DNA from: Terriglobia bacterium
Lineage (GTDB): Bacteria > Acidobacteriota > Terriglobia > Bryobacterales > Bryobacteraceae
Assembly (NCBI GenBank): GCA_021325175.1
Contig: JAJPHS010000058.1
Span: 1 to 64,000, forward strand
Length of the DNA stretch: 64,000 nucleotides
Direction: 5' to 3'
Shown: positions 1-64,000 of the stretch, piece after piece
Position numbering within the stretch: position 1 is the stretch's first letter
Layout: every line of letters starts with the position of its first letter
The notes under the pieces: model-generated
What the model was told of the DNA's origin: nothing
Databases searched by the model: none
What the model saw: only the letters and a program-made list of their open reading frames with translations
Made by a program: the position numbers and the translations under genes

Positions 1-48
1 CCATCCGCTGACCAATCAAGTTAAATTGGACTTTGACCAGGACAACTG

Positions 49-837
49 ATGCCCCACGAAAATATTGTGTTCGAGATTCAGAACGGCATCGCGCGGCTGA
101 CGCTGAATCGTCCCGATAAGCTGAACAGCTTCAATGTCGCGATGCATCTGGAGGTCCGCGAGGCGCTGGAAAAAACGCGCGAGGATTCAAGCGCCCGCGT
201 GCTGGTGTTGACCGGCGCCGGCCGCGGATTTTGCGCGGGCCAGGACCTGGGCGATCGCGCGGTCAGCCCGGGCGGCGAGGTGGATCTGGGGGAATCGATC
301 GAAAAATATTATGCGCCTCTGGTGCGCAGTCTTCGCGCGCTGCCCCTGCCGGTGATCGCCGCGGTGAACGGCGTCGCGGCGGGCGCGGGCGTTCAGGTGG
401 CGCTGGCCTGCGATATCGTGATCGCGGCGAAGTCGGCGAGCTTCATCGAGCCTTTCTGCAAACTCGGCCTGATTCCGGACACCGGCGGCACCTATTTTCT
501 CCCGCGCCTGGTGGGCGTCGCGCGCGCCATGGGCATCTCCATGCTCGGCGAAAAAATTCCGGCCGAGCAGGCGGCGCAGTGGGGATTGATCTGGCGCGCC
601 GTCGACGACGCCGAGTTTCCGAACACCGTCGGGGCGATCGCGGCGCAGCTTGCATCCGGCCCGACGCGCGGGCTGGCGCGCATCAAGGAAGCGATTTATG
701 CCTCGGTGAACAATCGCTTGGAGCAGCAGCTCGAGCTGGAGCGCGACTTCATGCGCGAGCTTGGCCGGAGCCGGGATTATCAGGAAGGCGTGGCGGCGTT
801 TCTCGAAAAACGCGCGCCGAATTTCAGGGGCGCATGA
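49..837 (+). CDS. paaG: Enoyl-CoA hydratase/isomerase family protein, PaaG-like
   Basis: This 262-residue crotonase-fold protein probably isomerises the ring-epoxide of phenylacetyl-CoA to the oxepin (the PaaG step of phenylacetate breakdown) in the cytosol. The N-terminus carries the family pattern RLTLNRPDKLNSFN. The oxyanion-hole segment GAGRGFCAGQDL lies near residues 58-69, and the second conserved block AAVNGVAAGAG near residues 104-114. The length is normal for PaaG. Its TGA overlaps the ATG of the next gene, a PaaI thioesterase, and PaaK follows; that context favours PaaG over fatty-acid enoyl-CoA hydratase. No catalytic subunits (paaABCDE) are visible, so they lie outside the window or elsewhere. 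Family assignment is firm; the exact substrate is inferred from neighbours. Confidence 0.88.
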   Translation: MPHENIVFEIQNGIARLTLNRPDKLNSFNVAMHLEVREALEKTREDSSARVLVLTGAGRGFCAGQDLGDRAVSPGGEVDLGESIEKYYAPLVRSLRALPLPVIAAVNGVAAGAGVQVALACDIVIAAKSASFIEPFCKLGLIPDTGGTYFLPRLVGVARAMGISMLGEKIPAEQAAQWGLIWRAVDDAEFPNTVGAIAAQLASGPTRGLARIKEAIYASVNNRLEQQLELERDFMRELGRSRDYQEGVAAFLEKRAPNFRGA

Positions 838-1313
838 TGGCGCGGCCGGATGCGGGCGAGAAAGCGACGCCGACCTCAACGCAACTGCTCGCCGAACAAG
901 CAGCGCAAAAAATGTTTTTGGAAGATCGCGCCTCGCAATCCCTCGGCATGCGCATCCTCGCGGTCCGCCCCGGCTACGCGAAACTCGCCATGACCATCCG
1001 CCCGGAGATGACCAACGGCCATGCGACCTGCCATGGCGGTTTCATCTTCACCCTGGCCGACAGCGCCTTCGCGTTCGCCTGCAACAGCCATAATCTTCGC
1101 ACCGTCGCCGCGGGATGCCTCATCGATTTTCTGGCGCCGGCCTACGAGGGAGACGAGCTGACGGCGGAAGCAACCGAGCAGGCCCTGGCCGGGCGCAGCG
1201 GCGTATACGACGTGCTGGTGACCAATCAGAAGGGCCAGCGCATCGCGCTGTTCCGCGGGCGGTCGCGGCAGGTGGGCGGCACAATCGTGGATACCTCCCA
1301 TGACGCGGCGTGA
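834..1313 (+). CDS. paaI: Hydroxyphenylacetyl-CoA thioesterase PaaI
   Basis: This 159-residue hotdog-fold thioesterase is expected to rescue CoA from dead-end hydroxyphenylacetyl-CoA intermediates of the phenylacetate pathway. The signature is HGGFIFTLADSAFAFACNS at about residues 64-82, where the HGG and the Asp of LADSA belong to the PaaI active-site region. Two adjacent ATG codons (834 and 837) overlap the paaG stop codon (ATGATG), so I start at 834. The open frame extends much further upstream, but that extension only shadows paaG in another frame. The 3' end overlaps the start of paaK by 14 bases, so the three genes form one translationally coupled operon. Confidence 0.88.
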   Translation: MMARPDAGEKATPTSTQLLAEQAAQKMFLEDRASQSLGMRILAVRPGYAKLAMTIRPEMTNGHATCHGGFIFTLADSAFAFACNSHNLRTVAAGCLIDFLAPAYEGDELTAEATEQALAGRSGVYDVLVTNQKGQRIALFRGRSRQVGGTIVDTSHDAA

Positions 1314-2613
1314 TCCGCCCGATCCGGCCGATCTCGAACCGATGGAGCGCGCGAGCCGCGACGAGCTGGCCGCCTGCCAACTGGAGCGGCTGAAATGGTC
1401 GCTGCATCACGCTTACGAAAACGTCGTCCATTATCGAAAGGCGTTCGATGCGGCGGGCGTGCATCCGGACGACTTCAAGACGTTCGAGGATTTACGAAAA
1501 TTTCCCTTCACCACCAAGGACGATCTGCGGAAACATTATCCCTATGGAATGTTCGCGCTCCCGCGCGAGCGCGTGGCCCGCGTCCACGCCTCCAGCGGCA
1601 CCACCGGGCAACCGACGGTGGTCGGATACAGCCGGCGCGATCTCGATACCTGGGCCGGGCTGGTCGCGCGCTCGATTCGCGCCGCGGGCGGGCGCCCGGG
1701 CGATATCGTGATGATCTCTTACGGCTACGGCCTGTTCACCGGCGGCCTGGGCTGTCATTACGGCGCCGAACAGCTCGGCTGCACGGTGATTCCGATGTCG
1801 GGAGGGCAGACCGAGAAGCAGGTGCGGCTCATTTGCGACCTGCGCCCGGCGGTCATCATGGTGACGCCGTCCTATTTCCTGACCATCAGCGATGAGTTCG
1901 ATCGCCAGGGCATCGACACGACGTCAACCTCGCTTCAAACCGGCATCTTCGGCGCCGAGCCGTGGACCGAATCGATGCGCGCCGAAATCGAAACGCGCTG
2001 GAACATCGACGCCGTCGATATCTACGGGCTTTCCGAAGTCATGGGACCGGGCGTGGCCAGCGAGTGCGTCGAAACCAAAGACGGCTCGGTGATCTGGGAG
2101 GATCATTTCTACCCCGAGATCATCGATCCGGCGACCGGCGCCGCGCTCAACGACGGCGAGCACGGCGAGCTGGTGTTCACATCGCTGACCAAGGAAGCCA
2201 TGCCGGTGATCCGCTATCGCACGCGCGATCTGACGCGGCTGCTGCCGCCGACGGCTCGTTCCATGCGGCGGATGGGCCGGATCACCGGCCGCTCCGACGA
2301 TATGCTGATCATTCGCGGGGTCAACGTATTTCCCACGCAGATCGAGGAACTCGTGCTGCGGCAGGAGCGCCTGGCGCCGTTCTATCAGCTTGTGATTTCG
2401 CGGCAGGGGCACCTGGATGCGATGGAAGTTCGGGCCGAGCTCCGGCGCGGCTGCGATACGCGGGACAAAGAGGCCATCGCGAAGCAGCTCCGCGCGCATA
2501 TCAAATCACTGATCGGGATTTCGGCGGAGGTGCGCGTGCTCGATCCCGATTCCATCGAGCGGACGGCCGCCGGAAAAGCGCGGCGCGTCATCGACAACCG
2601 GCCGCGCGCCTAA
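1300..2613 (+). CDS. paaK: Phenylacetate-CoA ligase
   Basis: This 437-residue AMP-forming ligase activates phenylacetate to phenylacetyl-CoA, the committed entry step of the pathway. The P-loop-like adenylation motif SSGTTGQPTVVGY is near residue 98. A block containing YGLSEVMGPG (about 243-252) and a C-terminal region with GRSDDMLIIRGVNVFPTQIE (about 329-348) are characteristic of PaaK, and a late Lys (AAGKARRVI) sits where the C-terminal catalytic lysine is expected. Length matches the family (about 430-440). The ATG at 1300 lies inside the end of paaI, which implies coupling. The gene ends five bases before the convergent purN. Confidence 0.93.
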   Translation: MTRRDPPDPADLEPMERASRDELAACQLERLKWSLHHAYENVVHYRKAFDAAGVHPDDFKTFEDLRKFPFTTKDDLRKHYPYGMFALPRERVARVHASSGTTGQPTVVGYSRRDLDTWAGLVARSIRAAGGRPGDIVMISYGYGLFTGGLGCHYGAEQLGCTVIPMSGGQTEKQVRLICDLRPAVIMVTPSYFLTISDEFDRQGIDTTSTSLQTGIFGAEPWTESMRAEIETRWNIDAVDIYGLSEVMGPGVASECVETKDGSVIWEDHFYPEIIDPATGAALNDGEHGELVFTSLTKEAMPVIRYRTRDLTRLLPPTARSMRRMGRITGRSDDMLIIRGVNVFPTQIEELVLRQERLAPFYQLVISRQGHLDAMEVRAELRRGCDTRDKEAIAKQLRAHIKSLIGISAEVRVLDPDSIERTAAGKARRVIDNRPRA

Positions 2614-2618
2614 GCGAA

Positions 2619-3227
2619 TCAGGACCCACGCTGGTCGATCACGCGGCGGCCTTCAATTCGAAAATTTCCGGAAAGCACCAGCGCGATCGCCTCGGGATAA
2701 ATCACGTGCTCCTGTTCGAGAATGCGCGCCGCCAGCGAATCGGCATCGTCGGAATCGAAAACCGGGACCACCGCCTGCCGGATGATGGGACCGGAATCGA
2801 GCCCCTCATCGACGAAATGAACCGTGCAGCCTGAAAATTTGACGCCGTGCTCGATCGCCTGGTGCTGCGCGTCGAGTCCCGGAAACGCGGGCAGCAACGA
2901 AGGATGAATGTTTAAAATCCGCATGGAAAATTCGCGGATGAAATGGCCGCTTAAAATGCGCATGTAGCCCGCCAGACAAACCAGATCGACGCCGTTGGCG
3001 CGCAGCTCGTCGATGAGCAGGCGATCGTAAATTTCGCGATCGAGGCCGCGCGAGGGGATGACGCGCGCGTTCAATCCGCGTTCGGCCGCCGCGGCGATTC
3101 CCCGCGCTTCCGGCCGGTTGGAAATGGCGACGGCGATCTCGGCGTCGAGTTTTCCGGCCTCGATTGCGCCGGCGATGGCGCAGAGATTCGATCCGCGGCC
3201 GGACAGCAAGATTCCCAAGCGCTTCAT
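2619..3227 (-). CDS. purN: Phosphoribosylglycinamide formyltransferase
   Basis: This 202-residue enzyme transfers a formyl group from 10-formyltetrahydrofolate to GAR, the third step of purine synthesis. The N-terminus MKRLGILLSGRGSNL is the typical PurN start. LAGYMRILS and the following HPSLLPAFPGLDAQHQA block contain the catalytic His and folate-binding loop, and VDEGLDSGPIIRQ contains the conserved Asp region. The start codon overlaps the stop of purM by four bases (ATGA), so it is the last gene of the minus-strand gltX-glnS-carbamoyltransferase-purM-purN run. It converges on paaK. Confidence 0.95.
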   Translation of the reverse strand: MKRLGILLSGRGSNLCAIAGAIEAGKLDAEIAVAISNRPEARGIAAAAERGLNARVIPSRGLDREIYDRLLIDELRANGVDLVCLAGYMRILSGHFIREFSMRILNIHPSLLPAFPGLDAQHQAIEHGVKFSGCTVHFVDEGLDSGPIIRQAVVPVFDSDDADSLAARILEQEHVIYPEAIALVLSGNFRIEGRRVIDQRGS

Positions 3228-4255
3228 TGATAGATAACGCCCGATCCGCGAATCACTTCGCCGATCGAGTGCCAGGGCTCGCGCAGCGAGTCGAGAATCT
3301 TCGCTGCCCCCGCCAGTTTTCGCGGCGACACGACCACGATCATCCCGATTCCGAGATTGAACGTGCGCCGCCAGTCGTCTTCCGGAATGCCGCCGATGCG
3401 GCGCAGCAGCTCGAAAACCGGCGGCACGGGCCAGGAGTTCCTGCGAATGCGAACGCCCAATCCTTTCGGCAGGATGCGCGGCGCATTGTCCGTGATTCCA
3501 CCGCCGGTGATGTGCGCCGCGCCCTTGAGCAATCCGGCCTGGTGCAGCGCGCGCAGTGGTTTCAAATAACTGCGATGCAGCTTCAGCAGCTCATCGCCGA
3601 TACTGCCGCCCAGCTCTTTGAGAACGGTCGCCGGTTTGTGCCTGGCCACATCGAACAGAAGCTTGCGCGCAAGGGAATATCCGTTGGTGTGCAAACCGGT
3701 GGAGGGCAGCCCGATCAAGATGTCGCCTGTGCGAATCCGGGCGCCGGTCAGCATTTGTTTTCGCTCCACCGCGCCGACGATGAAGCCCGCCAGATCGTAT
3801 TCGCCGGGCGCGTAAAATCCCGGCATCTCCGCGGTTTCGCCGCCGATCAACGCGCAGCCGTTGGCGCGGCAGCCGCGGGCGATGCCGGAGATCACCTGCG
3901 CGGCGACCTTCGCGTCCAGTTTTCCGACCGCGAAATAATCCAGAAAAAACAGCGGCGACGCTCCCTGCACCGCGATATCATTCACGCAGTGATTCACCAG
4001 ATCCTCGCCGACGGTGGAATGCCGGCCGGTGAGGAAGGCAAGCTTCAGTTTGGTGCCGACGCCGTCGGCGGAGGAAACCAGCACGGGATCGCGAAATCCC
4101 CGCAACAGGAATCCGGCGCCGAAGCTGCCGATATCGGTGAGCACCTCCGGACGGAAGGTGGCCCGCGCCATGCGGCGGATGGATTTGACCGCGCGGTCCG
4201 CTTCATCGATATCCACGCCGGCGTTGCGATAGGCCACCGCCTTTTTCTTCGCCAT
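3224..4255 (-). CDS. purM: Phosphoribosylformylglycinamidine cyclo-ligase (AIR synthetase)
   Basis: This 343-residue ATP-dependent enzyme closes the imidazole ring of aminoimidazole ribonucleotide. Diagnostic blocks are VSSADGVGTKLKLA (about 61-74), VNHCVNDIAVQGASPLFFLDYF (about 88-109), GGETAEMPGFY (about 138-148) and the late HITGGGITDNAPRILP. The N-terminal block with YRNAGVDIDEADRAV is typical. Length is normal. It starts three bases after the carbamoyltransferase stop and overlaps purN by four bases. Confidence 0.96.
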   Translation of the reverse strand: MAKKKAVAYRNAGVDIDEADRAVKSIRRMARATFRPEVLTDIGSFGAGFLLRGFRDPVLVSSADGVGTKLKLAFLTGRHSTVGEDLVNHCVNDIAVQGASPLFFLDYFAVGKLDAKVAAQVISGIARGCRANGCALIGGETAEMPGFYAPGEYDLAGFIVGAVERKQMLTGARIRTGDILIGLPSTGLHTNGYSLARKLLFDVARHKPATVLKELGGSIGDELLKLHRSYLKPLRALHQAGLLKGAAHITGGGITDNAPRILPKGLGVRIRRNSWPVPPVFELLRRIGGIPEDDWRRTFNLGIGMIVVVSPRKLAGAAKILDSLREPWHSIGEVIRGSGVIYQ

Positions 4256-4258
4256 GCC

Positions 4259-5788
4259 CTATTTCTCCAACAGAAAATTTCCGGCAAACAGCGCGTCGAT
4301 GCCGGAGGAATAGAAGCTCCGCACCGCATCGCGAGGCGTGGAAACCAGCGGATCGCCGAACAGATTGAAGCTGGTGTTGTAGAGCACCGGCAGGCCGGTG
4401 GCCTTGCCCGCCTCGTGCAGCAGGCGATGGTAGAGAGGATTGTCGCTTTCAGAAACGGTGTGCACGCGCACGATATCCTCGCCGAGAATCGCCGCTTCGA
4501 ACGTCTTGCGATGCGCCGGGCGCACCCGGCCCACCGTCGCCAGATTGCGCGCGTTCGGTCCGGCGTCGAAATACTCCGGCGCCAATTCCGCCGGAACCGA
4601 AGCCGCAAATTTTCGAAACGGCTCGCGATGTTTGATATAGACGTTCAGATTTTCGGTGGAATAAGGATCGAGCGGCGAGGCCAGAATGCTGCGATTGCCG
4701 AGCGCGCGCGGGCCGAACTCCATCCGCCCGTGCATCCAGGCGACGATCTTGTGCTCGCCCAGCATCCGCACCGCCCGCGCCAGCAGCTCGCCGGTGGAGC
4801 GCAAATACTGGAACCGCAGTTTGCAGTTTTCCAGCACCTGTTTGATCTCTTCGGCGCCATAGCTCGGCCCCAGCAGCAGCGACGACCTCCGGCCGCGATG
4901 GGGGTGGCGGCTCAGGCCGTGCCAGGCGTAATAGGCCGCGCCGAGCGCGGTTCCGGCGTTTCCGGCGGCGGGCTGCACGAAAACATTTTTCCAGCGTCCT
5001 GATTTTTCCAGCGCCTCCACCAGCAGCGCGTTGAAAAAAAGCCCTCCGGCCAGGCACAGATTTTCGCCTTCGCCCGCCAGATCGAACACCGCCTGCTCCA
5101 CCGCCTTCTGCAAGCCGCGCGCGATCGCCGGATGGGGCGCGTCGCCTACGCGATCGAAAAATTTCCGGCTGAAGCTGCCCCGGCTGTCGAAATAAGCCCC
5201 GTCCAGGCGCGGCGAATTCCTGAGAATTTCCGCAAACAGCGGCGCCAGCGATTCGTCGCCCGAGGTCGAAAGCCACTGCACCTTGTGCTCGTCGGCTCCG
5301 GCGCGATAGCCGATCAGTTCCGTCACCGCGCGATACAGCCGCGCCAGCGAATCGGGATAATACCACTCTTTTTCAAGCTGGATCTGGCTGTCGCGGGCCT
5401 GCCACTTCGCGCCGCAGCGAAAATCGCCGGCGTGATCGAGCGTCAGCACCGCCGCCTCTTCAAAGGGCGACGCGTAAAAAGCGGACGCGGCGTGCGCCTG
5501 ATGATGCTCCACCACGACGATTTCGCTGTTCGGAAAGCGGTCGCGCAGCTCCAGATGGAAATACGATTCGGCGCCGCGCGTGAACGGCCGCGCCACCGCG
5601 ACGCAGGCGACGTCTTCGTGGCGCGCTCCGGCCAGCCGGAGGCATTCCTGAATCGAGGCGCGCGGCAGGCTTCCCGGCGCGTGCCCGCGATCCAGCTTCG
5701 TTTCTTCAATCGCCGCGCAGATTTCGCCGTCTTTCAAAACGGCGCTCGCGGCATCGCGCAAAAGACCGCCCAAGCCAAGGATGATCAT
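4259..5788 (-). CDS. Carbamoyltransferase, NodU/CmcH family
   Basis: This 509-residue protein belongs to the O-carbamoyltransferase family (NodU, CmcH, TobZ), which uses carbamoyl phosphate and ATP to carbamoylate a hydroxyl, typically on a sugar or antibiotic. Seen directly are the metal-binding stretch [15 protein letters not shown] near residue 93, [12 protein letters not shown] (about 245-256), [19 protein letters not shown] (about 350-368), and [14 protein letters not shown] near the C-terminus. It sits between glnS (4-base overlap) and purM (3-base gap), a housekeeping operon, with no sugar or antibiotic genes nearby, so the acceptor is unknown. The N-terminal segment reads LRDAASA where relatives commonly have YHDSA, so one usually conserved His is replaced by Arg. 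Confidence 0.85.
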
Positions 5789-7467
5789 TGACGTTTTTCG
5801 ATTTTCGCCCAGGTATCCTTCAATCCCACGGTGCGATTGAAGACGGGTTTTCCCGGCGTCGTATCCGGATCGACCGCGAAGTATCCCAGGCGCTCGAATT
5901 GAAAGCGCTCGCCCGCGGCGGCCGCGGCGAGGCCCGGCTCGATCTTCGCCTCCGAAATCACCTCAAGCGAGTTCGGATTCAGATTGTCGGTGAAATCGCC
6001 GCCTTCCTCCACTTCGTTTGGATCTTCGCGCGTGAACAGCGTTTCGTAAAGCCGCACCTCGGCCTCGATGGCGTGCGCGGCCGAAACCCAATGGATGGTC
6101 GACTTCACCTTGCGCCCGTCGGGAGCGTTTCCGCCGCGCGTGGCCGGATCGTAGCGGCAATGCACTTCGCTCACCTCGCCGCGATCGTTCTTCACCACGC
6201 CGGTGCAGGTGATGAAGTAGCCGTAGCGCAGCCGCACCTCGCGCCCTGGCGACAGGCGAAAATACTGCTTCGGCGGATCCTGGCGGAAATCGTCCTGCTC
6301 GATGTACAGGACGCGCGAAAACGGCACCTGGCGCGTCCCGGCGCTTGCGTCCTCGGGATTATTCACCGCCTCCATCCACTCGGTTTGCCCTTCCGGATAA
6401 TTGTCGATGACGACGCGCAGCGGCTTCAGCACCGCCATCGCGCGCGGCGCCCGCCGGTTCAGATCGTCGCGCACGAAATATTCGAGCAGAGAAAGCTCCG
6501 TCGTGCCGTTCGTCTTGGATACGCCGATGCGGGCGCAGAAATTCCGCAGCGCTTCCGGCGTGTAGCCGCGGCGGCGCATTCCGCAGATGGTCGGCATGCG
6601 CGGATCGTCCCAGCCGCGGACGTGTCCCTCGCGCACCAGTTGCAGCAGCTTCCGCTTGCTCAGCAGCGTATAAGTAAGGTTGAGGCGGTCGAACTCGATC
6701 TGCTGGGGGTGATAAATTCCCAATTGCTCGATGTACCAGTCGTACAACGGGCGATGATCCTCGAACTCCAGCGTGCAGATCGAATGGGTGATGCGTTCGA
6801 TCGAATCCGACTGCCCGTGCGCGAAATCGTAGGTGGGATAAATACACCATGCGTCGCCGGTGCGATGATGCCTGGCGTGCAGGATGCGATACATGATCGG
6901 ATCCCGGAGGTTCAGGTTCGGCGAGGCCATGTCGATCTTGGCGCGCAGCGTGCGCGAGCCGTCGGGAAATTCTCCGGCCTTCATGCGCTCGAACAGATCC
7001 AGATTTTCCTCCACGCTGCGGTTGCGGTACGGGCTCTCCTTGCCCGGTTCGGTCAGCGTTCCGCGCTGCTCGCGGACCTGTTCCGGCGAAAGATCGCACA
7101 CATACGCTTTTCCCGCCTTGATCAACTGCACGGCCCACTCATAGAGCTGGCCGAAATAATCCGATGCGTAGTACACGCCGGCCCATTCGCCGCCCAGCCA
7201 GCGGACATCTTCCATGATCGATTCGACGTATTCGGTTTCTTCCTTGGTCGGATTGGTGTCGTCAAAGCGCAGATTGCATTGGCCGCCGAACTCCTTCGCC
7301 AGCCCGAAATTCAGATGAATGGATTTCGCATGGCCGACGTGCAGGTACCCGTTCGGCTCCGGGGGAAAGCGCGTCTGCACGCGCCCTCCGTATCGATTGG
7401 TCTTGAGATCCTCGATGATCTTGTCGCGGATGAAGTTCGAAGTGGTGGCCTGGTTCGCGATCGTCAT
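5785..7467 (-). CDS. glnS: Glutaminyl-tRNA synthetase
   Basis: This 560-residue class I enzyme charges tRNA-Gln. The HIGH motif appears as [21 protein letters not shown] (about residues 36-56), the characteristic [11 protein letters not shown] follows, and the KMSKS equivalent is LLSKRKLL (about 270). The C-terminal beta-barrel anticodon-binding region is complete, and the length matches the family (about 550-560). A true GlnRS next to a GluRS implies direct charging of tRNA-Gln. Its stop overlaps the start of the downstream carbamoyltransferase by four bases. It lies 40 bases after gltX on the same strand. Confidence 0.96.
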
Positions 7468-7507
7468 AATTCCATCTCAGGGAACGCAGGATTTACGCAC
7501 GCCTGGC

Positions 7508-8929
7508 TCATAATTTCCCGATGGCGCGATCCATTCGATCGAGCGCCGTTTCGCGCCCCAGCGCGGCCAGCGTCGCAAACAGCGGCGGCGCCACTTTGCG
7601 CCCGCACACCGCGACGCGAACCGGCTGATACATCTGGCCGGTTTTGATTTTCAACTTTTCCGCTCCCGCTTTCAGCGCCGCTTCAAGCGCGTCAGGCTCG
7701 AACGTTGCCGTCTCCAGAATCTTTCGCGCCTCCCGCAAGACCGATTTCGCCAGCTCCGGCGTTCCCTTTTGCGGAACCAGCTCCGAGGCCGGATACGGCG
7801 GAAGCTCGTCGACGAAAAAAAAATCGGCGACCTCGCGCACGTCGCGCAGCAGCTTGATCCGCTCCTGAATCAGCGGCGCGATTTTCCGCAGTTTGCAGAG
7901 GTCGGGCTTGGGCGCAAACGGCGCCAGCGCTTTTGCCAACTCCTCAACCGGCATGGTGCGGATCGTCTCCGCGTTCAGCCACACCGCCTTGGGATCGAAC
8001 GGATCTTCGGCGGTGAAATTCACGGTCGCGTTGCTGCGATTCACGCCTTCCAGCGAAAACGCGTCGATCAGCTCCGCCCGCGACATCACCTCCCGGTCGT
8101 TTTTGGGCGACCATCCGAGCAGCACCACGAAATTCACGAAGGCGTGCGGCAAAAATCCGGCGTCGCGATAGGTGGTGACGCTGACCACCGGCCCATGCTT
8201 GCGCTTGGATAATTTCGATCCATCGGGGGCGATCAGCAGCGGCAGGTGCGCGAACTTCGGCGGCTCGACGCCGAGCGCCTTGAAAATCAGCACGTGCTTG
8301 AATGTGTTGGTCAGATGATCCTGACCGCGAATAATGTGGCTGATGCGCAGGTCGGCGTCGTCGGCGCAGCTCGCCATGTGATAGGTCGGCGCGCCGGTTG
8401 AACGCAGCAGCGCGAAATCTTCCATATCGGCCGTCGCCTTGAGCTGCTCGCCGTAGACCAGATCGTTGAAGATCACCTTGTCTTCGCGCTCGCGCGGAAC
8501 GCGGAAACGCAGCACGAACGGCTCGCCCGCCGCGGCGCGGCGATCGCTTTCGGCGCGCGAAAGCCCGCGCATCTCCGGATGAAACAGCCACGGCCCGCCG
8601 GCGTGCGATTTTTCTTCCAGATCGCCCGCAGCCGGCGTGAAATCGCGATACGCCAGTCCTTTCTCGAAAATTTTCATCGCCATCTCGCGATGCTTATCCC
8701 CGCGCTCGGACTGGCGGTAAAATTCATCCCAATTCAAATCGAGCCATTTCAGCCCGTCGAAAATCGAGTCGAGCGATTCCTGCGTATTGCGTTCCAGATC
8801 CGTATCGTCGATGCGCAGAATCATCGCGCCGCCGTTGTGGCGCGCGTACAGCCAGTTAAAGATGAACGTCCGCGCGCTGCCAATGTGCAGGTATCCTGTC
8901 GGGGAGGGCGCGAATCGGACTCGAAGCAT
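7508..8929 (-). CDS. gltX: Glutamyl-tRNA synthetase
   Basis: This 473-residue class I synthetase charges tRNA-Glu. The N-terminal [20 protein letters not shown] holds the HIGH motif, LRIDDTD follows, and KLSKRKHG (about residues 237-244) is the KMSKS loop. The C-terminal alpha-helical anticodon-binding domain is present and length is normal. It is the first gene of the minus-strand operon that continues with glnS. It is divergent from the small RiPP-like gene at 9086, and the 156-base gap between them must hold both promoters. Confidence 0.96.
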
Positions 8930-8989
8930 GGGAAATTTCAGGATAGCAGCGATGTAACATTCCTCGAAAGCGTCCGGCGCGCGGCGGGT

Positions 8990-9020
8990 TTGTTCCGGAC
9001 GCGCGCATCCCGCCTATAAT
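8990..9020 (+). promoter_or_regulatory. Sigma-70-type promoter ahead of the RiPP operon
   Basis: A perfect TATAAT lies at 9015-9020, 65 bases before the ATG at 9086. The best upstream partner is TTGTTC at 8990-8995, which gives a slightly long 19-base spacer, so the -35 call is weak. A strong ribosome-binding site (AAGGAG, 9071-9076) sits nine bases before the ATG. The predicted leader is roughly 60 bases. Confidence 0.5.
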
Positions 9021-9085
9021 GGTAAGGTGACCTGAACGGGTCTCCGGGCGTCCAGTTTTCGATACCTGACAAGGAGCTTACAACC

Positions 9086-9352
9086 ATGGAAATTTCCAAG
9101 AAATCGCTGGTGCTGGCGGCAGCCATGACGGGGCTGCTCAGCGGCACCATGGCGCGCGTCAACGCGCAGGACAATCCGCAGCAACCCTCCAAGGCCAAGG
9201 CGAAAAAAGCGGTGGCCGAAAAACACGCCTGCGCCGGACAGAACTCCTGCAAAGGAAAAGGCGGCTGCAAGAGCGGCGACAACGGATGCGCCGGAAAAAA
9301 TTCCTGCAAAGGCAAGGGCGGCTGCGCCACCGACGGCTCCAATAAGAAGTAA
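9086..9352 (+). CDS. Small secreted Cys-rich RiPP precursor, bufferin (BufA2)-like
   Basis: This 88-residue protein has an N-terminal signal-peptide-like segment (residues 1-27, Lys5-Lys6, hydrophobic core, likely cut near VNA-QD), a Lys/Ala linker, and a core with six Cys at 49, 55, 61, 68, 74 and 80. The core consists of two 13-residue units, CAGQNSCKGKGGC and CAGKNSCKGKGGC, that differ at one position. The C-x-G-x-N-x-C-K-G pattern with a signal peptide, next to DUF692 and DUF2063 genes, matches the bufferin/HvfA class of peptides modified by MNIO enzymes and linked to copper or other metal binding. Homology is inferred from motif and context; the modification and the metal are unknown. 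The start is supported by AAGGAG nine bases upstream. Confidence 0.85.
   Translation: MEISKKSLVLAAAMTGLLSGTMARVNAQDNPQQPSKAKAKKAVAEKHACAGQNSCKGKGGCKSGDNGCAGKNSCKGKGGCATDGSNKK
9230..9325 (+). repeat. In-gene tandem duplication encoding the Cys core units
   Basis: Codons 49-61 (9230-9268) and 68-80 (9287-9325) encode near-identical 13-residue Cys units at a 57-base period. The DNA is similar but not identical, with several synonymous differences. This suggests an older duplication held by selection on the peptide. Confidence 0.75.
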
Positions 9353-9371
9353 TTGGCGCCTTTCTCGCCCG

Positions 9372-9390
9372 GGCCGGCCGATCTCCGGCC
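9372..9390 (+). promoter_or_regulatory. Intercistronic hairpin between RiPP precursor and its enzyme
   Basis: GGCCGG (9372-9377) and CCGGCC (9385-9390) form a 6-bp stem with a 7-base loop, 11 bases before the DUF692 ATG at 9402. There is no T-run. No clear Shine-Dalgarno precedes that ATG, in contrast to the strong one before the precursor. The hairpin could lower enzyme expression relative to precursor or protect the short precursor mRNA; this is inference only. Confidence 0.35.
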
Positions 9391-9401
9391 TCGCATCTTC
9401 C

Positions 9402-10268
9402 ATGCCCGCCAACCGGTTCAACGGCTTTACCGATTACGGAATCGGCATCGGTCTGCGCCTGGCGCACTACGATCACATCCTGAAGAACAGGCCGGTGGTC
9501 GGCTGGTTTGAGATCATCTCGGAAAATTACATGATCGACGGCGGGCGCCCGCTGGCGATTCTCGATCGGATCCTCGAACAGTACCGCGTCGTTCAGCACG
9601 GCGTCTCGGCCTATTTCGGCTCGGCGGAAAAACTGAACCGCGAGCACCTCAAGCGTCTCAAGGCGTTGGTGAAGCGAACCAAGACGCCGTGGCTCACCGA
9701 TCATCTCTGCTGGGGCAGCGTCGACGGAACCTACAGCCATGATCTTCTGCCGATGCCCTATACGTTTGAAGCCGCAAAGCTCACGGCGCGAAAAATCCGC
9801 CAGGCGCGGGATTATCTGGAAGTCCCCATCGCCGTCGAAAATGTTTCAAGCTACGCCGAATTTCACGTTTCGGAGATGACCGAATGGGAATTTCTAAGTG
9901 AAGTCGTGGAGCGCGCCGACTGCGGCATCCTGCTCGACGTCAACAATATCTATGTCTCCTCGCGCAATCACGATTTCGACCCGTACACTTATCTGAACAG
10001 CATTCCCGCGGATCGCGTCGCGCAGATCCATATCGCCGGCCATTCGAAATTTCAGAAATACATTCTCGACACGCACGACCATCCGGTGATCGACCCGGTT
10101 TGGAAACTGTACGAGCACGCAATCCGCCGCATCGGTCCCACGGCGACGCTGCTTGAATGGGACGATCGCATCCCGTCCTTCGAGGAAGTCCACGCCGAAG
10201 CGCGAAAAGCGGAAAAATACGCGCCCGCCTTGAGCGCGCTCTCCACGGCATTCAATGAAGCTGGTTGA
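9402..10268 (+). CDS. DUF692 multinuclear non-haem iron oxidase (MNIO), BufB-like
   Basis: This 288-residue TIM-barrel protein belongs to the DUF692/MNIO family, whose members (MbnB, TglH, ChrH, HvfB, BufB) oxidatively modify Cys residues in RiPP precursors using two or three iron atoms. Likely iron-ligand positions can be seen: His66 in QHGVSAYFGS, His101, Glu146 in VENVSSY, Asp179 in LLDVNNIYVSS, His210 and His214 in HIAGH, the DTHDH group at 223-227, and Glu252. It starts 49 bases after the Cys-rich precursor, and its last 14 bases overlap the DUF2063 gene. The predicted substrate is the Cys core of the 9086 product. Confidence 0.93.
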   Translation: MPANRFNGFTDYGIGIGLRLAHYDHILKNRPVVGWFEIISENYMIDGGRPLAILDRILEQYRVVQHGVSAYFGSAEKLNREHLKRLKALVKRTKTPWLTDHLCWGSVDGTYSHDLLPMPYTFEAAKLTARKIRQARDYLEVPIAVENVSSYAEFHVSEMTEWEFLSEVVERADCGILLDVNNIYVSSRNHDFDPYTYLNSIPADRVAQIHIAGHSKFQKYILDTHDHPVIDPVWKLYEHAIRRIGPTATLLEWDDRIPSFEEVHAEARKAEKYAPALSALSTAFNEAG

Positions 10269-11085
10269 GCTGCAAAAAAAATTCGCGCAAGCCTTGATGG
10301 CGCCGCTCGTTCCCGGCGGCGTTCCCGCGCCCGCCGCCGGATTCATCAAGCCGAACGCGCACCTCACCGCGCGCGAGCGCCTGGAAATCTACCGGCGCAG
10401 CTACTGGTACCGCCTGATCGATTCGATGCACGAGGATTTCCCCGGGCTGCGCGCCGTCACCGGCCCACGAGCCTTCGACCAATTGATTCGCGCTTATCTT
10501 GCCGATTGCCCGTCGCGATCTTTCACGCTGCGCGATCTCGGCTCGCGCCTGGAATCGTGGTTGCGCGCGCATCCGGAATATGCGGGCCGCCGGCTGGCGC
10601 TCGCGCTCGATATGATCCGGCTCGAATGGGCGCACATCGAAGCCTGGGATGCGAAGGAGGAAAGAGTTCTCGGGCCCGAAGATCTGCTGGAGCCCGGACC
10701 AAGGCTGAAAATCCGTTTGCAGCCCTTCGTCCGTTTACTTGCGCTTGATTATCCGGTTGATAAGCTGCGCCTGAGCGTCAACGCCGGCGAGCACGAAACG
10801 GCCAGCAATCTGGTTTTGAAAAAAGTCCGGCGGCGGATCGGCTCCGCCGCGCGAATGAAGCCGAGGCGGATCTACGTCGCCGTCCATCGGCTGGATTTTT
10901 CGATTTATTACCGGCGCCTGAGCGTCGAGGAGTTTACGCTGCTCTCGGCTTTGCGCGACGGCCGGACCGCCGGCGCGGCGCTGGCAAGCTGCTGCCGCGC
11001 CAGCCGCCTCCCGATCGATAAACTGCGCGCCCGCGTCGAACAATGCTTCGCCACATGGGCCGAGCTGGGCTGGTTTTCTAAATAG
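10255..11085 (+). CDS. DUF2063 RiPP partner protein, BufC/HvfC-like
   Basis: This 276-residue protein matches the DUF2063 family, the usual partner of DUF692 enzymes. The N-terminal domain (about 1-100) contains LTARERLEIYRRSYWYRLIDSM and DFPGLRAVTG, the hallmark DUF2063 blocks. The rest is a mixed helical region with a C-terminal winged-helix-like stretch (LSVEEFTLLSALRDG...). In characterised MbnBC-type pairs the partner binds the precursor leader and delivers it to the MNIO; that role is inferred here. It overlaps the DUF692 gene by 14 bases, implying a complex with matched stoichiometry. No DoxX-type BufD gene follows. Confidence 0.85.
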   Translation: MKLVELQKKFAQALMAPLVPGGVPAPAAGFIKPNAHLTARERLEIYRRSYWYRLIDSMHEDFPGLRAVTGPRAFDQLIRAYLADCPSRSFTLRDLGSRLESWLRAHPEYAGRRLALALDMIRLEWAHIEAWDAKEERVLGPEDLLEPGPRLKIRLQPFVRLLALDYPVDKLRLSVNAGEHETASNLVLKKVRRRIGSAARMKPRRIYVAVHRLDFSIYYRRLSVEEFTLLSALRDGRTAGAALASCCRASRLPIDKLRARVEQCFATWAELGWFSK

Positions 11086-11181
11086 ACCGCGCCTGGTAAC
11101 GTCAGCCCGATCTTTTCCCGTCACACCTGGCGGCCCTTCAACGTCTCATCCCCGTAATAAGCACGCATCGGGAGGATTTCG

Positions 11182-12102
11182 ATGGTAACGCAACGCGAAT
11201 CTGGTCACCGCCCGCGCGGCGGAGTGGGCAGGCAACTCGCCAACGGATTGGGATGGTTCAGTATCGGGCTCGGCGTGGCGGAACTGGTGGCGCCGCGCGC
11301 GATGGAAAAAGTGATCGGCGTCCGCGATCGGGACCGCCGGCGCAACGTGCTGCGCGCCTACGGGATGCGCGAAATCGCCGCGGGCGTCGGCATTCTCTCC
11401 ATGCCCAGCCGTCCGGAGTGGCTCTGGACGCGTGTCGCCGGAGACATCGTCGATCTGGCATCGCTCGGCCAGGCGTTTGCCTTGCGGGACGCCAAGCGCG
11501 GCCGCGTCGCCGCCGCAACCGCGGCGGTGCTGGGCGTCACCGCGCTCGACGTGCTGTGCGGAACGCAGCTCAGCCGCCGGAAACCGTTCCGCGCCAGCGC
11601 CACAGTTCTTATCGGAAAAAAGCCGGAGGAGCTGTATCCGTTCTGGCGCGATCTGTCCAACGTCGTGCAGCTTGAGCCGTACCTCGAATCGGTGCGCCCG
11701 CTCGCCGATGATCGTTGGCGCTGGACCGCGAGAATCGGCGGCGGACCGGCCCTTGAAGTGGATACCGAGATCGTGCGCGATCAGCCGAATCAATATATCG
11801 AGTGGCGATCGCCGGAAGGCTCGGCCACGCGCCTGCGCGCTGCGATCCGATTCACGCCCGCCGCCGGCGATCGCGGCACGCTGGTGCGCAGCGAAGTGGA
11901 GATCGACGGACCTCTCGCGCTGCTTGCCAAACCGGCCAGCGCCGCCGGCATCGGCCCGGAACTGCGCCTGGAGCAGCACTTGCGGCGCTTCAAGCAACTG
12001 ATGGAGACCGGCGAAATCGCCCGCGCCTATCGCGGCCAGGCGACGCAGCCTCGCCCGCGATTCGAGACCACGCGCGGGTTGGAACCCGCGCTTTCGCATT
12101 AA
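11182..12102 (+). CDS. SRPBCC/polyketide-cyclase-like protein with N-terminal membrane segments
   Basis: This 306-residue protein has about three weakly hydrophobic N-terminal stretches (near residues 20-38, 57-70 and 108-128) and then an SRPBCC (Bet v 1-like, cyclase/dehydrase) domain at about 135-280. The domain includes the typical KPEELYPFWRDLSNV start and a long C-terminal helix (LRLEQHLRRFKQLMETGE). A GGAGG site precedes the ATG. It stops nine bases before a zinc-dependent alcohol dehydrogenase. The pairing of such proteins with zinc dehydrogenases is common, but the ligand is not known. Confidence 0.75.
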   Translation: MVTQRESGHRPRGGVGRQLANGLGWFSIGLGVAELVAPRAMEKVIGVRDRDRRRNVLRAYGMREIAAGVGILSMPSRPEWLWTRVAGDIVDLASLGQAFALRDAKRGRVAAATAAVLGVTALDVLCGTQLSRRKPFRASATVLIGKKPEELYPFWRDLSNVVQLEPYLESVRPLADDRWRWTARIGGGPALEVDTEIVRDQPNQYIEWRSPEGSATRLRAAIRFTPAAGDRGTLVRSEVEIDGPLALLAKPASAAGIGPELRLEQHLRRFKQLMETGEIARAYRGQATQPRPRFETTRGLEPALSH

Positions 12103-12111
12103 GGAGCCGCC

Positions 12112-13284
12112 ATGAAAGCCACCTGCTGGATGGGCAAAGAAGAAGTCCGCGTCGAAAACGTGCCGGACCCGACCATTCTCAATCCGCGCGACGCCATCGT
12201 GAAGATCACCGCGACGGCCATCTGCGGCTCCGATCTGCATCTCTACAACGGTTTTATTCCAAGCATGGAGAAGGGCGACATCCTCGGCCACGAGTTCATG
12301 GGTGAAGTGGTCGAGGTGGGCCCGGCCGTTAAGAATCTGAAGCGCGGCGACCGCGTCGTGGTGCCGTTTCCCATCGCCTGCGGCTCCTGCTTTTTCTGCC
12401 GCAAAGGACTATTTTCCACGTGCGAAAATTCCAATCCGAACTGGGTGCTCGCCGAAAAAATGTGGGGCCACGGAGTCGCCGGAGTTTATGGATACTCGCA
12501 CCTGCTCGGCGGCTATGCGGGCGGGCAGGCCGAATATGCGCGCGTGCCGTTCGCCGACGTCGGCCCGCTCAAGATTCCCGACGAGCTGCCCGACGACAAG
12601 GTTCTGTTCCTCTCCGATATTTTCCCCACCGGCTACATGGCCGCTGATATGTGCGGCATCGAGCCGGGCGACACGGTTGCCGTCTGGGGCTGCGGGCCGG
12701 TAGGCCAGTTCGCGATGGCCAGCGCGTTTCTGCTGGGCGCCGAGCGGGTCATCGGCATCGATCGTTTCCCGGAGCGGCTGCGCATGGCGCGCGAAAAAGT
12801 CGGCGCCGATACCATCAACTACGAAGAGAGCGACGTACACGAAACCTTGCAGGATTTGACCGGCGGCATCGGGCCGGATCGCTGCATCGACGCGGTGGGA
12901 ATGGAGGCGCACGCGCCCGGTCCCATCGATATGTACGATCGCGCCAAGACGGCGCTGATGATGGAGACGGACCGCCCCTTCGCGCTGCGCCAGGCAATCA
13001 TGAACTGCCGCAACGGCGGGACCGTTTCCGTCGCAGGCGTCTACGGCGGATTCATCGATAAATTCCCCATGGGATCGCTGATGAACCGGAGTCTGACGGT
13101 TCGCACCGGACAGGCGCACGTGCAGCGCTACATGCGCCCGCTGCTCGAGCGCATTCAGGCCGGCGACATCGATCCGAGCTTCGTCATCACCCATCACATG
13201 AAACTGGATCAGGCCCCGGAAGCCTATCGCATGTTCCGCGACAAGCAGGATGAGTGCATCAAGGTCGTGCTGAATCCGAATTAA
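12112..13284 (+). CDS. Zinc-dependent alcohol dehydrogenase (formaldehyde-dehydrogenase-like)
   Basis: This 390-residue medium-chain dehydrogenase oxidises an alcohol or aldehyde adduct with NAD(P). The catalytic zinc site is visible as [11 protein letters not shown] (Cys38) and [12 protein letters not shown] (His-Glu near 63-64). The structural zinc site is the four-Cys cluster in [18 protein letters not shown] (about 87-104). The Rossmann motif is [13 protein letters not shown] (about 194-206). The long C-terminal half with DAVGMEAH resembles glutathione-independent formaldehyde dehydrogenases and threonine-dehydrogenase-like proteins. AAGGAG lies just before its ATG, and it is probably co-transcribed with the SRPBCC gene. 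Confidence 0.87.
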
Positions 13285-13329
13285 CGCGGATCGCCCGCGC
13301 GCGCGGCCTGCGATATCCTAAACAAATCG

Positions 13330-14430
13330 ATGAAGGCCGCCTGGACCGACGCTGCGACCGGTGTCTTCGCTCGCATGGATGCGAAGGCGCGCGAAATCGT
13401 CGAAAAGCGTTTCGGCGTGCGGCTCGATGCCGCGCAATCCGGCGAAAAACAGCAGGCCGCCTGGGACGTTTATCAGAACGCCACCGTCAAAATTCTCAAG
13501 GCGCTCGCTGCCGATACGCGCATCGACGATCCGGCCGGCTACGCCGCCACCATCGCGCGCAATAGCTGCCGCGATTACTGGCGTCTGCGCAATCCCGGCT
13601 GGGCCGATCTGAAGGGCCGCCTCAGCCGCTTCTTTCGCAAGCAGCCTGGCTGGGCGATGTGGCAATCCGATGAGCAGCTCGGCTGGATCTGCGGACCGGC
13701 GGATTGGCGAAGCAAACCCCCGGCAGCCGGCAGCCGCATCAGCGAACTGATCGAACAGCCGCGCCGCCTTGGCCGCGACGCGCTGCCCAAAGCGGAGCTG
13801 GCCGGGCGCCTCGACGCCGCCGGATGGGGTCGCCTGCTGCGCGGCGTCTTCGACTATCTGGACGGCCCCGCGCGCCTGGACGAAGTGGTTTCGATCGCCG
13901 GCGTGCTGTTCGGCGTAAAAGGCTCGCGCGAGATGGCTTTCGATGAGCTCGCCGCCGCCGAAGACGGCCGGGGCTGGGATCCGCCGGCGCCTGAAGAGCG
14001 CATCGACGACCGGCTTTCCGTACTGGAGCAGCTCCGCCGGGTGTGGGAAGAGATCAAAACGATGCCGAAGCGCTGGGTTTTGCCGTTCTTATTAAATCCG
14101 CCGGTGCTCAAGGGACCCAAAGGCGCCGCCGATCGTGGCGAAGTGGCGGTTTTCGCGGCCTGCGGCGTCGCAACCATCGCTGAAATCGAGGCGCTGATCG
14201 AATTTTCGGCTGCCCACTACGATCTGCTCGCGCGCGAGCTCAATTTATCGTTTTCGCCCGATCCTCGCCTGCGCTTCGCCGCCGTGTGGAACGCATTGCC
14301 GCTTGAAGACGGCCTGATCGCGCGCCTGATGGGCCTGGAATCGGCCCAAAAAGTCATTAATTTACGGATGGTCGCGAAGAATCATCTGGCCAAGGTGCTG
14401 GCGCTTGAAAAAAAATCGGCGCGCAGCTAA
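13330..14430 (+). CDS. ECF-type sigma-70-like factor with an enlarged middle region
   Basis: This 366-residue protein has an ECF region-2-like N-terminal part: DVYQNATVKILKAL (about 46-59) then DPAGYAATIARNSCRDYWR (about 68-86), the pattern seen in core-binding and -10 recognition helices. Instead of a short linker to region 4, some 150 residues follow, including a winged-helix-like stretch (LLRGVFDYLDGPARLDEVVSIAG). The C-terminal LIARLMGLESAQKVINLRMVAKN could serve as a divergent region 4. ECF factors usually have about 200 residues, so this one is nearly twice normal size. A zinc-finger anti-sigma-like gene follows after 42 bases, which supports a regulatory pair. The trigger and regulon are unknown. 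Confidence 0.65.
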   Translation: MKAAWTDAATGVFARMDAKAREIVEKRFGVRLDAAQSGEKQQAAWDVYQNATVKILKALAADTRIDDPAGYAATIARNSCRDYWRLRNPGWADLKGRLSRFFRKQPGWAMWQSDEQLGWICGPADWRSKPPAAGSRISELIEQPRRLGRDALPKAELAGRLDAAGWGRLLRGVFDYLDGPARLDEVVSIAGVLFGVKGSREMAFDELAAAEDGRGWDPPAPEERIDDRLSVLEQLRRVWEEIKTMPKRWVLPFLLNPPVLKGPKGAADRGEVAVFAACGVATIAEIEALIEFSAAHYDLLARELNLSFSPDPRLRFAAVWNALPLEDGLIARLMGLESAQKVINLRMVAKNHLAKVLALEKKSARS

Positions 14431-14472
14431 TTTCGCGCCTTTGGGCGCGCCGTGCGAAAGCGAGGCAAGAAT

Positions 14473-15447
14473 ATGGCGGATCATCTCAACAGCGAGCAGA
14501 TGGTCAAATATCGGGATCGCGCGCTGGCGCCGGAGGAAACCGTCGCCGCGGACCGGCACCTGAGCGAGTGCCCGCAGTGCCGCGCCTCGGTCGCCGCCCT
14601 CATTTCCGGCGAGGCTCTGCTCGGAGCCATTGCGGCGGCTCGCAACGATCATCTGAGCTACGAGCAGATGGACGCCTGGGTGGAGAATCAGCTCGACGAG
14701 ACCGAGCGCGAATTCATGATGGCGCACGTCGCGCTTTGCGAGCCCTGCGCCCGCCAGTTGCGCGCCTACGAATCGTACGCGCCGGCGATGAGCACGCTGA
14801 TCCCGCCGCCCGCGCGCGAGGCAACCAGGTGGACGGACCGGGCGCTCGCCTTCTTTCGCACGCCGCAATTTGCGGTGCTGGCCACCGCGGCGCTGGTCGC
14901 CGTGATTCTGAGTCCGGTGGTGCTGCGCGAAGCGGGCCATCAGAGCTGGGGCGACTTTCTGGCCCCGGCGCGTCCGGAAGCGCTGCGCGATCTGCCGGTG
15001 AATCCGGATACTTCCCTGGTTTATCCGGTTTCCGAGGCCATCGAGGAGCAGCAGCCGATCTTCGAATGGCGGAACACCGGCGGCGAGGCCGCGCAAATTT
15101 TCATTTTCGACGCGGCGCATAAAGAGATTGCGCATAGCGCTCCGATATCCGGCGCGGAATGGCTGGCGCCGGTTCCGCTCGACCGCGGTGCGGTATATAT
15201 GTGGGAGGTCCGCACCGCGGCGGGCGCGCGAACGGCGTCGTTTCGCGTATTGAGCCAGGCCGATCATGAAAAGCTGGCCGCCGCCCGCGCGGCAAGCGCA
15301 TCGCCGGCGCGGATCGGGGAAATGGCCCGGACGATGGGCGCGCTGTCGGAGGCGCAGCGCCAGTTCCAGGACGAAATTCGCCGCGATCCGGCGGATTCAT
15401 CGGCGCGCAAGCAACTGGACCAAGTCATCCGAATGCGCGGCCGATAG
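14473..15447 (+). CDS. Zinc-finger anti-sigma-like transmembrane protein
   Basis: The chosen start (ATG 14473) gives 324 residues; a GTG at 14452 would add seven. The N-terminal HLSECPQCRASV is an HxxxCxxC anti-sigma zinc-binding motif, and a second similar one appears as HVALCEPCARQL. A single membrane span lies at about residues 135-152 (FAVLATAALVAVILSPVVL). The periplasmic part has a beta-rich sensor-like domain and a C-terminal helical, TPR-like stretch. Directly downstream of the sigma-like gene, it probably holds that factor at the membrane. Confidence 0.75.
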   Translation: MADHLNSEQMVKYRDRALAPEETVAADRHLSECPQCRASVAALISGEALLGAIAAARNDHLSYEQMDAWVENQLDETEREFMMAHVALCEPCARQLRAYESYAPAMSTLIPPPAREATRWTDRALAFFRTPQFAVLATAALVAVILSPVVLREAGHQSWGDFLAPARPEALRDLPVNPDTSLVYPVSEAIEEQQPIFEWRNTGGEAAQIFIFDAAHKEIAHSAPISGAEWLAPVPLDRGAVYMWEVRTAAGARTASFRVLSQADHEKLAAARAASASPARIGEMARTMGALSEAQRQFQDEIRRDPADSSARKQLDQVIRMRGR

Positions 15448-15538
15448 ATGGTCGGGCCGCGGTGGCCTTCGGCGGGTTTGGAGGGCGGGATTTTTCCGGC
15501 GTGTCCTTTCGGGAGTTCGGATCCAGCACACTAGAGAA

Positions 15539-16531
15539 ATGCGCGTACGCGAACTGGCCGGGCGGATCGAATCGAACTGGGAAGGCGATGGCGATCGGGA
15601 GATTTCCGGCGCCGCGGGGCTTGAAGAGGCCCGTGAAACCGACCTCTCCTTCATTACCCAGCGCACGTTAAAACAGGCGGGCGAATCGCGGGCCGGATGC
15701 CTGCTCGTGCCCGCGGATTTTCCAAACCAAGACCGGCGGACGGTGATTCGCGTGCTCGATCCGCGGGAGGCGATGGCGCGGGCGATCGCGATTCTTCATC
15801 CGGCCGGCGCGCCGCCGCGCGGCATTCATCCGAGCGCGGTGATCGGGGAAAATTGCGAGATTGCGGGGGACGCCTTTATCGGACCGCTGGTTACGATCGG
15901 GCGCGGGGCGCGAATCGGGGCGCGGGTGGCGATTCACGCCGGAACGTCGATCGGCGATGAGGTGGAAATCGGCGAAGGGTCGATTATTTATCCCAACGTG
16001 ACGATTTATGGCCAGGCGCGGATCGGGCGCGAGGTGATTTTGCATTCTGGCTGCGTGATTGGCGCGGATGGATTCGGGTTCGTGCTTACCGGGCGGGAAT
16101 ATCGCAAATTTCCGCAGATCGGGTGGGTGGAGATCGGCGATCGAGTGGAGATCGGCGCCAATTCCTGCGTGGATCGGGCGGCGCTGGGGGTGACGTCGAT
16201 CGGCGAAGGAACGAAGCTCGACAACATGGTGCATGTGGCGCACAACTGCAAGATCGGCAGACACGTGGTGATCGCGGCGCAAACCGGATTTTCAGGCGGG
16301 GTGGAGGTGGGCGATTACGCGGTGATCGGCGGTCAGGTCGGGGTCGGCGATAAAGCGAAGATCGAGGCGGGCGCGGTGGTTGGCTCGGGCAGCGGGGTGC
16401 TGACGTCGAAGATCGTGCACGCGGGCGAGGTGATGTGGGGAACGCCGGCGCGGCCGCTGCGGGAGTATCTGCGGCAGCTCGCGGCGTTATCGAGGCTGGC
16501 GAAGAAAGGGAAGACTCCGGGCACGGCGTGA
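15539..16531 (+). CDS. lpxD: UDP-3-O-(3-hydroxyacyl)glucosamine N-acyltransferase
   Basis: This 330-residue enzyme adds the second hydroxyacyl chain of lipid A using acyl-ACP. The N-terminal uridine-binding domain (about 1-100) includes ISGAAGLEEARETDLSFI, and a left-handed beta-helix of many hexapeptide repeats covers about 100-300. The catalytic His lies in MVHVAHNCKIGRH (about 231-243). The frame is open further upstream, but ATG 15539 gives the normal LpxD N-terminus MRVRELA. Together with lptE at 59.8 kb, it indicates an LPS outer membrane. Confidence 0.93.
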   Translation: MRVRELAGRIESNWEGDGDREISGAAGLEEARETDLSFITQRTLKQAGESRAGCLLVPADFPNQDRRTVIRVLDPREAMARAIAILHPAGAPPRGIHPSAVIGENCEIAGDAFIGPLVTIGRGARIGARVAIHAGTSIGDEVEIGEGSIIYPNVTIYGQARIGREVILHSGCVIGADGFGFVLTGREYRKFPQIGWVEIGDRVEIGANSCVDRAALGVTSIGEGTKLDNMVHVAHNCKIGRHVVIAAQTGFSGGVEVGDYAVIGGQVGVGDKAKIEAGAVVGSGSGVLTSKIVHAGEVMWGTPARPLREYLRQLAALSRLAKKGKTPGTA

Positions 16532-16607
16532 ATTCGTTTTCTCTGAGTAGCTTGACCGCCTACTCTCAATGATATATCGTACTTACCGGAGGCAATTCTC
16601 AAATCAG

Positions 16608-18902
16608 ATGCGGGCGCGGATTGCAATTCTGGCGGTGATCGCGTCCGCGCTGGCGGCGGCGCAAAGCAGGACGTTTACCGAACAATATTGCGTCGTTTGC
16701 CACAACAATAAGCTCAAAACGGCGGGATTTTCGCTGGAAGGCCTGGACCCGGCCGAGGCGGGATCGCGCGCGGCGGTTTGGGAAAAAGTGGTGAAAAAAC
16801 TGCGCGCCGGCGAGATGCCTCCGCCGGGCGCGCCGTATCCATCGAAAGCGGCGGCGGACGCGTTCCGGGCGAAGCTCGAAGGCGAACTGGACGCCGCGGC
16901 GGCGGCGCATCCGAATCCGGGCGCGCCGGCGATGCACCGGCTGAATCGCGCCGAATACGCGAATGCGATTCGCGATCTGCTGGGCATTGAAATCGACGCG
17001 AGCGCGACGCTGCCCAATGACGACTCCGGCTACGGATTCGATAATATCGCCGATGTTTTATCCACTTCGCCGGCGCTTTTGGAGCGATATATTTCGATCG
17101 CGCGCGCGGCCAGCCGCCTGGCGGTGGGCGACACGAATATCAAGCCCACGCGCGAGCGCTATCTGCCGCGTGATACCGGCCCGCCGGGGTCCGGGCCGCC
17201 GCGGCCGGAGCGAGCAAGCGACGATTTGCCGTTCGGCTCACGCAACGGGCTGGCGATCCGAAAAGATTTTCCGGTTGACGCCGATTACGAGATTCGCGTC
17301 GATCTGCCGGCGGATTCGGAGGGAGTGCCGACGCCTCCGGTGGAATTGAAGCTGCCGATCACAGCGGGTCCGCATGTGCTGGGCGTGACGTTTTTCCGGG
17401 CCAACGCCAAGCCGGAGCGCGAATCGCCGCCGGTGAGGGGCGAGGCGGTTCCCAACAAAATTACGGGATCGGAAAAGCTGGATGTGCGGCTGGATGGCGC
17501 GCGAATACAGATGTTTGACGTGCCGGTTCGCGGCAGGCCGGCGCAGGTGACCGGGGTGACGATTGCGGGTCCGTTTGAGATTCGCGGTCCCGGCGATTCG
17601 CCGAGCCGGCGGAAAATTTTTGTCTGCTATCCGGCGAGGGCCAGCGAGGAAGAAGCGTGCGCGCGGCGAATTTTGTCGACGCTCGCGCGGCTGGCGTACC
17701 GGCGTCCGGCGGCGAACGCCGATGTCGCTCCTCTGATGGGTTTCTTTGAGCGCGCGCGGCGCACGGGGAGCTTCGAGGCGGGCATCGAGAAGGCGATCGA
17801 GGCGATGCTGGTCTCGCCCAAATTTCTGTTTCGCCTGGAGCGCGATCCGGCGGGGACGGAGCCGGGCGCGGCGCATGCGATCAGCGATCTGGAGCTGGCG
17901 TCGCGATTATCGTTTTTCCTGTGGAGCAGCATTCCCGACGATTCGCTGTTGAAGCTGGCCGAGCAGAACAAGCTGCGCGATCCGGCGGTGCTCGACGGGC
18001 AGGTGCGGCGGATGCTCGAGGACCGGCGGTCGCGCGCGCTGGTGGAAAATTTCGCGGGGCAGTGGCTTTATTTGCGGAATATTCCGCTGGCCAAGCCGGA
18101 TCCAGACGTTTTTTCGGCGTTCGACCAGAGCCTGCGGCTGTCGATGCTGGAGGAAACGCAGTTGTTCTTCGAGGAGATTTTGCGGCGGAACCAGAGCGTG
18201 ATGGAGCTGCTGGAGGCCCATTTCACTTTTTTGAACGAGCGGCTGGCGAAGCATTACGGGATCGCCGGCGTATATGGCTCGCAATTCCGGAAAGTGGCGC
18301 TGGCCGATGGCAAGCGCGGCGGACTGTTGGGCCAGGCGAGTATTTTGACGGTGACGTCGTATCCGAACCGCACTTCGGTGGTACAGCGCGGCAAATGGAT
18401 TCTGGAAAATCTGCTGGGAACGCCGCCGCCACCGCCGCCGCCCGATGTTCCGGTGCTCGATCCGCATGGGAAAGACGGCAAGATGACGCTGCGGCAGGCG
18501 ATGGAGGCGCATCGCGCCAATCCGGGGTGCGCGGCCTGCCACGCGCGCATGGACCCGATCGGATTCGCGCTGGAAAATTACGACGGGATCGGGCAATGGC
18601 GCAACAAGGACGAATCGGGCGCGGCGATTGACGCTTCGGGAAAATTGCCGGACGGGTCGGCGTTCGACGGTCCGGCGGGATTGCGGAAGCTGCTGGCGAA
18701 CGAGCGGCGCGAGGAATTTGTTCAGACGCTCACGGAAAAACTGCTGACCTATGCGTTGGGGCGCGGGCTGGAGTCTTACGATCAGCCGGCGGTCCGCGCG
18801 ATTCTTCGGCAAACGGCCGCGAATCAGTATCGGTTGGGCGATCTGATCACGGCAGTGGTTCATAGCACGCCATTTCAGATGAGGAGAAGTCCGGAACCAT
18901 GA
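16608..18902 (+). CDS. DUF1592/DUF1588 family secreted cytochrome-like protein
   Basis: The start at ATG 16608 gives 764 residues beginning with a clean signal peptide (MRARIAILAVIASALAAAQ); an ATG at 16569 would add 13 residues. There are two haem c motifs: CVVCH at residues 28-32 (the Planctomycete-type N-terminal cytochrome domain) and CAACH at 641-645 in the DUF1588/DUF1585 region. Between them are DUF1587 (HRLNRAEYANAIRDLL), DUF1595 and DUF1592 blocks (SRLSFFLWSSIPDDSLL; LVENFAGQWLYLRNI). The family is abundant in Planctomycetes, Verrucomicrobia and Acidobacteria, and its biochemical role is not established. Its stop overlaps the DUF1552 start by four bases. Confidence 0.9.
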   Translation: MRARIAILAVIASALAAAQSRTFTEQYCVVCHNNKLKTAGFSLEGLDPAEAGSRAAVWEKVVKKLRAGEMPPPGAPYPSKAAADAFRAKLEGELDAAAAAHPNPGAPAMHRLNRAEYANAIRDLLGIEIDASATLPNDDSGYGFDNIADVLSTSPALLERYISIARAASRLAVGDTNIKPTRERYLPRDTGPPGSGPPRPERASDDLPFGSRNGLAIRKDFPVDADYEIRVDLPADSEGVPTPPVELKLPITAGPHVLGVTFFRANAKPERESPPVRGEAVPNKITGSEKLDVRLDGARIQMFDVPVRGRPAQVTGVTIAGPFEIRGPGDSPSRRKIFVCYPARASEEEACARRILSTLARLAYRRPAANADVAPLMGFFERARRTGSFEAGIEKAIEAMLVSPKFLFRLERDPAGTEPGAAHAISDLELASRLSFFLWSSIPDDSLLKLAEQNKLRDPAVLDGQVRRMLEDRRSRALVENFAGQWLYLRNIPLAKPDPDVFSAFDQSLRLSMLEETQLFFEEILRRNQSVMELLEAHFTFLNERLAKHYGIAGVYGSQFRKVALADGKRGGLLGQASILTVTSYPNRTSVVQRGKWILENLLGTPPPPPPPDVPVLDPHGKDGKMTLRQAMEAHRANPGCAACHARMDPIGFALENYDGIGQWRNKDESGAAIDASGKLPDGSAFDGPAGLRKLLANERREEFVQTLTEKLLTYALGRGLESYDQPAVRAILRQTAANQYRLGDLITAVVHSTPFQMRRSPEP

Positions 18903-20251
18903 TCGTCACGAAAAAACACATAGACCGGCGGCGGTTTTTACGGGGAGTGGGGACCGCACTGGCGCTGCCGTTTCTGGACGCGATGACGCCGGCCTTTGCC
19001 GGTCCGAATCACGGCGGGGCGCGTCCGATCCGATTGGGATTCGTATACGTTCCCAACGGCATTATCGATCTGAAGGGCGAGTGGACTCCGGCCGGATCGG
19101 GCGCGGACTTCACCTTCGCGCCGACGATGCGCGCGCTGGAGCCGTTTCGCGAGCATCTGCTGGTGCTGACGAATCTGGCGCAGTTGAACGGGCGGGCGTT
19201 GGGCGACGGCCCGGGCGATCATGCCCGCGCGGGCGCGACGTGGCTGACGGGCGTGCATCCGAAGAAAACGGAGGGCGCGGAGATTCACGCCGGGATTTCG
19301 GCCGATCAAGTGGCGGCGCGCGAGCTGGGGGCAGTGACGCAGTTCGCCTCGCTCGAATTGGGACTGGAAGCGCCGGGACTGGTGGGCAACTGCGATTCCG
19401 GATACAGTTGCGCCTACACCAACACGGTTTCCTGGCGGTCAGCCAGCACGCCGATGCCGCCGGAAGTGAATCCGCGGACGCTGTTTGAAAGATTATTCGG
19501 CGACGGCGACAGCACGGACCGGGCGGCGCGCATGGCGCGCTTGCGCGAGCAGCGCAGCATTCTCGATTTTGTTTTAGAAGACGCGGCGGAGCTGAAGGCG
19601 GGGCTGGGCGCGAAGGATCGCAACAAGCTGAGCGAATATCTGGAGGCGGTGCGCGACATCGAGCGGCGCATCGAAAAAGCCGAGAAGCAGAATCTGCAAA
19701 TGCCGGCGCTGGACCGGCCGGCCGGCGTGCCGGAGGATTTCGAGGAGCACGCCAGGCTGATGATGGATATGGAGGTGGCGGCCTTCCAGACCGATATGAC
19801 GCGCGTGGTGACGCTGATGATGGCGCGCGAGGGCAGCAATCGCAGCTATCGCCAGATCGGCGTCCCGGACGGACATCATTCCTGCACGCATCACGACTAC
19901 GATCCGGAGAAAATCGCCAAGACGACGAAGATCAACGAATATCACGTGCGGATGTTCGCCTATCTGCTGGAACGGCTGAAGGCGACGCCCGAGGGGGAAG
20001 GCAGCCTGCTGGACAATTCGCTGATCCTTTATGGAAGCAGCATCAACGACGGCAACAAACACACACATGACAAGCTGCCGCTGGTGCTGGCGGGCGGCGG
20101 AGGCGGAAAGGTCAAGGGCGGCCGCCACCTGGTTTTCCCGAACGAGACGCCGATGAACAACCTGCTGCTGAGCATGCTCGATAAGGCCGGCGTGAAGGCT
20201 CACGGTTTTGGCGACAGCACGGGTCCGCTGGAAGGCTTGAGCGAACTTTAG
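18899..20251 (+). CDS. DUF1552 family Tat-exported protein
   Basis: This 450-residue protein begins with a twin-arginine signal (DRRRFLRGVGTALALPFLDA), so it is probably folded before export. It resembles the DUF1552 family, which has an alkaline-phosphatase/sulfatase-like architecture of unknown activity. Family blocks include RLGFVYVPNGI, DHARAGATWLTGVHP and a His-rich segment GVPDGHHSCTHHDYD around residue 320 that may bind metal. It is translationally coupled to the preceding DUF1592 gene (ATGA overlap) and stops four bases before the ankyrin gene. The three products probably act together in the periplasm. Confidence 0.9.
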   Translation: MIVTKKHIDRRRFLRGVGTALALPFLDAMTPAFAGPNHGGARPIRLGFVYVPNGIIDLKGEWTPAGSGADFTFAPTMRALEPFREHLLVLTNLAQLNGRALGDGPGDHARAGATWLTGVHPKKTEGAEIHAGISADQVAARELGAVTQFASLELGLEAPGLVGNCDSGYSCAYTNTVSWRSASTPMPPEVNPRTLFERLFGDGDSTDRAARMARLREQRSILDFVLEDAAELKAGLGAKDRNKLSEYLEAVRDIERRIEKAEKQNLQMPALDRPAGVPEDFEEHARLMMDMEVAAFQTDMTRVVTLMMAREGSNRSYRQIGVPDGHHSCTHHDYDPEKIAKTTKINEYHVRMFAYLLERLKATPEGEGSLLDNSLILYGSSINDGNKHTHDKLPLVLAGGGGGKVKGGRHLVFPNETPMNNLLLSMLDKAGVKAHGFGDSTGPLEGLSEL

Positions 20252-20255
20252 CGCG

Positions 20256-21611
20256 ATGCGGCGACACTTTTCAGCCGAGTGGCGGCGCTGCGGGCGGCGG
20301 TGGCTGTTGTGGGCGATGACCGGGGCCGCGGGGCTGGCTGCGGCGGATTTACGATTCGTGGACGCGGTCAAGCTTCGGGATGAGAACGCGGTGGAAGCGC
20401 TGCTTGCGGCGAAGGCCGACGTCAACGCGGCGCAGCCCGATGGCGCCACCGCGCTCAGTTGGGCTGCATATCTTGATCAGGCCGGGATCGCGCGCGTTCT
20501 GATCCGGGCGGGCGCGAAGGTCAACATCAGCGACGAGTATGGCGATACGCCGCTGACGCTGGCGGCATCGAACGGCGACGCGGCGCTGGTGCGGGATCTG
20601 CTCGACGCCGGCGCCGACGTGAAGGCGGCGCGCTGGAATGGCGAAACAGCGTTAATGCTGGCGGCGAACGCGGGCAGCGCCGAGGCGGTTCGCCTGCTGA
20701 TCGAGCACGGCGCCAGCGTCAACGCGGCCGAAAAAAGCAAGGGACAGACGGCGCTGATGTGGGCCGCTGCGGAGGGGCATTCGGACGTGGTGAAGCTGCT
20801 GATCGAGCACGGGGCGGATGTCAACGCCGAGTCGGCAGCGGGCTGGACGGCGATGTTGTTCGCGGCGGTGAAGGACGACGCGGCGTCGGTGAAGAGCTTG
20901 ATTGCGGCGGGCGCGGACCCGAATTTCGCGCCGCGCGGCGGCAATCACGCGCTGATGATCGCGACCTCGTTTCGGGGCAATCGCGCGGCCGCGGCGCTGC
21001 TCGAAGCGGGAGCGAAACCGAACGTCGCCGATCGCAACGGCAACACGCCCCTGCACCTGGCGGCGCGGAGCGGCGATCTGGATCTGATCCGGCTGCTGCT
21101 CGCCAAGGGCGCCAATCCGAATGCGGTCAACAATAAGACCGGCGGCGCGGCAAGCGCGTTCCGCTTCGCGGCGGGCCAGACGACGCCGCTGATGCTCGCC
21201 GCCAAGAGCGGCCATGAAGAGGCGATGCGGCTGCTGGTTTCCGGCGGCGCGGATCCGAAGCTCAAAGCGCAGGACGGCGTGACGCTGCTGATGGAGGCCG
21301 CCGGAAGCGCGAAGGTGAACGTGGTGAAGTACGCCTATGAGCTCGATCCCGAGATCGGGGCGGTGACGGGTTCGGGAAACCAGGTGATGCACGCGGCGGT
21401 GACCGGGACCGGCGGGATCGCCACGCAGGAGGAGATCTGCGACGTGATTCGCTTCCTGCTGAGCAAAGGCGCGGACCCCGATCCGGTGAATAAACAAGGG
21501 CGCACTCCCATCGCGATCGCCGATATTCTGCCGATCGATAAGGCCGTCGACTTGTTGACGGAGACGATCGTGAAGTCGGGAAAAACGCCGAAGATTGCAA
21601 GCGCGCGATAA
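20256..21611 (+). CDS. Secreted ankyrin-repeat protein
   Basis: This 451-residue protein has a possible signal sequence (WLLWAMTGAAGLAAA, about 20-34) followed by about eleven ankyrin repeats covering most of its length. They are recognisable from repeated GxTALxxAAxxGxxxxVxxLLxxGAxxN patterns, for example GETALMLAANAGSAEAVRLL and GNTPLHLAARSGDLDLIRLL. No catalytic domain is apparent, so it is likely a binding scaffold for its two upstream partners. The gap of four bases after the DUF1552 stop implies one operon. Confidence 0.9.
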   Translation: MRRHFSAEWRRCGRRWLLWAMTGAAGLAAADLRFVDAVKLRDENAVEALLAAKADVNAAQPDGATALSWAAYLDQAGIARVLIRAGAKVNISDEYGDTPLTLAASNGDAALVRDLLDAGADVKAARWNGETALMLAANAGSAEAVRLLIEHGASVNAAEKSKGQTALMWAAAEGHSDVVKLLIEHGADVNAESAAGWTAMLFAAVKDDAASVKSLIAAGADPNFAPRGGNHALMIATSFRGNRAAAALLEAGAKPNVADRNGNTPLHLAARSGDLDLIRLLLAKGANPNAVNNKTGGAASAFRFAAGQTTPLMLAAKSGHEEAMRLLVSGGADPKLKAQDGVTLLMEAAGSAKVNVVKYAYELDPEIGAVTGSGNQVMHAAVTGTGGIATQEEICDVIRFLLSKGADPDPVNKQGRTPIAIADILPIDKAVDLLTETIVKSGKTPKIASAR

Positions 21612-21655
21612 CGCCGGCGGCGCGAGCGCGGGCGGGTTCCGGAGATAATAGGCAG

Positions 21656-22540
21656 TTGATCGAGTTCACCTGCAATATCTGCGGCGCTTTGAACCGCTGC
21701 CCGCCGGAGCAGCTCACGCGCGAGGCCTCGACGTGCCGGGAGTGCGGATCGAACGTGCGGACGCGCAGCCTGATGCTGCTTGTTTCGCTGGAGCTGTTCG
21801 GCGTGGCGATGACGCTTCCGGAATTCCCGCGGATCAAAAGCATTCGCGGGCTGGGGCTGACCGATTGGCCGGAGTACGCGCAGCGGCTGGGCGAGAGGTT
21901 CGATTATCGCAACACGTTTTACGACCGCGAGCCGCGCTTCGATATTTCAAATCCGCCGCGCGAGGAGTTCGGCAAATACGATTTTCTCCTTTCGAGTGAA
22001 ATTTTCGAGCACGTGCTTCCGCCGGCCATCGACGCCTTTCGCGCCGCGCGCGATCTGCTGAAGCCCTCCGGCGTGCTGATCCTGACGGTGCCTTATTCGC
22101 TGGAGGCGACGATGCTCGAACATTATCCGGAGATTCACGAGTTCGGTTTCGCGCAGGTGGGCGGAGGCGTGGTGCTGGTGAATCGCAAAAAATCGGGCGA
22201 GATGCAGGTGTTCGAGAATCCGGTGTTTCACGGTCCCGGCGCGGGCAAGGCTTTGGAGATGCGCGAATTCACCGAAGCCGAACTGAGGCGCGCCCTGAAC
22301 GAAGCGGGGTTTGCGAGCGCGCGGATTTACGCCGAAAAATATTTACCATACGGGATCGTCTATTCGGAAAAATGGTCGCTGCCGGTGGTCGCGCGCAAAG
22401 GGGAGTTTGCGTTTTCGGTGGAGGCGGCGCGCGCGGTGATCGAGGAATTGCGGGATTATCGCCGACGGTTTGAATCGGAGATGACGCGCCTCGACCAGTC
22501 GCTGTGGCTGCGGATCGGACGCCGGCTGCGGTTGATCTGA
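21656..22540 (+). CDS. Zinc-ribbon plus SAM-dependent methyltransferase-like protein
   Basis: This 294-residue product starts at a TTG (21656) preceded by GGAG. A small Cys cluster at the N-terminus (CNICGALNRC then CRECGSN) resembles a zinc ribbon. A class I methyltransferase-like domain follows, with FLLSSEIFEHVLPPAIDAFRAA and LLKPSGVLILTVPYS (about 107-150), where the second beta-strand region and post-motif-III elements are expected. The canonical glycine-rich motif I is weak (SIRGLGLTD). The substrate is unknown. It stands alone between the ankyrin gene and the aquaporin. Confidence 0.65.
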   Translation: MIEFTCNICGALNRCPPEQLTREASTCRECGSNVRTRSLMLLVSLELFGVAMTLPEFPRIKSIRGLGLTDWPEYAQRLGERFDYRNTFYDREPRFDISNPPREEFGKYDFLLSSEIFEHVLPPAIDAFRAARDLLKPSGVLILTVPYSLEATMLEHYPEIHEFGFAQVGGGVVLVNRKKSGEMQVFENPVFHGPGAGKALEMREFTEAELRRALNEAGFASARIYAEKYLPYGIVYSEKWSLPVVARKGEFAFSVEAARAVIEELRDYRRRFESEMTRLDQSLWLRIGRRLRLI

Positions 22541-22572
22541 CGCGCGCCTGCCAGCTACTTTATCCTCGTAAG

Positions 22573-23319
22573 ATGCCTAAACGCCTGTCCTCCGAACTGA
22601 TCGTCGAATTTCTTGGAACGCTGGTGCTGATTCTTTTCGGCAACGGCGTGGTGGCGATGGACGTTCTATTTCACAAGGGCGGCTATGTGAACATCACGCT
22701 GGCCTGGGGATTGGCGGTGACGATGGGGGTGTACATCGCCGGACGGATCAGCGGCGGGCACCTGAATCCGGCGGTGACGATCGCGCTGGCGGTGTTTCGA
22801 AAATTTCCGTGGGGGCGCGTGATTCCCTATCTCGTGGTACAGACAGCCGGGGCGTTTACCGCGGCGGCGATCGTGTATTGGAATTACCGGCCGCAGTTTC
22901 GCCTGATCGATCCGGGGCTGGACCACACGGCGGGAATTTTCACGACGTTCCCGGCGTTCCCGCTACAGCCGATGGCGGGCCTGCTCGATCAGACGATCGG
23001 GACGGCGCTGTTGCTGCTAATGATCTTCGCCATCACCGACGAACGCAATACGCCGCCGGGGGCGAACATGGGGCCGCTGATGATTGGATTGATCGTGGTG
23101 GTGATCGGGATGGCGTTCGGCGGCATGCATGGATATGCGATCAATCCGGCGCGCGATTTCGGCCCGCGTCTGTTCACGGTGGTGGCGGGGTTCAGGAACA
23201 ACGGCCTGACGGATGGAGCGGCGGTGTTCTGGGTGCCGATCCTGGGGCCGATCGCGGGGGGATTAATCGGCGCGGGCGTTTACGATCTGCTGGTCCGCCC
23301 GCGCATGCCGCTCAAGTGA
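22573..23319 (+). CDS. Aquaglyceroporin (MIP family), GlpF-like
   Basis: This 248-residue polytopic channel conducts glycerol and/or water. Both NPA boxes are present: SGGHLNPAVT (about 62-71) and YAINPARDFGPRL (about 188-200). The Asp after the second NPA-Arg (NPARD) is the hallmark of glycerol facilitators. Six membrane spans are predicted. I start at ATG 22573 because the frame upstream only runs through the end of the methyltransferase gene. No glycerol kinase or regulator is adjacent, so glycerol transport is a family-level inference. Confidence 0.9.
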   Translation: MPKRLSSELIVEFLGTLVLILFGNGVVAMDVLFHKGGYVNITLAWGLAVTMGVYIAGRISGGHLNPAVTIALAVFRKFPWGRVIPYLVVQTAGAFTAAAIVYWNYRPQFRLIDPGLDHTAGIFTTFPAFPLQPMAGLLDQTIGTALLLLMIFAITDERNTPPGANMGPLMIGLIVVVIGMAFGGMHGYAINPARDFGPRLFTVVAGFRNNGLTDGAAVFWVPILGPIAGGLIGAGVYDLLVRPRMPLK

Positions 23320-23322
23320 ATT

Positions 23323-23796
23323 TTACGGGACAGGCGTCACGTGACCCAACACGACCAGGGTACGGCCGGTGACGGTATCGAAGATTTCAAGCGTCGGAAT
23401 CAGCTTGCAGACCGGCTGCGGGGCCGCGACCGGCGTGGGTCCCGGAGTCAGCGGCTGGCTGACGATCGCGCGGATTTGCGCGCGGTCGCCCGTGGCCAGA
23501 GCCAGATCGGTATCGCTGTGCAGATCGAGAAACGCGCTCTTGCCGGGCGTAACCGAAACGCTTGCGGATTTGAGGATGGAGTTATTGGCGTCGAGGAATG
23601 AGATGGTAGCGGAGCAGATGACTCCGAGGGCGGGGGCAACGGCTCCGGGGTTCAACACATTAAACCGGGCCGTTTGCGAATCGGCAATTCCGACCATGCC
23701 GGTGGTTTGCACCGCGGCGACGGCGGGAACCGGGGCTTGCGCCAGCGAAAGCGCCGCGCCGGCAAATAAAAGGCACGAATAGCGAACGAAATTCAT
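23323..23796 (-). CDS. Secreted protein of unknown function
   Basis: This 157-residue protein has a signal peptide (about 1-19, MNFVRYSCLLFAGAALSLA) and a mainly beta mature part, with short hydrophobic strands such as GVICSATISFLDANNSIL and SAFLDLHSDTDL. There are two Cys, near residues 61 and 129. The stop codon lies three bases from the convergent aquaporin stop. I recognise no named domain. It may belong to a lineage-specific acidobacterial family. The upstream 186 bases (23797-23981) contain no gene. Confidence 0.65.
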   Translation of the reverse strand: MNFVRYSCLLFAGAALSLAQAPVPAVAAVQTTGMVGIADSQTARFNVLNPGAVAPALGVICSATISFLDANNSILKSASVSVTPGKSAFLDLHSDTDLALATGDRAQIRAIVSQPLTPGPTPVAAPQPVCKLIPTLEIFDTVTGRTLVVLGHVTPVP

Positions 23797-23981
23797 CTTG
23801 GATTTACCTCCGTTGTCCTTAAATGAGAATGAAACACAAACCGCAATGTTTCAATCGAACAAACCCGCGACCGTAACATTAGTTTTTTGAATGGAGAGAG
23901 TTTAATTTGGCGCGGACCACCTGCCCGGACCAGGGGAGCCGATGATTGCGGTCGGAACTGAGGAAAGAAACAAGGTGCGGC

Positions 23982-25097
23982 TTAAACGACAGACTCCTCG
24001 CGCACGATGATCGACTTCAGAAAATCGTGATCGATGTCGTAGCCGAAACCGGGGCCTTGCGGCACGGTGATGGTCCCGCGCGGCGATACTTCGACGGCGG
24101 GCGAGATGATATCGCGCTTCCAATAGCGCTTGCTGGCCGACACATCGCCCGGCAGAACGAAATTGGGCAGCGTGGAAAGCGCGATATTGTGCGCCCGGCC
24201 GATGCCGGATTCAAGCATTCCGCCGCACCAGACCGGGATGCCGTGCTGCTGCGCGACGTCATGAACGCGCCGGGCTTCCCGGAAGCCGCCGACCCGGCCC
24301 AGCTTGATGTTGATGATGCCGCAAGCCTTCAGGCGGATGGCCTGCTCGGCCTGATGCGCGGTGCGAATGCATTCGTCCAGGCAGATCGGCGTTTGCAGCT
24401 GCGCCTGAAGCTCGGCGTGATCGATGATTTCGTCGTGGGCGAGCGGCTGCTCGATCATCATCAGGTTGAATTCATCCAGGCATTTCAGGCGCGCGGCGTC
24501 GGCCAGCGTGTACGCGGAATTGGCGTCGGCCATCAGCCGGATTTTCGGGAACGCGCGGCGCACTTCCCGGATCACGTCGACGTCCCAGCCGGGCTTGATC
24601 TTCATTTTGATCCGCTGGTAACCGGCGTTTACTTCGGTGTCGATCTTCTGAAGAAGTTGGTCGATCGATTCCTGAATGCCGATCGAGACGCCGCAATCGA
24701 TTTGCGCGCGCGAGGCTCCGCCGATCTGTTTCGCCAGCGGAACGCCGTTGCGCCGCGCTTCCAGATCCCAGATGGCGGCCTCGACGCCGCCGCGCGCCAT
24801 ACGATGGCCGCGAATATGCGCGCTGCGATCGGCCACCTGAGCGGCGCTCTCGAAGGTGTGCTTTAACAGGCGCGGCGCGACGAAATCGCGCGCGATCAGC
24901 CAGGCCGATTCGGTCCACTCCTCGTTGTAAAACGGGTTTTCGCCCGCGGTGATCTCGCCCCAGCCCGATAAACCTTCGCTGCACGCTTCGATCAGCACCA
25001 TGTGGCGCTCATAGGTGCGGCCGAAGCTGGTCTCGAAGAAATGCACCAGCGGCATGCGGATCTGCCGCAGAGTAATGCGCTCTATTTGGAATCCCAT
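23982..25097 (-). CDS. Enolase-superfamily N-acylamino-acid racemase / o-succinylbenzoate synthase
   Basis: This 371-residue protein has the MenC/NAAAR subgroup layout: a capping domain, then a barrel with the acid-base lysine pair in IKMKIKPG (about 162-169), metal ligands in LMADANSAY, MIEQPLAHDE and ICLDECI, and the second catalytic Lys in INIKLGRVGGF. Such enzymes may make o-succinylbenzoate (menaquinone) or racemise N-succinylamino acids. No men genes are nearby. The gene overlaps a GNAT-family gene by 16 bases, which favours amino-acid racemisation. The start ATG 25097 gives MGFQIERITL; the frame continues upstream but only through the GNAT gene. Confidence 0.85.
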   Translation of the reverse strand: MGFQIERITLRQIRMPLVHFFETSFGRTYERHMVLIEACSEGLSGWGEITAGENPFYNEEWTESAWLIARDFVAPRLLKHTFESAAQVADRSAHIRGHRMARGGVEAAIWDLEARRNGVPLAKQIGGASRAQIDCGVSIGIQESIDQLLQKIDTEVNAGYQRIKMKIKPGWDVDVIREVRRAFPKIRLMADANSAYTLADAARLKCLDEFNLMMIEQPLAHDEIIDHAELQAQLQTPICLDECIRTAHQAEQAIRLKACGIINIKLGRVGGFREARRVHDVAQQHGIPVWCGGMLESGIGRAHNIALSTLPNFVLPGDVSASKRYWKRDIISPAVEVSPRGTITVPQGPGFGYDIDHDFLKSIIVREESVV

Positions 25098-25816
25098 TTG
25101 GAAAAAATGTAGCTGCCCGCTTCCGCCCCGCGCTCGAATCCGGTGACGGTCAGGCCTTTGGCGAAATATTCCTGGAACTGATCGCTTACGCGCGCCTGAA
25201 TTTCGCGGGCGCGCGCGGGATCGTTCTGCTTGATTGCGTAAATCTCGTTGGGAATGGAGATGCGCGCCAGCTCCGGCTCGCGCTCGCGCGGCGCCCCGTT
25301 GATGATGGCCTCGGTTCGCGGCGTGGCCATCCACCATTCCGGAACGCAGCGGTCGGTGGGCAGGCCGGCGTGCAATTTGCTGCTGGTGGTGCCGTATTGG
25401 TTCAAAACATAACGGCGCACGATGGTTCCGAGCCGCTCCATATTGAAATACGCGTTCTTGATCTCCAGCGGATCGAAAGTCCATTCCATCAGATCGAGGC
25501 CGCGCGACAAGGCTTCCCGGCGCTGTTCCAGCTTCAACATTCGCCCCACGCCCGAATTCCGGTACTCCGATTTCACGCCCAGCATGTGGCTGTGCAGATA
25601 GCATTTGCCGCCGGGCTTGATGCCCGGAATCGCCAGGCAAAACCCGATCATGCAGCCGCGATCGAAGGCGCCAAACGCCTGGCCGCCGACCTTCGTGGCG
25701 GTGACGAACAGGCGGACCGGCATCAGCTCCACTTCGTCGAATCCCCAGATGAGTTGCTGCAAGCGGACGGCTTCCACAAACTCGCTGTGCGTTCGCAGCG
25801 CGCGAATTTCAATCAT
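25082..25816 (-). CDS. GNAT-like acyltransferase (COG3375 type)
   Basis: This 244-residue protein starts MIEIRALRTHSEFVEAV and has a GNAT-like core with SHMLGVKSEYRNSGVGRMLKLEQRREAL (about 91-118), where the Q/RxxGxG/A acetyl-CoA loop is read as RNSGVG. The following LMEWTFDPLEIKNAYFNMERLG is typical of this uncharacterised GNAT group. It overlaps the enolase-superfamily gene by 16 bases and the upstream mazG by eight, so the three are one operon. By analogy with the Geobacillus pathway it could N-succinylate D-amino acids for the downstream racemase; the acyl donor is not known. Confidence 0.8.
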   Translation of the reverse strand: MIEIRALRTHSEFVEAVRLQQLIWGFDEVELMPVRLFVTATKVGGQAFGAFDRGCMIGFCLAIPGIKPGGKCYLHSHMLGVKSEYRNSGVGRMLKLEQRREALSRGLDLMEWTFDPLEIKNAYFNMERLGTIVRRYVLNQYGTTSSKLHAGLPTDRCVPEWWMATPRTEAIINGAPREREPELARISIPNEIYAIKQNDPARAREIQARVSDQFQEYFAKGLTVTGFERGAEAGSYIFSKWDSK

Positions 25817-26597
25817 GTCGTTTCGAATCCTGCCAGAGCTCTTCCATTTCGCCGAGGGTCGCATCGCGCGGGGTTTTGCCGCGCGCCCCCAAGCCGCGCT
25901 CGACGTGCGCGAAGCGGCGGCGGAATTTCGCGTTGGTTTTGCGCAGCGCCTGCTCGGGGTCCACTTTAAAAAACCGCGCGATGTTGACGAGGACGAACAG
26001 CAGATCGCCGATCTCGCCTTCGATCGACTCGGCGGTGGCGGAGTTGCGCAGCTCTTCCACTTCCTCCTGGAGCTTGCCGAAAACCTGCTCGACGTTTTCC
26101 CAATCGAACCCCGCGCCCGCGGCGCGCGAAGAGATCTGCCCGGCTTCCACCAGCGCCGGCAGCGCGCGCGGGATTCCTTCGAGCAGTCCGGTTTTGCGCG
26201 GCTTTTCTTCCGCCTTGATCTCATCCCAGCGGCGCTTGACGTCGCCGGCGGTTTTCGCCTCGCCGGCCGCGAAGACGTGCGGATGACGGCGAATCAGCTT
26301 CTCGTTGATGGCGCGCAGTGAGTCGGCGATGGTGAAATGTCCCGCTTCAGCGGCCATTTGCGCGAAGAAAACCGGCTGAAGCAGCAGATCGCCCAATTCT
26401 TCGGCGAGCGCCGGCCAATCGCGCGCGTCGATCGCATCCATCACTTCGTAGGCTTCTTCCAGCAGGTAAGGCTTGATGGTGTCGAAATTCTGCTCGCGAT
26501 CCCACGGGCAGCCGCCGGGGGCGCGCAGCCGCCGCATGATTTCGACCAAGCGATCAAACTCCGGCCCCGGATTGAGATTCTGCTCCATGATGTGCAC
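25809..26597 (-). CDS. mazG: MazG nucleoside triphosphate pyrophosphohydrolase
   Basis: This 262-residue enzyme hydrolyses NTPs to NMP and pyrophosphate, a house-cleaning role. Two MazG units are visible. The first has LRAPGGCPWDREQNFDTIKP and the ExxE...ExxD metal site in LLEEAYEVMDAIDARDWPALAEELGD (about 48-73). The second, about residues 165-230, has a similar EEVEELRNSATAESIEGEIGD pattern. HPHVFA is also characteristic. ATG 26597 or 26588 could be the start. Its end overlaps the GNAT gene by eight bases. Confidence 0.93.
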   Translation of the reverse strand: MHIMEQNLNPGPEFDRLVEIMRRLRAPGGCPWDREQNFDTIKPYLLEEAYEVMDAIDARDWPALAEELGDLLLQPVFFAQMAAEAGHFTIADSLRAINEKLIRRHPHVFAAGEAKTAGDVKRRWDEIKAEEKPRKTGLLEGIPRALPALVEAGQISSRAAGAGFDWENVEQVFGKLQEEVEELRNSATAESIEGEIGDLLFVLVNIARFFKVDPEQALRKTNAKFRRRFAHVERGLGARGKTPRDATLGEMEELWQDSKRHD

Positions 26598-26666
26598 GCC
26601 GACAGGAACGAAATTTTCAGGGTATCACGGCCAGCCGCGCCCGCACGTTTAAAAAATGCCGCGGTC

Positions 26667-27026
26667 TTACGGCGTGCCGACTTTTCGCGGCCGCGCCGGT
26701 TCCTTCGCCGGCCGCGGGCAGGACGGCAATACGCGCGGGATTTGGAACCGCGAGCCCTGGCCGTAGCGGTTCAGCGCTGCTCCGGCGGCTTGCAGGGCGA
26801 CTCCGGCGATCATCCAGATTTGCCAATGCGAAAAAAGTCCGGTGATGGCAAACGGGCTGGCAAAACCCATGTCGGCGGCCAATCGCCAGCAACCCAGGAC
26901 GTAAGCCATCAGCGCGAGCGGCGTAAACATCGCTCCTAAAGCGAGCGCGACATGCCGGTTTTTGCCAAGGCGGCGCTCAACCGGCCGGCCCCTGGGGAGC
27001 CTGATCCGAAGGATCATACAAAACAA
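26667..27026 (-). CDS. Small membrane protein of unknown function
   Basis: Up to 119 residues with two probable membrane spans (about residues 29-48, LALGAMFTPLALMAYVLGC, and 68-86, WQIWMIAGVALQAAGAALN) and a basic, proline-rich C-terminal tail. The first 25 residues are Arg-rich, and translation may start later. There is no recognised domain. The gene lies 69 bases upstream of mazG on the same strand. Confidence 0.5.
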   Translation of the reverse strand: MFCMILRIRLPRGRPVERRLGKNRHVALALGAMFTPLALMAYVLGCWRLAADMGFASPFAITGLFSHWQIWMIAGVALQAAGAALNRYGQGSRFQIPRVLPSCPRPAKEPARPRKVGTP

Positions 27027-27069
27027 CCTGGCTACCAGGGTATCAGAAACGTTACCGCCGCGACCGTCA

Positions 27070-27336
27070 CTATCGATTTGCGGCCGGGCAGCGCAGCGCT
27101 TCCTGAAGCTGGTTCAGCGCGACCTGTGTATCGCGTAACGCGTCGGCGCGATGGCCGCAGAAATCATGCGCGGCGTGCTGTAGCTCGGCGCGCGCTTCCC
27201 GCAGCTCATTGATGGCGGCGCGAATATGCGGATGCGGCTCGGGCGGCGGAGCCGTGTTCGCATAGCGCGGCGTGGCAACCGTACCCAAGGCGAGCAGCGC
27301 CACCCATGGTCCAAATTGCAAAAAGGTCTTCTTCAT
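27070..27336 (-). CDS. Small secreted helical protein
   Basis: This 88-residue protein has a signal peptide (MKKTFLQFGPWVALLALGTVA, about 1-21) and a mature part that looks like a two-helix hairpin: AAINELREARAELQHAAHDF and DALRDTQVALNQLQEALRC. It has two Cys (CGH and the C-terminal CPAA) that could pair. Similar small periplasmic helical proteins are frequent near the outer membrane, but I cannot name a family. The 238-base region between this gene and 27575 holds divergent promoters. Confidence 0.6.
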   Translation of the reverse strand: MKKTFLQFGPWVALLALGTVATPRYANTAPPPEPHPHIRAAINELREARAELQHAAHDFCGHRADALRDTQVALNQLQEALRCPAANR

Positions 27337-27574
27337 TTTATTAATTCCTCCCGATCGGCTGGCCGCCCGTTGGTTTTCTTCGGTTGTGGTTACAGCCGTA
27401 CCAGATTATACCCCGAAGAGTGTTCATCATACAGAGACCGGGTTTCGAAGGAGTGGGGAAATGTTTTCGTCTTGCGAGCGTCTGTCCTTCGTGAAAGCGC
27501 GGACCCGGCCATGGTGTGCTCAACCGAACCCCGAAACAGTGATACATTATAAAGCCAAGTGGAGGAGGCAGCTG

Positions 27575-30500
27575 ATGCGACTCTCTTGTCTGCTGCTTTG
27601 CGTAACGTTGGGGCCCGCGGCGATACCGGTTGCCGCGCAGGATCCGTCGTCGGAAGCCTGGCAGCTCGAAGTGAAAGGCGACGCCGCCGAGGCGCGCGCC
27701 CGCCTGGAAAGAGCGGTGCGGGAGAATTCGCAAAGCATCGACGCTTTGCGCGCTTACGCGGAATTCCTGGACCGGCATCGCGATCCGGCGGCGCGGCCGG
27801 CCTATGCCAAAGTTGAAGCCGCGCTGGAACGAGGCAATGCGCCCCGCGCCGAGCGCGCCGCGATCGCGCGGCGCCAGGTCCTGCTCGATCTGATCGCGGG
27901 CGATCGGAGCGCGGCCGAAAAACATCTGGCGGCCTATAATGCCGCCGGCGGTTCGGGGCTTGCGCTGGACAATCCGCCCGCGCGGCCGATCGAAAATTAC
28001 GTCCAAATTCCCGGACCTCTGCGTTCCTTCGCGCGCATGGCCGCGCTTTCTCCCGACCTCAATCCTCAGGATCTTCTCGGCGCCCTCGCCCGCAACGTCG
28101 TAACCAACGGGTATCAGGCCGGCAGCTCGAATGAGGCGCTGGATCAAACCGAATATTTGAAGCTGGTGGTTCGCTATTTATCGCAGGCGCGCGAGCTCGA
28201 ACGGCTGAGCGGCGATTCCAAAATCATCAAGATCGAAACCTGCGATTCGACGCAAACCGGGGATCTGCTGCGCGTGCTCGGCTATCGGATGCGCGGCGGC
28301 TGCGGATCGGAGGTGGTGCTGGAGACGGTGAACGCCTCGCGCGCGTTTCTGACGATCGACTCCGGTTTCCCGCTGGCCGAGCTCGAACAGGCGCTGCGGA
28401 CCAACCGTCCTTTCACGCTCGATTATCATCCCACGCGCGTGCCGGTTCTTTACAGCGCGGATTACTGGCAGCCGGCCAAGGACAAGGCTTCCGGACCGTT
28501 CATCGACTATTTTATTTCCGATCCCTCGGTGTGCCGCCTGTATCTGGCCCTTTCCAAGCTGGAGCCGGAAACGGCGGACACGCTGCGCGCCGAAATTCCC
28601 GCCGCGCGGCTGAAAATCTACGCGCATGTAATCGACTTTTTCGGAGCGATGTTCGAGATCCGCAACGGCAGGGCCGTGGTCCCCGGCGGCGCGCGCAGCG
28701 AAAAAGCGTGGGCGGAGCTGGCGGGCGCGAGTCCGGAAAAGGGGGCGGCGTTTTTCGAGAAACTGGTGGCGCGTGACGACGGATGGCTGGCCAGTTATTT
28801 CGACGCGCTGGCGCGGCTCAACGGTCCGGTGAAGACCTACCTGACCGAGCCCGATCGTTTGAAACGGTTCTACGCGGCGATACGCGGCCGCGTGACGAGT
28901 CCCGGTCCGGCGCGGCCGGTGTTCCGGTCCAATACGGACATGCTGCTGCTCACCACCCGGCTTCGGCTCGATCCCGACGGCAAGCCGCACCTTCCCGGCG
29001 GCCTGGACGTCTGGAAAAGCCTGTTCGTGAATCATCCGCTGGGCAAGTATGACGCCAAGCTCACGCGCTCGGCCCCCAATTGGAAGGAGGCCGACGATGT
29101 CCTCGAAGCTTTGTTCGCCCTGTGCCGGAAGACCGTCGAAAACGAGCCTCTGAAGATCTTCATGGCGCTGAGCGATGTGGAGCGCAACCGGAGCAAGCCG
29201 CTTGAGACGGCGACGGTCGATCGGCTGGCGCGCGATTTTCGGGTGATGAACGCGCAGTATTCCCTGTTTGCCGAAGCGCCGTCGCTCAGCGATCGGACGA
29301 TTCTGCAATTTCTCGATACGGCGCGCGCGCTCAACCAGATGCACGATCCGGGGATGAAGGCGGACGCTGCCGGCGCCATGCAGTCGCTGGTGAGCTTGTG
29401 GCAGATTTTCGTGCGGCAGGGCTCGATCGCCGAGGCCGACGCCGATCAGACGCTCTCGCGTATTCTCGCGCCGTTCGCGAAGATTCAAGGCGATCGCGAT
29501 ATCTTTGATGCGGGCCGCGGCGGCGTCGAGCTGCTGCTTACCGCCAGCCACTCGCCGGAAAAATTATCGCCGCAGGATCGCATGATGGACCTGCTTGCCG
29601 GCAGCGCAACGCAGGACGACTCCGACGCGCACCAGCAGATCGTCGAAGACATGATCCGCATTTTCGAGGCGCAGAAACTGATTTCGCTGAACACGCTTTT
29701 CGATCTGGCGGATAATCTGGAGAGCGTCGCCCGCGGCCAGAAGCTGAACACCGCGCTGGCGGGCAAGCTCGCCACGCGCATTTCTGAAATCGATCTGCCG
29801 CGAAACACCATGACGGCGGTGGAGCGCAACTCGATGTCGTTCGGCTACTACACCGACAGGCACATCGAGGCGGAGCGCAAGCTGAACTTACGCGCCGCCA
29901 TCGAACACGCCGCCAACGACCCGCAAAAACTGAAGGACCTGCGCGGATGGCTTACGCCGTTTCTGCGCGACACGCTGGTCGGCTTCAACTATATTCATTA
30001 CGCGCCTCCCGCGGCGCAGGTGCTGCGGACCAACGCTCTGTTTGTCCGCAGCCACGATTTTATCGGCATCGCCGGTTCCAACCAGACCTGGAAAGCAACG
30101 GAGGTGTTCGGAACGGGCTGGCCCGCCAACGCCGGCGGCCGGCTGATCGGCTCGCTCGCATCGCTGCCCTATGCGCTGGCCGAAGCGGAGCAAAATTTTC
30201 TGATTCCTTCGCGGGAGCAAGCCCTGATCTGGGGCGACCTGGTTCCGCAGATGATCCTGTGCGCGGTGATCCCGCGCTGGTGGAACGTCACGCCGGTGCA
30301 GTTGCACTGGGTCGGCCTTCACATGGCGTACGCGGAAACGCTGCTCGCCGAAAGCGCGCTGGATCCGCGGCGCCGGTCCGAGGTGATCGCGGCGATTGAG
30401 CCGTACGCGGCCCCGGCGCGCGTGGAAACGATCGAAAGGCTGCTCGCTGCGGGCGACGTCAAAGGCGCGCTGGACAACGTCGTTCCGGCGGAGATGTATT

Positions 30501-30946
30501 GGCTGGCGGCGGACATGGTCGGCAGGGATCAGGATTCACCGCTGGCCGCCGATATTCGCAAACTGGCGGCGCAATCGCCCGATCAACTTTCTGATCGCGC
30601 CATTTCACGGGCTTTCGGCACGCCCAAACCGACGCTTGCCAATTCCTATGAGCCGGAGTTGCTCAAGCTGCGCACTTTCCCCACGCTGATGGGTTACTCC
30701 AGCCGGATTCTTGCGGAAAGCTGGCAGTCGAATATTCTTTATTACGCCGCGCTGGCGGATGAAACTCATGTTCGTCCGGCGGAGCTGAACGTTTTAATTC
30801 CGCAGTGGACCGAGGAAACGGTCGAGCGAATTTTCGCGACCCATCTGGAGGATTGGCCGGCGCTGTTGCGCTCGCTTCGTCTGGTGGGGGATGAAGTGCG
30901 GCAGAAGACCCGCAGGCAGATGCTGGCGGACGCATCGGTAAATTGA
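27575..30946 (+). CDS. Very large secreted protein of unknown function
   Basis: This gene encodes 1123 residues. The start is ATG 27575, preceded by GGAGGAGG and followed by a signal peptide (MRLSCLLLCVTLGPAAIPVAA); the open frame upstream is non-coding. An early TPR-like helical portion (about 25-120: EARARLERAVRENSQSIDAL) gives way to a long mostly helical sequence without motifs I recognise. One Cys-containing segment reads KIETCDSTQTGDLLRVLGYR near residue 220. Aromatic-rich blocks near 800-930 (YIHYAPPAAQVL; VIPRWWNVTPVQLHWVGLH) are the most distinctive. A VWA-domain gene follows after 16 bases on the same strand. I consider it a lineage-restricted acidobacterial protein. Confidence 0.85.
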   Translation: MRLSCLLLCVTLGPAAIPVAAQDPSSEAWQLEVKGDAAEARARLERAVRENSQSIDALRAYAEFLDRHRDPAARPAYAKVEAALERGNAPRAERAAIARRQVLLDLIAGDRSAAEKHLAAYNAAGGSGLALDNPPARPIENYVQIPGPLRSFARMAALSPDLNPQDLLGALARNVVTNGYQAGSSNEALDQTEYLKLVVRYLSQARELERLSGDSKIIKIETCDSTQTGDLLRVLGYRMRGGCGSEVVLETVNASRAFLTIDSGFPLAELEQALRTNRPFTLDYHPTRVPVLYSADYWQPAKDKASGPFIDYFISDPSVCRLYLALSKLEPETADTLRAEIPAARLKIYAHVIDFFGAMFEIRNGRAVVPGGARSEKAWAELAGASPEKGAAFFEKLVARDDGWLASYFDALARLNGPVKTYLTEPDRLKRFYAAIRGRVTSPGPARPVFRSNTDMLLLTTRLRLDPDGKPHLPGGLDVWKSLFVNHPLGKYDAKLTRSAPNWKEADDVLEALFALCRKTVENEPLKIFMALSDVERNRSKPLETATVDRLARDFRVMNAQYSLFAEAPSLSDRTILQFLDTARALNQMHDPGMKADAAGAMQSLVSLWQIFVRQGSIAEADADQTLSRILAPFAKIQGDRDIFDAGRGGVELLLTASHSPEKLSPQDRMMDLLAGSATQDDSDAHQQIVEDMIRIFEAQKLISLNTLFDLADNLESVARGQKLNTALAGKLATRISEIDLPRNTMTAVERNSMSFGYYTDRHIEAERKLNLRAAIEHAANDPQKLKDLRGWLTPFLRDTLVGFNYIHYAPPAAQVLRTNALFVRSHDFIGIAGSNQTWKATEVFGTGWPANAGGRLIGSLASLPYALAEAEQNFLIPSREQALIWGDLVPQMILCAVIPRWWNVTPVQLHWVGLHMAYAETLLAESALDPRRRSEVIAAIEPYAAPARVETIERLLAAGDVKGALDNVVPAEMYWLAADMVGRDQDSPLAADIRKLAAQSPDQLSDRAISRAFGTPKPTLANSYEPELLKLRTFPTLMGYSSRILAESWQSNILYYAALADETHVRPAELNVLIPQWTEETVERIFATHLEDWPALLRSLRLVGDEVRQKTRRQMLADASVN

Positions 30947-30962
30947 TCGATTCGGGGGTTTT

Positions 30963-31946
30963 GTGATTCGCAAAGCTGCTCTTTTTAGTTTGATTGCCGC
31001 CATGGCGATGGCCCAGGACCGGCCGACTTTCCGGGTGAAAGTCGACCTGGTGGTCTTGAGCTTTCAGATCACCGATAACAAAGGCCACTACATCAACGGT
31101 CTCAAGCCGAAAGATTTTCGCATTCTCGAAGACGGCATCCCGCAAAAAATCGCGACGTTCGCCGAAGGGAGCAAGCCTCCGATGGAAGTGGCCGAAGACG
31201 GAACCATGAAGCCGATCCCGGTTTCGCCCGAAGGCAAAGCCGAGGGCCGCGCGGATGCTTTCGTCGGCACGAACGTCTTCGTGCTCTTCGATACGAGCAA
31301 TTATATGTACCGCGGCTTCGTTTACGCCTCCGATGCCATCGCCGACTTTATCCGCGGCCTGGATCGCGCCGATTCGGTCGCGGTGTATACGTATAGCCGC
31401 AACCTGAAGCGCGACGCTCCGCTCAGCCGCGAGCGCAATGACGCGATTTCCGGGCTGCGCAAAGCGGTCGCCGGGGATGATTCGGCGCTTTATAACTGCC
31501 TGCTGCTGACGCTTCGCGACGCCGCCAAAGTCTCCGGGCGCAAGGTGGTGATCGTATTTTCGAACGGACCCGATAACGCCAGCATGGTCGCGCCCAGCGA
31601 CGTGCAGGCCGTAGCCGAAGACGAAGGCATCCCGATTTACGTCATCTCGACCAGCGACGTGAACAAGGATCCGATCTCTTCCAGCGTGTTCAAGCGCATC
31701 ACCAACCGCACCGGCGGCAAATCGTATTTTGCCAAGACGTGGCAGAAGCAGGTGGAGGCGTTTGAGAGCATTCGCGAGGATCTCGGCAACTCCTATACGG
31801 TGACGTATTATCCCCAGCCGAATCCGAACGAGGGTTTTCGCCGCATCACGGTGGAAGTGTTGAGCGACGCGGCCAAAAAATATCGGGTGCAGTGCCGTCC
31901 CGGATATCGCCCGCAAGGCGGCTTCGATCGCACGCGCACGCAGTAG
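30963..31946 (+). CDS. Secreted VWA-domain protein (Acidobacteria VWFA type)
   Basis: This 327-residue product starts at GTG 30963 with a short signal sequence (MIRKAALFSLIAAMAMA). The N-terminal beta-domain (about 20-95) carries KVDLVVLSFQITDNKGHYINGL and FRILEDGIPQKIATF, typical of the acidobacterial VWFA family. The VWA fold covers about 95-290. The MIDAS motif reads DTSNY rather than DxSxS, so metal binding may be altered. GKSYFAKTWQKQVEAFESI and a C-terminal RVQCRPGYRP are family-like. It is probably co-transcribed with the giant protein before it and may bind it. Confidence 0.85.
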   Translation: MIRKAALFSLIAAMAMAQDRPTFRVKVDLVVLSFQITDNKGHYINGLKPKDFRILEDGIPQKIATFAEGSKPPMEVAEDGTMKPIPVSPEGKAEGRADAFVGTNVFVLFDTSNYMYRGFVYASDAIADFIRGLDRADSVAVYTYSRNLKRDAPLSRERNDAISGLRKAVAGDDSALYNCLLLTLRDAAKVSGRKVVIVFSNGPDNASMVAPSDVQAVAEDEGIPIYVISTSDVNKDPISSSVFKRITNRTGGKSYFAKTWQKQVEAFESIREDLGNSYTVTYYPQPNPNEGFRRITVEVLSDAAKKYRVQCRPGYRPQGGFDRTRTQ

Positions 31947-31950
31947 CGCG

Positions 31951-33297
31951 TTACTTTGGGCCAAACGCGCTCGATAAGTAATTGAGCAGCGGCTCGCGAT
32001 CTTCCGGCTTCACGCGCGCGCCCCAGTTCATCATCTTGGTAATCTCCCGGTTCCACTGCCCGCGCGTGAGATGCTGCTGCTCGATCACGTCCGTTCCGTG
32101 GCACTGCAAACAGGAAGCGCGGAGATTCGGCGGCGGTTCAGGATGCGCGGGCGGAGCCGGGGGATTCGCCGCCGGCGCTTGCGCCTGCACGCTGATGCCG
32201 ATGGACGGCACGACATTCCATCCATAGCCGGACGGATTCCACTCCTGCGCGAACGGCTGCGTGTTTCCGGCGGCGTCGCGAGCCCGCGCCATGATCGTGT
32301 AATACGCCTCACGCTCCGGCGTCCAGGAAAATTCCCACTGCCGCCATCCGTATTGCGTCTTCTGGCCGGGATACAGCCTCGCCGGTTTCCACGCGCGGCC
32401 CGCATCGGTTGAAACCTCAACCGAGGTCACCGGTCCCGCATCGCCGCTCCAGGAAACGCCGGCGATTCGCAACGGCTCACCCGGCTTGGCCCAATTCGCG
32501 GTGGGCGATGCGATCACCGTCTTTACGCGCAGGCTGGTCACCGGGACCATCTGATCCGGGGTAAGCGACGTCCCCGGCGCCACCGCATGATCCGGCTTGC
32601 GATAGGCATCCTTCATCCAAAACCCGTCCCACGGCTTATCCAGCACGTTCAGGGACGTGCACCACTTCACCCACGAATCGCTGGCCCATCCGGGCACGAC
32701 CACCCGGAGCGGGAAGCCGTGCTTTAACGGCACGGCCTCGCCGTTCATCTCATAGGCGAGGATCGTATCCGGGTGCAGCGCCTTCTTGAGCGGGATCGAC
32801 CGCCGGAAATCCTGCATGGTCCCGATCGGATCATCGGCGCCGTCAAACAATACTTCCACCGCGGATTCGCGGACGCCGGCGCGTTTCAAAACCTCGGCAA
32901 GCCGCACGCCACGCCATCGCGCGTTGGCCACGCCGCCATAGCCCCACTGCAATCCCGGAACGTGCGGATTGAAGAAGCCGCGGCCGTTGCCCGCGCATTC
33001 GGTCACCGCGATCAGTTCGATGGCCGGCATTTTCCGCAGATCGTCCATGGCGAGGGTGAGCGGCGTCTGGACCGACCCTTCGACCTTCAATCGCCACTCG
33101 CTGATGTTCACGGTGGGAAGATAAACGTGCGTTCGCACGAAAAAATGATCGGCGGGCGTGATGTAATCGGCGAATCCGGAAAGCGGCATTTCCAGATCCT
33201 CGGGCCGCGCCGCGCGCACCACCATATTCTTTGGGTCCTGCGCCGCCGCGATCGCGCCGCCGGCAAGCAGGAAGAAATTTCGCCGGGTATGTGACAT
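31951..33297 (-). CDS. Tat-exported sulfite-oxidase-like molybdoenzyme with C-terminal c-type haem
   Basis: This 448-residue protein begins MSHTRRNFFLLAGGAIAAA, a short twin-arginine signal. The molybdopterin domain (about 25-240) has the Mo-ligating Cys101 in VTECAGNGRGFF and the conserved GVRLAEVLKRAG and VPGWASDSWVKW blocks. The Mo-co dimerisation domain (about 250-365) follows. After a Pro-rich linker, a haem site CLQCH occurs at 396-400 with a distal Met in a small cytochrome domain. The haem fused on the same chain resembles a single-polypeptide version of SorAB. The ATG overlaps the kinase stop (TAATG). Confidence 0.88.
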   Translation of the reverse strand: MSHTRRNFFLLAGGAIAAAQDPKNMVVRAARPEDLEMPLSGFADYITPADHFFVRTHVYLPTVNISEWRLKVEGSVQTPLTLAMDDLRKMPAIELIAVTECAGNGRGFFNPHVPGLQWGYGGVANARWRGVRLAEVLKRAGVRESAVEVLFDGADDPIGTMQDFRRSIPLKKALHPDTILAYEMNGEAVPLKHGFPLRVVVPGWASDSWVKWCTSLNVLDKPWDGFWMKDAYRKPDHAVAPGTSLTPDQMVPVTSLRVKTVIASPTANWAKPGEPLRIAGVSWSGDAGPVTSVEVSTDAGRAWKPARLYPGQKTQYGWRQWEFSWTPEREAYYTIMARARDAAGNTQPFAQEWNPSGYGWNVVPSIGISVQAQAPAANPPAPPAHPEPPPNLRASCLQCHGTDVIEQQHLTRGQWNREITKMMNWGARVKPEDREPLLNYLSSAFGPK

Positions 33298-35006
33298 TAC
33301 GGGGTTAGCTCCACGGTCCGCGCCAAAAGCACTCCGTCGCGGACCTCCACGGAAAAATCGGAATTGTGCGTCCCATCGGTTACGCGAATCTGATGCGGCC
33401 CAACGGGCAGCGTCAGGTTCACCGGAGTTTTCTGCGATTGCAGCTTTCCATCGACCAGAACGGTCAAACCCGAGGGCTGCGAAATCAGGCTGAGGGTTCC
33501 TGTCGCCCTTTGGAGATCGACGATCAGGCCGGTGTCGCGCGGGATCTCGATAATCCGGTGCTCGTCGCGAAATCCGGCGTGGCGCACGACGAAGGTATGC
33601 CGGCCTTCCTCCAGCGGTATGGTGCACGGCGTCATGCATTTTTGGTCGCCATCGAAAACCGCTTCCGAATCGGCCGGCGAGGTCGTGAGCTGGAAAAGCG
33701 TTTCCGCCGGCGCCGGCGCTGCTTGCGCAGGCCGTGGCCGGGGCGGCGTTTCCTGCTTGGGAGCCAGCGTGTTGTCCGGCGATTGAGGCACGGGAGTGGG
33801 CGCGGCTGGCGGCGGAAGCGCCGGCGCGGGATTCGGCGCGGCTTCAGGCGTAGCGGCAGGCTGCTGCGCCGCGACTTGCGGCTTCGGCGCGGTCAATTTT
33901 TCGATCGCGAAAAACGATCCGCCGGCAACCGCGGCGACCGCCAATATCGCGAGCATCACGTTGCGAGCCGTATGAGAGGGCTCCTGCTCAATTTGCCGGG
34001 AGCGCGGGACCACTGGCTCGATGGCGATCGCCGGCGCGGCGGCCGGAACTCGCGGCGCCGGCGCGGCAGGCTCCGTTGTCGGCTCCGCGGCCGCCTGATC
34101 ATCGATCGTCTCCGCGAATGCATCCGAGGAGCTGGCGCGCGTCGGCATTTCCAGACTGGCGCCGCGCGGCATCGGGATCCAACCGTGATTCGTATTCAGC
34201 GCCGCCGCCAGGGCCGCGACGAAATCCGCGCAGGTTTCATAACGCGCCGCCGGATCTTTCGCCAGCGCCTGTTTGAGGACCGCCTCCACCTCCGCCGGCA
34301 GCGTCCCGTTCAATCGCTGCGGCGGGATCGGATCCTCGCGAACAATTTTATAGAGCAGCGTCGGCAGATACTCCGCCTGAAACGGTTTTTCCCCGGTCAG
34401 AATTTCATAAACCAGCACGGCCAGCGAAAACTGGTCCGCGCGTCCGGTGACCGCGCCGCCCTGCACCTGTTCCGGCGACATGTAGCTGGGCGTGCCCATC
34501 ATCGTTCCGGCGACGGTCATCTGTTGCGAAATGATCTTGGCCACGCCGAAATCGGTGACCTTCGCCGTGCCGTCTTCGTGGATCATGATGTTGGCCGGTT
34601 TGATATCGCGATGGACGATGCCTTTTTTGTGCGCGTAATCGAGCGCCGCGGCCGTCTGGCGGAAGATGCTGAGCAGCGTTTCCTTATCCGGCATCTGCGA
34701 CTGCTGGAGCATCTTTTCAAGCGGCGGGCCGTTGACGAACTCCATGAAGATATACGCCATGCCGTTTTCCTCGGCGATGTCGTAGATCGTCACGATTCCG
34801 GGATGCGAAAGAATGCCGGCCGTTTGTGCTTCGCGGAACAGGCGCTCGCGCAGGCGTTCGCGCTCCTTTTCATCGCTGAGGTCGGTCAGGCGGATGCTTT
34901 TGACCGCGATCGTCCGGCCGATCGCCGGGTCCTGGGCCTTGTAGACAATTCCCATGGCCCCGCGGCCCAACTCGCCGAGAATCTGATAACGGCCGATCTG
35001 GTCCAC
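33297..35006 (-). CDS. Membrane Ser/Thr protein kinase with extracytoplasmic PEGA domain
   Basis: This is a 569-residue Hanks-type kinase. The catalytic domain covers about 1-270, with the glycine loop GELGRGAMGIVYKA (11-24), Lys36, HRD at 132-134 and DFG at 152-154; all key residues are intact, so it should be active. A single membrane span (about 350-372, NVMLAILAVAAVAGGSFFAIE) leads to a Pro/Ala-rich linker and a PEGA-like domain (about 445-565) with FQLTTSPADSEAVFDG and GRHTFVVRHAGF. The stop codon overlaps the start of the sulfite-oxidase-like gene, so the two are coupled. Confidence 0.9.
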   Translation of the reverse strand: MDQIGRYQILGELGRGAMGIVYKAQDPAIGRTIAVKSIRLTDLSDEKERERLRERLFREAQTAGILSHPGIVTIYDIAEENGMAYIFMEFVNGPPLEKMLQQSQMPDKETLLSIFRQTAAALDYAHKKGIVHRDIKPANIMIHEDGTAKVTDFGVAKIISQQMTVAGTMMGTPSYMSPEQVQGGAVTGRADQFSLAVLVYEILTGEKPFQAEYLPTLLYKIVREDPIPPQRLNGTLPAEVEAVLKQALAKDPAARYETCADFVAALAAALNTNHGWIPMPRGASLEMPTRASSSDAFAETIDDQAAAEPTTEPAAPAPRVPAAAPAIAIEPVVPRSRQIEQEPSHTARNVMLAILAVAAVAGGSFFAIEKLTAPKPQVAAQQPAATPEAAPNPAPALPPPAAPTPVPQSPDNTLAPKQETPPRPRPAQAAPAPAETLFQLTTSPADSEAVFDGDQKCMTPCTIPLEEGRHTFVVRHAGFRDEHRIIEIPRDTGLIVDLQRATGTLSLISQPSGLTVLVDGKLQSQKTPVNLTLPVGPHQIRVTDGTHNSDFSVEVRDGVLLARTVELTP

Positions 35007-35100
35007 GAGTATGAGGTTATTTTAGCGTATGCGTCCGCTCCGCAATTGATCCCGCGCGCGGCGCGGCGAGGCGTCGGCGGCTCTGCTATCCTGTCTCGGC

Positions 35101-35850
35101 ATGGTGCTTCAGAATAAAGTCGCGATCATCACCGGAGCGAGCCGCGGCATCGGCCGGGCCATCGCCGAAACGTTCGCCCGCGAAGGCGCCAAAGTGGTCA
35201 TCGCCGGGCGCAAGCAGGAAACGCTGGATCGGGCGGCGGCCGAAATCGGGCCGTCGATTACGCCGCTCGCCTGTCACGTGGGCCGCGCGAGCGATCTGGA
35301 AAGGCTGGTGAGCGAGACCACCGCGCGCTTCGGCCGCATCGACATTCTGGTGAACAATGCCGCCACCAACATCCAGCAGGGCCCGTGCCTGGAGATCGAT
35401 GAAGGCCAGTTCGACAAGATGATCGATATCAATTTGAAAAGCACGTTCCGCCTGATCCAGCTGGTGGCGCCGGGAATGTGCCAGAGGCGCGATGGCGCCA
35501 TCGTCAACATCGCCTCCATCGCCGGATTGCGCCCGCAGTTTCACAGCCTGCTGTACAGCATGACCAAAGCCGCGCTGATCATGATGACCAAATCGTATGC
35601 GGTCGAGCTGGGGCCCTATGGCGTACGGGTGAACGCCATCGCGCCGGGCCTGATCCAGACAGTCTTGAGCGAGTATTACTGGAAAGACGATGAGCGCCGC
35701 GAAAAGCAGCTCGGCGCGCAGCCCATCAAGCACCTCGGCCAGCCGCGGGAGATCGCCGAGGTGGCGCTGATGCTGGCCAGCAGCGCGTCATCCTATGTCA
35801 CCGGCCAAACCATCGTGGCCGATGGGGGCTACTTGTTATCCTCGATGTAG
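35101..35850 (+). CDS. Short-chain dehydrogenase/reductase
   Basis: This 249-residue classical SDR has the cofactor motif TGASRGIGRAIAETFA (about 12-27) with Arg residues after the second strand (IAGRKQE), suggesting NADP preference. It also has NNAAT (about 87-91), a catalytic Ser in NIASIAG and YSMTK (about 154-158) for Tyr/Lys. The C-terminal VTGQTIVADGGYLLS is typical. The substrate cannot be told; FabG-like or glucose-dehydrogenase-like oxidoreductases are the nearest relatives. It is divergent from the kinase gene and 12 bases ahead of the thioredoxin-like gene. Confidence 0.88.
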   Translation: MVLQNKVAIITGASRGIGRAIAETFAREGAKVVIAGRKQETLDRAAAEIGPSITPLACHVGRASDLERLVSETTARFGRIDILVNNAATNIQQGPCLEIDEGQFDKMIDINLKSTFRLIQLVAPGMCQRRDGAIVNIASIAGLRPQFHSLLYSMTKAALIMMTKSYAVELGPYGVRVNAIAPGLIQTVLSEYYWKDDERREKQLGAQPIKHLGQPREIAEVALMLASSASSYVTGQTIVADGGYLLSSM

Positions 35851-35862
35851 AGGAGAAGGCGC

Positions 35863-36750
35863 GTGAAATTTGTTTCGCTGCTTGTTCTTGCGGCCGGTCT
35901 CGCTTCGGCCAATATCGTTTCGGACGTGCGCGCCGCAATCGCCCGGAACAATTTCGCCGAGGCGTCGCGCCTGCTCGACGCCTACCGCTCTTCGGCCGGC
36001 GTGACCCCGGAGTGGCTGGAAGCTTTGAGTTGGATGGGCCGCGCCGAGCTTCAATTGAAAAACTACGATGCCGCCGGAAAGTTCGCGGCCGAAACGTATC
36101 AACTCTCGACGGCCGCGCTGAGGAACCGCAAGCTCGACGACGACTCCTCGCTGCCGATCGCGCTCGGAGCGGCGATCGAGGTGGAAGCGAACATCCTCGC
36201 CGCGCGCAACCAGCGCAGCGAAGCGGTCGCTTACCTTCAGGATCAGCTCAAGACGTTTTATTCGACCTCGATTCGGGCGCGCATCCAAAAAAATCTGAAC
36301 CTGTTGACCATGGAAGGCAAGCCCGCTCCGGCCCTGCAAGCCGTCTCGCTGCCGAAGGGCAAACCGGTGCTGATCTTTTTCTGGGCGCACTGGTGCATGG
36401 ATTGTAAAGCCGAGGCGCCGGTGCTGGCTCGCATTCTCCAGGAATTCGGGCCGAAGGGGCTGACGCTGGTTGCGCCCACCCAGCGCTACGGCTACATCGG
36501 ATCGGGAGAAGACGCGCCGCCGGACGTAGAGCTTCGCTACATCGAAAAAATCCGCCAGGAGCGCTATTCGGCGATCATCACCTCGCCCGCGCCGGTGAAC
36601 GAGGAAAATTTCCGCCGCTACGGCGCCAGCACCACGCCGACGCTGGTCCTGGTGGATCGCGCAGGCATCGTGCGGATGTATCATCCCGGCGCGATGCAGT
36701 ATGAAGAGTTGCGGGCGGCGGTGGCGAAGCTCTTCCGGTCGGCGTCCTGA
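35863..36750 (+). CDS. Secreted thioredoxin-like (TlpA-type) protein with helical N-terminal domain
   Basis: This gene encodes 295 residues from GTG 35863, preceded by AGGAGAAGG. A signal peptide (about 1-17) is followed by a TPR-like helical domain (about 20-140: NNFAEASRLLDAYR; NYDAAGKFAAETY) and then a thioredoxin fold (about 150-290). The active site is CMDC within FFWAHWCMDCKAEAPVLA (about 170-187), and the cis-Pro segment is STTPTLVLVDR. The CxxC centre MD is unusual (TlpA/ResA commonly have CxPC). It could reduce periplasmic disulfides or assist cytochrome c maturation. Confidence 0.82.
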   Translation: MKFVSLLVLAAGLASANIVSDVRAAIARNNFAEASRLLDAYRSSAGVTPEWLEALSWMGRAELQLKNYDAAGKFAAETYQLSTAALRNRKLDDDSSLPIALGAAIEVEANILAARNQRSEAVAYLQDQLKTFYSTSIRARIQKNLNLLTMEGKPAPALQAVSLPKGKPVLIFFWAHWCMDCKAEAPVLARILQEFGPKGLTLVAPTQRYGYIGSGEDAPPDVELRYIEKIRQERYSAIITSPAPVNEENFRRYGASTTPTLVLVDRAGIVRMYHPGAMQYEELRAAVAKLFRSAS

Positions 36751-36763
36751 AAACATCGCGCGC

Positions 36764-36795
36764 AAAATAAAAACGGCCCCGATTTCTCGGGGCCG
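36764..36795 (-). terminator. Rho-independent terminator of the lysine-rich microgene
   Basis: CGGCCCCGA (36774-36782) and TCGGGGCCG (36787-36795) form a perfect 9-bp GC-rich stem with a TTTC loop. On the minus strand the stem is followed by TTTTTATTTT (36773-36764). This is a textbook intrinsic terminator for the gene ending at 36832. The stem could also slow transcripts arriving from 36750 on the plus strand, but no T-run follows on that side. Confidence 0.88.
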
Positions 36796-36831
36796 GATTG
36801 GTTTGAACTCGAACTTGTCGAGCCTGCCAGG

Positions 36832-36897
36832 CTACTTCTTTTTCTTCGGAGCAGCTTTCTTCTTGGCAGGCGCTTTCTTCTTCGTTGCGTTCTTCAT
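36832..36897 (-). CDS. 21-residue lysine/alanine-rich microprotein
   Basis: A short frame from ATG 36897 to TAG 36832 encodes 21 residues, 11 of them Lys, with no acidic residue. The sequence runs MKNATKKKAPAKKK and then AAPKKKK. A GGGAGA ribosome-binding site lies about nine bases upstream on the minus strand, and a strong intrinsic terminator follows 37 bases after the stop, so the gene has complete expression signals. The composition resembles the tails of histone-H1-like and HU-tail proteins, which bind DNA or RNA through charge. No other domain is present. Function is unknown; nucleic-acid or ribosome binding is inferred from charge alone. Confidence 0.6.
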   Translation of the reverse strand: MKNATKKKAPAKKKAAPKKKK

Positions 36898-37081
36898 CGA
36901 TTGATTCTCCCTTTACATCAAATTTCGCGTCTCTTGAAAGAGCGCGGTTGTGTCCCCTTTATAAGGTGGTTTCATTCGAAAGTCAAGAAAAAAATGCAGC
37001 ATCGGCCGGCGCGCTTGCTCTCCTCGGCCGCCGGCGGAAAGCGCCGGGACGAATCAAACGTAATCGGATAGAATTGTTTCA

Positions 37082-37762
37082 GTGTTCCGAGGCCGTATTC
37101 ATGCGGGTACGATGCTGATCGGCGCGGCCGCCCTCGCGCTCGCCGGGTGCGCGCATCGCGCTTCGCCGCGAATTCCCGCCGCCGTGAAAATCGGCACGAC
37201 GCAAAAAGGAATCGCGAGCTGGTACGGCGTTCCCTATCATGGGCGTCTTGCCGCCTCCGGCGAAATTTACGACATGGAACAGTTCACCGCTGCGCATCGC
37301 AGCTTCCCGTTCAACACCTGGGTGGAGGTGACCGATCTCGACAACGGGAAAAAAGTCGACGTGCGGGTGAACGATCGAGGCCCGTTCGTTCGCCATCGCA
37401 TCATCGATCTCTCGCTCGCCGCCGCGCGCGAAATCGACATGGTCGGACCCGGAACCGCCCGCGTCAAACTAAAAGTGATCGCGCCGCCGCGGGCGTTCGC
37501 GCAAGCGGTCCCGCAACCGGCTCCCGTCCCCGCCCCGGCAGCCGGACTTTATACCGTTCAAGCCGGCGCCTTTTCCACCGCGGACCGCGCCGCTTCCTTC
37601 GCCGAATCCCTGCGCGAGCAATTTCCGGAATTGCGCGTCGAATCCTTGGGGACGGTTTGGAGAGTACTCATCGGGCGCTCGCTTCCCCTCGATCAAGCTA
37701 AACAGTTGGCCGAAAAGGTCCGGAGCGCCGCCGGTCAGGCGATCATCGTTCCCGATCCCTAA
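37082..37762 (+). CDS. rlpA: RlpA-family septal ring lytic transglycosylase lipoprotein
   Basis: The product has 226 residues from GTG 37082, or 216 if ATG 37112 is used; the latter gives a compact lipoprotein signal (MLIGAAALALAGC, lipobox LAGC). The double-psi beta-barrel domain (about 40-140) carries GIASWYGVPYHGRLAASGE, then FNTWVEVTDLDNGKKVDV and the catalytic-Asp block VRVNDRGPFV. A C-terminal SPOR domain (about 150-226: YTVQAGAFSTADRAASFAESL) binds denuded glycan at the septum. It most likely acts at the outer-membrane inner leaflet on peptidoglycan during division. Confidence 0.9.
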   Translation: MFRGRIHAGTMLIGAAALALAGCAHRASPRIPAAVKIGTTQKGIASWYGVPYHGRLAASGEIYDMEQFTAAHRSFPFNTWVEVTDLDNGKKVDVRVNDRGPFVRHRIIDLSLAAAREIDMVGPGTARVKLKVIAPPRAFAQAVPQPAPVPAPAAGLYTVQAGAFSTADRAASFAESLREQFPELRVESLGTVWRVLIGRSLPLDQAKQLAEKVRSAAGQAIIVPDP

Positions 37763-37785
37763 CGCTACCCCTATTGGCGGGGATC

Positions 37786-37829
37786 ACCCGCCCTCAACAA
37801 ACTTATCCTCATGTCTCATTGGGCGGGTG
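37786..37829. promoter_or_regulatory. Spaced inverted repeat upstream of the sigma-54 activator
   Basis: CACCCGCCC (37786-37794) and GGGCGGGTG (37821-37829) are perfect 9-bp inverted copies separated by 26 bases, 81 bases before the ATG at 37910. They could form an operator bound by a dimer, or a long weak hairpin ending the rlpA transcript; there is no T-run. A second small hairpin (GGCGGG 37776-37781 with CCCGCC 37787-37792) overlaps the left arm. Confidence 0.35.
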
Positions 37830-37909
37830 TTGAAGAAGTTTCAAATCGAGCGTAGAGTTTATCTTTGCTCAACACACTACATTACGAAGCCAATTTGGGA
37901 CTTCCTACG

Positions 37910-38926
37910 ATGGACGAAACCCGACACATCCTGGTGGGGCAGTCGCCCCGCACCCGTCAGGTGCTGCATCTGATTCAAAAGCTGGGCAAATGCCGATGGC
38001 CGGCGCTGCTTTTGGGCGAAACCGGAACCGGCAAAGAGGTGGTCGCCCGCGCTATCCATAATATAAGCGCGCAGGGGCCGTTCGTGACCATCGATTGTTC
38101 CTCGATGGTCGGCCCGCTGATGGAAAGCGAGCTGTTCGGCCATGTTAAGGGCGCGTTCACCGGCGCGGCGTCCGCCAAAATCGGCCTGATTGAAAGCGCA
38201 AACGGCGGCACCGCGCTGTTTGATGAAATCGGCGAGCTTCCGCTCGATCTCCAGGCGAAACTGCTGCGCGTGTTGCAGGAAAAAGAGTTTCGCCCGGTCG
38301 GATCGGTGACCACCCGCCGCTCGGATTTTCGGATCATCGCAGCGACGAACCGCGATCTGGCGAAGGAAGTGGAAAAGGGGACGTTCCGGCGCGATCTTTA
38401 TTTCCGCCTGAACGTGATTAATATCCGCTTGGCCCCGCTGCGTGAGCGCCGCGAGGATATTCCCGCTCTGATCAATCACTTTCTGGCGCGCGTCGGCGGG
38501 AATTATTCGATCACCGCCGAAGCGATGGAGGCGCTGCTCAACTACGACTGGCCGGGCAATGTTCGCGAGCTCGAAAATTGCATCCAGCACATGGTTGCGA
38601 TCAACTCCGGACCTTTATTACATGTGGCGGATTTGCCGTCGAACCTGCAAAATTTCATTTTGCAGAAAAAATCGCAGTACTTGACGGTGGCGGCGGCCGC
38701 ACCGCCCCAGGCCGCGCCGGCGCCGATACTTGCGGCCGGAACTCCGCCCATGACCGAGCCGGCCGCCGGCCCGAGCGGCGTCATTCCGCTGGTCGAGCTC
38801 GAACGGCGCGCGATCTTGAACGCTCTCGAATATACAAAAGGCGATCGCGCCATCGCCGCGCACCTGCTCGGCATCGGCCGCACCACGCTGTACCGGAAGT
38901 TGAAGGAATACCACCTGGAGAATTAA
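37910..38926 (+). CDS. Sigma-54-dependent transcriptional activator (no receiver domain)
   Basis: The protein has 338 residues from ATG 37910; a TTG at 37865 would add 15. Almost the whole N-terminal part is the AAA+ domain: Walker A LLGETGTGKEVVAR, the sigma-54 contact loop GHVKGAFTGAASAK, Walker B GTALFDEIGELPLD, and the arginine-finger region RRDLYFRLNVI. After a Pro/Ala linker comes a Fis-type helix-turn-helix (GDRAIAAHLLGIGRTTLYRKL). No PAS, GAF or receiver domain precedes the AAA+ domain, so control must come from a partner (PspF-like arrangement) or from expression level. Confidence 0.92.
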   Translation: MDETRHILVGQSPRTRQVLHLIQKLGKCRWPALLLGETGTGKEVVARAIHNISAQGPFVTIDCSSMVGPLMESELFGHVKGAFTGAASAKIGLIESANGGTALFDEIGELPLDLQAKLLRVLQEKEFRPVGSVTTRRSDFRIIAATNRDLAKEVEKGTFRRDLYFRLNVINIRLAPLRERREDIPALINHFLARVGGNYSITAEAMEALLNYDWPGNVRELENCIQHMVAINSGPLLHVADLPSNLQNFILQKKSQYLTVAAAAPPQAAPAPILAAGTPPMTEPAAGPSGVIPLVELERRAILNALEYTKGDRAIAAHLLGIGRTTLYRKLKEYHLEN

Positions 38927-38957
38927 GTTAATCCGGGCAGGGCTTCAGTTCTGCTGT

Positions 38958-38983
38958 CCATGCGGAGCTGAAGCTCCGCATGG
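38958..38983. repeat. 12-bp perfect palindrome (REP-like or terminator stem)
   Basis: CCATGCGGAGCT (38958-38969) and AGCTCCGCATGG (38972-38983) form a perfect stem with a two-base GA spacer, between the sigma-54 activator and the GGDEF gene. It is not followed by a T-run. The form is like dispersed palindromic elements of REP type; I see no second copy in this window. Confidence 0.5.
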
Positions 38984-39038
38984 GATGAATCTTGCCCTCC
39001 AGGTTGAGAACTTCCCTTGCGAGCGAGCACTAAACTAA

Positions 39039-39902
39039 ATGTCCATGAATCTTCGCGTACTGCTCATCGAAACCATCGCGGAAGACGCGCTGTTCCTCCG
39101 GAATGTCCTCAACGAGATCGCGGACGGCCGGTTCTGGGATACCTGGATGCATGTCGAGACGGTCGGCGCCGCCACGCTCGCCGAAGCTTGCGCGATTCTT
39201 GCCAACGATCCCTTCGACGCGATTCTTCTCAATTGCGATCTCGCCGACTCAAAGGGCATCGAAACGTTTCGGCGAATTTACTCCATCGCCGCTCACATTC
39301 CCATCGTGCTGCTGATCGCGCCGGGCGAACGGAGCCTGGCGCTGAAAATGATTCGCGAAGGAGCCGAGGACTTCCTGGTCAGGGGGGAAATCGATTGCGC
39401 TCCCCTGGCTCACGCGATGCGCGCGGCGATCGAGCGTCATCGCCTGATCACCGCCGCGCGCGCCGGCTCGGTCCTTGATTCGCTCACCGGCCTTCCCAAT
39501 CGCGGCGGATTCTTCACCGCCGCCGATCGCGATCGCCGGCTGGCGGACCGTCTCGGGCGCCGCCTGATGATCATGATCGCCGAGCCGAAAAACCTGGGTG
39601 AGCTGTCTCTGGCCTTTGGCGATCAGCGCCGCGATCTGGCGCTGGTCGAAACGGCGGACCGTCTGCGCGCCATCGCCGGATCGATCGATATGGTGGCCCG
39701 CATCGGCGAGCAGCGCTTCGCCATCGCGGTGTTTGAAACCGGCGCCGAATGCCTCGAACAGGCCTGGGTACGGATTCACGCCGCCGCCGAAGCCCATCGC
39801 ATCGCCATCGGCAGCGCGATTTTCGACGCGCAGCGTCCGGCTTCGCTTGAAGCATTGCTGGAGCAAGCCGAGCTTGCCCTCACGGCGCACGTACCGGCAT
39901 AG
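39039..39902 (+). CDS. Receiver-like domain fused to a degenerate GGDEF domain
   Basis: This 287-residue protein has a CheY-like N-terminal half (about 1-135). DAILLNCDLADSKGIETF would hold the phospho-acceptor, with Asn-Cys-Asp at the end of beta-3, and IREGAEDFLVRGE is the alpha-4/beta-5 region. The C-terminal half is GGDEF-like (DSLTGLPNRGGFF at about 148-160), but the signature GGDEF reads IGEQR in MVARIGEQRFAIAVF, so cyclic-di-GMP synthesis is unlikely. It may act as a GTP or protein-binding regulator. It follows the sigma-54 activator on the same strand, and the two may work together. Confidence 0.8.
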   Translation: MSMNLRVLLIETIAEDALFLRNVLNEIADGRFWDTWMHVETVGAATLAEACAILANDPFDAILLNCDLADSKGIETFRRIYSIAAHIPIVLLIAPGERSLALKMIREGAEDFLVRGEIDCAPLAHAMRAAIERHRLITAARAGSVLDSLTGLPNRGGFFTAADRDRRLADRLGRRLMIMIAEPKNLGELSLAFGDQRRDLALVETADRLRAIAGSIDMVARIGEQRFAIAVFETGAECLEQAWVRIHAAAEAHRIAIGSAIFDAQRPASLEALLEQAELALTAHVPA

Positions 39903-39966
39903 GGCCCAAAGCCCGGCCATCAAGCACTCTCCGCCGCTCGCGCCTTTCTCCGGCTAAGCTGATGAC

Positions 39967-41463
39967 ATGACCGAAATTTCACGGCGCGGATTCACCCTGT
40001 CGCTACTTGGAGCGCTGGCGGCTCGCGGCGAATCGAAGGATGATGTAAGCGGCCTGAGCATCGCCGAAGCCTCCGCCCGGATCCGCTCGGGTAATCTCAC
40101 TCCCCCGCAGCTCGTCGAAGCCTGCCTCGCGCGTATCCAAATCTACAACCCTAAGGTGAACGCCTTCATCACCGTGACCCGCGATTTTGCGCTGGGGCAG
40201 GCGCGCGAGCTCGAGGCGGAGCAGCGCGCCGGCAAATTTCGCGGACCGCTTCACGGCATTCCGATCGCGCTCAAGGACAACATCGATACCGCCGGCATCC
40301 GCACCACCGCCGCCAGCGCCGTCTTCGATGATCGCGTGCCGGCCGAGGACGCCGAAGTCGTGCGCCGCCTGAAGGCCGCCGGAGCGATCCTGATCGGCAA
40401 AACCAATCTCCACGAATTCGCCTTTGGCGGAACGTCGGCGACGAGCTACTTCGGCCCGGTGCGTAATCCTTGGGCGCTCGACCACACTCCTGGCGGATCG
40501 TCCGGGGGATCGGCCGCCGCCGTCGCCGCGAATCTGTGCTTCGGCGCGCTCGGTACCGATACCGGCGGCTCCATCCGCACGCCGGCTTCGTACTGCTCGG
40601 TGGTCGGCCTGAAGCCGACTTATGGTCTGACTCCGATCCGCGGCATCGTCCCGCTGATCGTCTCCCTCGATCATTGCGGCCCCATTGCGCGGACCGTGGA
40701 AGACGCCGCCATTCTGCTCAACGCCATCGCCGGCTACGATCGCCTCGACATCGCCAGCACCGACCATCCCAAGGAAGACTACGTAGCGGCGATGAAGCAG
40801 CCGGTATCGCAACTGCGCGTCGGTATTCCACGCGCGCCTTTTTTCGATCTGCTCGATCCCGATGTCGCGCGGCTGGTGGAGGACGCCATCGGCGTGCTCA
40901 CGAAAATGGCCCGCGGCGCCGGAGAGGTCGCGCTTCCGCCCACCAGCAATGTTTCGCTGGTCGCGGAAAGCTACGCTTATCACGAAGAGTATTTCACCCG
41001 CGAGCCGAATCGTTATCAGATTCCGGAGCGCCATTCTCTGGAAGCGGCGGCAAAGGCCAAAGCCAGCGATTACGTCCGCTCGCGCCAGCGCCTGGAACTG
41101 ATTCGCCGCACCATCGATGATGCCTTCACCAACTTCGACCTGGTCGCGCTGCCCACGCGCCGCCACACGCCGGCGACGGTGAATGATGCGATTCAAAGCG
41201 ATGAAAGCGATTCGCCGCGCAATCCCTCGCTTGAAAACACCACGCCCTTCGACGTCTACGGCATTCCCGCGATCTCGATTCCGTGCGGATTCACTCCGGC
41301 GGGCCTGCCCGTCGGCCTGATGATCGCCGGACCGCGATTTTCCGAAGGGCGCGTGCTGGCGCTCGCCCGCGCCTACGAGCAAGCGACGGAATGGCACAAG
41401 CGCCGTCCCCCGCTGCGTCCGGACACGCCGGTTCCGCCGCTGGTCCCCACAGATGGCCAGTAA
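39967..41463 (+). CDS. Exported amidase (amidase signature family)
   Basis: This 498-residue protein starts MTEISRRGFTLSLLGALAARG, a twin-arginine-like signal. The amidase signature fold is complete: the catalytic Lys in IALKDNIDTAG (about 100), the cis-Ser in TPGGSSGGSAAAVAAN (about 175-190) and the nucleophile Ser in GTDTGGSIRTPAS (about 197-209). The family includes GatA, AtzF and aryl-acylamidases. GatB and GatC are absent nearby, and an export signal would be odd for GatA, so a periplasmic or secreted amide or peptide hydrolase is more likely. The substrate is not known. Confidence 0.87.
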   Translation: MTEISRRGFTLSLLGALAARGESKDDVSGLSIAEASARIRSGNLTPPQLVEACLARIQIYNPKVNAFITVTRDFALGQARELEAEQRAGKFRGPLHGIPIALKDNIDTAGIRTTAASAVFDDRVPAEDAEVVRRLKAAGAILIGKTNLHEFAFGGTSATSYFGPVRNPWALDHTPGGSSGGSAAAVAANLCFGALGTDTGGSIRTPASYCSVVGLKPTYGLTPIRGIVPLIVSLDHCGPIARTVEDAAILLNAIAGYDRLDIASTDHPKEDYVAAMKQPVSQLRVGIPRAPFFDLLDPDVARLVEDAIGVLTKMARGAGEVALPPTSNVSLVAESYAYHEEYFTREPNRYQIPERHSLEAAAKAKASDYVRSRQRLELIRRTIDDAFTNFDLVALPTRRHTPATVNDAIQSDESDSPRNPSLENTTPFDVYGIPAISIPCGFTPAGLPVGLMIAGPRFSEGRVLALARAYEQATEWHKRRPPLRPDTPVPPLVPTDGQ

Positions 41464-41518
41464 GCTGCTCTCGCTGGCGGGAACCGGATGCGCTGGCGTA
41501 TCGTAACAATTAAGAGGA

Positions 41519-42001
41519 ATGCCGTTTTGTCCCCAATGTGGAAACCGCGTCGGAGATGCAGACATCTTCTGCGGAAAATGCGGAACACGCCAGCCGACCG
41601 GCGCGCCGCCAGGAAACGTCCCCCGCCCCGATCTGACGGCGGGCATCAGCGATCGCAACGCCGCGCTGCTGTGCTACATCCCGATGGTCGGCTGGATCGC
41701 CGCAATCGTGGTTTTGGCGAGCGAGCGTTTTCGCCGCGACCCCGACACGCGATTCCACGCCTTTCAAGGTTTGTATCTGTTCGTCGCCTGGCTGATGGTG
41801 GAGTGGGTGGTCTCGCCCGCGCTCTATTTTTCCGATTGGCGCGGCGGCTTCCCCATGCACCGCCTGTTTACCCACCTGTTGCAACTCCTGGTTTTCGCCG
41901 CCTGGATTTTCATGATCATCAAGGCCAGTCACGGCGAAAAATACAAACTGCCGATCGTGGGCGAGCTGGCGGAGCGGTCCGTGAGCGAACAGCGCTCGTA
42001 G
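41519..42001 (+). CDS. Zinc-ribbon plus DUF4870-like membrane protein
   Basis: This 160-residue protein has an N-terminal zinc ribbon of two Cys pairs (CPQCGNRVGDADIFCGKCG, residues 4-22) followed by three membrane spans (about 50-68, 82-100 and 118-138). DPDTRFHAFQGLYLF matches the conserved DUF4870-type RFHAFQSL motif. The function of the family is unknown. Its stop codon lies inside the ARG-box-like region before argC, so it is not clearly part of the arg operon. Confidence 0.8.
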   Translation: MPFCPQCGNRVGDADIFCGKCGTRQPTGAPPGNVPRPDLTAGISDRNAALLCYIPMVGWIAAIVVLASERFRRDPDTRFHAFQGLYLFVAWLMVEWVVSPALYFSDWRGGFPMHRLFTHLLQLLVFAAWIFMIIKASHGEKYKLPIVGELAERSVSEQRS

Positions 42002-42035
42002 TATAATTATTCATAGTAGTGAATAATTACTCATC
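41998..42035 (+). promoter_or_regulatory. Tandem ARG-box-like operator with TATAAT over the argC start
   Basis: Two 18-base stretches (41998-42015 and 42018-42035) resemble the ArgR box wnTGAATwwwwATTCAnw. The core of the first (AGTATAATTATTCA) matches at 12 of 14 positions, and that of the second (TGAATAATTACTCA) at 13 of 14. They are separated by two bases, as in some ArgR operators. A perfect TATAAT (42002-42007) lies in the first box, so a bound repressor would block RNA polymerase. ATTATTCA (42006-42013) and TGAATAAT (42020-42027) also form a perfect inverted repeat. ArgR binding is inferred; the regulator gene is not in the window. Confidence 0.55.
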
Positions 42036-43038
42036 ACGAACTTTGGCCGGGATCGCCGGATTCACCGGCTACAGCGGAGCCGAACTGGTCCGCATCCTGT
42101 CGCGGCATCCCGCCGTGGAGCCCGTGCTGCTCGAGTTCCGCGAATCCGGGGAACGTCCACATCCGCTGAACGGCCGCGAGCTGAAGCGAATGCCGTGCAC
42201 CGCCGAATCGGTCAAATCCGCCGGGCTCGCCGCCGTGTTTCTGGCGACGCCGGCCGATGTTTCGATGAACATCGCGCCCGCGCTGCTTGAAACCGGCGCG
42301 ACCGTGATCGATTTGAGCGGCGCGTTTCGCCTCGGCACTGCCGAAAATTTCGAGCGCTGGTACAAAGAACCCCACGGCGCGCCCGACCTTTTCGCCGAAG
42401 CCGCCTATGGTCTGCCGGAATTTTGCCGCGCTCTGGTGGCCAAGGCGCGGCTGATCGCCAATCCCGGATGTTATCCCACGGCGGCGAATCTCGCATTGCG
42501 GCCGCTGGTAAGCGCCGGCGTGATCCATCGCGAATGGGGAATCGTGTGCGATGCAAAAAGCGGCGTCAGCGGCGCGGGGCGGAAGCCGTCGCTTAAAACC
42601 AGCTTCTGCGAAGTCACCGAAAATTTTTCGGCTTACGCGCTCTTCGACCATCGCCACGTGCCGGAAATTCTTCGCACCTCCGGCCTGGAGGAAGCCGAGT
42701 TGAGCTTCACCGCGCAGCTTCTTCCGCTTGACCGCGGCATTCTCGAAACGATTTATTTTCGCGCGCGCAACGCCGGGTCGGCGGAAGAGATCCTGGAGAT
42801 TTATCGGCGGGCCTACGCAAGCGAACCCTTCGTCCGCCTTTATCCACGCGGGCAGACGCCCGATCTGCGCGCGGTTGCCCGGACCAACTTCTGCGATCTC
42901 GGGATCCACTTCGATGCGCGCGGCGGGCGCGCGATTGTCGTCGCCGCCATCGACAATCTGGGCAAGGGCGCGGCGGGCCAGGCGGTGCAAAACATGAACA
43001 TCGCGCTCGGATTCGAGGAAACGGCGGGGCTGCTTTGA
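42019..43038 (+). CDS. argC: N-acetyl-gamma-glutamyl-phosphate reductase
   Basis: This 339-residue enzyme reduces N-acetylglutamyl phosphate to the semialdehyde with NADPH in arginine synthesis. AGIAGFTGYSGAELVRIL (about 10-27) is the dinucleotide-binding start. The nucleophilic Cys is in ANPGCYPTAANLAL (about 152-165), GVSGAGRKPS follows, and the conserved His is in HRHVPEI (about 211-217). The start is GTG 42019, with no evident Shine-Dalgarno; if TATAAT at 42002 is used, the mRNA would have almost no leader. A TTG at 42043 is an alternative. It overlaps argB by four bases. Confidence 0.93.
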   Translation: MNNYSSRTLAGIAGFTGYSGAELVRILSRHPAVEPVLLEFRESGERPHPLNGRELKRMPCTAESVKSAGLAAVFLATPADVSMNIAPALLETGATVIDLSGAFRLGTAENFERWYKEPHGAPDLFAEAAYGLPEFCRALVAKARLIANPGCYPTAANLALRPLVSAGVIHREWGIVCDAKSGVSGAGRKPSLKTSFCEVTENFSAYALFDHRHVPEILRTSGLEEAELSFTAQLLPLDRGILETIYFRARNAGSAEEILEIYRRAYASEPFVRLYPRGQTPDLRAVARTNFCDLGIHFDARGGRAIVVAAIDNLGKGAAGQAVQNMNIALGFEETAGLL

Positions 43039-43799
43039 AAATTCTGGTCAAGCTCGGCGGAACGCTGCTGGATTCCGGCGAAGCGCGTCTGCGTCTGGGT
43101 TGCGAGATCGCGGCGCTGCGCAACCACGCCGATGTGGTGGTGGTCCACGGCGGCGGCAAGCAGATGACGCGATACCTCGAAGCGCGCGGGATCGAAAGCA
43201 GGTTCATCAACGGACAGCGCGTGACGACGCCCGAAATTCTGGACGGCGTTCTCAAAATTTTCGCTGGAAGCGTGAATTCGACGCTCGTTTCCGCCCTGCG
43301 CGCCGCGGGAGCGATGCCGGTAGGTCTGACCGGAATCGACGCCGGCCTGCTGGACGCCGCGCCGGCCGATGCCGAACTGGGGCATGTCGGCCGGCCGGTT
43401 CATTCCGATTCGCGGCTGTTGGAAATTTTGTTGCGCGAAGGCTATCTGCCGGTGATCGCCTGCGTGGCCGGCGATGCTCGCGGCGCGATTTATAACATCA
43501 ACGGGGATCAGATGGCTGCCGCCTGCGCCTCTTCGCTCCGGGCCGATAAACTTTTTTTTCTCACAGACGTGGAAGGCGTGCGCGACGGCTCCGGCCGGAT
43601 TGTTCCGGCGCTTTCCGCCGCGCAGGCGCGACAGTTGATCTGTTCCGGCGCGGCGACCGGCGGAATGCGAGCCAAATTGGAAGCCGCGCTTTCCGCATTG
43701 GGAAATGGCGTTCCCGAAATCGTGATCGCGCCGGGATCTTGTCCCGGAATTATTCAAAAACTCACGGATCGCGCCGAAATTGGCACATATATAAGCTGA
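43035..43799 (+). CDS. argB: Acetylglutamate kinase
   Basis: This 254-residue amino-acid kinase phosphorylates N-acetylglutamate. It starts at TTG 43035 within the end of argC (MKILVKLGGTLLD, with the phosphate-binding KLGG), and has VVVHGGGKQM (about 35-44), AGSVNSTLVSAL and the ATP-site NINGDQMAA (about 154-162), followed by TDVEGV and GGMRAKLEAAL. All features agree with ArgB. It is somewhat shorter than the E. coli-type average but complete. It ends directly before the next start codon. Confidence 0.92.
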   Translation: MKILVKLGGTLLDSGEARLRLGCEIAALRNHADVVVVHGGGKQMTRYLEARGIESRFINGQRVTTPEILDGVLKIFAGSVNSTLVSALRAAGAMPVGLTGIDAGLLDAAPADAELGHVGRPVHSDSRLLEILLREGYLPVIACVAGDARGAIYNINGDQMAAACASSLRADKLFFLTDVEGVRDGSGRIVPALSAAQARQLICSGAATGGMRAKLEAALSALGNGVPEIVIAPGSCPGIIQKLTDRAEIGTYIS

Positions 43800-44330
43800 A
43801 TGGCAGAGATTCGCAAGGCAACGCTCTCCGATATTCGGCCCCTTACCGAATTGATCAACGGCTACGCCCGAAATGGCATCATGCTACCGCGCACCGAGTT
43901 TGAGATGGCCGAAAATATTCGGGATTTCATGGTTGCCTGCCAAAGCGGCGCCATCGTCGGCTGCGGAGCGCTTCATTTTTATACTCCGCAATCGGGCGAG
44001 ATTCGCAGCCTGGCGGTGGCGCCGGAGGCCAAAACGCGCGGCATCGGGCGCATGCTCGTCGAAGCCCTGGAAACAGAGGCGCGCCAGTATGATCTTGCGG
44101 CGATCTTTGCGTTTACCTACGTCGACGGGTTTTTTTCCAAACTGGGATTTTCCGAAGTCGATCGTGGAGAACTGCCGCTCAAGGCCTGGAAGGACTGCCT
44201 GCGCTGTCCGAAATTTCAGGCCTGCGATGAAATCGCGATGCTCAAGCAGCTTAAACCCGCATCCCTCGTTTCACCCGCGCCGCAATTGGCGCACATCGAG
44301 ACGACTTTAGTACCGATCCGGCGAAAGTAG
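43800..44330 (+). CDS. GNAT N-acetyltransferase, short N-acetylglutamate-synthase-like
   Basis: This 176-residue GNAT begins MAEIRKATLSDIRPLTELIN and has the acetyl-CoA loop RTRGIGRMLVEALETEA-like (read as KTRGIGRMLVEALE, about 76-89), then the family-specific FTYVDGFFSKLGFSEV and CLRCPKFQACDEIAM. The CPxxxxCDE ending is typical of the stand-alone N-acetylglutamate synthases found with argBC in bacteria lacking full-length ArgA. The gene starts immediately after the argB stop, so it should supply the acetylglutamate consumed by ArgB. ArgD, ArgJ and ArgF are not in the window. Confidence 0.83.
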   Translation: MAEIRKATLSDIRPLTELINGYARNGIMLPRTEFEMAENIRDFMVACQSGAIVGCGALHFYTPQSGEIRSLAVAPEAKTRGIGRMLVEALETEARQYDLAAIFAFTYVDGFFSKLGFSEVDRGELPLKAWKDCLRCPKFQACDEIAMLKQLKPASLVSPAPQLAHIETTLVPIRRK

Positions 44331-44468
44331 TGGTGTTTCGCGCTTTTTCCGAAGAAAATTCTCGATTTGTGAGAAAATTCCTGGTATTCTTCCACTAATA
44401 CGCAAAATACTTTTTAAGTGGGCGGAAAGCGGAGATCGCGCGAAAGCCGTCCATGAAGCGGAGGGCTG

Positions 44469-45440
44469 ATGAAAGCACAAACCGTGAATGTGAAGGCATC
44501 CACAGGGAGGATTTTGTGCTCCACCATCTTTCGTGCCGGCGGCCGCAAGCTCCTGGCCAAGGGCCACATGCTGAGCGAGGAGGACATCCGGCTGCTCGAA
44601 ACCGAGGGTTTAAACGAGGTATGGGTTACCGAGCTTGAAGACGGCGAGGTAGGCGAGGACGACGCCGTCTGCCAGGCCGCCCGCGAAATCGGATGCGGGT
44701 GTCTGGAGATCCGGCTTGCCGCCGGGGGCCGCGCGAATCTCTTTGCTACCGAGGATTGCTGCCTGTTGGTGGATGACGAGCTGCTCCGCCAAATCAACTG
44801 TACCGCCAGCATCGTGATCGCCACCGGCGTAAACTTCAGCATGGCGAAGGCCGGCCAGCGAATCGCGACGGTCAAAAGCGCGCCCTTCGCGGTCCCGCGG
44901 CCGCAGCTTGAGACCGTGGTCAGCATGCTGCGGGAGCGCGGCCCGATTCTTCAGGCGCGGCCGGTGCGGAATCCTTCGGTCGCGGTCCTTTATACCGATC
45001 CGCTTCACGGCGATCGCGCCCGCCAGCTTTTTGAAAGCATCATGCGTCAACGGCTGGAGCATTTTCAGACCACGCCGGCTTTCGCGATGGCCTGCGTTGA
45101 AGAAGAGGCCGCCGTGGCGCATAGCCTGGAACACCTGGTTCGCGCCAAGCCGACCGTGATTCTGGTTGCCTCCACCACCTCACCGGCCGGCCCGGACGAC
45201 GTGATCGGACGCGCCATGACCCACATCGGCTGCCACATCGAACGCTTTCTCGCCCCGGTCGAGCCAGGCAATCTGTTCCTGCTCGGCTATAAGGACGACT
45301 TCCCGATTCTCTCCTCGCCGGGATGCTTCCGCTCCGCCAGACCGAACGTCCTCGATCTGGTGCTTCCACCCCTGCTGGCCCGCTATCGGGTCTCCGGCTG
45401 GGAAGTTGCGTGCTTGGGACACGGCGGGCTCCTCGGCTGA
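44469..45440 (+). CDS. Molybdopterin-binding-domain protein (MoaB/Mog-like)
   Basis: This 323-residue protein has an N-terminal beta domain (about 1-150, VKASTGRILCSTIFRAGGRKLLAKGH and further strands) and a C-terminal MoCF-type domain (about 165-320). The latter has SVAVLYTDPLHGDR, then ILVASTTSPAGPDDVIGRAM at the position of the molybdopterin-binding loop, and LPPLLARYRVSG at the end. Related proteins accompany molybdenum-cofactor sorting or xanthine-dehydrogenase-type operons; here none is adjacent. The upstream 138 bases contain a 9-base direct repeat (AGAAAATTC at 44353 and 44372). Confidence 0.75.
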   Translation: MKAQTVNVKASTGRILCSTIFRAGGRKLLAKGHMLSEEDIRLLETEGLNEVWVTELEDGEVGEDDAVCQAAREIGCGCLEIRLAAGGRANLFATEDCCLLVDDELLRQINCTASIVIATGVNFSMAKAGQRIATVKSAPFAVPRPQLETVVSMLRERGPILQARPVRNPSVAVLYTDPLHGDRARQLFESIMRQRLEHFQTTPAFAMACVEEEAAVAHSLEHLVRAKPTVILVASTTSPAGPDDVIGRAMTHIGCHIERFLAPVEPGNLFLLGYKDDFPILSSPGCFRSARPNVLDLVLPPLLARYRVSGWEVACLGHGGLLG

Positions 45441-45446
45441 CCGATT

Positions 45447-45464
45447 CCGGCCGGCTCCGGCCGG
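45447..45464. terminator. GC-rich hairpin after the molybdopterin-binding gene
   Basis: CCGGCCGG (45447-45454) and its identical self-complementary copy (45457-45464) are separated by CT and can form an 8-bp stem. It begins six bases after the stop at 45440. No T-run follows, so termination is only a possibility. Confidence 0.35.
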
Positions 45465-45575
45465 CTTATGGATGCTGCTTACGCCGGGCGGCTCGCTTTT
45501 TTCGGAAAAGCCAGCTCCCGGCGCTCTTCTTCACCGCCAATCGCGCGGTAGAATTGTAGCGGCTCCCGTCTGGCG

Positions 45576-46745
45576 ATGAAGATCAGTTCTGTCGAAGCAT
45601 ATCTCCTCTCCTATCCCCTGCCCCAGCCCATCCGGCTCTTGCGCGATGGGGAGCAAAAAACAATCTTCAAGCGCGACGCGATGCTGATCCGGATCGCGAG
45701 CGACGAAGGAATTTTCGGCTACGCGCCTGGCCCGCCCGCGCTTTCCGTCAAGCAGACGATCGATCGTCTGATCGCTCCTTTTCTGCTCGGCCGTTCGCCC
45801 GAAGACCCCGACGCCCTGCGCGCGGCTTTTCAACAGGGGGCCGGATCGGAAGCGGAAACAAGCCGCATCTTCGGCTCGGTGGAAATCGCGCTGTACGATC
45901 TGGCGGGCAAGATTCGCGGCGCTCCCGTAAGCGAGCTGATCGGAGGCCGGGTCCGCGATCGCATCCGGCTCTATGCCAGCGCGGGGCTCTACTGTCCGGC
46001 GGAGGACTGCGCGGCGGAAGCGGCGGCGGCGCGTGAAATGGGATTTCGCGCCTACAAAATGCGCGCCGGCCGCGGAGCGCAAGCCGATGTTGCGGCCGTG
46101 CGCGCGGTGCGCGATCGCTCCGGCCCCGATTTCGAAATCATGGTGGATGCTCACGCGTGGTGGCGCATGGGCGATCGCAGCTATTCGGCCGCGACGGTGG
46201 AGCGCATCGCCGCCGAAATGGCCGAATCGCGCATCCGCTGGCTGGAAGAGCCGCTGCCGCCCGACGATCACGACGCCTACATCCGCCTGAAGCAGCGTAA
46301 TCTCGCGCCGCTCGCCAGCGGAGAGCACGAACCGAACGAGCTGCGTTTTCTGGATCTGATCGAGCGCGGCGCCGTCGATTACGTGCAGATGGATCTGGTT
46401 TCGCAAGGCGGCTACGCGACCGCGCGCCGTCTATTTCCCGATATCGCCCGGGCCGGCATGCGTTTCGCGTTCCACAGTTGGGGCACCGGGCTGGAACTCG
46501 CCGCCGCCGCGCAATTGGGCGTGTGCTGGCCCGAACCCGTGGTCCGTTGGCTTGAGTATCCGTGCTATTCAACCGATACCCGGAGCTTCGCTTATCCGTT
46601 TCCGCTCGCCTCGGAGATTCTCAAGCAGCCGCTCGCGATCGAACGCGGCGAGCTGGTCGTGCCGCGCGCTCCGGGGCTCGGCGTCGATGTCGATGAAAGC
46701 GTGATCTGGCGCTATCCGTGGCTGGAGGGAGCAAGTTGCGCGTAA
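45576..46745 (+). CDS. Mandelate racemase/muconate lactonizing enzyme-like enolase
   Basis: This 389-residue enolase-superfamily protein has the capping domain (MKISSVEAYLLSYPLPQP...) and a barrel with YKMRAGRG (KxR, about 158-165), a metal ligand in IMVDAHAWW (about 189-197), EEPLPPDDHDAY (about 227-238) and SGEHEPNE (about 248-255). HSWGTGLELAA (about 298-308) provides a His and looks like the mandelate-racemase group. The Lys-Arg arrangement with a late His suggests acid sugar dehydration or racemisation, but the specificity is not deducible. It shares no operon with neighbours and converges on the creatininase-like gene. Confidence 0.83.
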   Translation: MKISSVEAYLLSYPLPQPIRLLRDGEQKTIFKRDAMLIRIASDEGIFGYAPGPPALSVKQTIDRLIAPFLLGRSPEDPDALRAAFQQGAGSEAETSRIFGSVEIALYDLAGKIRGAPVSELIGGRVRDRIRLYASAGLYCPAEDCAAEAAAAREMGFRAYKMRAGRGAQADVAAVRAVRDRSGPDFEIMVDAHAWWRMGDRSYSAATVERIAAEMAESRIRWLEEPLPPDDHDAYIRLKQRNLAPLASGEHEPNELRFLDLIERGAVDYVQMDLVSQGGYATARRLFPDIARAGMRFAFHSWGTGLELAAAAQLGVCWPEPVVRWLEYPCYSTDTRSFAYPFPLASEILKQPLAIERGELVVPRAPGLGVDVDESVIWRYPWLEGASCA

Positions 46746-46755
46746 CTCCCGCTCA

Positions 46756-47643
46756 TTAGTTGGCGTTGCCCAGCAACTGGTGGATCTGCCGCACCGCGTA
46801 ATCGACCTTCATATCGAACAGTTTCCGTCCGAGTTCGGCGGTGGAGCGGCGAGCGTCGCCCTGGATTCCATTGTTGACCCGCGGCGGAGCATTGGGATCC
46901 GCCGGGCCTCGGCCCCGGCCGCCGCGTCCACGGCCGCCGCCATCGCCCGTTCCGCGCCGCGCGGGATCGCCGACCGCGGTCGGGATCAGATCCTTCCGCA
47001 CCCAGCCTTTATCGCCGCCCAGATAGAGCATCTCGGAGGTATCCGGAATTCCAGCGTGCGTACTGTAGGGGTATCCGTTCGCTTCCAGCCATTTATCGAA
47101 ATCCTCGTTGGCCTTGGCGTAAACTTCATCGGCCCACACTACCTTAATGCCTTTATCCGCGTACTTTTCGCTGAGCTTTTTCGCCACTTCGCCGAGTTGC
47201 TGCTGGCCGCCGCCATGATCCCCCATCAGCACCACGTTTTTAAATCCGGTAATGATCAGTTGCTCGGCGACACGCTCGTTGATGGCTGCGAACAGTTCCG
47301 GAGTCAGACCGATCGTCCCCGGAAGATTGGGGCTGGCGTTGTTGGGAGAAAACGGGAGCACCGGCGCGGCAATGGCATTGCCCAACTTACGCGCAATCTC
47401 GAGCACCGTCGCCTGCGCCATCAACGTGTGGCCGCCGTTGACGCATTGCGGACCGCGCTGCTCGGTGCCTCCGTTGTAAACCAGGGCCGTCGTTTTTCCG
47501 GCGGCGAGCGCGGCTTTCACCTCAGGCCATGTCATCATCCCGAAATCGACAAGATCGGTTTGCGCCTGGGCCAAGGCGCCGGCCGCGGCAAGGGTCAGCA
47601 GGCAGATTTGTGATTTGAACATTCGCATTTCCATGAGCTCCAA
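46756..47643 (-). CDS. Secreted creatininase-family protein with Arg/Gly-rich insert
   Basis: This protein has up to 295 residues; ATG 47622 (MFKSQICLLTLAAAGALAQ) gives a clean signal peptide with less N-terminal extension. It follows the creatininase amidohydrolase fold (YNGGTEQRGPQCVNGGHTLM, NVVLMGDHGGGQQQL, STHAGIPDTSEML), with metal-binding His, Asp and Glu candidates in these blocks. The first motif differs from the cytosolic creatininase pattern (EQHGxHxPxxTD). A low-complexity insert near residues 228-250 has repeated RG (GGGRGRGGRGRGPA). An exported member with unknown amide substrate is the best call. Confidence 0.8.
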   Translation of the reverse strand: MELMEMRMFKSQICLLTLAAAGALAQAQTDLVDFGMMTWPEVKAALAAGKTTALVYNGGTEQRGPQCVNGGHTLMAQATVLEIARKLGNAIAAPVLPFSPNNASPNLPGTIGLTPELFAAINERVAEQLIITGFKNVVLMGDHGGGQQQLGEVAKKLSEKYADKGIKVVWADEVYAKANEDFDKWLEANGYPYSTHAGIPDTSEMLYLGGDKGWVRKDLIPTAVGDPARRGTGDGGGRGRGGRGRGPADPNAPPRVNNGIQGDARRSTAELGRKLFDMKVDYAVRQIHQLLGNAN

Positions 47644-47693
47644 GCGTCGAAGGATAACACGTCCGCCTCTGGGCTGGCGCCCACAAGAACCGC

Positions 47694-48692
47694 TTAGCGC
47701 CCGACGATGACGATTTGAAAGCTGTCGGGAACAGGCTGCGGACGGCTCTTCTTTCCGTCCTTGGCCGGCGCCGGCGGACCGAACTCCGCCGCCGGAAGAT
47801 AAAGCTTGTGCGCTTTCTGATCGGCGCCGATGGTTCGCGCGCCGCGCATCGTCGGGATGGTCGCCAGGGGAGCGAATTTTCCGGGCGATGTTTCCCCGAC
47901 CATGGTAATCGTGCCGTCGCGCCCGTTGGCGCTGAAGGCGTAGCCGTCATCGTAGGCGACGCCATCCGGCCCCTGGCCGATTTCGACCTGCGCGATCACT
48001 TTCCCGGCCGCCGGATCGCTGACGATCATCATTTTGTTATCGCAAACCGAATAAAGCCGCCCCTTGGGATCGATGGCCAACCCGCTCGGACTGTCACAGG
48101 GGGCGATGGAATAACGACGCGAAACCAGCGCGTTCCGCGCATCCACCACGACGATCTCATTGGTGTCCTCGACGTTGGCATAGACGTTTCCCTTGCCGTC
48201 CACTTGCGAAAATTCGGGCTTGCCATTCAGCGGAATCGAAGAGGTGATGACGTTTCCAGTTTTCGCATCGATGGCGGTGGAGTCCTTGCTGCGCCCATTA
48301 AAGGTGAACACGCGGTGCGTGACCGGCTCGTAAATGATCGAGTCCGGATTTTGACCGGTCTTGATCCGGCTCAAGACTTTCAAAGTCTTGATATCGAAGA
48401 CGGTGACGTCGTTATCGCGGCCGTTGCTGGTGAAGCCCTTGCCGAGATCGGGCGCGACGGCGATTCCGTGCACGCCGTTGGTATCGGGGATGACGCCGGC
48501 GATTTTGTCGGTGCTGGTATCGATCACCTCGGTTTGCGTGCCGTGCGAGACGTAAAGGCGGTGATTGGCGCTGTCGACGTAGACGTAGTCCCAACTTCCG
48601 GGTCCGCCGACCTTGATGTGGCCGACGACTTTGTAAGTAGGTGGAGCGGCAATAGCCGCTGCGGCGAGAAACAGGAACATCGAGGTTTTCAT
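47694..48692 (-). CDS. Secreted YVTN/YncE-type beta-propeller
   Basis: This 332-residue protein with a signal peptide (MKTSMFLFLAAAAIA) is followed by repeated propeller blades, for example YVYVDSANHRLYVSHGTQTEVID, GVHGIAVAPDLGKGFTSNG and DSIIYEPVTHRVFTFNGRS, with about six to seven YVTN-like units. AAGGAG precedes the ATG. Such proteins commonly bind surfaces or serve as periplasmic scaffolds; no enzymatic motif is visible. It lies upstream of, and on the same strand as, the creatininase-family gene (50-base gap), so they may be co-expressed. Confidence 0.85.
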   Translation of the reverse strand: MKTSMFLFLAAAAIAAPPTYKVVGHIKVGGPGSWDYVYVDSANHRLYVSHGTQTEVIDTSTDKIAGVIPDTNGVHGIAVAPDLGKGFTSNGRDNDVTVFDIKTLKVLSRIKTGQNPDSIIYEPVTHRVFTFNGRSKDSTAIDAKTGNVITSSIPLNGKPEFSQVDGKGNVYANVEDTNEIVVVDARNALVSRRYSIAPCDSPSGLAIDPKGRLYSVCDNKMMIVSDPAAGKVIAQVEIGQGPDGVAYDDGYAFSANGRDGTITMVGETSPGKFAPLATIPTMRGARTIGADQKAHKLYLPAAEFGPPAPAKDGKKSRPQPVPDSFQIVIVGR

Positions 48693-48997
48693 GGACGGCT
48701 CCTTGTCCCGGCCCGGACGGCGGGGCTATAAGATTTTAAATCATAGCCGCGGAAGCTGAAGATTCGCTGAAGGCGCCGTCGCTTGTGGCGCACTTTGAAA
48801 CGGATTCCGGAAGTGCGACATCGACTGCCTGAAGGTTGGTTCGAACCAGAGAATGACGCGCTCGGAGACGTTAGGATCTGGGACGGTGCGGAGTGTGCCT
48901 GGGGCCGGTACTTCGATCAGCTCGTGTACCCAAGCTCCCGCGTCGAAAATTTGTTCGGAGAGGCTGCTCCCGAGGTGTATTAATATGGGCTGGCGGC
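48693..48997. other. Gene-free stretch upstream of rhaB
   Basis: No convincing gene is present. Short frames on both strands (for example 48783-48983 on the plus strand) match nothing I recognise and lack a ribosome-binding site, though they could be worn remains of a gene from the rhamnose cluster. The region must hold the promoter of the beta-propeller gene on the left and that of rhaB on the right; no clear -35/-10 pair stands out. Confidence 0.4.
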
Positions 48998-50476
48998 ATG
49001 GGCGCTGGCGGAGCACATCTTGCGTTCGATCTCGGGGCCGAAAGCGGCCGTGCTTTCGTTGGCCGGCTTGAGGCGGGCAACCTGGAGTTGCGTGAAATTC
49101 ATCGCTTTTCGAACGAGCCGGTGGAGTATGGCCGGGGATTGTACTGGGACGCTGCGCGGCTTTGGCTGGAAATTCGCAGCGCCTTGCATTTTGTCGATGG
49201 GACCGACATTACCAGCGTGGGAGTAGACGCGTGGGGCGTCGATTACGCCCTGCTGGGCGAGCGCGGAGAGCTCCTGCAGAATCCCCGGCATTATCGCGAC
49301 CGCCGGAACGTCGCCGCGATGCAGGAACTGCTCAAGATTGTTTCCGCCCGCGAAGTTTATCGCATGACGGGCATTCAGTTCATGCCCATCAACACGCTCA
49401 ACCAGTTGTTCGCGGCCAAACGGGAGACGCCGCGGATTCTCGCAGCGGCAGAGCGGCTAGTGATGATCCCGGATCTGTTCCACTACTGGCTCTCGGGAAA
49501 TGCAGCATGCGAATACACGACAGCCACCACCACGCAGTTCGTCAATCCGACCACACGGAGCTGGGCCAGTGATTTGTTAAACCGCCTCGGATTGCCGTCG
49601 CAGTTGCCCGCTCCGCTGGTGGAACCGGGGTCGATCGTCGGAAAGCTGAAGCGGGGATTGACCAGGAAGGAGTCTTTACGCGAGACGCTCGTCGTCACGC
49701 CCGCATCGCACGACACCGCCTCGGCGGTGGCGGCGATTTCGGCTCGCGATCACACGGCTTTTCTGAGTTCCGGCACGTGGTCCCTGCTGGGTATGGAAGT
49801 GGACGCTCCGATCATTTCGGAGGAAGCTTTTCGGCTGAACTTCACCAACGAAGGTGGAGTTTGCCGAACCACGCGGCTATTAAAGAACGTGATGGGTCTC
49901 TGGATGCTCCAGGGCTGCCGGCGTTCGTGGGCGGCCCGCGGCCTCGAGTTAAATTACACGGAATTGATGGATGCGGCCCGGCGGGCGCCGGCGTTCCACC
50001 GGCTGATAAATCCTGATGACGTTTCCTTCCTGAATCCTGACGATATGATCGGGGCCATCGACAAGTTCTGCGCCAAATGGGATCAGCCGGCACCCGATGG
50101 ACCCGGCTCGTATGCGCGAACGATTCTGGAAAGCCTGGCTCTGAAGTACCGGCTGCTGTTGGGCCATTTGGAGAGCCTCACCGGACGCCGCATTACGGAC
50201 ATTCGAGTGGTTGGCGGAGGCGCTCGAAATCGTTTGCTCAGCCAATTCACTGCGGACGCTACGGGCCGGCGCGTTCTGTCCGGTCCGGTCGAGGCGGCGG
50301 CGCTGGGTAATATCGCTGTGCAAATGGCCGCAACGGGCGCAGTAAGTGGGATTCCCGAAGCGCGCGCGATAATTGACCGTTCCTTTCCCCCGGAGATTTT
50401 CGAACCCGAAGACACTGCAAAGTGGGACGCGGCGGCGCAGCGTTTCCAACAATACTGCGAATTTATTTATGCCTGA
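48998..50476 (+). CDS. rhaB: Rhamnulokinase
   Basis: This 492-residue FGGY-family kinase phosphorylates L-rhamnulose to rhamnulose 1-phosphate. ATG 48998 gives AHLAFDLGAESGRAFVGRL, the usual N-terminal phosphate loop. SVGVDAWGVDYALL, SGIQF-like TGIQFMPINTLNQLFA, ASHDTASAV, SSGTWSLLGME, NEGG and the late RVVGGGARNRLLSQFTADATGRRV and GPVEAAALGNI blocks all match RhaB. It appears intact and close to the 489 residues usual for the family. An open frame upstream to 48893 lacks family similarity. Its stop overlaps the start of the broken rhamnose-binding gene. Confidence 0.93.
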   Translation: MGAGGAHLAFDLGAESGRAFVGRLEAGNLELREIHRFSNEPVEYGRGLYWDAARLWLEIRSALHFVDGTDITSVGVDAWGVDYALLGERGELLQNPRHYRDRRNVAAMQELLKIVSAREVYRMTGIQFMPINTLNQLFAAKRETPRILAAAERLVMIPDLFHYWLSGNAACEYTTATTTQFVNPTTRSWASDLLNRLGLPSQLPAPLVEPGSIVGKLKRGLTRKESLRETLVVTPASHDTASAVAAISARDHTAFLSSGTWSLLGMEVDAPIISEEAFRLNFTNEGGVCRTTRLLKNVMGLWMLQGCRRSWAARGLELNYTELMDAARRAPAFHRLINPDDVSFLNPDDMIGAIDKFCAKWDQPAPDGPGSYARTILESLALKYRLLLGHLESLTGRRITDIRVVGGGARNRLLSQFTADATGRRVLSGPVEAAALGNIAVQMAATGAVSGIPEARAIIDRSFPPEIFEPEDTAKWDAAAQRFQQYCEFIYA

Positions 50477-50960
50477 AACTTCATTAGTCACACATTTGGC
50501 CAACCTTTGCGACGAACGAAACGCGGCGGCCCTGGAGGGAAATTTTCCTGGCCTGCTTGGCCCCACCGTGCGCGTTAACGGCATTACGCCCGCGACGGTG
50601 ATTACCGGTTTGACTATGTTTCCGATCATGGCGATTTCCGCCCCCGCCGTTCCCGGCGCTGGTGAGGCCGTTCGCCCGGCAAGGCGCAATGATGTAGACG
50701 TCATCGGCCTCTCCCCGCCCAGCATTTGCAAACCCTACGTGCATGAAGGGGTGGTGCAGACCGTGGTGCTCTGGAGCGTGCGCGACCTCGGATACTTGAG
50801 TGTCTATGCCAGCGTCCTTGCGGCTGAAAGGAAAATTCCACCCGGAGCTTCCTCCATACAGGCGGGTCGCCTTGGATCGCTCCGTATTCAAGGGAGTGAC
50901 ATCATTCTGGGGAGCCCCCTGATCATCAACAAGCAAAACATCGATCAACTGGACTTCTAA
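50469..50960 (+). pseudogene. C-terminal remnant of a rhamnose ABC-transporter substrate-binding protein
   Basis: Starting at an ATG inside the rhaB stop, this frame encodes 163 residues. The last 110 or so follow the RhaS/LsrB pattern for the second lobe: VIGLSPPSICKPYVHEG, then LWSVRDLGYLSVYA, AGRLGSLRIQG and a final NKQNIDQLDF. Intact proteins have about 330 residues with a signal peptide and N-terminal lobe, both absent here, and the first 50 residues do not align to any family I know. It cannot form a working binding protein. It converges on lutC with a four-base overlap. The assignment rests on remembered family patterns. Confidence 0.7.
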
Positions 50961-51622
50961 GTGTCAGCCCGCGGAACGGCGCCGATTATAATCACATCCA
51001 ACGTCCTGGGGCCATGCACGCCTTTGATTCGCGTCATCTCGATATCCGCCGTGGCGGATGGGCCGGAAATGGTCGTAATTGCCACGGTCTTCGAATCCTC
51101 CAGCGCGCGAACAGCCTCAGGAACGGTTTCCACAATCCGAGCTTCATCTACGATGCAAAGATGATAATCGGGGACCAGGGTTAATGCGCGCGCGCCTTCT
51201 CCCGGCGCTTGGTCTTGCAGGATGATCGTACCCGTAAACGCCACGGCGAGGCTACATTGGGTCAGAACTCCATCGCTGCGATCCAGTTCCCTGTAGTTCA
51301 ACCCGGCGCCGTCGATAAATTCGAAACCTGCTGGCAGCCACTGCCTGGGGAATCCGGCGGGGACGATGATCCGCTGCTTTCCACGGGAAGTTAGCGTGGA
51401 GGCAATGTGTTCGGCGACGCGATCGGGTTCGCAGACCACCGTCCCGGCGTTATAGTCGTTCAGGCGATCCAGGAACATTTTTAGACGCGCCCGCGGGTTG
51501 AGTGTTCCGGCCAACCGGTACTCGCGACGAATCCCCGCGTATTCCACCTCCTGCTGATTGGAAGGACCTCCGGTTGCCCGGCGGATTTCATTGAGGATCT
51601 GCTCTCGCGAACTCCGGGTCAT
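50957..51622 (-). CDS. lutC: Lactate utilization protein C (LUD domain)
   Basis: This 221-residue LUD-domain protein is the small subunit of the LutABC L-lactate-oxidising complex. SLAVAFTGTIILQDQAPGEG (about 134-153) and LVPDYHLCIVDEARIVETVPEA, followed by TTISGPSATADIEMTRIKGVHGP, are the diagnostic blocks. Its start overlaps lutB by four bases and it ends the minus-strand rhaA-lutABC run. The frame is intact, in contrast to the sugar genes on either side. Confidence 0.9.
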   Translation of the reverse strand: MTRSSREQILNEIRRATGGPSNQQEVEYAGIRREYRLAGTLNPRARLKMFLDRLNDYNAGTVVCEPDRVAEHIASTLTSRGKQRIIVPAGFPRQWLPAGFEFIDGAGLNYRELDRSDGVLTQCSLAVAFTGTIILQDQAPGEGARALTLVPDYHLCIVDEARIVETVPEAVRALEDSKTVAITTISGPSATADIEMTRIKGVHGPRTLDVIIIGAVPRADT

Positions 51623-53049
51623 TTAGCCTTAGCTCTCTCCCGTTCTTTCCACCAGTCGCGAAACGACTGTTTCGGAATGGCGCTCAAGTCCCTTACCTCG
51701 GTCCAACCCGCCAGCATCCCTGGCAGAGAGCGGATAGCTCCACCCTTTTTAAAAGGGATCTGCCCCAGGCGGGCCGCGGCGTGTGCGATCCGTAACAAGC
51801 GCGGACCGGAGAGCGCCACTGCGGCCGATTTCATCGCGATTCGCTCCGACAAGGGCGCATCGCCGTTGCTCACAATTCTGTTTCGAAGGCGCAGCAGGAT
51901 TTCGGGGATATCGATTTTGACGGGACAGACTTCGTAACAGGCGCCGCATAAAGAAGATGCGTAAGGAAGCGTTTGTGAATGCTCCATCGACTGGAGTTGC
52001 GGGGTCAGAATCGCCCCGATGGGACCCGAGTAGATCGAGCCATAAGCATGCCCGCCGGTTTGCCGGTATACCGGACAGGCATTCAGGCACGCCCCGCATC
52101 GTATGCAATCAAGCGTTGCACGGGACTCGCGATCCGTCAGAATTTTCGTTCGCCCGTTATCTAATAACACGACGTGGAACGCTTGCGGCCCCGACCCGGG
52201 CGTGACACCTGTCCAGATGCTGTTGTAAGGGTTCATGCGCTCCCCGGTGGCTGAACGGGGTAAAAGTTGGAGGAAGACCTCGAGATCTCGAAACTTCGGG
52301 ATGATCTTCTCAATCCCGACCAGAGTAATGAGCATTTCCGGCAGGGTTGTGCACATGCGCGCATTGCCCTCGGACTCCACCACGCAGATGGAACCGGTTT
52401 CGGCGATGGCAAAGTTGGCGCCGCTAATGCCTGTCTTGACGCGCAGAAAACGCTCGCGCAGATATTGCCGCGCGGCTTCCGTCAGATCTTCCGGACGGTC
52501 CCCGAGCGACTCAAGCCCCATCTTCTCCAGAAAGAGCTTGCGGATCTCCATGCGATTGCGGTGCAAGGCAGGGACAACGATATGGGACGGTTGATCCCCG
52601 CCTAACTGCACGATCAAATCGGCGAGGTCGGTTTCGTAGGGAGTTATGCCGGCGGACTGGAGCGCCGTGTTCAGTTGGATTTCGTCCGAGGTCATGGTTT
52701 TTACTTTGATGACCTCTTTGTGGCCGCGCTCCTGGATCAACCCGACGATAATACGATTGGCTTCATCGGCGTCTCGCGCCCAATGCACATGGCCGCCGGC
52801 GCGGACACAAGCCATCTCGAATTGCTCCAAATAAGTATCGAGATGCCGCAGAACATGGTTCTTAATCTCGTGCGCGGTGTTGCGGAGATCCTGCCAATCC
52901 GGCATTTCCGCTACGACACGCTCCCGCTTCTTGCGAATTACGTTTGTCGCATGCCGCAAATTGTGGCGAAGCTGTGTATTCGAAAGCAGCGTTTTGGCGG
53001 CTTCCGGGAACCCCGGGGCCGTCCCGGCGAGCCCTACCCGGACGCTCAT
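51619..53049 (-). CDS. lutB: Lactate utilization iron-sulfur protein B
   Basis: This 476-residue protein combines an N-terminal LUD domain (about 60-290, with GISGANFAIAETGSICVVESEGN) and two 4Fe-4S clusters: CIRCGACLNACPVYRQTGG (about 311-329) and CGACYEVCPVKIDIPEI (about 365-381). A DUF3390-like C-terminal tail follows. It transfers electrons from L-lactate oxidation in the LutABC complex. It lies ten bases after lutA and overlaps lutC. Length and motifs are normal. Confidence 0.93.
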   Translation of the reverse strand: MSVRVGLAGTAPGFPEAAKTLLSNTQLRHNLRHATNVIRKKRERVVAEMPDWQDLRNTAHEIKNHVLRHLDTYLEQFEMACVRAGGHVHWARDADEANRIIVGLIQERGHKEVIKVKTMTSDEIQLNTALQSAGITPYETDLADLIVQLGGDQPSHIVVPALHRNRMEIRKLFLEKMGLESLGDRPEDLTEAARQYLRERFLRVKTGISGANFAIAETGSICVVESEGNARMCTTLPEMLITLVGIEKIIPKFRDLEVFLQLLPRSATGERMNPYNSIWTGVTPGSGPQAFHVVLLDNGRTKILTDRESRATLDCIRCGACLNACPVYRQTGGHAYGSIYSGPIGAILTPQLQSMEHSQTLPYASSLCGACYEVCPVKIDIPEILLRLRNRIVSNGDAPLSERIAMKSAAVALSGPRLLRIAHAAARLGQIPFKKGGAIRSLPGMLAGWTEVRDLSAIPKQSFRDWWKERERAKAK

Positions 53050-53059
53050 TTCAATGTCT

Positions 53060-53788
53060 TCATTGGCTGGTTGCCAGGATCTCGGCCAGGTGCAACGTAC
53101 GCATCGCGGTACGCTGCCGCTGGAGCGCGCCGCCGATATGCATCAGGCAGGAATTGTCCACCGCAGTGCAGACCTCGGCGCCTGTCGCCAAAAGTCCTTG
53201 TATCTTGGCGGCGAGGATTGCCGCCGAGACGTCTGCATTCTTTACCGAGAAAGTGCCGCCAAAGCCGCAACAGTCCTCGCCATCGGCCGGCTCGACCAGC
53301 GTGAGTCCCCTCACTTTTCGGAGCAGACGGGCCGGTTTATCGCCAAGACGCAAGGAACGGAGCGCGTGGCAGGAAACGTGAAGCACTACCTCGTGGGGAA
53401 AGAAAGCCCCTATATCCTCCACGCCCAGCTTGTCCGTTAGCAACTCGCTGAATTCATAAATGCGCGGCAGCAGGGTTTTCACGTCCGCCTCCAGCCCCGG
53501 CGTAGACGCCTGGGCAGCCAGCTTGAGGTAATGATCGCGCATCATCGCCACACAGGAAGACGATGGGACGCAGACCACTTCCGCTTCACGAAATACGCTG
53601 ACAAATCTGCGCATCAACGTTAGCGCGTCGGACTGGTAACCTGTGTTGTAGTGCATCTGACCGCAGCAGGTCTGAGCAATTGGAAAGTCCACCTCATGCC
53701 CAAGGCGCTCCAGAATCGCAACGACAGCTTTTCCTGTTTCCGGAAATAGCAGGTCGTTGTAGCAAGTCACGAAGAGGGAAATGCGCAT
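53060..53788 (-). CDS. lutA: Lactate utilization protein A (cysteine-rich CCG domains)
   Basis: This 242-residue protein has two CCG domains. The first includes [16 protein letters not shown] (about 7-22) and [14 protein letters not shown] (about 39-52). The second has [11 protein letters not shown] (about 138-148), [16 protein letters not shown] (about 174-189) and [12 protein letters not shown]. These ligate iron-sulfur clusters that accept electrons from L-lactate. The start is 11 bases downstream of the rhaA stop, so the lut genes are probably read from the rhaA promoter. Confidence 0.92.
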
Positions 53789-53798
53789 GGCAAAATGC

Positions 53799-55098
53799 TC
53801 AGCGAGAGGCTGTCATCGCAGGCGTCCGGCCGTCGCGCACGGCCAGCACACGCGATTCGTACTGCCGGATCTTTTCGTGCCAGTCCAGGCCGGCGGGCAC
53901 TCCTTTTTTCAGGCAATAATAGTCCCAAACCGGGCCCCATGGCAAACTCTTCAGTTCTTCGAACGTCGCCAGACGTGGTGTGAAATCCATTTTCTGTTCG
54001 GCATCGCGAAGCAAGTGCCCCGGCTCCAGCAGACCGATCAGCAAGGCCTTCATCAGATTGCGCATGCCGATTACCCATGCGGCTACTCGATTGATGCTGG
54101 CGTCGAAATAATCCAGCCCGATATAAACCCGCCGGCCAATCTGGCCGCTGGACCGCTTCCCTGGCGATTGCCTGGAGTTCATCGTCCAGCAGAATCACGT
54201 GGTCGCTGTCCCATCGCACCGGCCGGCTTACGTGCAGAAGAATTCCGGGACAGAACATCAGGACGGAAGAAATCTTTTCGGATATGACTTCGGTCGGATG
54301 ATAATGGCCCGCGTCGAGTGTCAACAGCTTCTGCCGCGAGACGGCGTAGCCGAGGTAATATTCGGCGGATCCCGCCGTGTAGCTTTCAGCGCCGATCCCG
54401 AACAGCTTCGGCTCGACGGCGTCGAGCTGGAGCTGGGTGTCAATCGGTTCCGCAAAGATCCGGTCGAGCGACTCGGTAAGGCGTTCGCGCGGGCCTGCGC
54501 GGTCGGCGGGAATATCTTTGTATCCATCCGGAATCCAGACGTTCGTCACGGCCGCCGTTTCCAACTGCCGGCCCATTTCAGCGGCAATTCTTCGGCAGGC
54601 AATGCCGTGCGTAATCCAGAATTCCCGGATTGCCCTATCCGGATGGGTCAGCGTGAATCCGTCGGCCGCCTTCGGATGGGAAAAGTAGGTGGGGTTAAAG
54701 TCAAGTCCTAACCGATGGTGCTTGGCCCAGTCAATCCAGCCCTGAAAGTGACGCGGTTCAATCTCGTCGCGGTCGACGAATCTGCCTTCGTTCTCCAGAT
54801 AGGATGCATGCAGATTCAGGCGATGGCGGCCGGGGATCAGGCTCAAAGCCGTCTCGATATCCTGCCGCAAATCGTCGATCGTCTGTGCCTTGCCCGGGTA
54901 ATTTCCGGTGGCCTGAATGCCGCCGCCCGACAGTTGGGCGCCGGCCGTTTCAAAGCCGCCGACGTCATCACCCTGCCAGCAGTGCATGGAAACCGGAATA
55001 GATTCCAATTGCTTCAGAGCCGCATCGACATCCACGCCCCATTGCGCGTAGCGCTCCTTGGCGAGTTCATATGCGCCAATGGTGGCCCGCTCATCCAT
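53799..55098 (-). pseudogene. rhaA: L-rhamnose isomerase with a single-base frameshift
   Basis: The reading begins at ATG 55098 ([20 protein letters not shown]) and matches L-rhamnose isomerase: [87 protein letters not shown] and [19 protein letters not shown]. After [10 protein letters not shown] (codons to 54145) the match jumps to another frame, where [20 protein letters not shown] continues to the stop at 53799. One extra base near 54144 explains the shift exactly, with no residues lost. Corrected, the protein would have about 432 residues (419 in E. coli). It may be a true pseudogene or a base-calling error. Confidence 0.88.
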
Positions 55099-55256
55099 AT
55101 GCCCCTCAGTGTACCCCACGCCCGTGCGGCGGGCGCGCGATTGGAACTTCTCAGGCGCCGCGGCCGGTCGGTCCGGTTTTACGTCCGATGATTAAGGTAG
55201 GGTAGATGTTTTAAAGCCACGGTGGAGGGCCGTGCGTTCGGCGAAGGCGGCGATGA

Positions 55257-57245
55257 TTACTTTGCCGGGCACGAGATCTGCCCGCGCAAATCGGAGCGGC
55301 CGGCGCGAGCGATGGCTTCGCACAAATCGCGATGCACGATATCGCAGGAGGGATTGAGTGCGGGGCCACGCGGTCCGGGTACGATCGCGCAGCCTTGCTC
55401 ATCGACGCCGCTTTGATAAAGCTTCATCAGGACCGCGCGGAGGTTCTGCGATCCGGTCGCGAAAAGGCCCTGCGCCAGCGCGATCGCTGCATCCTCGCCG
55501 CGATCCAGCCGCAGGTAGCTATCGGCGAGCTGCTCATACACGCCGGCGTTACCGGGATCGATGTTGCGGGCCTGGTTCGCCGCTTGCAAGGCATCGGCTG
55601 GACGGTTCAGATGCAGGTAGGCCGAGGCGAGCGCTCGATACGCTTCGGCCTGGCTCGCGGGCGCAGGGGTCTGGGCGCCATGTTCGCGATTGTATTTCGC
55701 GCGCGAGGCGTCATTGATGGCAATCGAGCGCAGGGCGAGCTTGGCGGCCTGTTCATACTCCCGCTTGGCGTCATTGCCCGCCAGCGAATCGCCCTTCATG
55801 CGATGGCAAACCGAGGCGAGGGTCCACGGCGCCGGCAGATCCAGCTCATCGGGAAGCGGCGCGAGAATTTCGATGGCGCGATCGGCTTCGGCGGCGGCGC
55901 GATCGACGCTGCCGTGCGATTCGATCAGCTTCGCCGCCAGCAGCCGATGAAATTTGAAGGTGCGCGGGCTGGTTTGAACGCCGGCGGTGGCCATGGTCAT
56001 GTCGTCGGCCCAATCCAGGTTGCGGATCCAGGTGCGCGCGCCGAGCAGCGCCGCGATTAATGCGACGCAGATCGCCAGCGCCGGCGAGGGAAGCGGCGAG
56101 CGGGCCGCGGCGGCTTGAATCACCAGCACGGCGGCCGCGATCAGCCCGACCAGGGGCAGATAGAGAAAACGCTCCGCCATCATCGCTCCGATTGGAAACA
56201 ACAGATTCGAGGACGGCAGGAGATTTAAAAACGCGAATCCTGAAAAGAAAAATGCCAAACGATTGCGCCTCCAGAGAAATACGCTCAGCGCGATCGCGCA
56301 GGCGATCGCAATCCAGCACAACCAATCCTCCGCGCTGCCGCGCGCCAGGGGGATTTGCGCGTAGGAGTAATCCGCCGAAAGCCGCATCGGCCACAGCGCG
56401 ATCCACAGATAGCGCGCCAGAATTTCGATTGCGGTAAGCCGGCCAATCCAGAATCCGGCGCCGGCGATGGGATTATCGGTGAAGGGAAACTCGGCCGGCA
56501 TCGCGGCCGAGAGCACGGCGTGGCGCTGCCACAGCATGATCGCAATGGGCAGCGCGGTGGCGGCGCAGCCGTAAATCATTCTTCGCCAATTGCGGCCGCA
56601 AACGATTTCATAAAGCACGAGCAGGCCGGGCAATACCACCGCGCTTTCTTTCGAAAACACGCCGATGGCGGTTGCGCCCGCCAGCGCGATCCGCCATGCC
56701 GCGCTTTTGCTCCGCAAATAGCACAAAAGTCCCGCGAGAACGCCGAATCCGGCCAGCAGATCCGCGCGTCCGATCATGTTCGTGACCGATTCGGTAAGCG
56801 CCGGGTGCAGGCCCCAGAGCAGCGCGATGCAAAACGCGGTTGGCAAAGAGCTGGTGAGCCGCAGTAGAAGCGCGAACACCAGCAGAACGTTGGCGGCATG
56901 CAGGAAAAAATTGATCCAATGATAGCCGGCCGGGTGATTCGAATTGCCGAGCACGGCGTAGTTGAACAGATAGGACAGCGTCGTGAGCGGACGATACAGC
57001 CCGCTTTCGCCATGGGGCCACCAGTAGCTGTGATGGAGGATAAGCGAGACGTTTTCCGCCGTGGCGGACTGAATGCGCGCATCGTCGAGCAACAGAGTCC
57101 GGTTATCCAGCGCGAAGCCGGCGGAAAAAGAATTGGAAAAAGCGGCGAGCGCGGCCAGCACCAACGCGGCGGCAGCGAGCAGGCGCGGGTGGCGCGAAAC
57201 TCTTCGCGGCGGAGCGGAAGGCGCGGGTTTGTTTGTCTGCTTCAA
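55257..57245 (-). CDS. Multi-span membrane protein with C-terminal TPR repeats (TMTC-like)
   Basis: This gene encodes 662 residues with ten or more hydrophobic spans between about residues 22 and 400, including LLAAAALVLAALAAFSNSF. The N-terminal periplasmic loop carries family blocks (LDDARIQSA, YRPLTTLSYLFNY) seen in bacterial relatives of TMTC/DUF1736 O-mannosyltransferases. The C-terminal part (about 430-640) has TPR units such as AEAYRALASAYLHLNRPADALQAANQA and NAGVYEQLADSYLRL. An Asp-Asp near residue 53 could be the acidic pair of GT-C glycosyltransferases. Protein glycosylation is a family-level guess. Confidence 0.75.
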   Translation of the reverse strand: MKQTNKPAPSAPPRRVSRHPRLLAAAALVLAALAAFSNSFSAGFALDNRTLLLDDARIQSATAENVSLILHHSYWWPHGESGLYRPLTTLSYLFNYAVLGNSNHPAGYHWINFFLHAANVLLVFALLLRLTSSLPTAFCIALLWGLHPALTESVTNMIGRADLLAGFGVLAGLLCYLRSKSAAWRIALAGATAIGVFSKESAVVLPGLLVLYEIVCGRNWRRMIYGCAATALPIAIMLWQRHAVLSAAMPAEFPFTDNPIAGAGFWIGRLTAIEILARYLWIALWPMRLSADYSYAQIPLARGSAEDWLCWIAIACAIALSVFLWRRNRLAFFFSGFAFLNLLPSSNLLFPIGAMMAERFLYLPLVGLIAAAVLVIQAAAARSPLPSPALAICVALIAALLGARTWIRNLDWADDMTMATAGVQTSPRTFKFHRLLAAKLIESHGSVDRAAAEADRAIEILAPLPDELDLPAPWTLASVCHRMKGDSLAGNDAKREYEQAAKLALRSIAINDASRAKYNREHGAQTPAPASQAEAYRALASAYLHLNRPADALQAANQARNIDPGNAGVYEQLADSYLRLDRGEDAAIALAQGLFATGSQNLRAVLMKLYQSGVDEQGCAIVPGPRGPALNPSCDIVHRDLCEAIARAGRSDLRGQISCPAK

Positions 57246-57327
57246 TCGGCCATGCTAGCAAATCGATCCGCGGCGGATCGGGGGAACGGTTGGAGACCCC
57301 GCCGCGCTGCCCGTACAATAAAAATAC

Positions 57328-57933
57328 GTGGTGATCTTGGGCATTTATTACGCTGCCGCGCTGGTTGCGGGGGGCGCGATCGCGGCTTGGCTGCTCGGCT
57401 GGCCGGCCGGGATCCCGTTTTACATTCTTGCCCTGTTTTGTTTGTATTTTTTTCGCGATCCGGAGCGGCGGATTCCCAGCGGCGAAGTGGCCGTTTCGCC
57501 CGCCGACGGAAAGATCGTCAGCATCGTCCCGGATCAGGCCGGCGCCCATCGTGTCAGCATTTTTCTGAACATTTTCGACGTTCACGTGAATCGCGCGCCC
57601 ATCGCGGGAAAAATCGCGTGTATCAAGTATCAAAAAGGGCAATTTTTGGTCGCGAGCAAGGAACAGGCCAGCCATTCCAACGAACAGAACATTATCACCG
57701 TGCAAGGCGACGGCACGCGCGTGGTGTTTAAACAGATTGCGGGGCTGATTGCGCGGCGGATCGTCTGTTATAAGAAGGTTGGCGATATCGTCGAAGCAGG
57801 CGAGCGGGTCGGATTGATTAAATTCGGCTCGCGCGTCGATGTTTTTCTGGGGCCTGAATGGGACGTTATGGTCCGCGCCGGGGAGCGCGTGGCGGCGGGT
57901 TCTTCGATTCTCGCCCGCAGGAGGACGGCATGA
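57328..57933 (+). CDS. psd: Phosphatidylserine decarboxylase (short, archaetidylserine-type)
   Basis: This gene encodes 201 residues from a GTG. An N-terminal hydrophobic segment (about 5-45) is followed by RDPERRIP and SPADGKIVSIVPD (about 58-70) and FLNIFDVHVNRAP (about 79-91). The self-cleavage and pyruvoyl site is in GLIKFGSRVDVFLG (about 162-175), with Ser after Gly. The short form lacking a long N-terminal domain is common outside proteobacteria. It makes phosphatidylethanolamine from the product of PssA, whose gene overlaps by four bases. Confidence 0.93.
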   Translation: MVILGIYYAAALVAGGAIAAWLLGWPAGIPFYILALFCLYFFRDPERRIPSGEVAVSPADGKIVSIVPDQAGAHRVSIFLNIFDVHVNRAPIAGKIACIKYQKGQFLVASKEQASHSNEQNIITVQGDGTRVVFKQIAGLIARRIVCYKKVGDIVEAGERVGLIKFGSRVDVFLGPEWDVMVRAGERVAAGSSILARRRTA

Positions 57934-58811
57934 CTTTTCGCGACCGCCTGATCGACCCGCGGTCCCCCGACCGGCGCCCGCGCCGCGCCGCCTATGCGCT
58001 GCCGACGCTGTTCACCGCGGCGAACGTGTTTCTCGGCTTCTACGCGCTGCTGGCCGTCTTTCAGGGTTCGATTTTGTTTACGCAGGATCCGGCCGCGGCG
58101 GCGCTACAGTTCCGCTTCGCGGCGATGGCCATCGGCGCGGCGGTATTCTTCGACGGGCTCGACGGACGCATCGCGCGAATGACCAACACCACCAGCGATT
58201 TCGGGCGCGAGATGGATTCGCTTGCCGACGTGATCACCTTCGGGATCGCGCCCGCCGCGCTGGCCTTCGCCTGGGGAGTTTATTTCGTGATTCCGGCCGA
58301 TGGCGTGATGCTTGATCAATTGCGCCGCGCCGGGTACTTTCTGGCGTTTCTGTTTCTGCTTTGCGGAGCGATGCGGCTGGCGCGCTTCAACATTCAAAAA
58401 AACCCGGTGCCGAAGAATCCGGGGCGCGCCGACCGGAAATATTTCGTGGGGCTGCCGATTCCCGCAGCCGCCGGGGTGCTTGCCAGCATCGTTTACGCCT
58501 GCGACGGCCAGCCGCTCGGCTGGTGGATTTTTTCGATGGCCTGGCTGGTGCTGCTGGGCCTGCTGTCGTTTCTGATGGTGAGCACCTGGCGATACCCCAG
58601 CTTCAAGGACCTCAGCCTGCTGCGCCCGCGCTCGCCGCTGATTTTTGTTCTGCTCGGCGTGGTGATTTACGTCATCTGGAATTTTTCGCAACCGGCGCTG
58701 CTGCTGATGGCGTCGTTCTATGTGGGCAGCGGAATCGTGATCCGGATCGGCGGATTGGTTCGACGCCGCTTCAGGCCCGCGCCGCGGGAGGCGGAGCATC
58801 AGGTAGGCTGA
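57930..58811 (+). CDS. pssA: CDP-diacylglycerol-serine O-phosphatidyltransferase
   Basis: This 293-residue membrane enzyme is from the CDP-alcohol phosphatidyltransferase family. The catalytic signature DGxxAR-x8-Gx3Dx3D is seen as DGLDGRIARMTNTTSDFG then REMDSLAD (about 73-96). Around six to eight membrane spans surround it. The start ATG 57930 overlaps the psd stop (ATGA) and is preceded by GGAGG, so the two phosphatidylethanolamine genes are coupled. The frame open to 57858 runs inside psd and is not used. Confidence 0.93.
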   Translation: MTFRDRLIDPRSPDRRPRRAAYALPTLFTAANVFLGFYALLAVFQGSILFTQDPAAAALQFRFAAMAIGAAVFFDGLDGRIARMTNTTSDFGREMDSLADVITFGIAPAALAFAWGVYFVIPADGVMLDQLRRAGYFLAFLFLLCGAMRLARFNIQKNPVPKNPGRADRKYFVGLPIPAAAGVLASIVYACDGQPLGWWIFSMAWLVLLGLLSFLMVSTWRYPSFKDLSLLRPRSPLIFVLLGVVIYVIWNFSQPALLLMASFYVGSGIVIRIGGLVRRRFRPAPREAEHQVG

Positions 58812-58833
58812 AGCTTGTGCCGGCGATCCCGCA

Positions 58834-59841
58834 ATGGAAGAGGTAAACGTGCCCGCGAATAATCAAGACCTGGTGGCCGTGGTTGGCGGCGATTCGCTGC
58901 TGGCGCGCGAAATCCGCGACCTGCTGAGCGAATCCTCTCCGCCGCCGCGCGTTCAGTTGATCTCCGCCGCCGGCGACAATACCGCGGTTTTTTCAAGCGA
59001 GGACGACGAAGCGATAGTGATGACGCCGCTTGTGGCGGAGAATCTGGAAGGCGCCCGGGTCGCGTTTCTCGCCGGATCGCCCGCCTCCAGCCGGCGCGCT
59101 TTCAAAATCAATCCGCCGGACGGCCCGGTTCTGATCGACGCCACCGCCGCGCTTGAGGAACGGCCGGAGGCGAGATTGCGCGCGCCGTCGGCCGAAGCGA
59201 GCAAGCCGGCGAGGTCGCGCATTCAGGTGATCGCGCATCCGGCGGCCATCGCGCTGGCGATGCTGTTGCCGCGGCTCGGCAAAATCGCGCCCATCCAGCG
59301 CTCGATTGTACACGTCTTCGAACCGGCGAGCGAGCGCGGCCAACGCGGCCTGGACGAGCTGCAAAAACAAACCGTGGCGGTTTTGTCGTTTCAGAAGATG
59401 CAGAAGGACGTCTTCGACGCGCAGCTCGGCTTCAATCTGCTCGCCCGCTACGGCGAGGAGGCGCTGGAGGCGCTGGAGCTGATCGAGCAGCGGATGGAAC
59501 GCCATCTGGCGTCGCTGCTGGCGAATTACCCGGGGATTCCGATGCCGTCGCTGCGGCTGATCCAGGCGCCGGTGTTTCACGGCCACAGCTTTTCGGTCTG
59601 GATCGAATTTCAGGACAATCCCGGAGCGAGCGCGATCTCGGCGGCGCTGGGCGGCTCCGGAATCGACGTGCGCCCGAGCGAGCCGCCGAATAACGTGGGC
59701 GTCGCGGGCACCTCGGGGCTGAGCGTGGGCGCGATCGTGGAGGATCATAACTCGCCGCGGGCGTGCTGGCTTTGGATGGCAGCTGACAACATCAAACTCA
59801 CGGCGGAAAACGCGATCGCCGTGGCGGCGGAGATTGCATGA
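58834..59841 (+). CDS. Aspartate-semialdehyde-dehydrogenase-like protein lacking the catalytic Cys
   Basis: This gene encodes 335 residues, or 330 if GTG 58849 (after GAAGAGG) is the start. LVAVVGGDSLLAREIRDLL is the N-terminal Rossmann motif. The C-terminal half has VFHGHSFSVWIEF and the dimerisation region, as in Asd/USG-1. Where Asd has NCSTI-type nucleophile Cys, this protein reads IAHPAAIALAMLLPRLG (about 130-146), so it is probably not a working dehydrogenase. E. coli UsgA is a comparable inactive Asd homologue. It overlaps lptE by four bases; its role in the operon is unknown. Confidence 0.8.
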   Translation: MEEVNVPANNQDLVAVVGGDSLLAREIRDLLSESSPPPRVQLISAAGDNTAVFSSEDDEAIVMTPLVAENLEGARVAFLAGSPASSRRAFKINPPDGPVLIDATAALEERPEARLRAPSAEASKPARSRIQVIAHPAAIALAMLLPRLGKIAPIQRSIVHVFEPASERGQRGLDELQKQTVAVLSFQKMQKDVFDAQLGFNLLARYGEEALEALELIEQRMERHLASLLANYPGIPMPSLRLIQAPVFHGHSFSVWIEFQDNPGASAISAALGGSGIDVRPSEPPNNVGVAGTSGLSVGAIVEDHNSPRACWLWMAADNIKLTAENAIAVAAEIA

Positions 59842-60347
59842 AAGGCGCGGCTGCTGTCGCGGCGCTCACGCTGGTTTCCTGCGGTTACCATGTCGCCGGA
59901 CATGCCAGCGTTCTTCCCCAGACCGCCCACACCATCTGCATTCCGGCGTTTAACAACGCGACCGTGCATTACAACGTCACCGATCGCCTTTCGGAAGCGA
60001 TCGCCAAGGAATTTATCGCGCGCACCCGGTATCGGATCGTGCCGGATCCCAACACGGCGGACCTGGTGCTGCGCGGCACGGTGCTGAACTACATCGCCGG
60101 GGTAGCCGTGGTAGATCCGGCCACGGGACGAGCCACCGCCACCGATCTGCACGTTTTTTTGAAAATTGAACTGATCGAGCGCGCCACCGGCAAGGTGCTG
60201 TATTCGCGTCCTTCTATGGACGCGCGCGAGCGCTACGAAGTCAGTGAAAGCGAGCAGCAGTATTTCGATGAAAGCGGGCCGGCGGTGGATCGCGTGGCGC
60301 GATTCGTCGCGCAGCAGGTGGTCAGCGGAATTCTTTCGAGCTTCTGA
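59838..60347 (+). CDS. lptE: LPS-assembly lipoprotein LptE
   Basis: This 169-residue lipoprotein has a short signal and lipobox (LTLVSCGYH, Cys at about 15). It shows the LptE pattern: GYHVAG, then ICIPAFNNATVHYNV, DRLSEAIAKEFIAR and PDPNTADLVLRGTV, ending in VDRVARFVAQQVVSGIL. With LptD it forms the outer-membrane LPS translocon. It overlaps the Asd-like gene upstream (4 bases) and shares one base with holA downstream; lptE-holA adjacency is a known arrangement. Confidence 0.87.
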   Translation: MKGAAAVAALTLVSCGYHVAGHASVLPQTAHTICIPAFNNATVHYNVTDRLSEAIAKEFIARTRYRIVPDPNTADLVLRGTVLNYIAGVAVVDPATGRATATDLHVFLKIELIERATGKVLYSRPSMDARERYEVSESEQQYFDESGPAVDRVARFVAQQVVSGILSSF

Positions 60348-61378
60348 TGACTCCGGATCAATTTCTGGACCGCCTCGCCAGGCAGGGTCCGGCGGCGGCG
60401 TATCTGTTTCTCGGCAATGAGCCGTTCCAGCGGGAGCGCGCGCGGCGGGCGCTGCTCGAGGCGGCGCTGGGGGCCGGGGATCGCGAATCGGGGTTTTCCC
60501 ATCACGATCTGGATGAGGAGACGCTCGCCTCGGCGCTGGATGATGCGCGATCGTTATCGTTGTTCGCCGCGCGCCGCGTGATCTGGATTTCGAGCGCGGA
60601 GGCGGCCTTGCCGCGCGGGGAGGCCGAAGCCGAAACACCCGCGCTCGCCGAATATCTGCGCGAGCCGCCGCCGGGAACGGTGGTGGTGATCGAGTGCAGC
60701 CGCTACGGTTTCGAAGGCGACGACAAATCGAAAATGGAGCGCGTGCGGAAATTTTATTCCGCGATTCCGGCGCAGGTCGAATTTCATCCGTATTCGCCGG
60801 AAGCGGCGCGCGCGGCGGCGCAGAAAATGGCGCGCGCGGCGGGATTGCAGCTCGGTCTGGCGGAATTGGCCGTGCTGCTTGAAGCCACTTCGGGCGACGT
60901 GGCGCGAATCGCCATCGAGATCGAAAAACTGCGGCTGTTCGCCGGCGAGCGAAAAGTGACCGAGCAGGATATCGCGACCCTGGTTGCCGATGCGCAATCG
61001 TCGACGATTTTCGCGCTGGTCGCCGCGCTGGGCCGCGGCGATCGCCGGCGCGCGCTGGAGATTCTGGACACGCTCTCCCGCGAAGGCGAGTATATGCCGC
61101 TGGCCCTGAGCTTTCTGGCCACGCAGTTCCGCATGGCGCTGGCGGCGCGCGAAGCGGGATTGCGAAATGCGTCGCAGATCCAGGCGCATTTTACCCGCCT
61201 CGGCGCGCGGATGTGGCCGCAGCGCGCCCGCGAAATCGAACAGACCGTTCAGGCGTTCCCGAAAGAGCGGCTGAAAGGCGCGATCGTGAAGCTGTTTGAA
61301 GCGGATCGCGCTTTGCGGGACGCGCGCCCGGACGATCGCCTGGTGATGGAGGAGCTGATCTTCGAACTGACGGCGTAA
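60347..61378 (+). CDS. holA: DNA polymerase III delta subunit
   Basis: This 343-residue clamp-loader subunit is of the HolA type. AYLFLGNEPFQRERARRAL (about 17-35) contains the GNE nucleotide-fold remnant, and FAARRVIWISSAEAAL and VVVIECSRYGFEGDDKSKM follow. Domain III starts near LAELAVLLEATSGDVARIAIEIEKL. The length is standard. It follows lptE with a one-base overlap and converges on rpsT, which is a common holA neighbour. Confidence 0.92.
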   Translation: MTPDQFLDRLARQGPAAAYLFLGNEPFQRERARRALLEAALGAGDRESGFSHHDLDEETLASALDDARSLSLFAARRVIWISSAEAALPRGEAEAETPALAEYLREPPPGTVVVIECSRYGFEGDDKSKMERVRKFYSAIPAQVEFHPYSPEAARAAAQKMARAAGLQLGLAELAVLLEATSGDVARIAIEIEKLRLFAGERKVTEQDIATLVADAQSSTIFALVAALGRGDRRRALEILDTLSREGEYMPLALSFLATQFRMALAAREAGLRNASQIQAHFTRLGARMWPQRAREIEQTVQAFPKERLKGAIVKLFEADRALRDARPDDRLVMEELIFELTA

Positions 61379-61402
61379 GCTCCGGCGGGGGAGCGGTAGG
61401 GA

Positions 61403-61675
61403 TCAGGCCGTAGCCGTGAGCTTGCGCAGGCGCAGCGTCAGCCGGCTCTTATAACGCGCCGCGGTATTTTTCTTGATGATGCCCCACTTGGCGGAGCGAT
61501 CGATAAGAGAAAACGTCTTCGGCGCCAAGGCGGCCGCCGCGTTGGCGTCCTTGGAATCGAGGAGCCGGCGCATCGCGCGGATCTGATGGCGAAGGCGCGT
61601 GCGGCGGGTGCGATTGATTGCCGTCCGCCGCTCGGCGACGCGCACACGTTTGAGCGCGGATACAGTGTTGGCCAT
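61403..61675 (-). CDS. rpsT: 30S ribosomal protein S20
   Basis: This is a 90-residue, strongly basic helical protein. [21 protein letters not shown] (residues 1-21) and the late [21 protein letters not shown] are the conserved S20 blocks that contact 16S rRNA. Length is normal (about 85-90). It is read on the opposite strand, 24 bases from holA, and diverges from the arginase gene. Confidence 0.96.
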
Positions 61676-61756
61676 GCGAATTTTTAGATTATCGCAGGCG
61701 AGTGACGGGCGTCAAGCGGCGTTTATAATTAGAATTCGTCCTCAATTCCGCCCGCC

Positions 61757-62671
61757 ATGCGTCAATCTCATGTCGCCATTATCGGAGCGCCGATGGATCT
61801 CGGCGCCGGCCGCCGCGGCGTCGATATGGGGCCCTCGGCGATGCGCCTGGCGGGGCTCAACGAAAAACTGGCCTCGCTCGGCTATGAAGTCGAGGATTTG
61901 GGAAATATCGCGGTGGAGCAGCCCGAAAAATTGCCGGTCGGACCAACCAACGCGCGTTATCTTCCGCAGATCGCGCACACCTGCGCGCGGCTGGCCGGCA
62001 TGGTTCGCGGCGCGATCGATGAAGGACGCGTGCCGCTGGTGCTGGGCGGGGATCATTCGGTGGCGATGGGAACGGTCGCCGGCGTGGCATCTCATTTTCG
62101 CGAGCGCGGCGAAAAAATCGGACTGATCTGGGTGGATGCGCACGCCGATATGAACACGCCCGAATCGAGCCCCAGCGGCAACGTCCACGGCATGCCGCTC
62201 GCCGCCTTGATCGGATCAGGCGCGCCGGAGTTGACTGAGCTCGGCGGGTTCGCGCCCAAGGTCGAGCCCGCCTCGGTCGCCATTGTCGGCTTGCGCAGCG
62301 TGGATGAGATCGAGCGGCAAAACGTCCGCGGCGCGGGCGTGCACGCCTTCACCATGCGCGATATCGACGAGCGGGGCTTGCGCAGCGTCATGCAGGAAGC
62401 GATCGAACATGCCGCGCGCGGCACCGCCGGGTTCCATCTTTCCTTCGATATGGATGCGGTGGACCCGCAGGAAGCGCCGGGGGTCGGCACGCCGGTGCGG
62501 GGAGGGATCACCTACCGCGAAGCTCATCTGGCAATGGAAATCGTAAACGATTCGGGCCAGATGGTTTCGATGGAGATGGTGGAAGTGAATCCGGTGATCG
62601 ATGAAGTGAACCGCACGGCGCTTTTGGCCGTCGAACTGATTATGTCGGCGATGGGAAAGAGAATTTTGTGA
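61757..62671 (+). CDS. rocF: Arginase
   Basis: This 304-residue manganese ureohydrolase converts arginine to ornithine and urea. Metal-binding motifs are all present: [13 protein letters not shown] (about 96-108), [14 protein letters not shown] (about 125-138) and [21 protein letters not shown] (about 227-247), with Glu in SMEMVEVNP (about 276-284). The N-terminal [21 protein letters not shown] is typical of arginase as opposed to agmatinase. The gene overlaps ddl by four bases. The arginine biosynthesis genes at 42 kb and this degradation gene are separately placed. Confidence 0.93.
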
Positions 62672-63645
62672 AAACAAAAGTCGCGGTGATTTATGGAGGA
62701 CGAACCGGCGAGCACGAGGTGTCGCTGCGCTCGGCCGAATCGATCATCAAGGCCATGGATCGCGAGCGCTACGAGGTCGAGCCGATCTTCATCACCAAGG
62801 AAGGGCGATGGGAACCGCGCGCGATTACGCCGGAGCCGGGACGAAATCCCGGAATCGACGTCGTTTTCCCGGTATTGCATGGCACCTTCGGCGAGGATGG
62901 AACGGTGCAGGGGCTGCTCGAATTGGCGGATCTGCCGTATGTGGGCGCGGGCGTGCTCGCCTCGTCGGTTTCGATGGATAAGGAAGTGATGAAACGGCTG
63001 ATGCGCGAGCGCGGCCTGCCCATCGCCGAGTACATAGCCGTGCGCCGCGGCCGGTTGGAGCCGCGCGAGGTTTGCGGCAAGCTTCCGTTTCCGGTGTTCG
63101 TGAAACCCGCGAATTTAGGATCGTCGGTGGGAATTTCGAAGGCGAAAAATTGCGAGGAACTGGTCGCCGCGCTTGAACTGGCGGCGCAATTCGATCGAAA
63201 AATCCTGATTGAGCGAGGCATAAAGGGCAGAGAATTCGAGTGTTCCGTGCTGGGAAACGACGATCCGGTCGCCGCGGTCCCCTGCGAAATTGTTCCGTCG
63301 CGCGAGTTTTACGACTACGAGGACAAATATCTTCTCGATAAGGCGAAAACGGTTCTGCCCGCGAACTTATCACCGAAGCAAGCGGCCGAAGTGCAGCGCC
63401 TGGCGGTGGAATGCTACCGCGCCGTCGATTGCGAAGGCATGGCGCGCGTCGATTTTTTGATGGAGGAAGCGACGGGCAAATTTTTCATCAACGAGATTAA
63501 TACCATTCCCGGGTTTACATCCATCAGCATGTATCCGAAAATGTGGGAGGCGAGCGGGCTCGCCTATCCGAAGCTGATCGACCGCCTGATTGAGCTGGCG
63601 ATCGAGCGGCATCGGCAAAAGCAGTCGACGCGTTACAGCCGGTAG
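62668..63645 (+). CDS. ddl: D-alanine-D-alanine ligase
   Basis: This 325-residue ATP-grasp enzyme makes the D-Ala-D-Ala dipeptide of peptidoglycan. [17 protein letters not shown] (about 11-27) holds the substrate-binding Glu and the EVS motif. [16 protein letters not shown] (about 71-86) and [18 protein letters not shown] (about 138-155) are followed by [18 protein letters not shown] (about 272-289), which holds the Mg ligands. TGEHEVS is slightly different from the standard GGxSxEHEVS. The start GTG 62668 overlaps the arginase stop. Confidence 0.94.
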
Positions 63646-63653
63646 TTTCGCTC

Positions 63654-64000
63654 ATGCTCCTTCACGCGCTGCTCCTTTGTTTCCTCGCCGCCGACAATCC
63701 GGATCCGGTCGATAAGGCCGCTGCCGATCTGAAGAAAGTCATCGACGTTTTCGTAACGGCGAGCGAGCAGGAGGCCGATCCCGTGGATCCCAACGTTGCC
63801 TTCTATCAGGGCGCGATTCCCGGGATGCTGCGCACGCTCGATCCGCATTCGACGTTTTTCGATCCCGATCAGTTCGCGCAATTGAAGCAGATGGAAAAAA
63901 GCGAGCAGAAGGGATTCGGCAGCATCGTCAGCGTTCTGCCCGGACGCGTGATCGTGCTGCAAGCCATGCCGGGAACGCCGTCCGCCAAGGCCGGACTTTC
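63654..64000 (+). CDS. C-terminal processing protease (S41), 5' part only
   Basis: A partial gene runs off the window end. From ATG 63654 (MLLHALLLCFLAADNPD), 115 residues are visible. The start looks like a signal peptide (about 1-13). AFYQGAIPGMLRTLDPHSTFFD is the typical N-terminal block of CtpA/Prc S41 peptidases, and KGFGSIVSVLPGRVIVLQAMPG with TPSAKAGL is the start of a PDZ domain. The catalytic Ser/Lys lies beyond the window. It is nine bases after ddl and may be co-transcribed. Confidence 0.82.
   Translation, partial: MLLHALLLCFLAADNPDPVDKAAADLKKVIDVFVTASEQEADPVDPNVAFYQGAIPGMLRTLDPHSTFFDPDQFAQLKQMEKSEQKGFGSIVSVLPGRVIVLQAMPGTPSAKAGL

Follow-up and report, generated by a model that had tools for sequence, protein, structure and literature searches.

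Thousands of Buf2-type bufferin sequences, spread over a variety of taxa, are known according to the available text of PMC12452194, and the string "Acidobacteri" is absent from the main text of that survey, figures and supplements aside. The same text ascribes a thiooxazole and copper protection to Buf1, and an equal mass loss per Cys to Buf2. It also raises the question of how BufBC modifies a substrate that bears an export signal: some mechanism must stop export ahead of modification, the partner is speculated to mask the signal peptide and, in preliminary Buf1 results, the signal peptide belongs to the recognition sequence (PMC12452194). In the text available for the other related systems, fontiphorin is described as losing 4 Da per Cys with formation of a thiooxazole (PMC13097082), the same loss and group are given tentatively for bulbicupramide (PMC12538549), and a mixed-valent diiron chemistry of the MbnB/HvfB type is reported (PMC13419390). 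A Cys-Lys group was described, and NACKG tested among common motifs, in the accessible part of PMC13097082. Gammaproteobacteria from Antarctic soil are reported to carry DUF692/DUF2063 operons with six Cys (PMC8692599, as far as its available text goes).

In this work we analysed a stretch of 64,000 nt from a Terriglobia bacterium, to which we refer as the window. A previous reading, made from the letters alone (hereafter, the sequence-only reading), had placed in it a three-gene operon with a precursor, a DUF692 enzyme (MNIO) and an overlapping DUF2063 gene, and the ORFs and Pfam searches confirmed all three sets of coordinates. The gene order is precursor, MNIO, DUF2063 partner, as in the Buf2 bufferin operon (ORF list, Pfam), and the MNIO gene (9402-10268) overlaps that of the partner (10255-11085) by 14 nt. 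The features of the locus are the following:

9071..9076, + strand, AAGGAG, ribosome-binding-like, 5' of the precursor; read from the sequence, with the ATG at 9086; kept in the relative L033
9086..9352, + strand, BufA2-like precursor of 88 aa with six Cys; ORF list and NCBIfam NF050166 (35.3 bits, sub-cut-off)
9086..9166, + strand, signal peptide, residues 1-27, assigned by eye; cleavage after VNA is an estimate
9119..9145, + strand, A-x3-G-x3-G box (A12 to G20) within the signal peptide; precursor alignment and motif-versus-shuffle count
9230..9268, + strand, Cys unit 1, CAGQNSCKGKGGC (C49, C55, C61); ORF translation and unit comparison
9287..9325, + strand, Cys unit 2, CAGKNSCKGKGGC (C68, C74, C80); ORF translation and unit comparison
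9402..10268, + strand, BufB-type MNIO (DUF692) maturase, 288 aa; Pfam PF05114, NCBIfam BufB, invariant metal-site residues
10255..11085, + strand, BufC-type partner, 276 aa, DUF2063 plus an RRE-like C-terminal part; Pfam, model and Foldseek

The MNIO scored 359.9 bits against Pfam MbnB_TglH_ChrH (PF05114; cut-off 25) and 348.8 bits against NCBIfam BufB (NF050167; cut-off 310), which places it in the bufferin class, and it did not reach the cut-off of the HvfB profile (250.6 bits, cut-off 360). Sequence matches were found to 3BWW (E 2e-49), TglH (E 1.7e-25) and MbnB (E 1.2e-6). The enzyme superfamily in common, together with a match of 35 bits to MbnB TIGR04159, would speak for a methanobactin-like chalkophore with oxazolone/thioamide groups, serving copper uptake. 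We consider this very improbable, because the cut-off of that profile is 325, the precursor starts with what looks like a Sec-type signal peptide and not with a plain leader, and the product of the related HvfA is now reported to be a 5-thiooxazole (PMC13419390, available text).

Residues H66, H101, E146, D179, N181, N182, H210, D223, H225, E252 and D254 were invariant in 110/110 MNIOs, namely that of the window and those of the 109 loci where the MNIO ORF is complete (drawn from the phylum sample and from the best 80 among at least 563 relatives). The HvfB residues N175, D242 and H244, named as putative site-3 ligands in the part of PMC13419390 at hand, would by motif correspond to N181 or N182, D223 and H225 of the window, and D254 would match FonB D249 in the same way. 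As for the residue after the catalytic Asp, the available text of PMC13097082 states that Cys-Lys MNIOs carry Asp, not Phe; at this position the window MNIO has Asp and 3BWW has Phe. Asp255 was present in the window and in 90/110 MNIOs, and the other 20 had Ala, Gln, Gly, Glu or Ser; since some of the latter stand beside CKG precursors, the link between Asp255 and Cys-Lys is not a strict one.

The partner was recognised by Pfam DUF2063 (68.2 bits, cut-off 27.2) and missed the cut-off of the HvfC profile (46 bits, cut-off 142). At the sequence level its matches in the PDB were at chance level only (best E 0.51). An AlphaFold model of the partner had a pLDDT of 88.8 (27-sequence alignment). In Foldseek this model matched 3dee over most of its length (E 8.3e-5), and also chain A of the TglHI complex entries 8hci (E 9.2e-5) and 8hi7 (E 1.7e-4); chain D of 8hci is a DUF692 protein by sequence match, hence chain A was taken as TglI. 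The match to TbiB1 with leader peptide (RRE) was weak (E 2.1). As modelled, the partner conforms to PME-type 1, i.e. a DUF2063 domain fused to an RRE-type domain.

Against NCBIfam BufA2 (NF050166) the precursor obtained an E of 9.9e-9 and stayed below the cut-off of 60 bits, and for this reason we call the locus Buf2-type and not a curated BufA2 member. The four close relatives scanned were also below this cut-off (L033, 39 bits; L062, 35.7; L036, 41.9; L048, 17.9), and the Acidobacteriota locus L004, in which the last Cys follows C5 by 12 or 13 residues, passed it with 66.7 bits. A looser BufA2 search of own genomes at E 1 gave sub-cut-off matches also in 3/14 control genomes, therefore weak BufA2 scores alone are not specific. 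Pfam gave no DUF2282 match in the locus, the window precursor has no KCG, and a tblastn search of the precursor against plasmids gave no match.

To examine the relatives we used the MNIO as query against the GTDB genome collection, in which it had at least 563 relatives; the best 80 (77-95% identity) were retained, and 30 loci from the phylum sample were added. Without L001 and L002, which are the window itself, and without L084, whose MNIO is cut by a contig end, the MNIO ORF was complete in 109 loci, of which 101 had at least 450 nt upstream; the eight loci with less were excluded from the precursor count. A Cys precursor stood beside the MNIO in 95/101 informative loci, 94 by rule-based search plus L048, in which the precursor has one three-Cys unit only. 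The sequence-only reading had named the absence of a Cys-unit precursor beside orthologous DUF692 genes as what could refute it, and this check did not refute it. No Cys precursor was found upstream of the MNIO in 6/101 loci (L016, L017, L029, L079, L094 and L097), L029 having a three-Cys signal-peptide ORF in the precursor place.

It could be argued that the peptide acts unmodified, like a metallothionein, and that the adjoining MNIO works on another substrate: Cys can bind metal without modification, and precursor genes without an adjoining MNIO exist (PMC12452194, in its available text). The pairing of precursor and MNIO in 95/101 loci and the conserved CKG context and enzyme sites make this, in our opinion, extremely improbable.

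Two kinds of loci are worth recording separately. L079 and L094 have close MNIO orthologues (80%), with the MNIO at 4001, and no upstream Cys precursor; the ORF upstream of the MNIO is, presumably, a homoserine dehydrogenase, and the substrate may be encoded elsewhere. In L131 and L191, whose MNIOs are 46-49% identical to that of the window, related proteins of 374 and 395 aa, with no obvious signal peptide and with a Cys-x5-Cys tail (CMGLNSC...), lie just upstream of the MNIO, and a protein-sized substrate is possible.

Taking together the gene order, the BufB score above cut-off, the fold of the partner and the pairing of precursor and MNIO, the bufferin interpretation already put forward is supported, and we consider it quite probable that the locus makes a Buf2-type bufferin by the mechanism published for its relatives. 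The chemistry is also less open than had been stated. On the example of those relatives, BufC would grip the precursor by its signal-peptide/leader region, and BufB would use O2 and a mixed-valent diiron centre to remove four electrons per target Cys and to close a 5-thiooxazole with the residue before the Cys, at a cost of 4 Da per Cys. This step would take place in the cytoplasm, to be followed by export and loss of the signal peptide, and the product of about 60 residues would buffer excess copper in the periplasm. The predicted mass change is -24 Da with six modified Cys and -16 Da with four.

The precursor, ORF 9086-9352, has the 88 residues, the six Cys (49, 55, 61, 68, 74 and 80) and the eight residues after the second unit and its last Cys that had been noted, and its units are indeed near-identical, with 34/39 nt the same. 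When the 60 residues that follow the signal peptide were shuffled, the four successive 6-residue Cys steps were equalled in 9/200,000 cases. The core had been called unusually short and regular, which did not hold: 49/94 precursors (from the phylum sample and the best 80 among at least 563 relatives) have exactly the spacing of the window, 5,5,6,5,5, and by this measure the core of the window is typical of its lineage. Four-Cys precursors made up 14/94 (spacings 5,13,5; 5,10,5; 5,15,5), eight of the 94 had 5,5,8,5,12 or 13, an arrangement that L005 contains too, and the remaining ones had 5, 9, 12 or more Cys. Two precursors look as if the core had been expanded unit by unit, namely L021:912-1388, a ladder of CKGEKAS-type heptads with 17 Cys, and L111:3584-3937, a ladder of Cys-x5 hexads with 9 Cys.

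Among 82 distinct close-clade precursors, a count that leaves out L061, L081 and L104, C49, C55, C74 and C80 were kept in 99-100%, C61 in 78% and C68 in 72%, and Lys followed C55 in 96% and C74 in 91%. Judged from this conservation, C1, C2, C5 and C6 are near-obligatory and C3 and C4 dispensable, and we predict that Cys49, 55, 74 and 80 do the work and that Cys61 and Cys68 are accessory. From the Cys and Lys conservation and the Cys-Lys group of PMC13097082 (as far as its available text describes it), we infer that Cys55 and Cys74, both in N-S-C-K-G, are the surest modification sites.

We also considered a recent duplication of the 13-mer, and rejected it. In the 59 six-Cys precursors, on average 11.24 of the 13 residues were identical when both units came from the same peptide, and 11.13 when unit 1 of one peptide was set against unit 2 of another; unit 1 against unit 1 gave 10.95, and unit 2 against unit 2 gave 11.99. 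The arrangement in two units seems to be ancient and to have been preserved.

As regards the function, the same maturation could serve a physiological ligand or stress other than copper (zinc, gold, mercury, oxidative or sulphur stress). The available text of PMC12452194 mentions fusions to MerC, operons induced by gold and adjoining DoxX genes, and suggests roles beyond copper, and we found no copper-linked promoter element upstream of the operon in an alignment with ten relatives, a promoter scan and an Rfam search. Against this, the same text reports copper for Buf1 as shown and for Caulobacter Buf2 as suggested (PMC12452194), and DoxX, the gene hinting at other stresses, is missing from the window, so that we regard a non-copper role as unlikely.

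The upstream region has little in common with the ten relatives past the start-codon region, L033 excepted. A TATAAT occurs at 9015-9020, with TTGTTC 19 nt upstream, and L033 has TACAAT at the same place; the promoter scan did not list this pair, 19 nt being outside its 16-18 nt rule. Rfam at gathering thresholds gave no match in 8400-12500. Further upstream is a divergent gene (7508-8929), which we take to be glutamyl-tRNA synthetase.

That no DoxX-type fourth gene follows the operon, as previously noted, was verified by tblastn, in which the DoxX proteins of two relatives had no match in the 64-kb window (E 1e-4). DoxX lies within 600 nt after the partner in 53/75 close relatives (those with an MNIO of at least 73% identity and a partner followed by 600 nt or more of sequence), so its lack in the window is a real local difference; the genome of the window has two DoxX matches above cut-off, on other contigs. 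The place that DoxX has in relatives is occupied at 11182-12102 by a Polyketide_cyc2/SRPBCC-type protein (Pfam), whose N-terminal part matches DUF4267 weakly (20.2 bits versus a cut-off of 27.8). As a fourth bufferin gene this candidate was rejected, since it was beside the operon in no fetched relative at E 1e-4, the sole match besides the window being L001, i.e. the window's own stretch. At 13330-15447, about 2 kb past the operon, the products of two successive genes match Sigma70_r2 (28.5 bits, cut-off 24) and zf-HC2 (45.8 bits, cut-off 22.2), in this order, and are likely a sigma/anti-sigma pair; sigma factor genes are placed in Buf1 clusters and not in Buf2 clusters by the available text of PMC12452194.

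The genome of the window (94% complete) has one MNIO and one BufA2-like match. BufB was above cut-off in 57/396 phylum-sample genomes (any match in 106) and in 29/150 family-sample genomes (any match in 45). Within the genus of the window, five genomes across the two samples, only the window's own was above the BufB cut-off, and G512 had a weak match. The organism is probably one of the Bryobacterales, since two loci of its family correspond to loci named as Bryobacterales: L192 has the precursor of L035, and L187 the MNIO identity value of L034. In a 155-row MNIO tree, the phylum (62 rows labelled Acidobacteriota and 17 Verrucomicrobiota) switches at least twice across the 79 labelled rows, although mislabelled bins could matter, the labels being taken from record titles; these switches suggest transfer between the two phyla. 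Between them MNIO identity is about 80% and partner identity about 40-50%.

The signal peptide of the window is typical, both by eye and in comparison with the precursors of relatives. In an alignment of 86 distinct close precursors, chosen without the motif pattern and leaving out 12 loci without a usable precursor, A12, A13, G16 and G20 were the same in 85/86, the odd one being L061 (broken frame, one unknown residue, no signal peptide). In an alignment-free count, A-x3-G-x3-G preceded the core in 87/88 distinct close sequences, versus 5.0 expected in shuffles. As the precursors share kinship, their linkers are a fairer control than shuffles, and the linker residues 30-40 are poorly conserved across close precursors. 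In OmpH of the same phylum the motif was found in 0/25 and no column exceeded 76%, a rough control because its start sites follow from a rule and are in several cases apparently wrong. The A-x3-G-x3-G box is a candidate for what the enzymes read.

A second feature of the signal peptides is a twin-arginine-like start, scored strictly as Met, at most six residues and then RRxF. It was found in 18 precursors (L014, L015, L020, L021, L022, L024, L135, L136, L173, L174, L176, L178, L180-L183, L189 and L190), all with MNIOs 50-57% identical to that of the window (sister clade); eight belong to the phylum sample, and the other ten were among 20 loci fetched from the family sample. They are Buf2-type, mostly with at least 10 Cys, and 14/18 keep A-x3-G-x3-[G/A]. 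RRxF was present in 0/95 close-clade precursors, RRxL in two (L073, L086), and the window precursor starts with MEISKKSLVL, without RR. Across the 135 rows of the MNIO tree that carry a label, RRxF is gained or lost at least four times. Four of the 13 RRxF precursors scanned passed the BufA2 cut-off (L024, 62.6; L135, 63.7; L136, 65.2; L176, 73.4) and nine missed it (11.1 to 56.8).

TatC was present in 10/10 genomes tested, including that of the window and six that hold RRxF precursors, the family-sample genomes being outside this set. No curated Tat profile reached its cut-off in the 13/18 RRxF precursors searched with NCBIfam, eight of them also with Pfam: TIGR01409 was listed for L020 only (15.3 bits, cut-off 16.7), TIGR02811 had sub-cut-off scores for L020, L021, L024 and L190, and no Pfam Tat family was listed for the eight. 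Tat signals are less hydrophobic, and peak hydrophobicity did not separate the groups (RRxF 1.77, close clade 1.80, window 1.69, OmpH 1.93). Going by the motif, some RRxF bufferins may use the Tat route. "Twin-arginine" was absent from the MNIO/DUF692/bufferin papers among the matches listed, supplements aside, and both "twin-arginine" and "Tat" from the main text of PMC12452194.

Putting box and RRxF starts together, we propose as a possible, still rather doubtful, reading that the signal peptide is the recognition leader, with a small-residue face read and shielded by BufBC until the Cys are modified, and that some sister-clade (RRxF) bufferins are maybe exported by Tat, a route able to wait for a matured substrate. 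If true, recognition leader and Tat route would explain how modification comes before export. We found neither box nor RRxF starts described before, and both bear on that order of events. Sequence-level tests are offered for two questions: which Cys are modified, and how a substrate with an export signal is modified.

With Buf1 (DUF2282) the locus shares the gene order and, by prediction, the logic of periplasmic copper buffering, whereas Buf1 has four Cys in another sequence. The Buf_EGKCG/oxazolins, fontiphorin and bulbicupramide have in common with it an MNIO with a DUF2063 partner, Cys repeats and -4 Da per Cys (predicted here), but they carry Lys-Cys repeats, and the HvfB score of the window is 250.6 of 360. 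The Cys-Lys captophorins, as described in the available text of PMC13097082, are similar in having Cys then Lys and Asp after the catalytic Asp, and NSCKG of the window is close to their NACKG motif; the tested set in that text has no member of the window's lineage. The closest system is Buf2 (Buf_6/12Cys, BufA2; Caulobacter vibrioides), with the bufABC order, a precursor with (here, probable) signal peptide, six Cys, a BufB-class MNIO and a DUF2063 partner. The window differs from it in the precursor, which is under the NCBIfam BufA2 cut-off, and in having no DoxX; its last Cys is five residues after C5, and in eight Acidobacteriota phylum-sample loci it is 12 or 13. With 5/5 precursors scanned under that cut-off, a soil lineage of Acidobacteriota and Verrucomicrobiota would join the likely copper-buffering RiPPs. 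The type of system is already known, and what appears new is the regularity of this soil lineage and the hint that its signal peptide gives at enzyme recognition.
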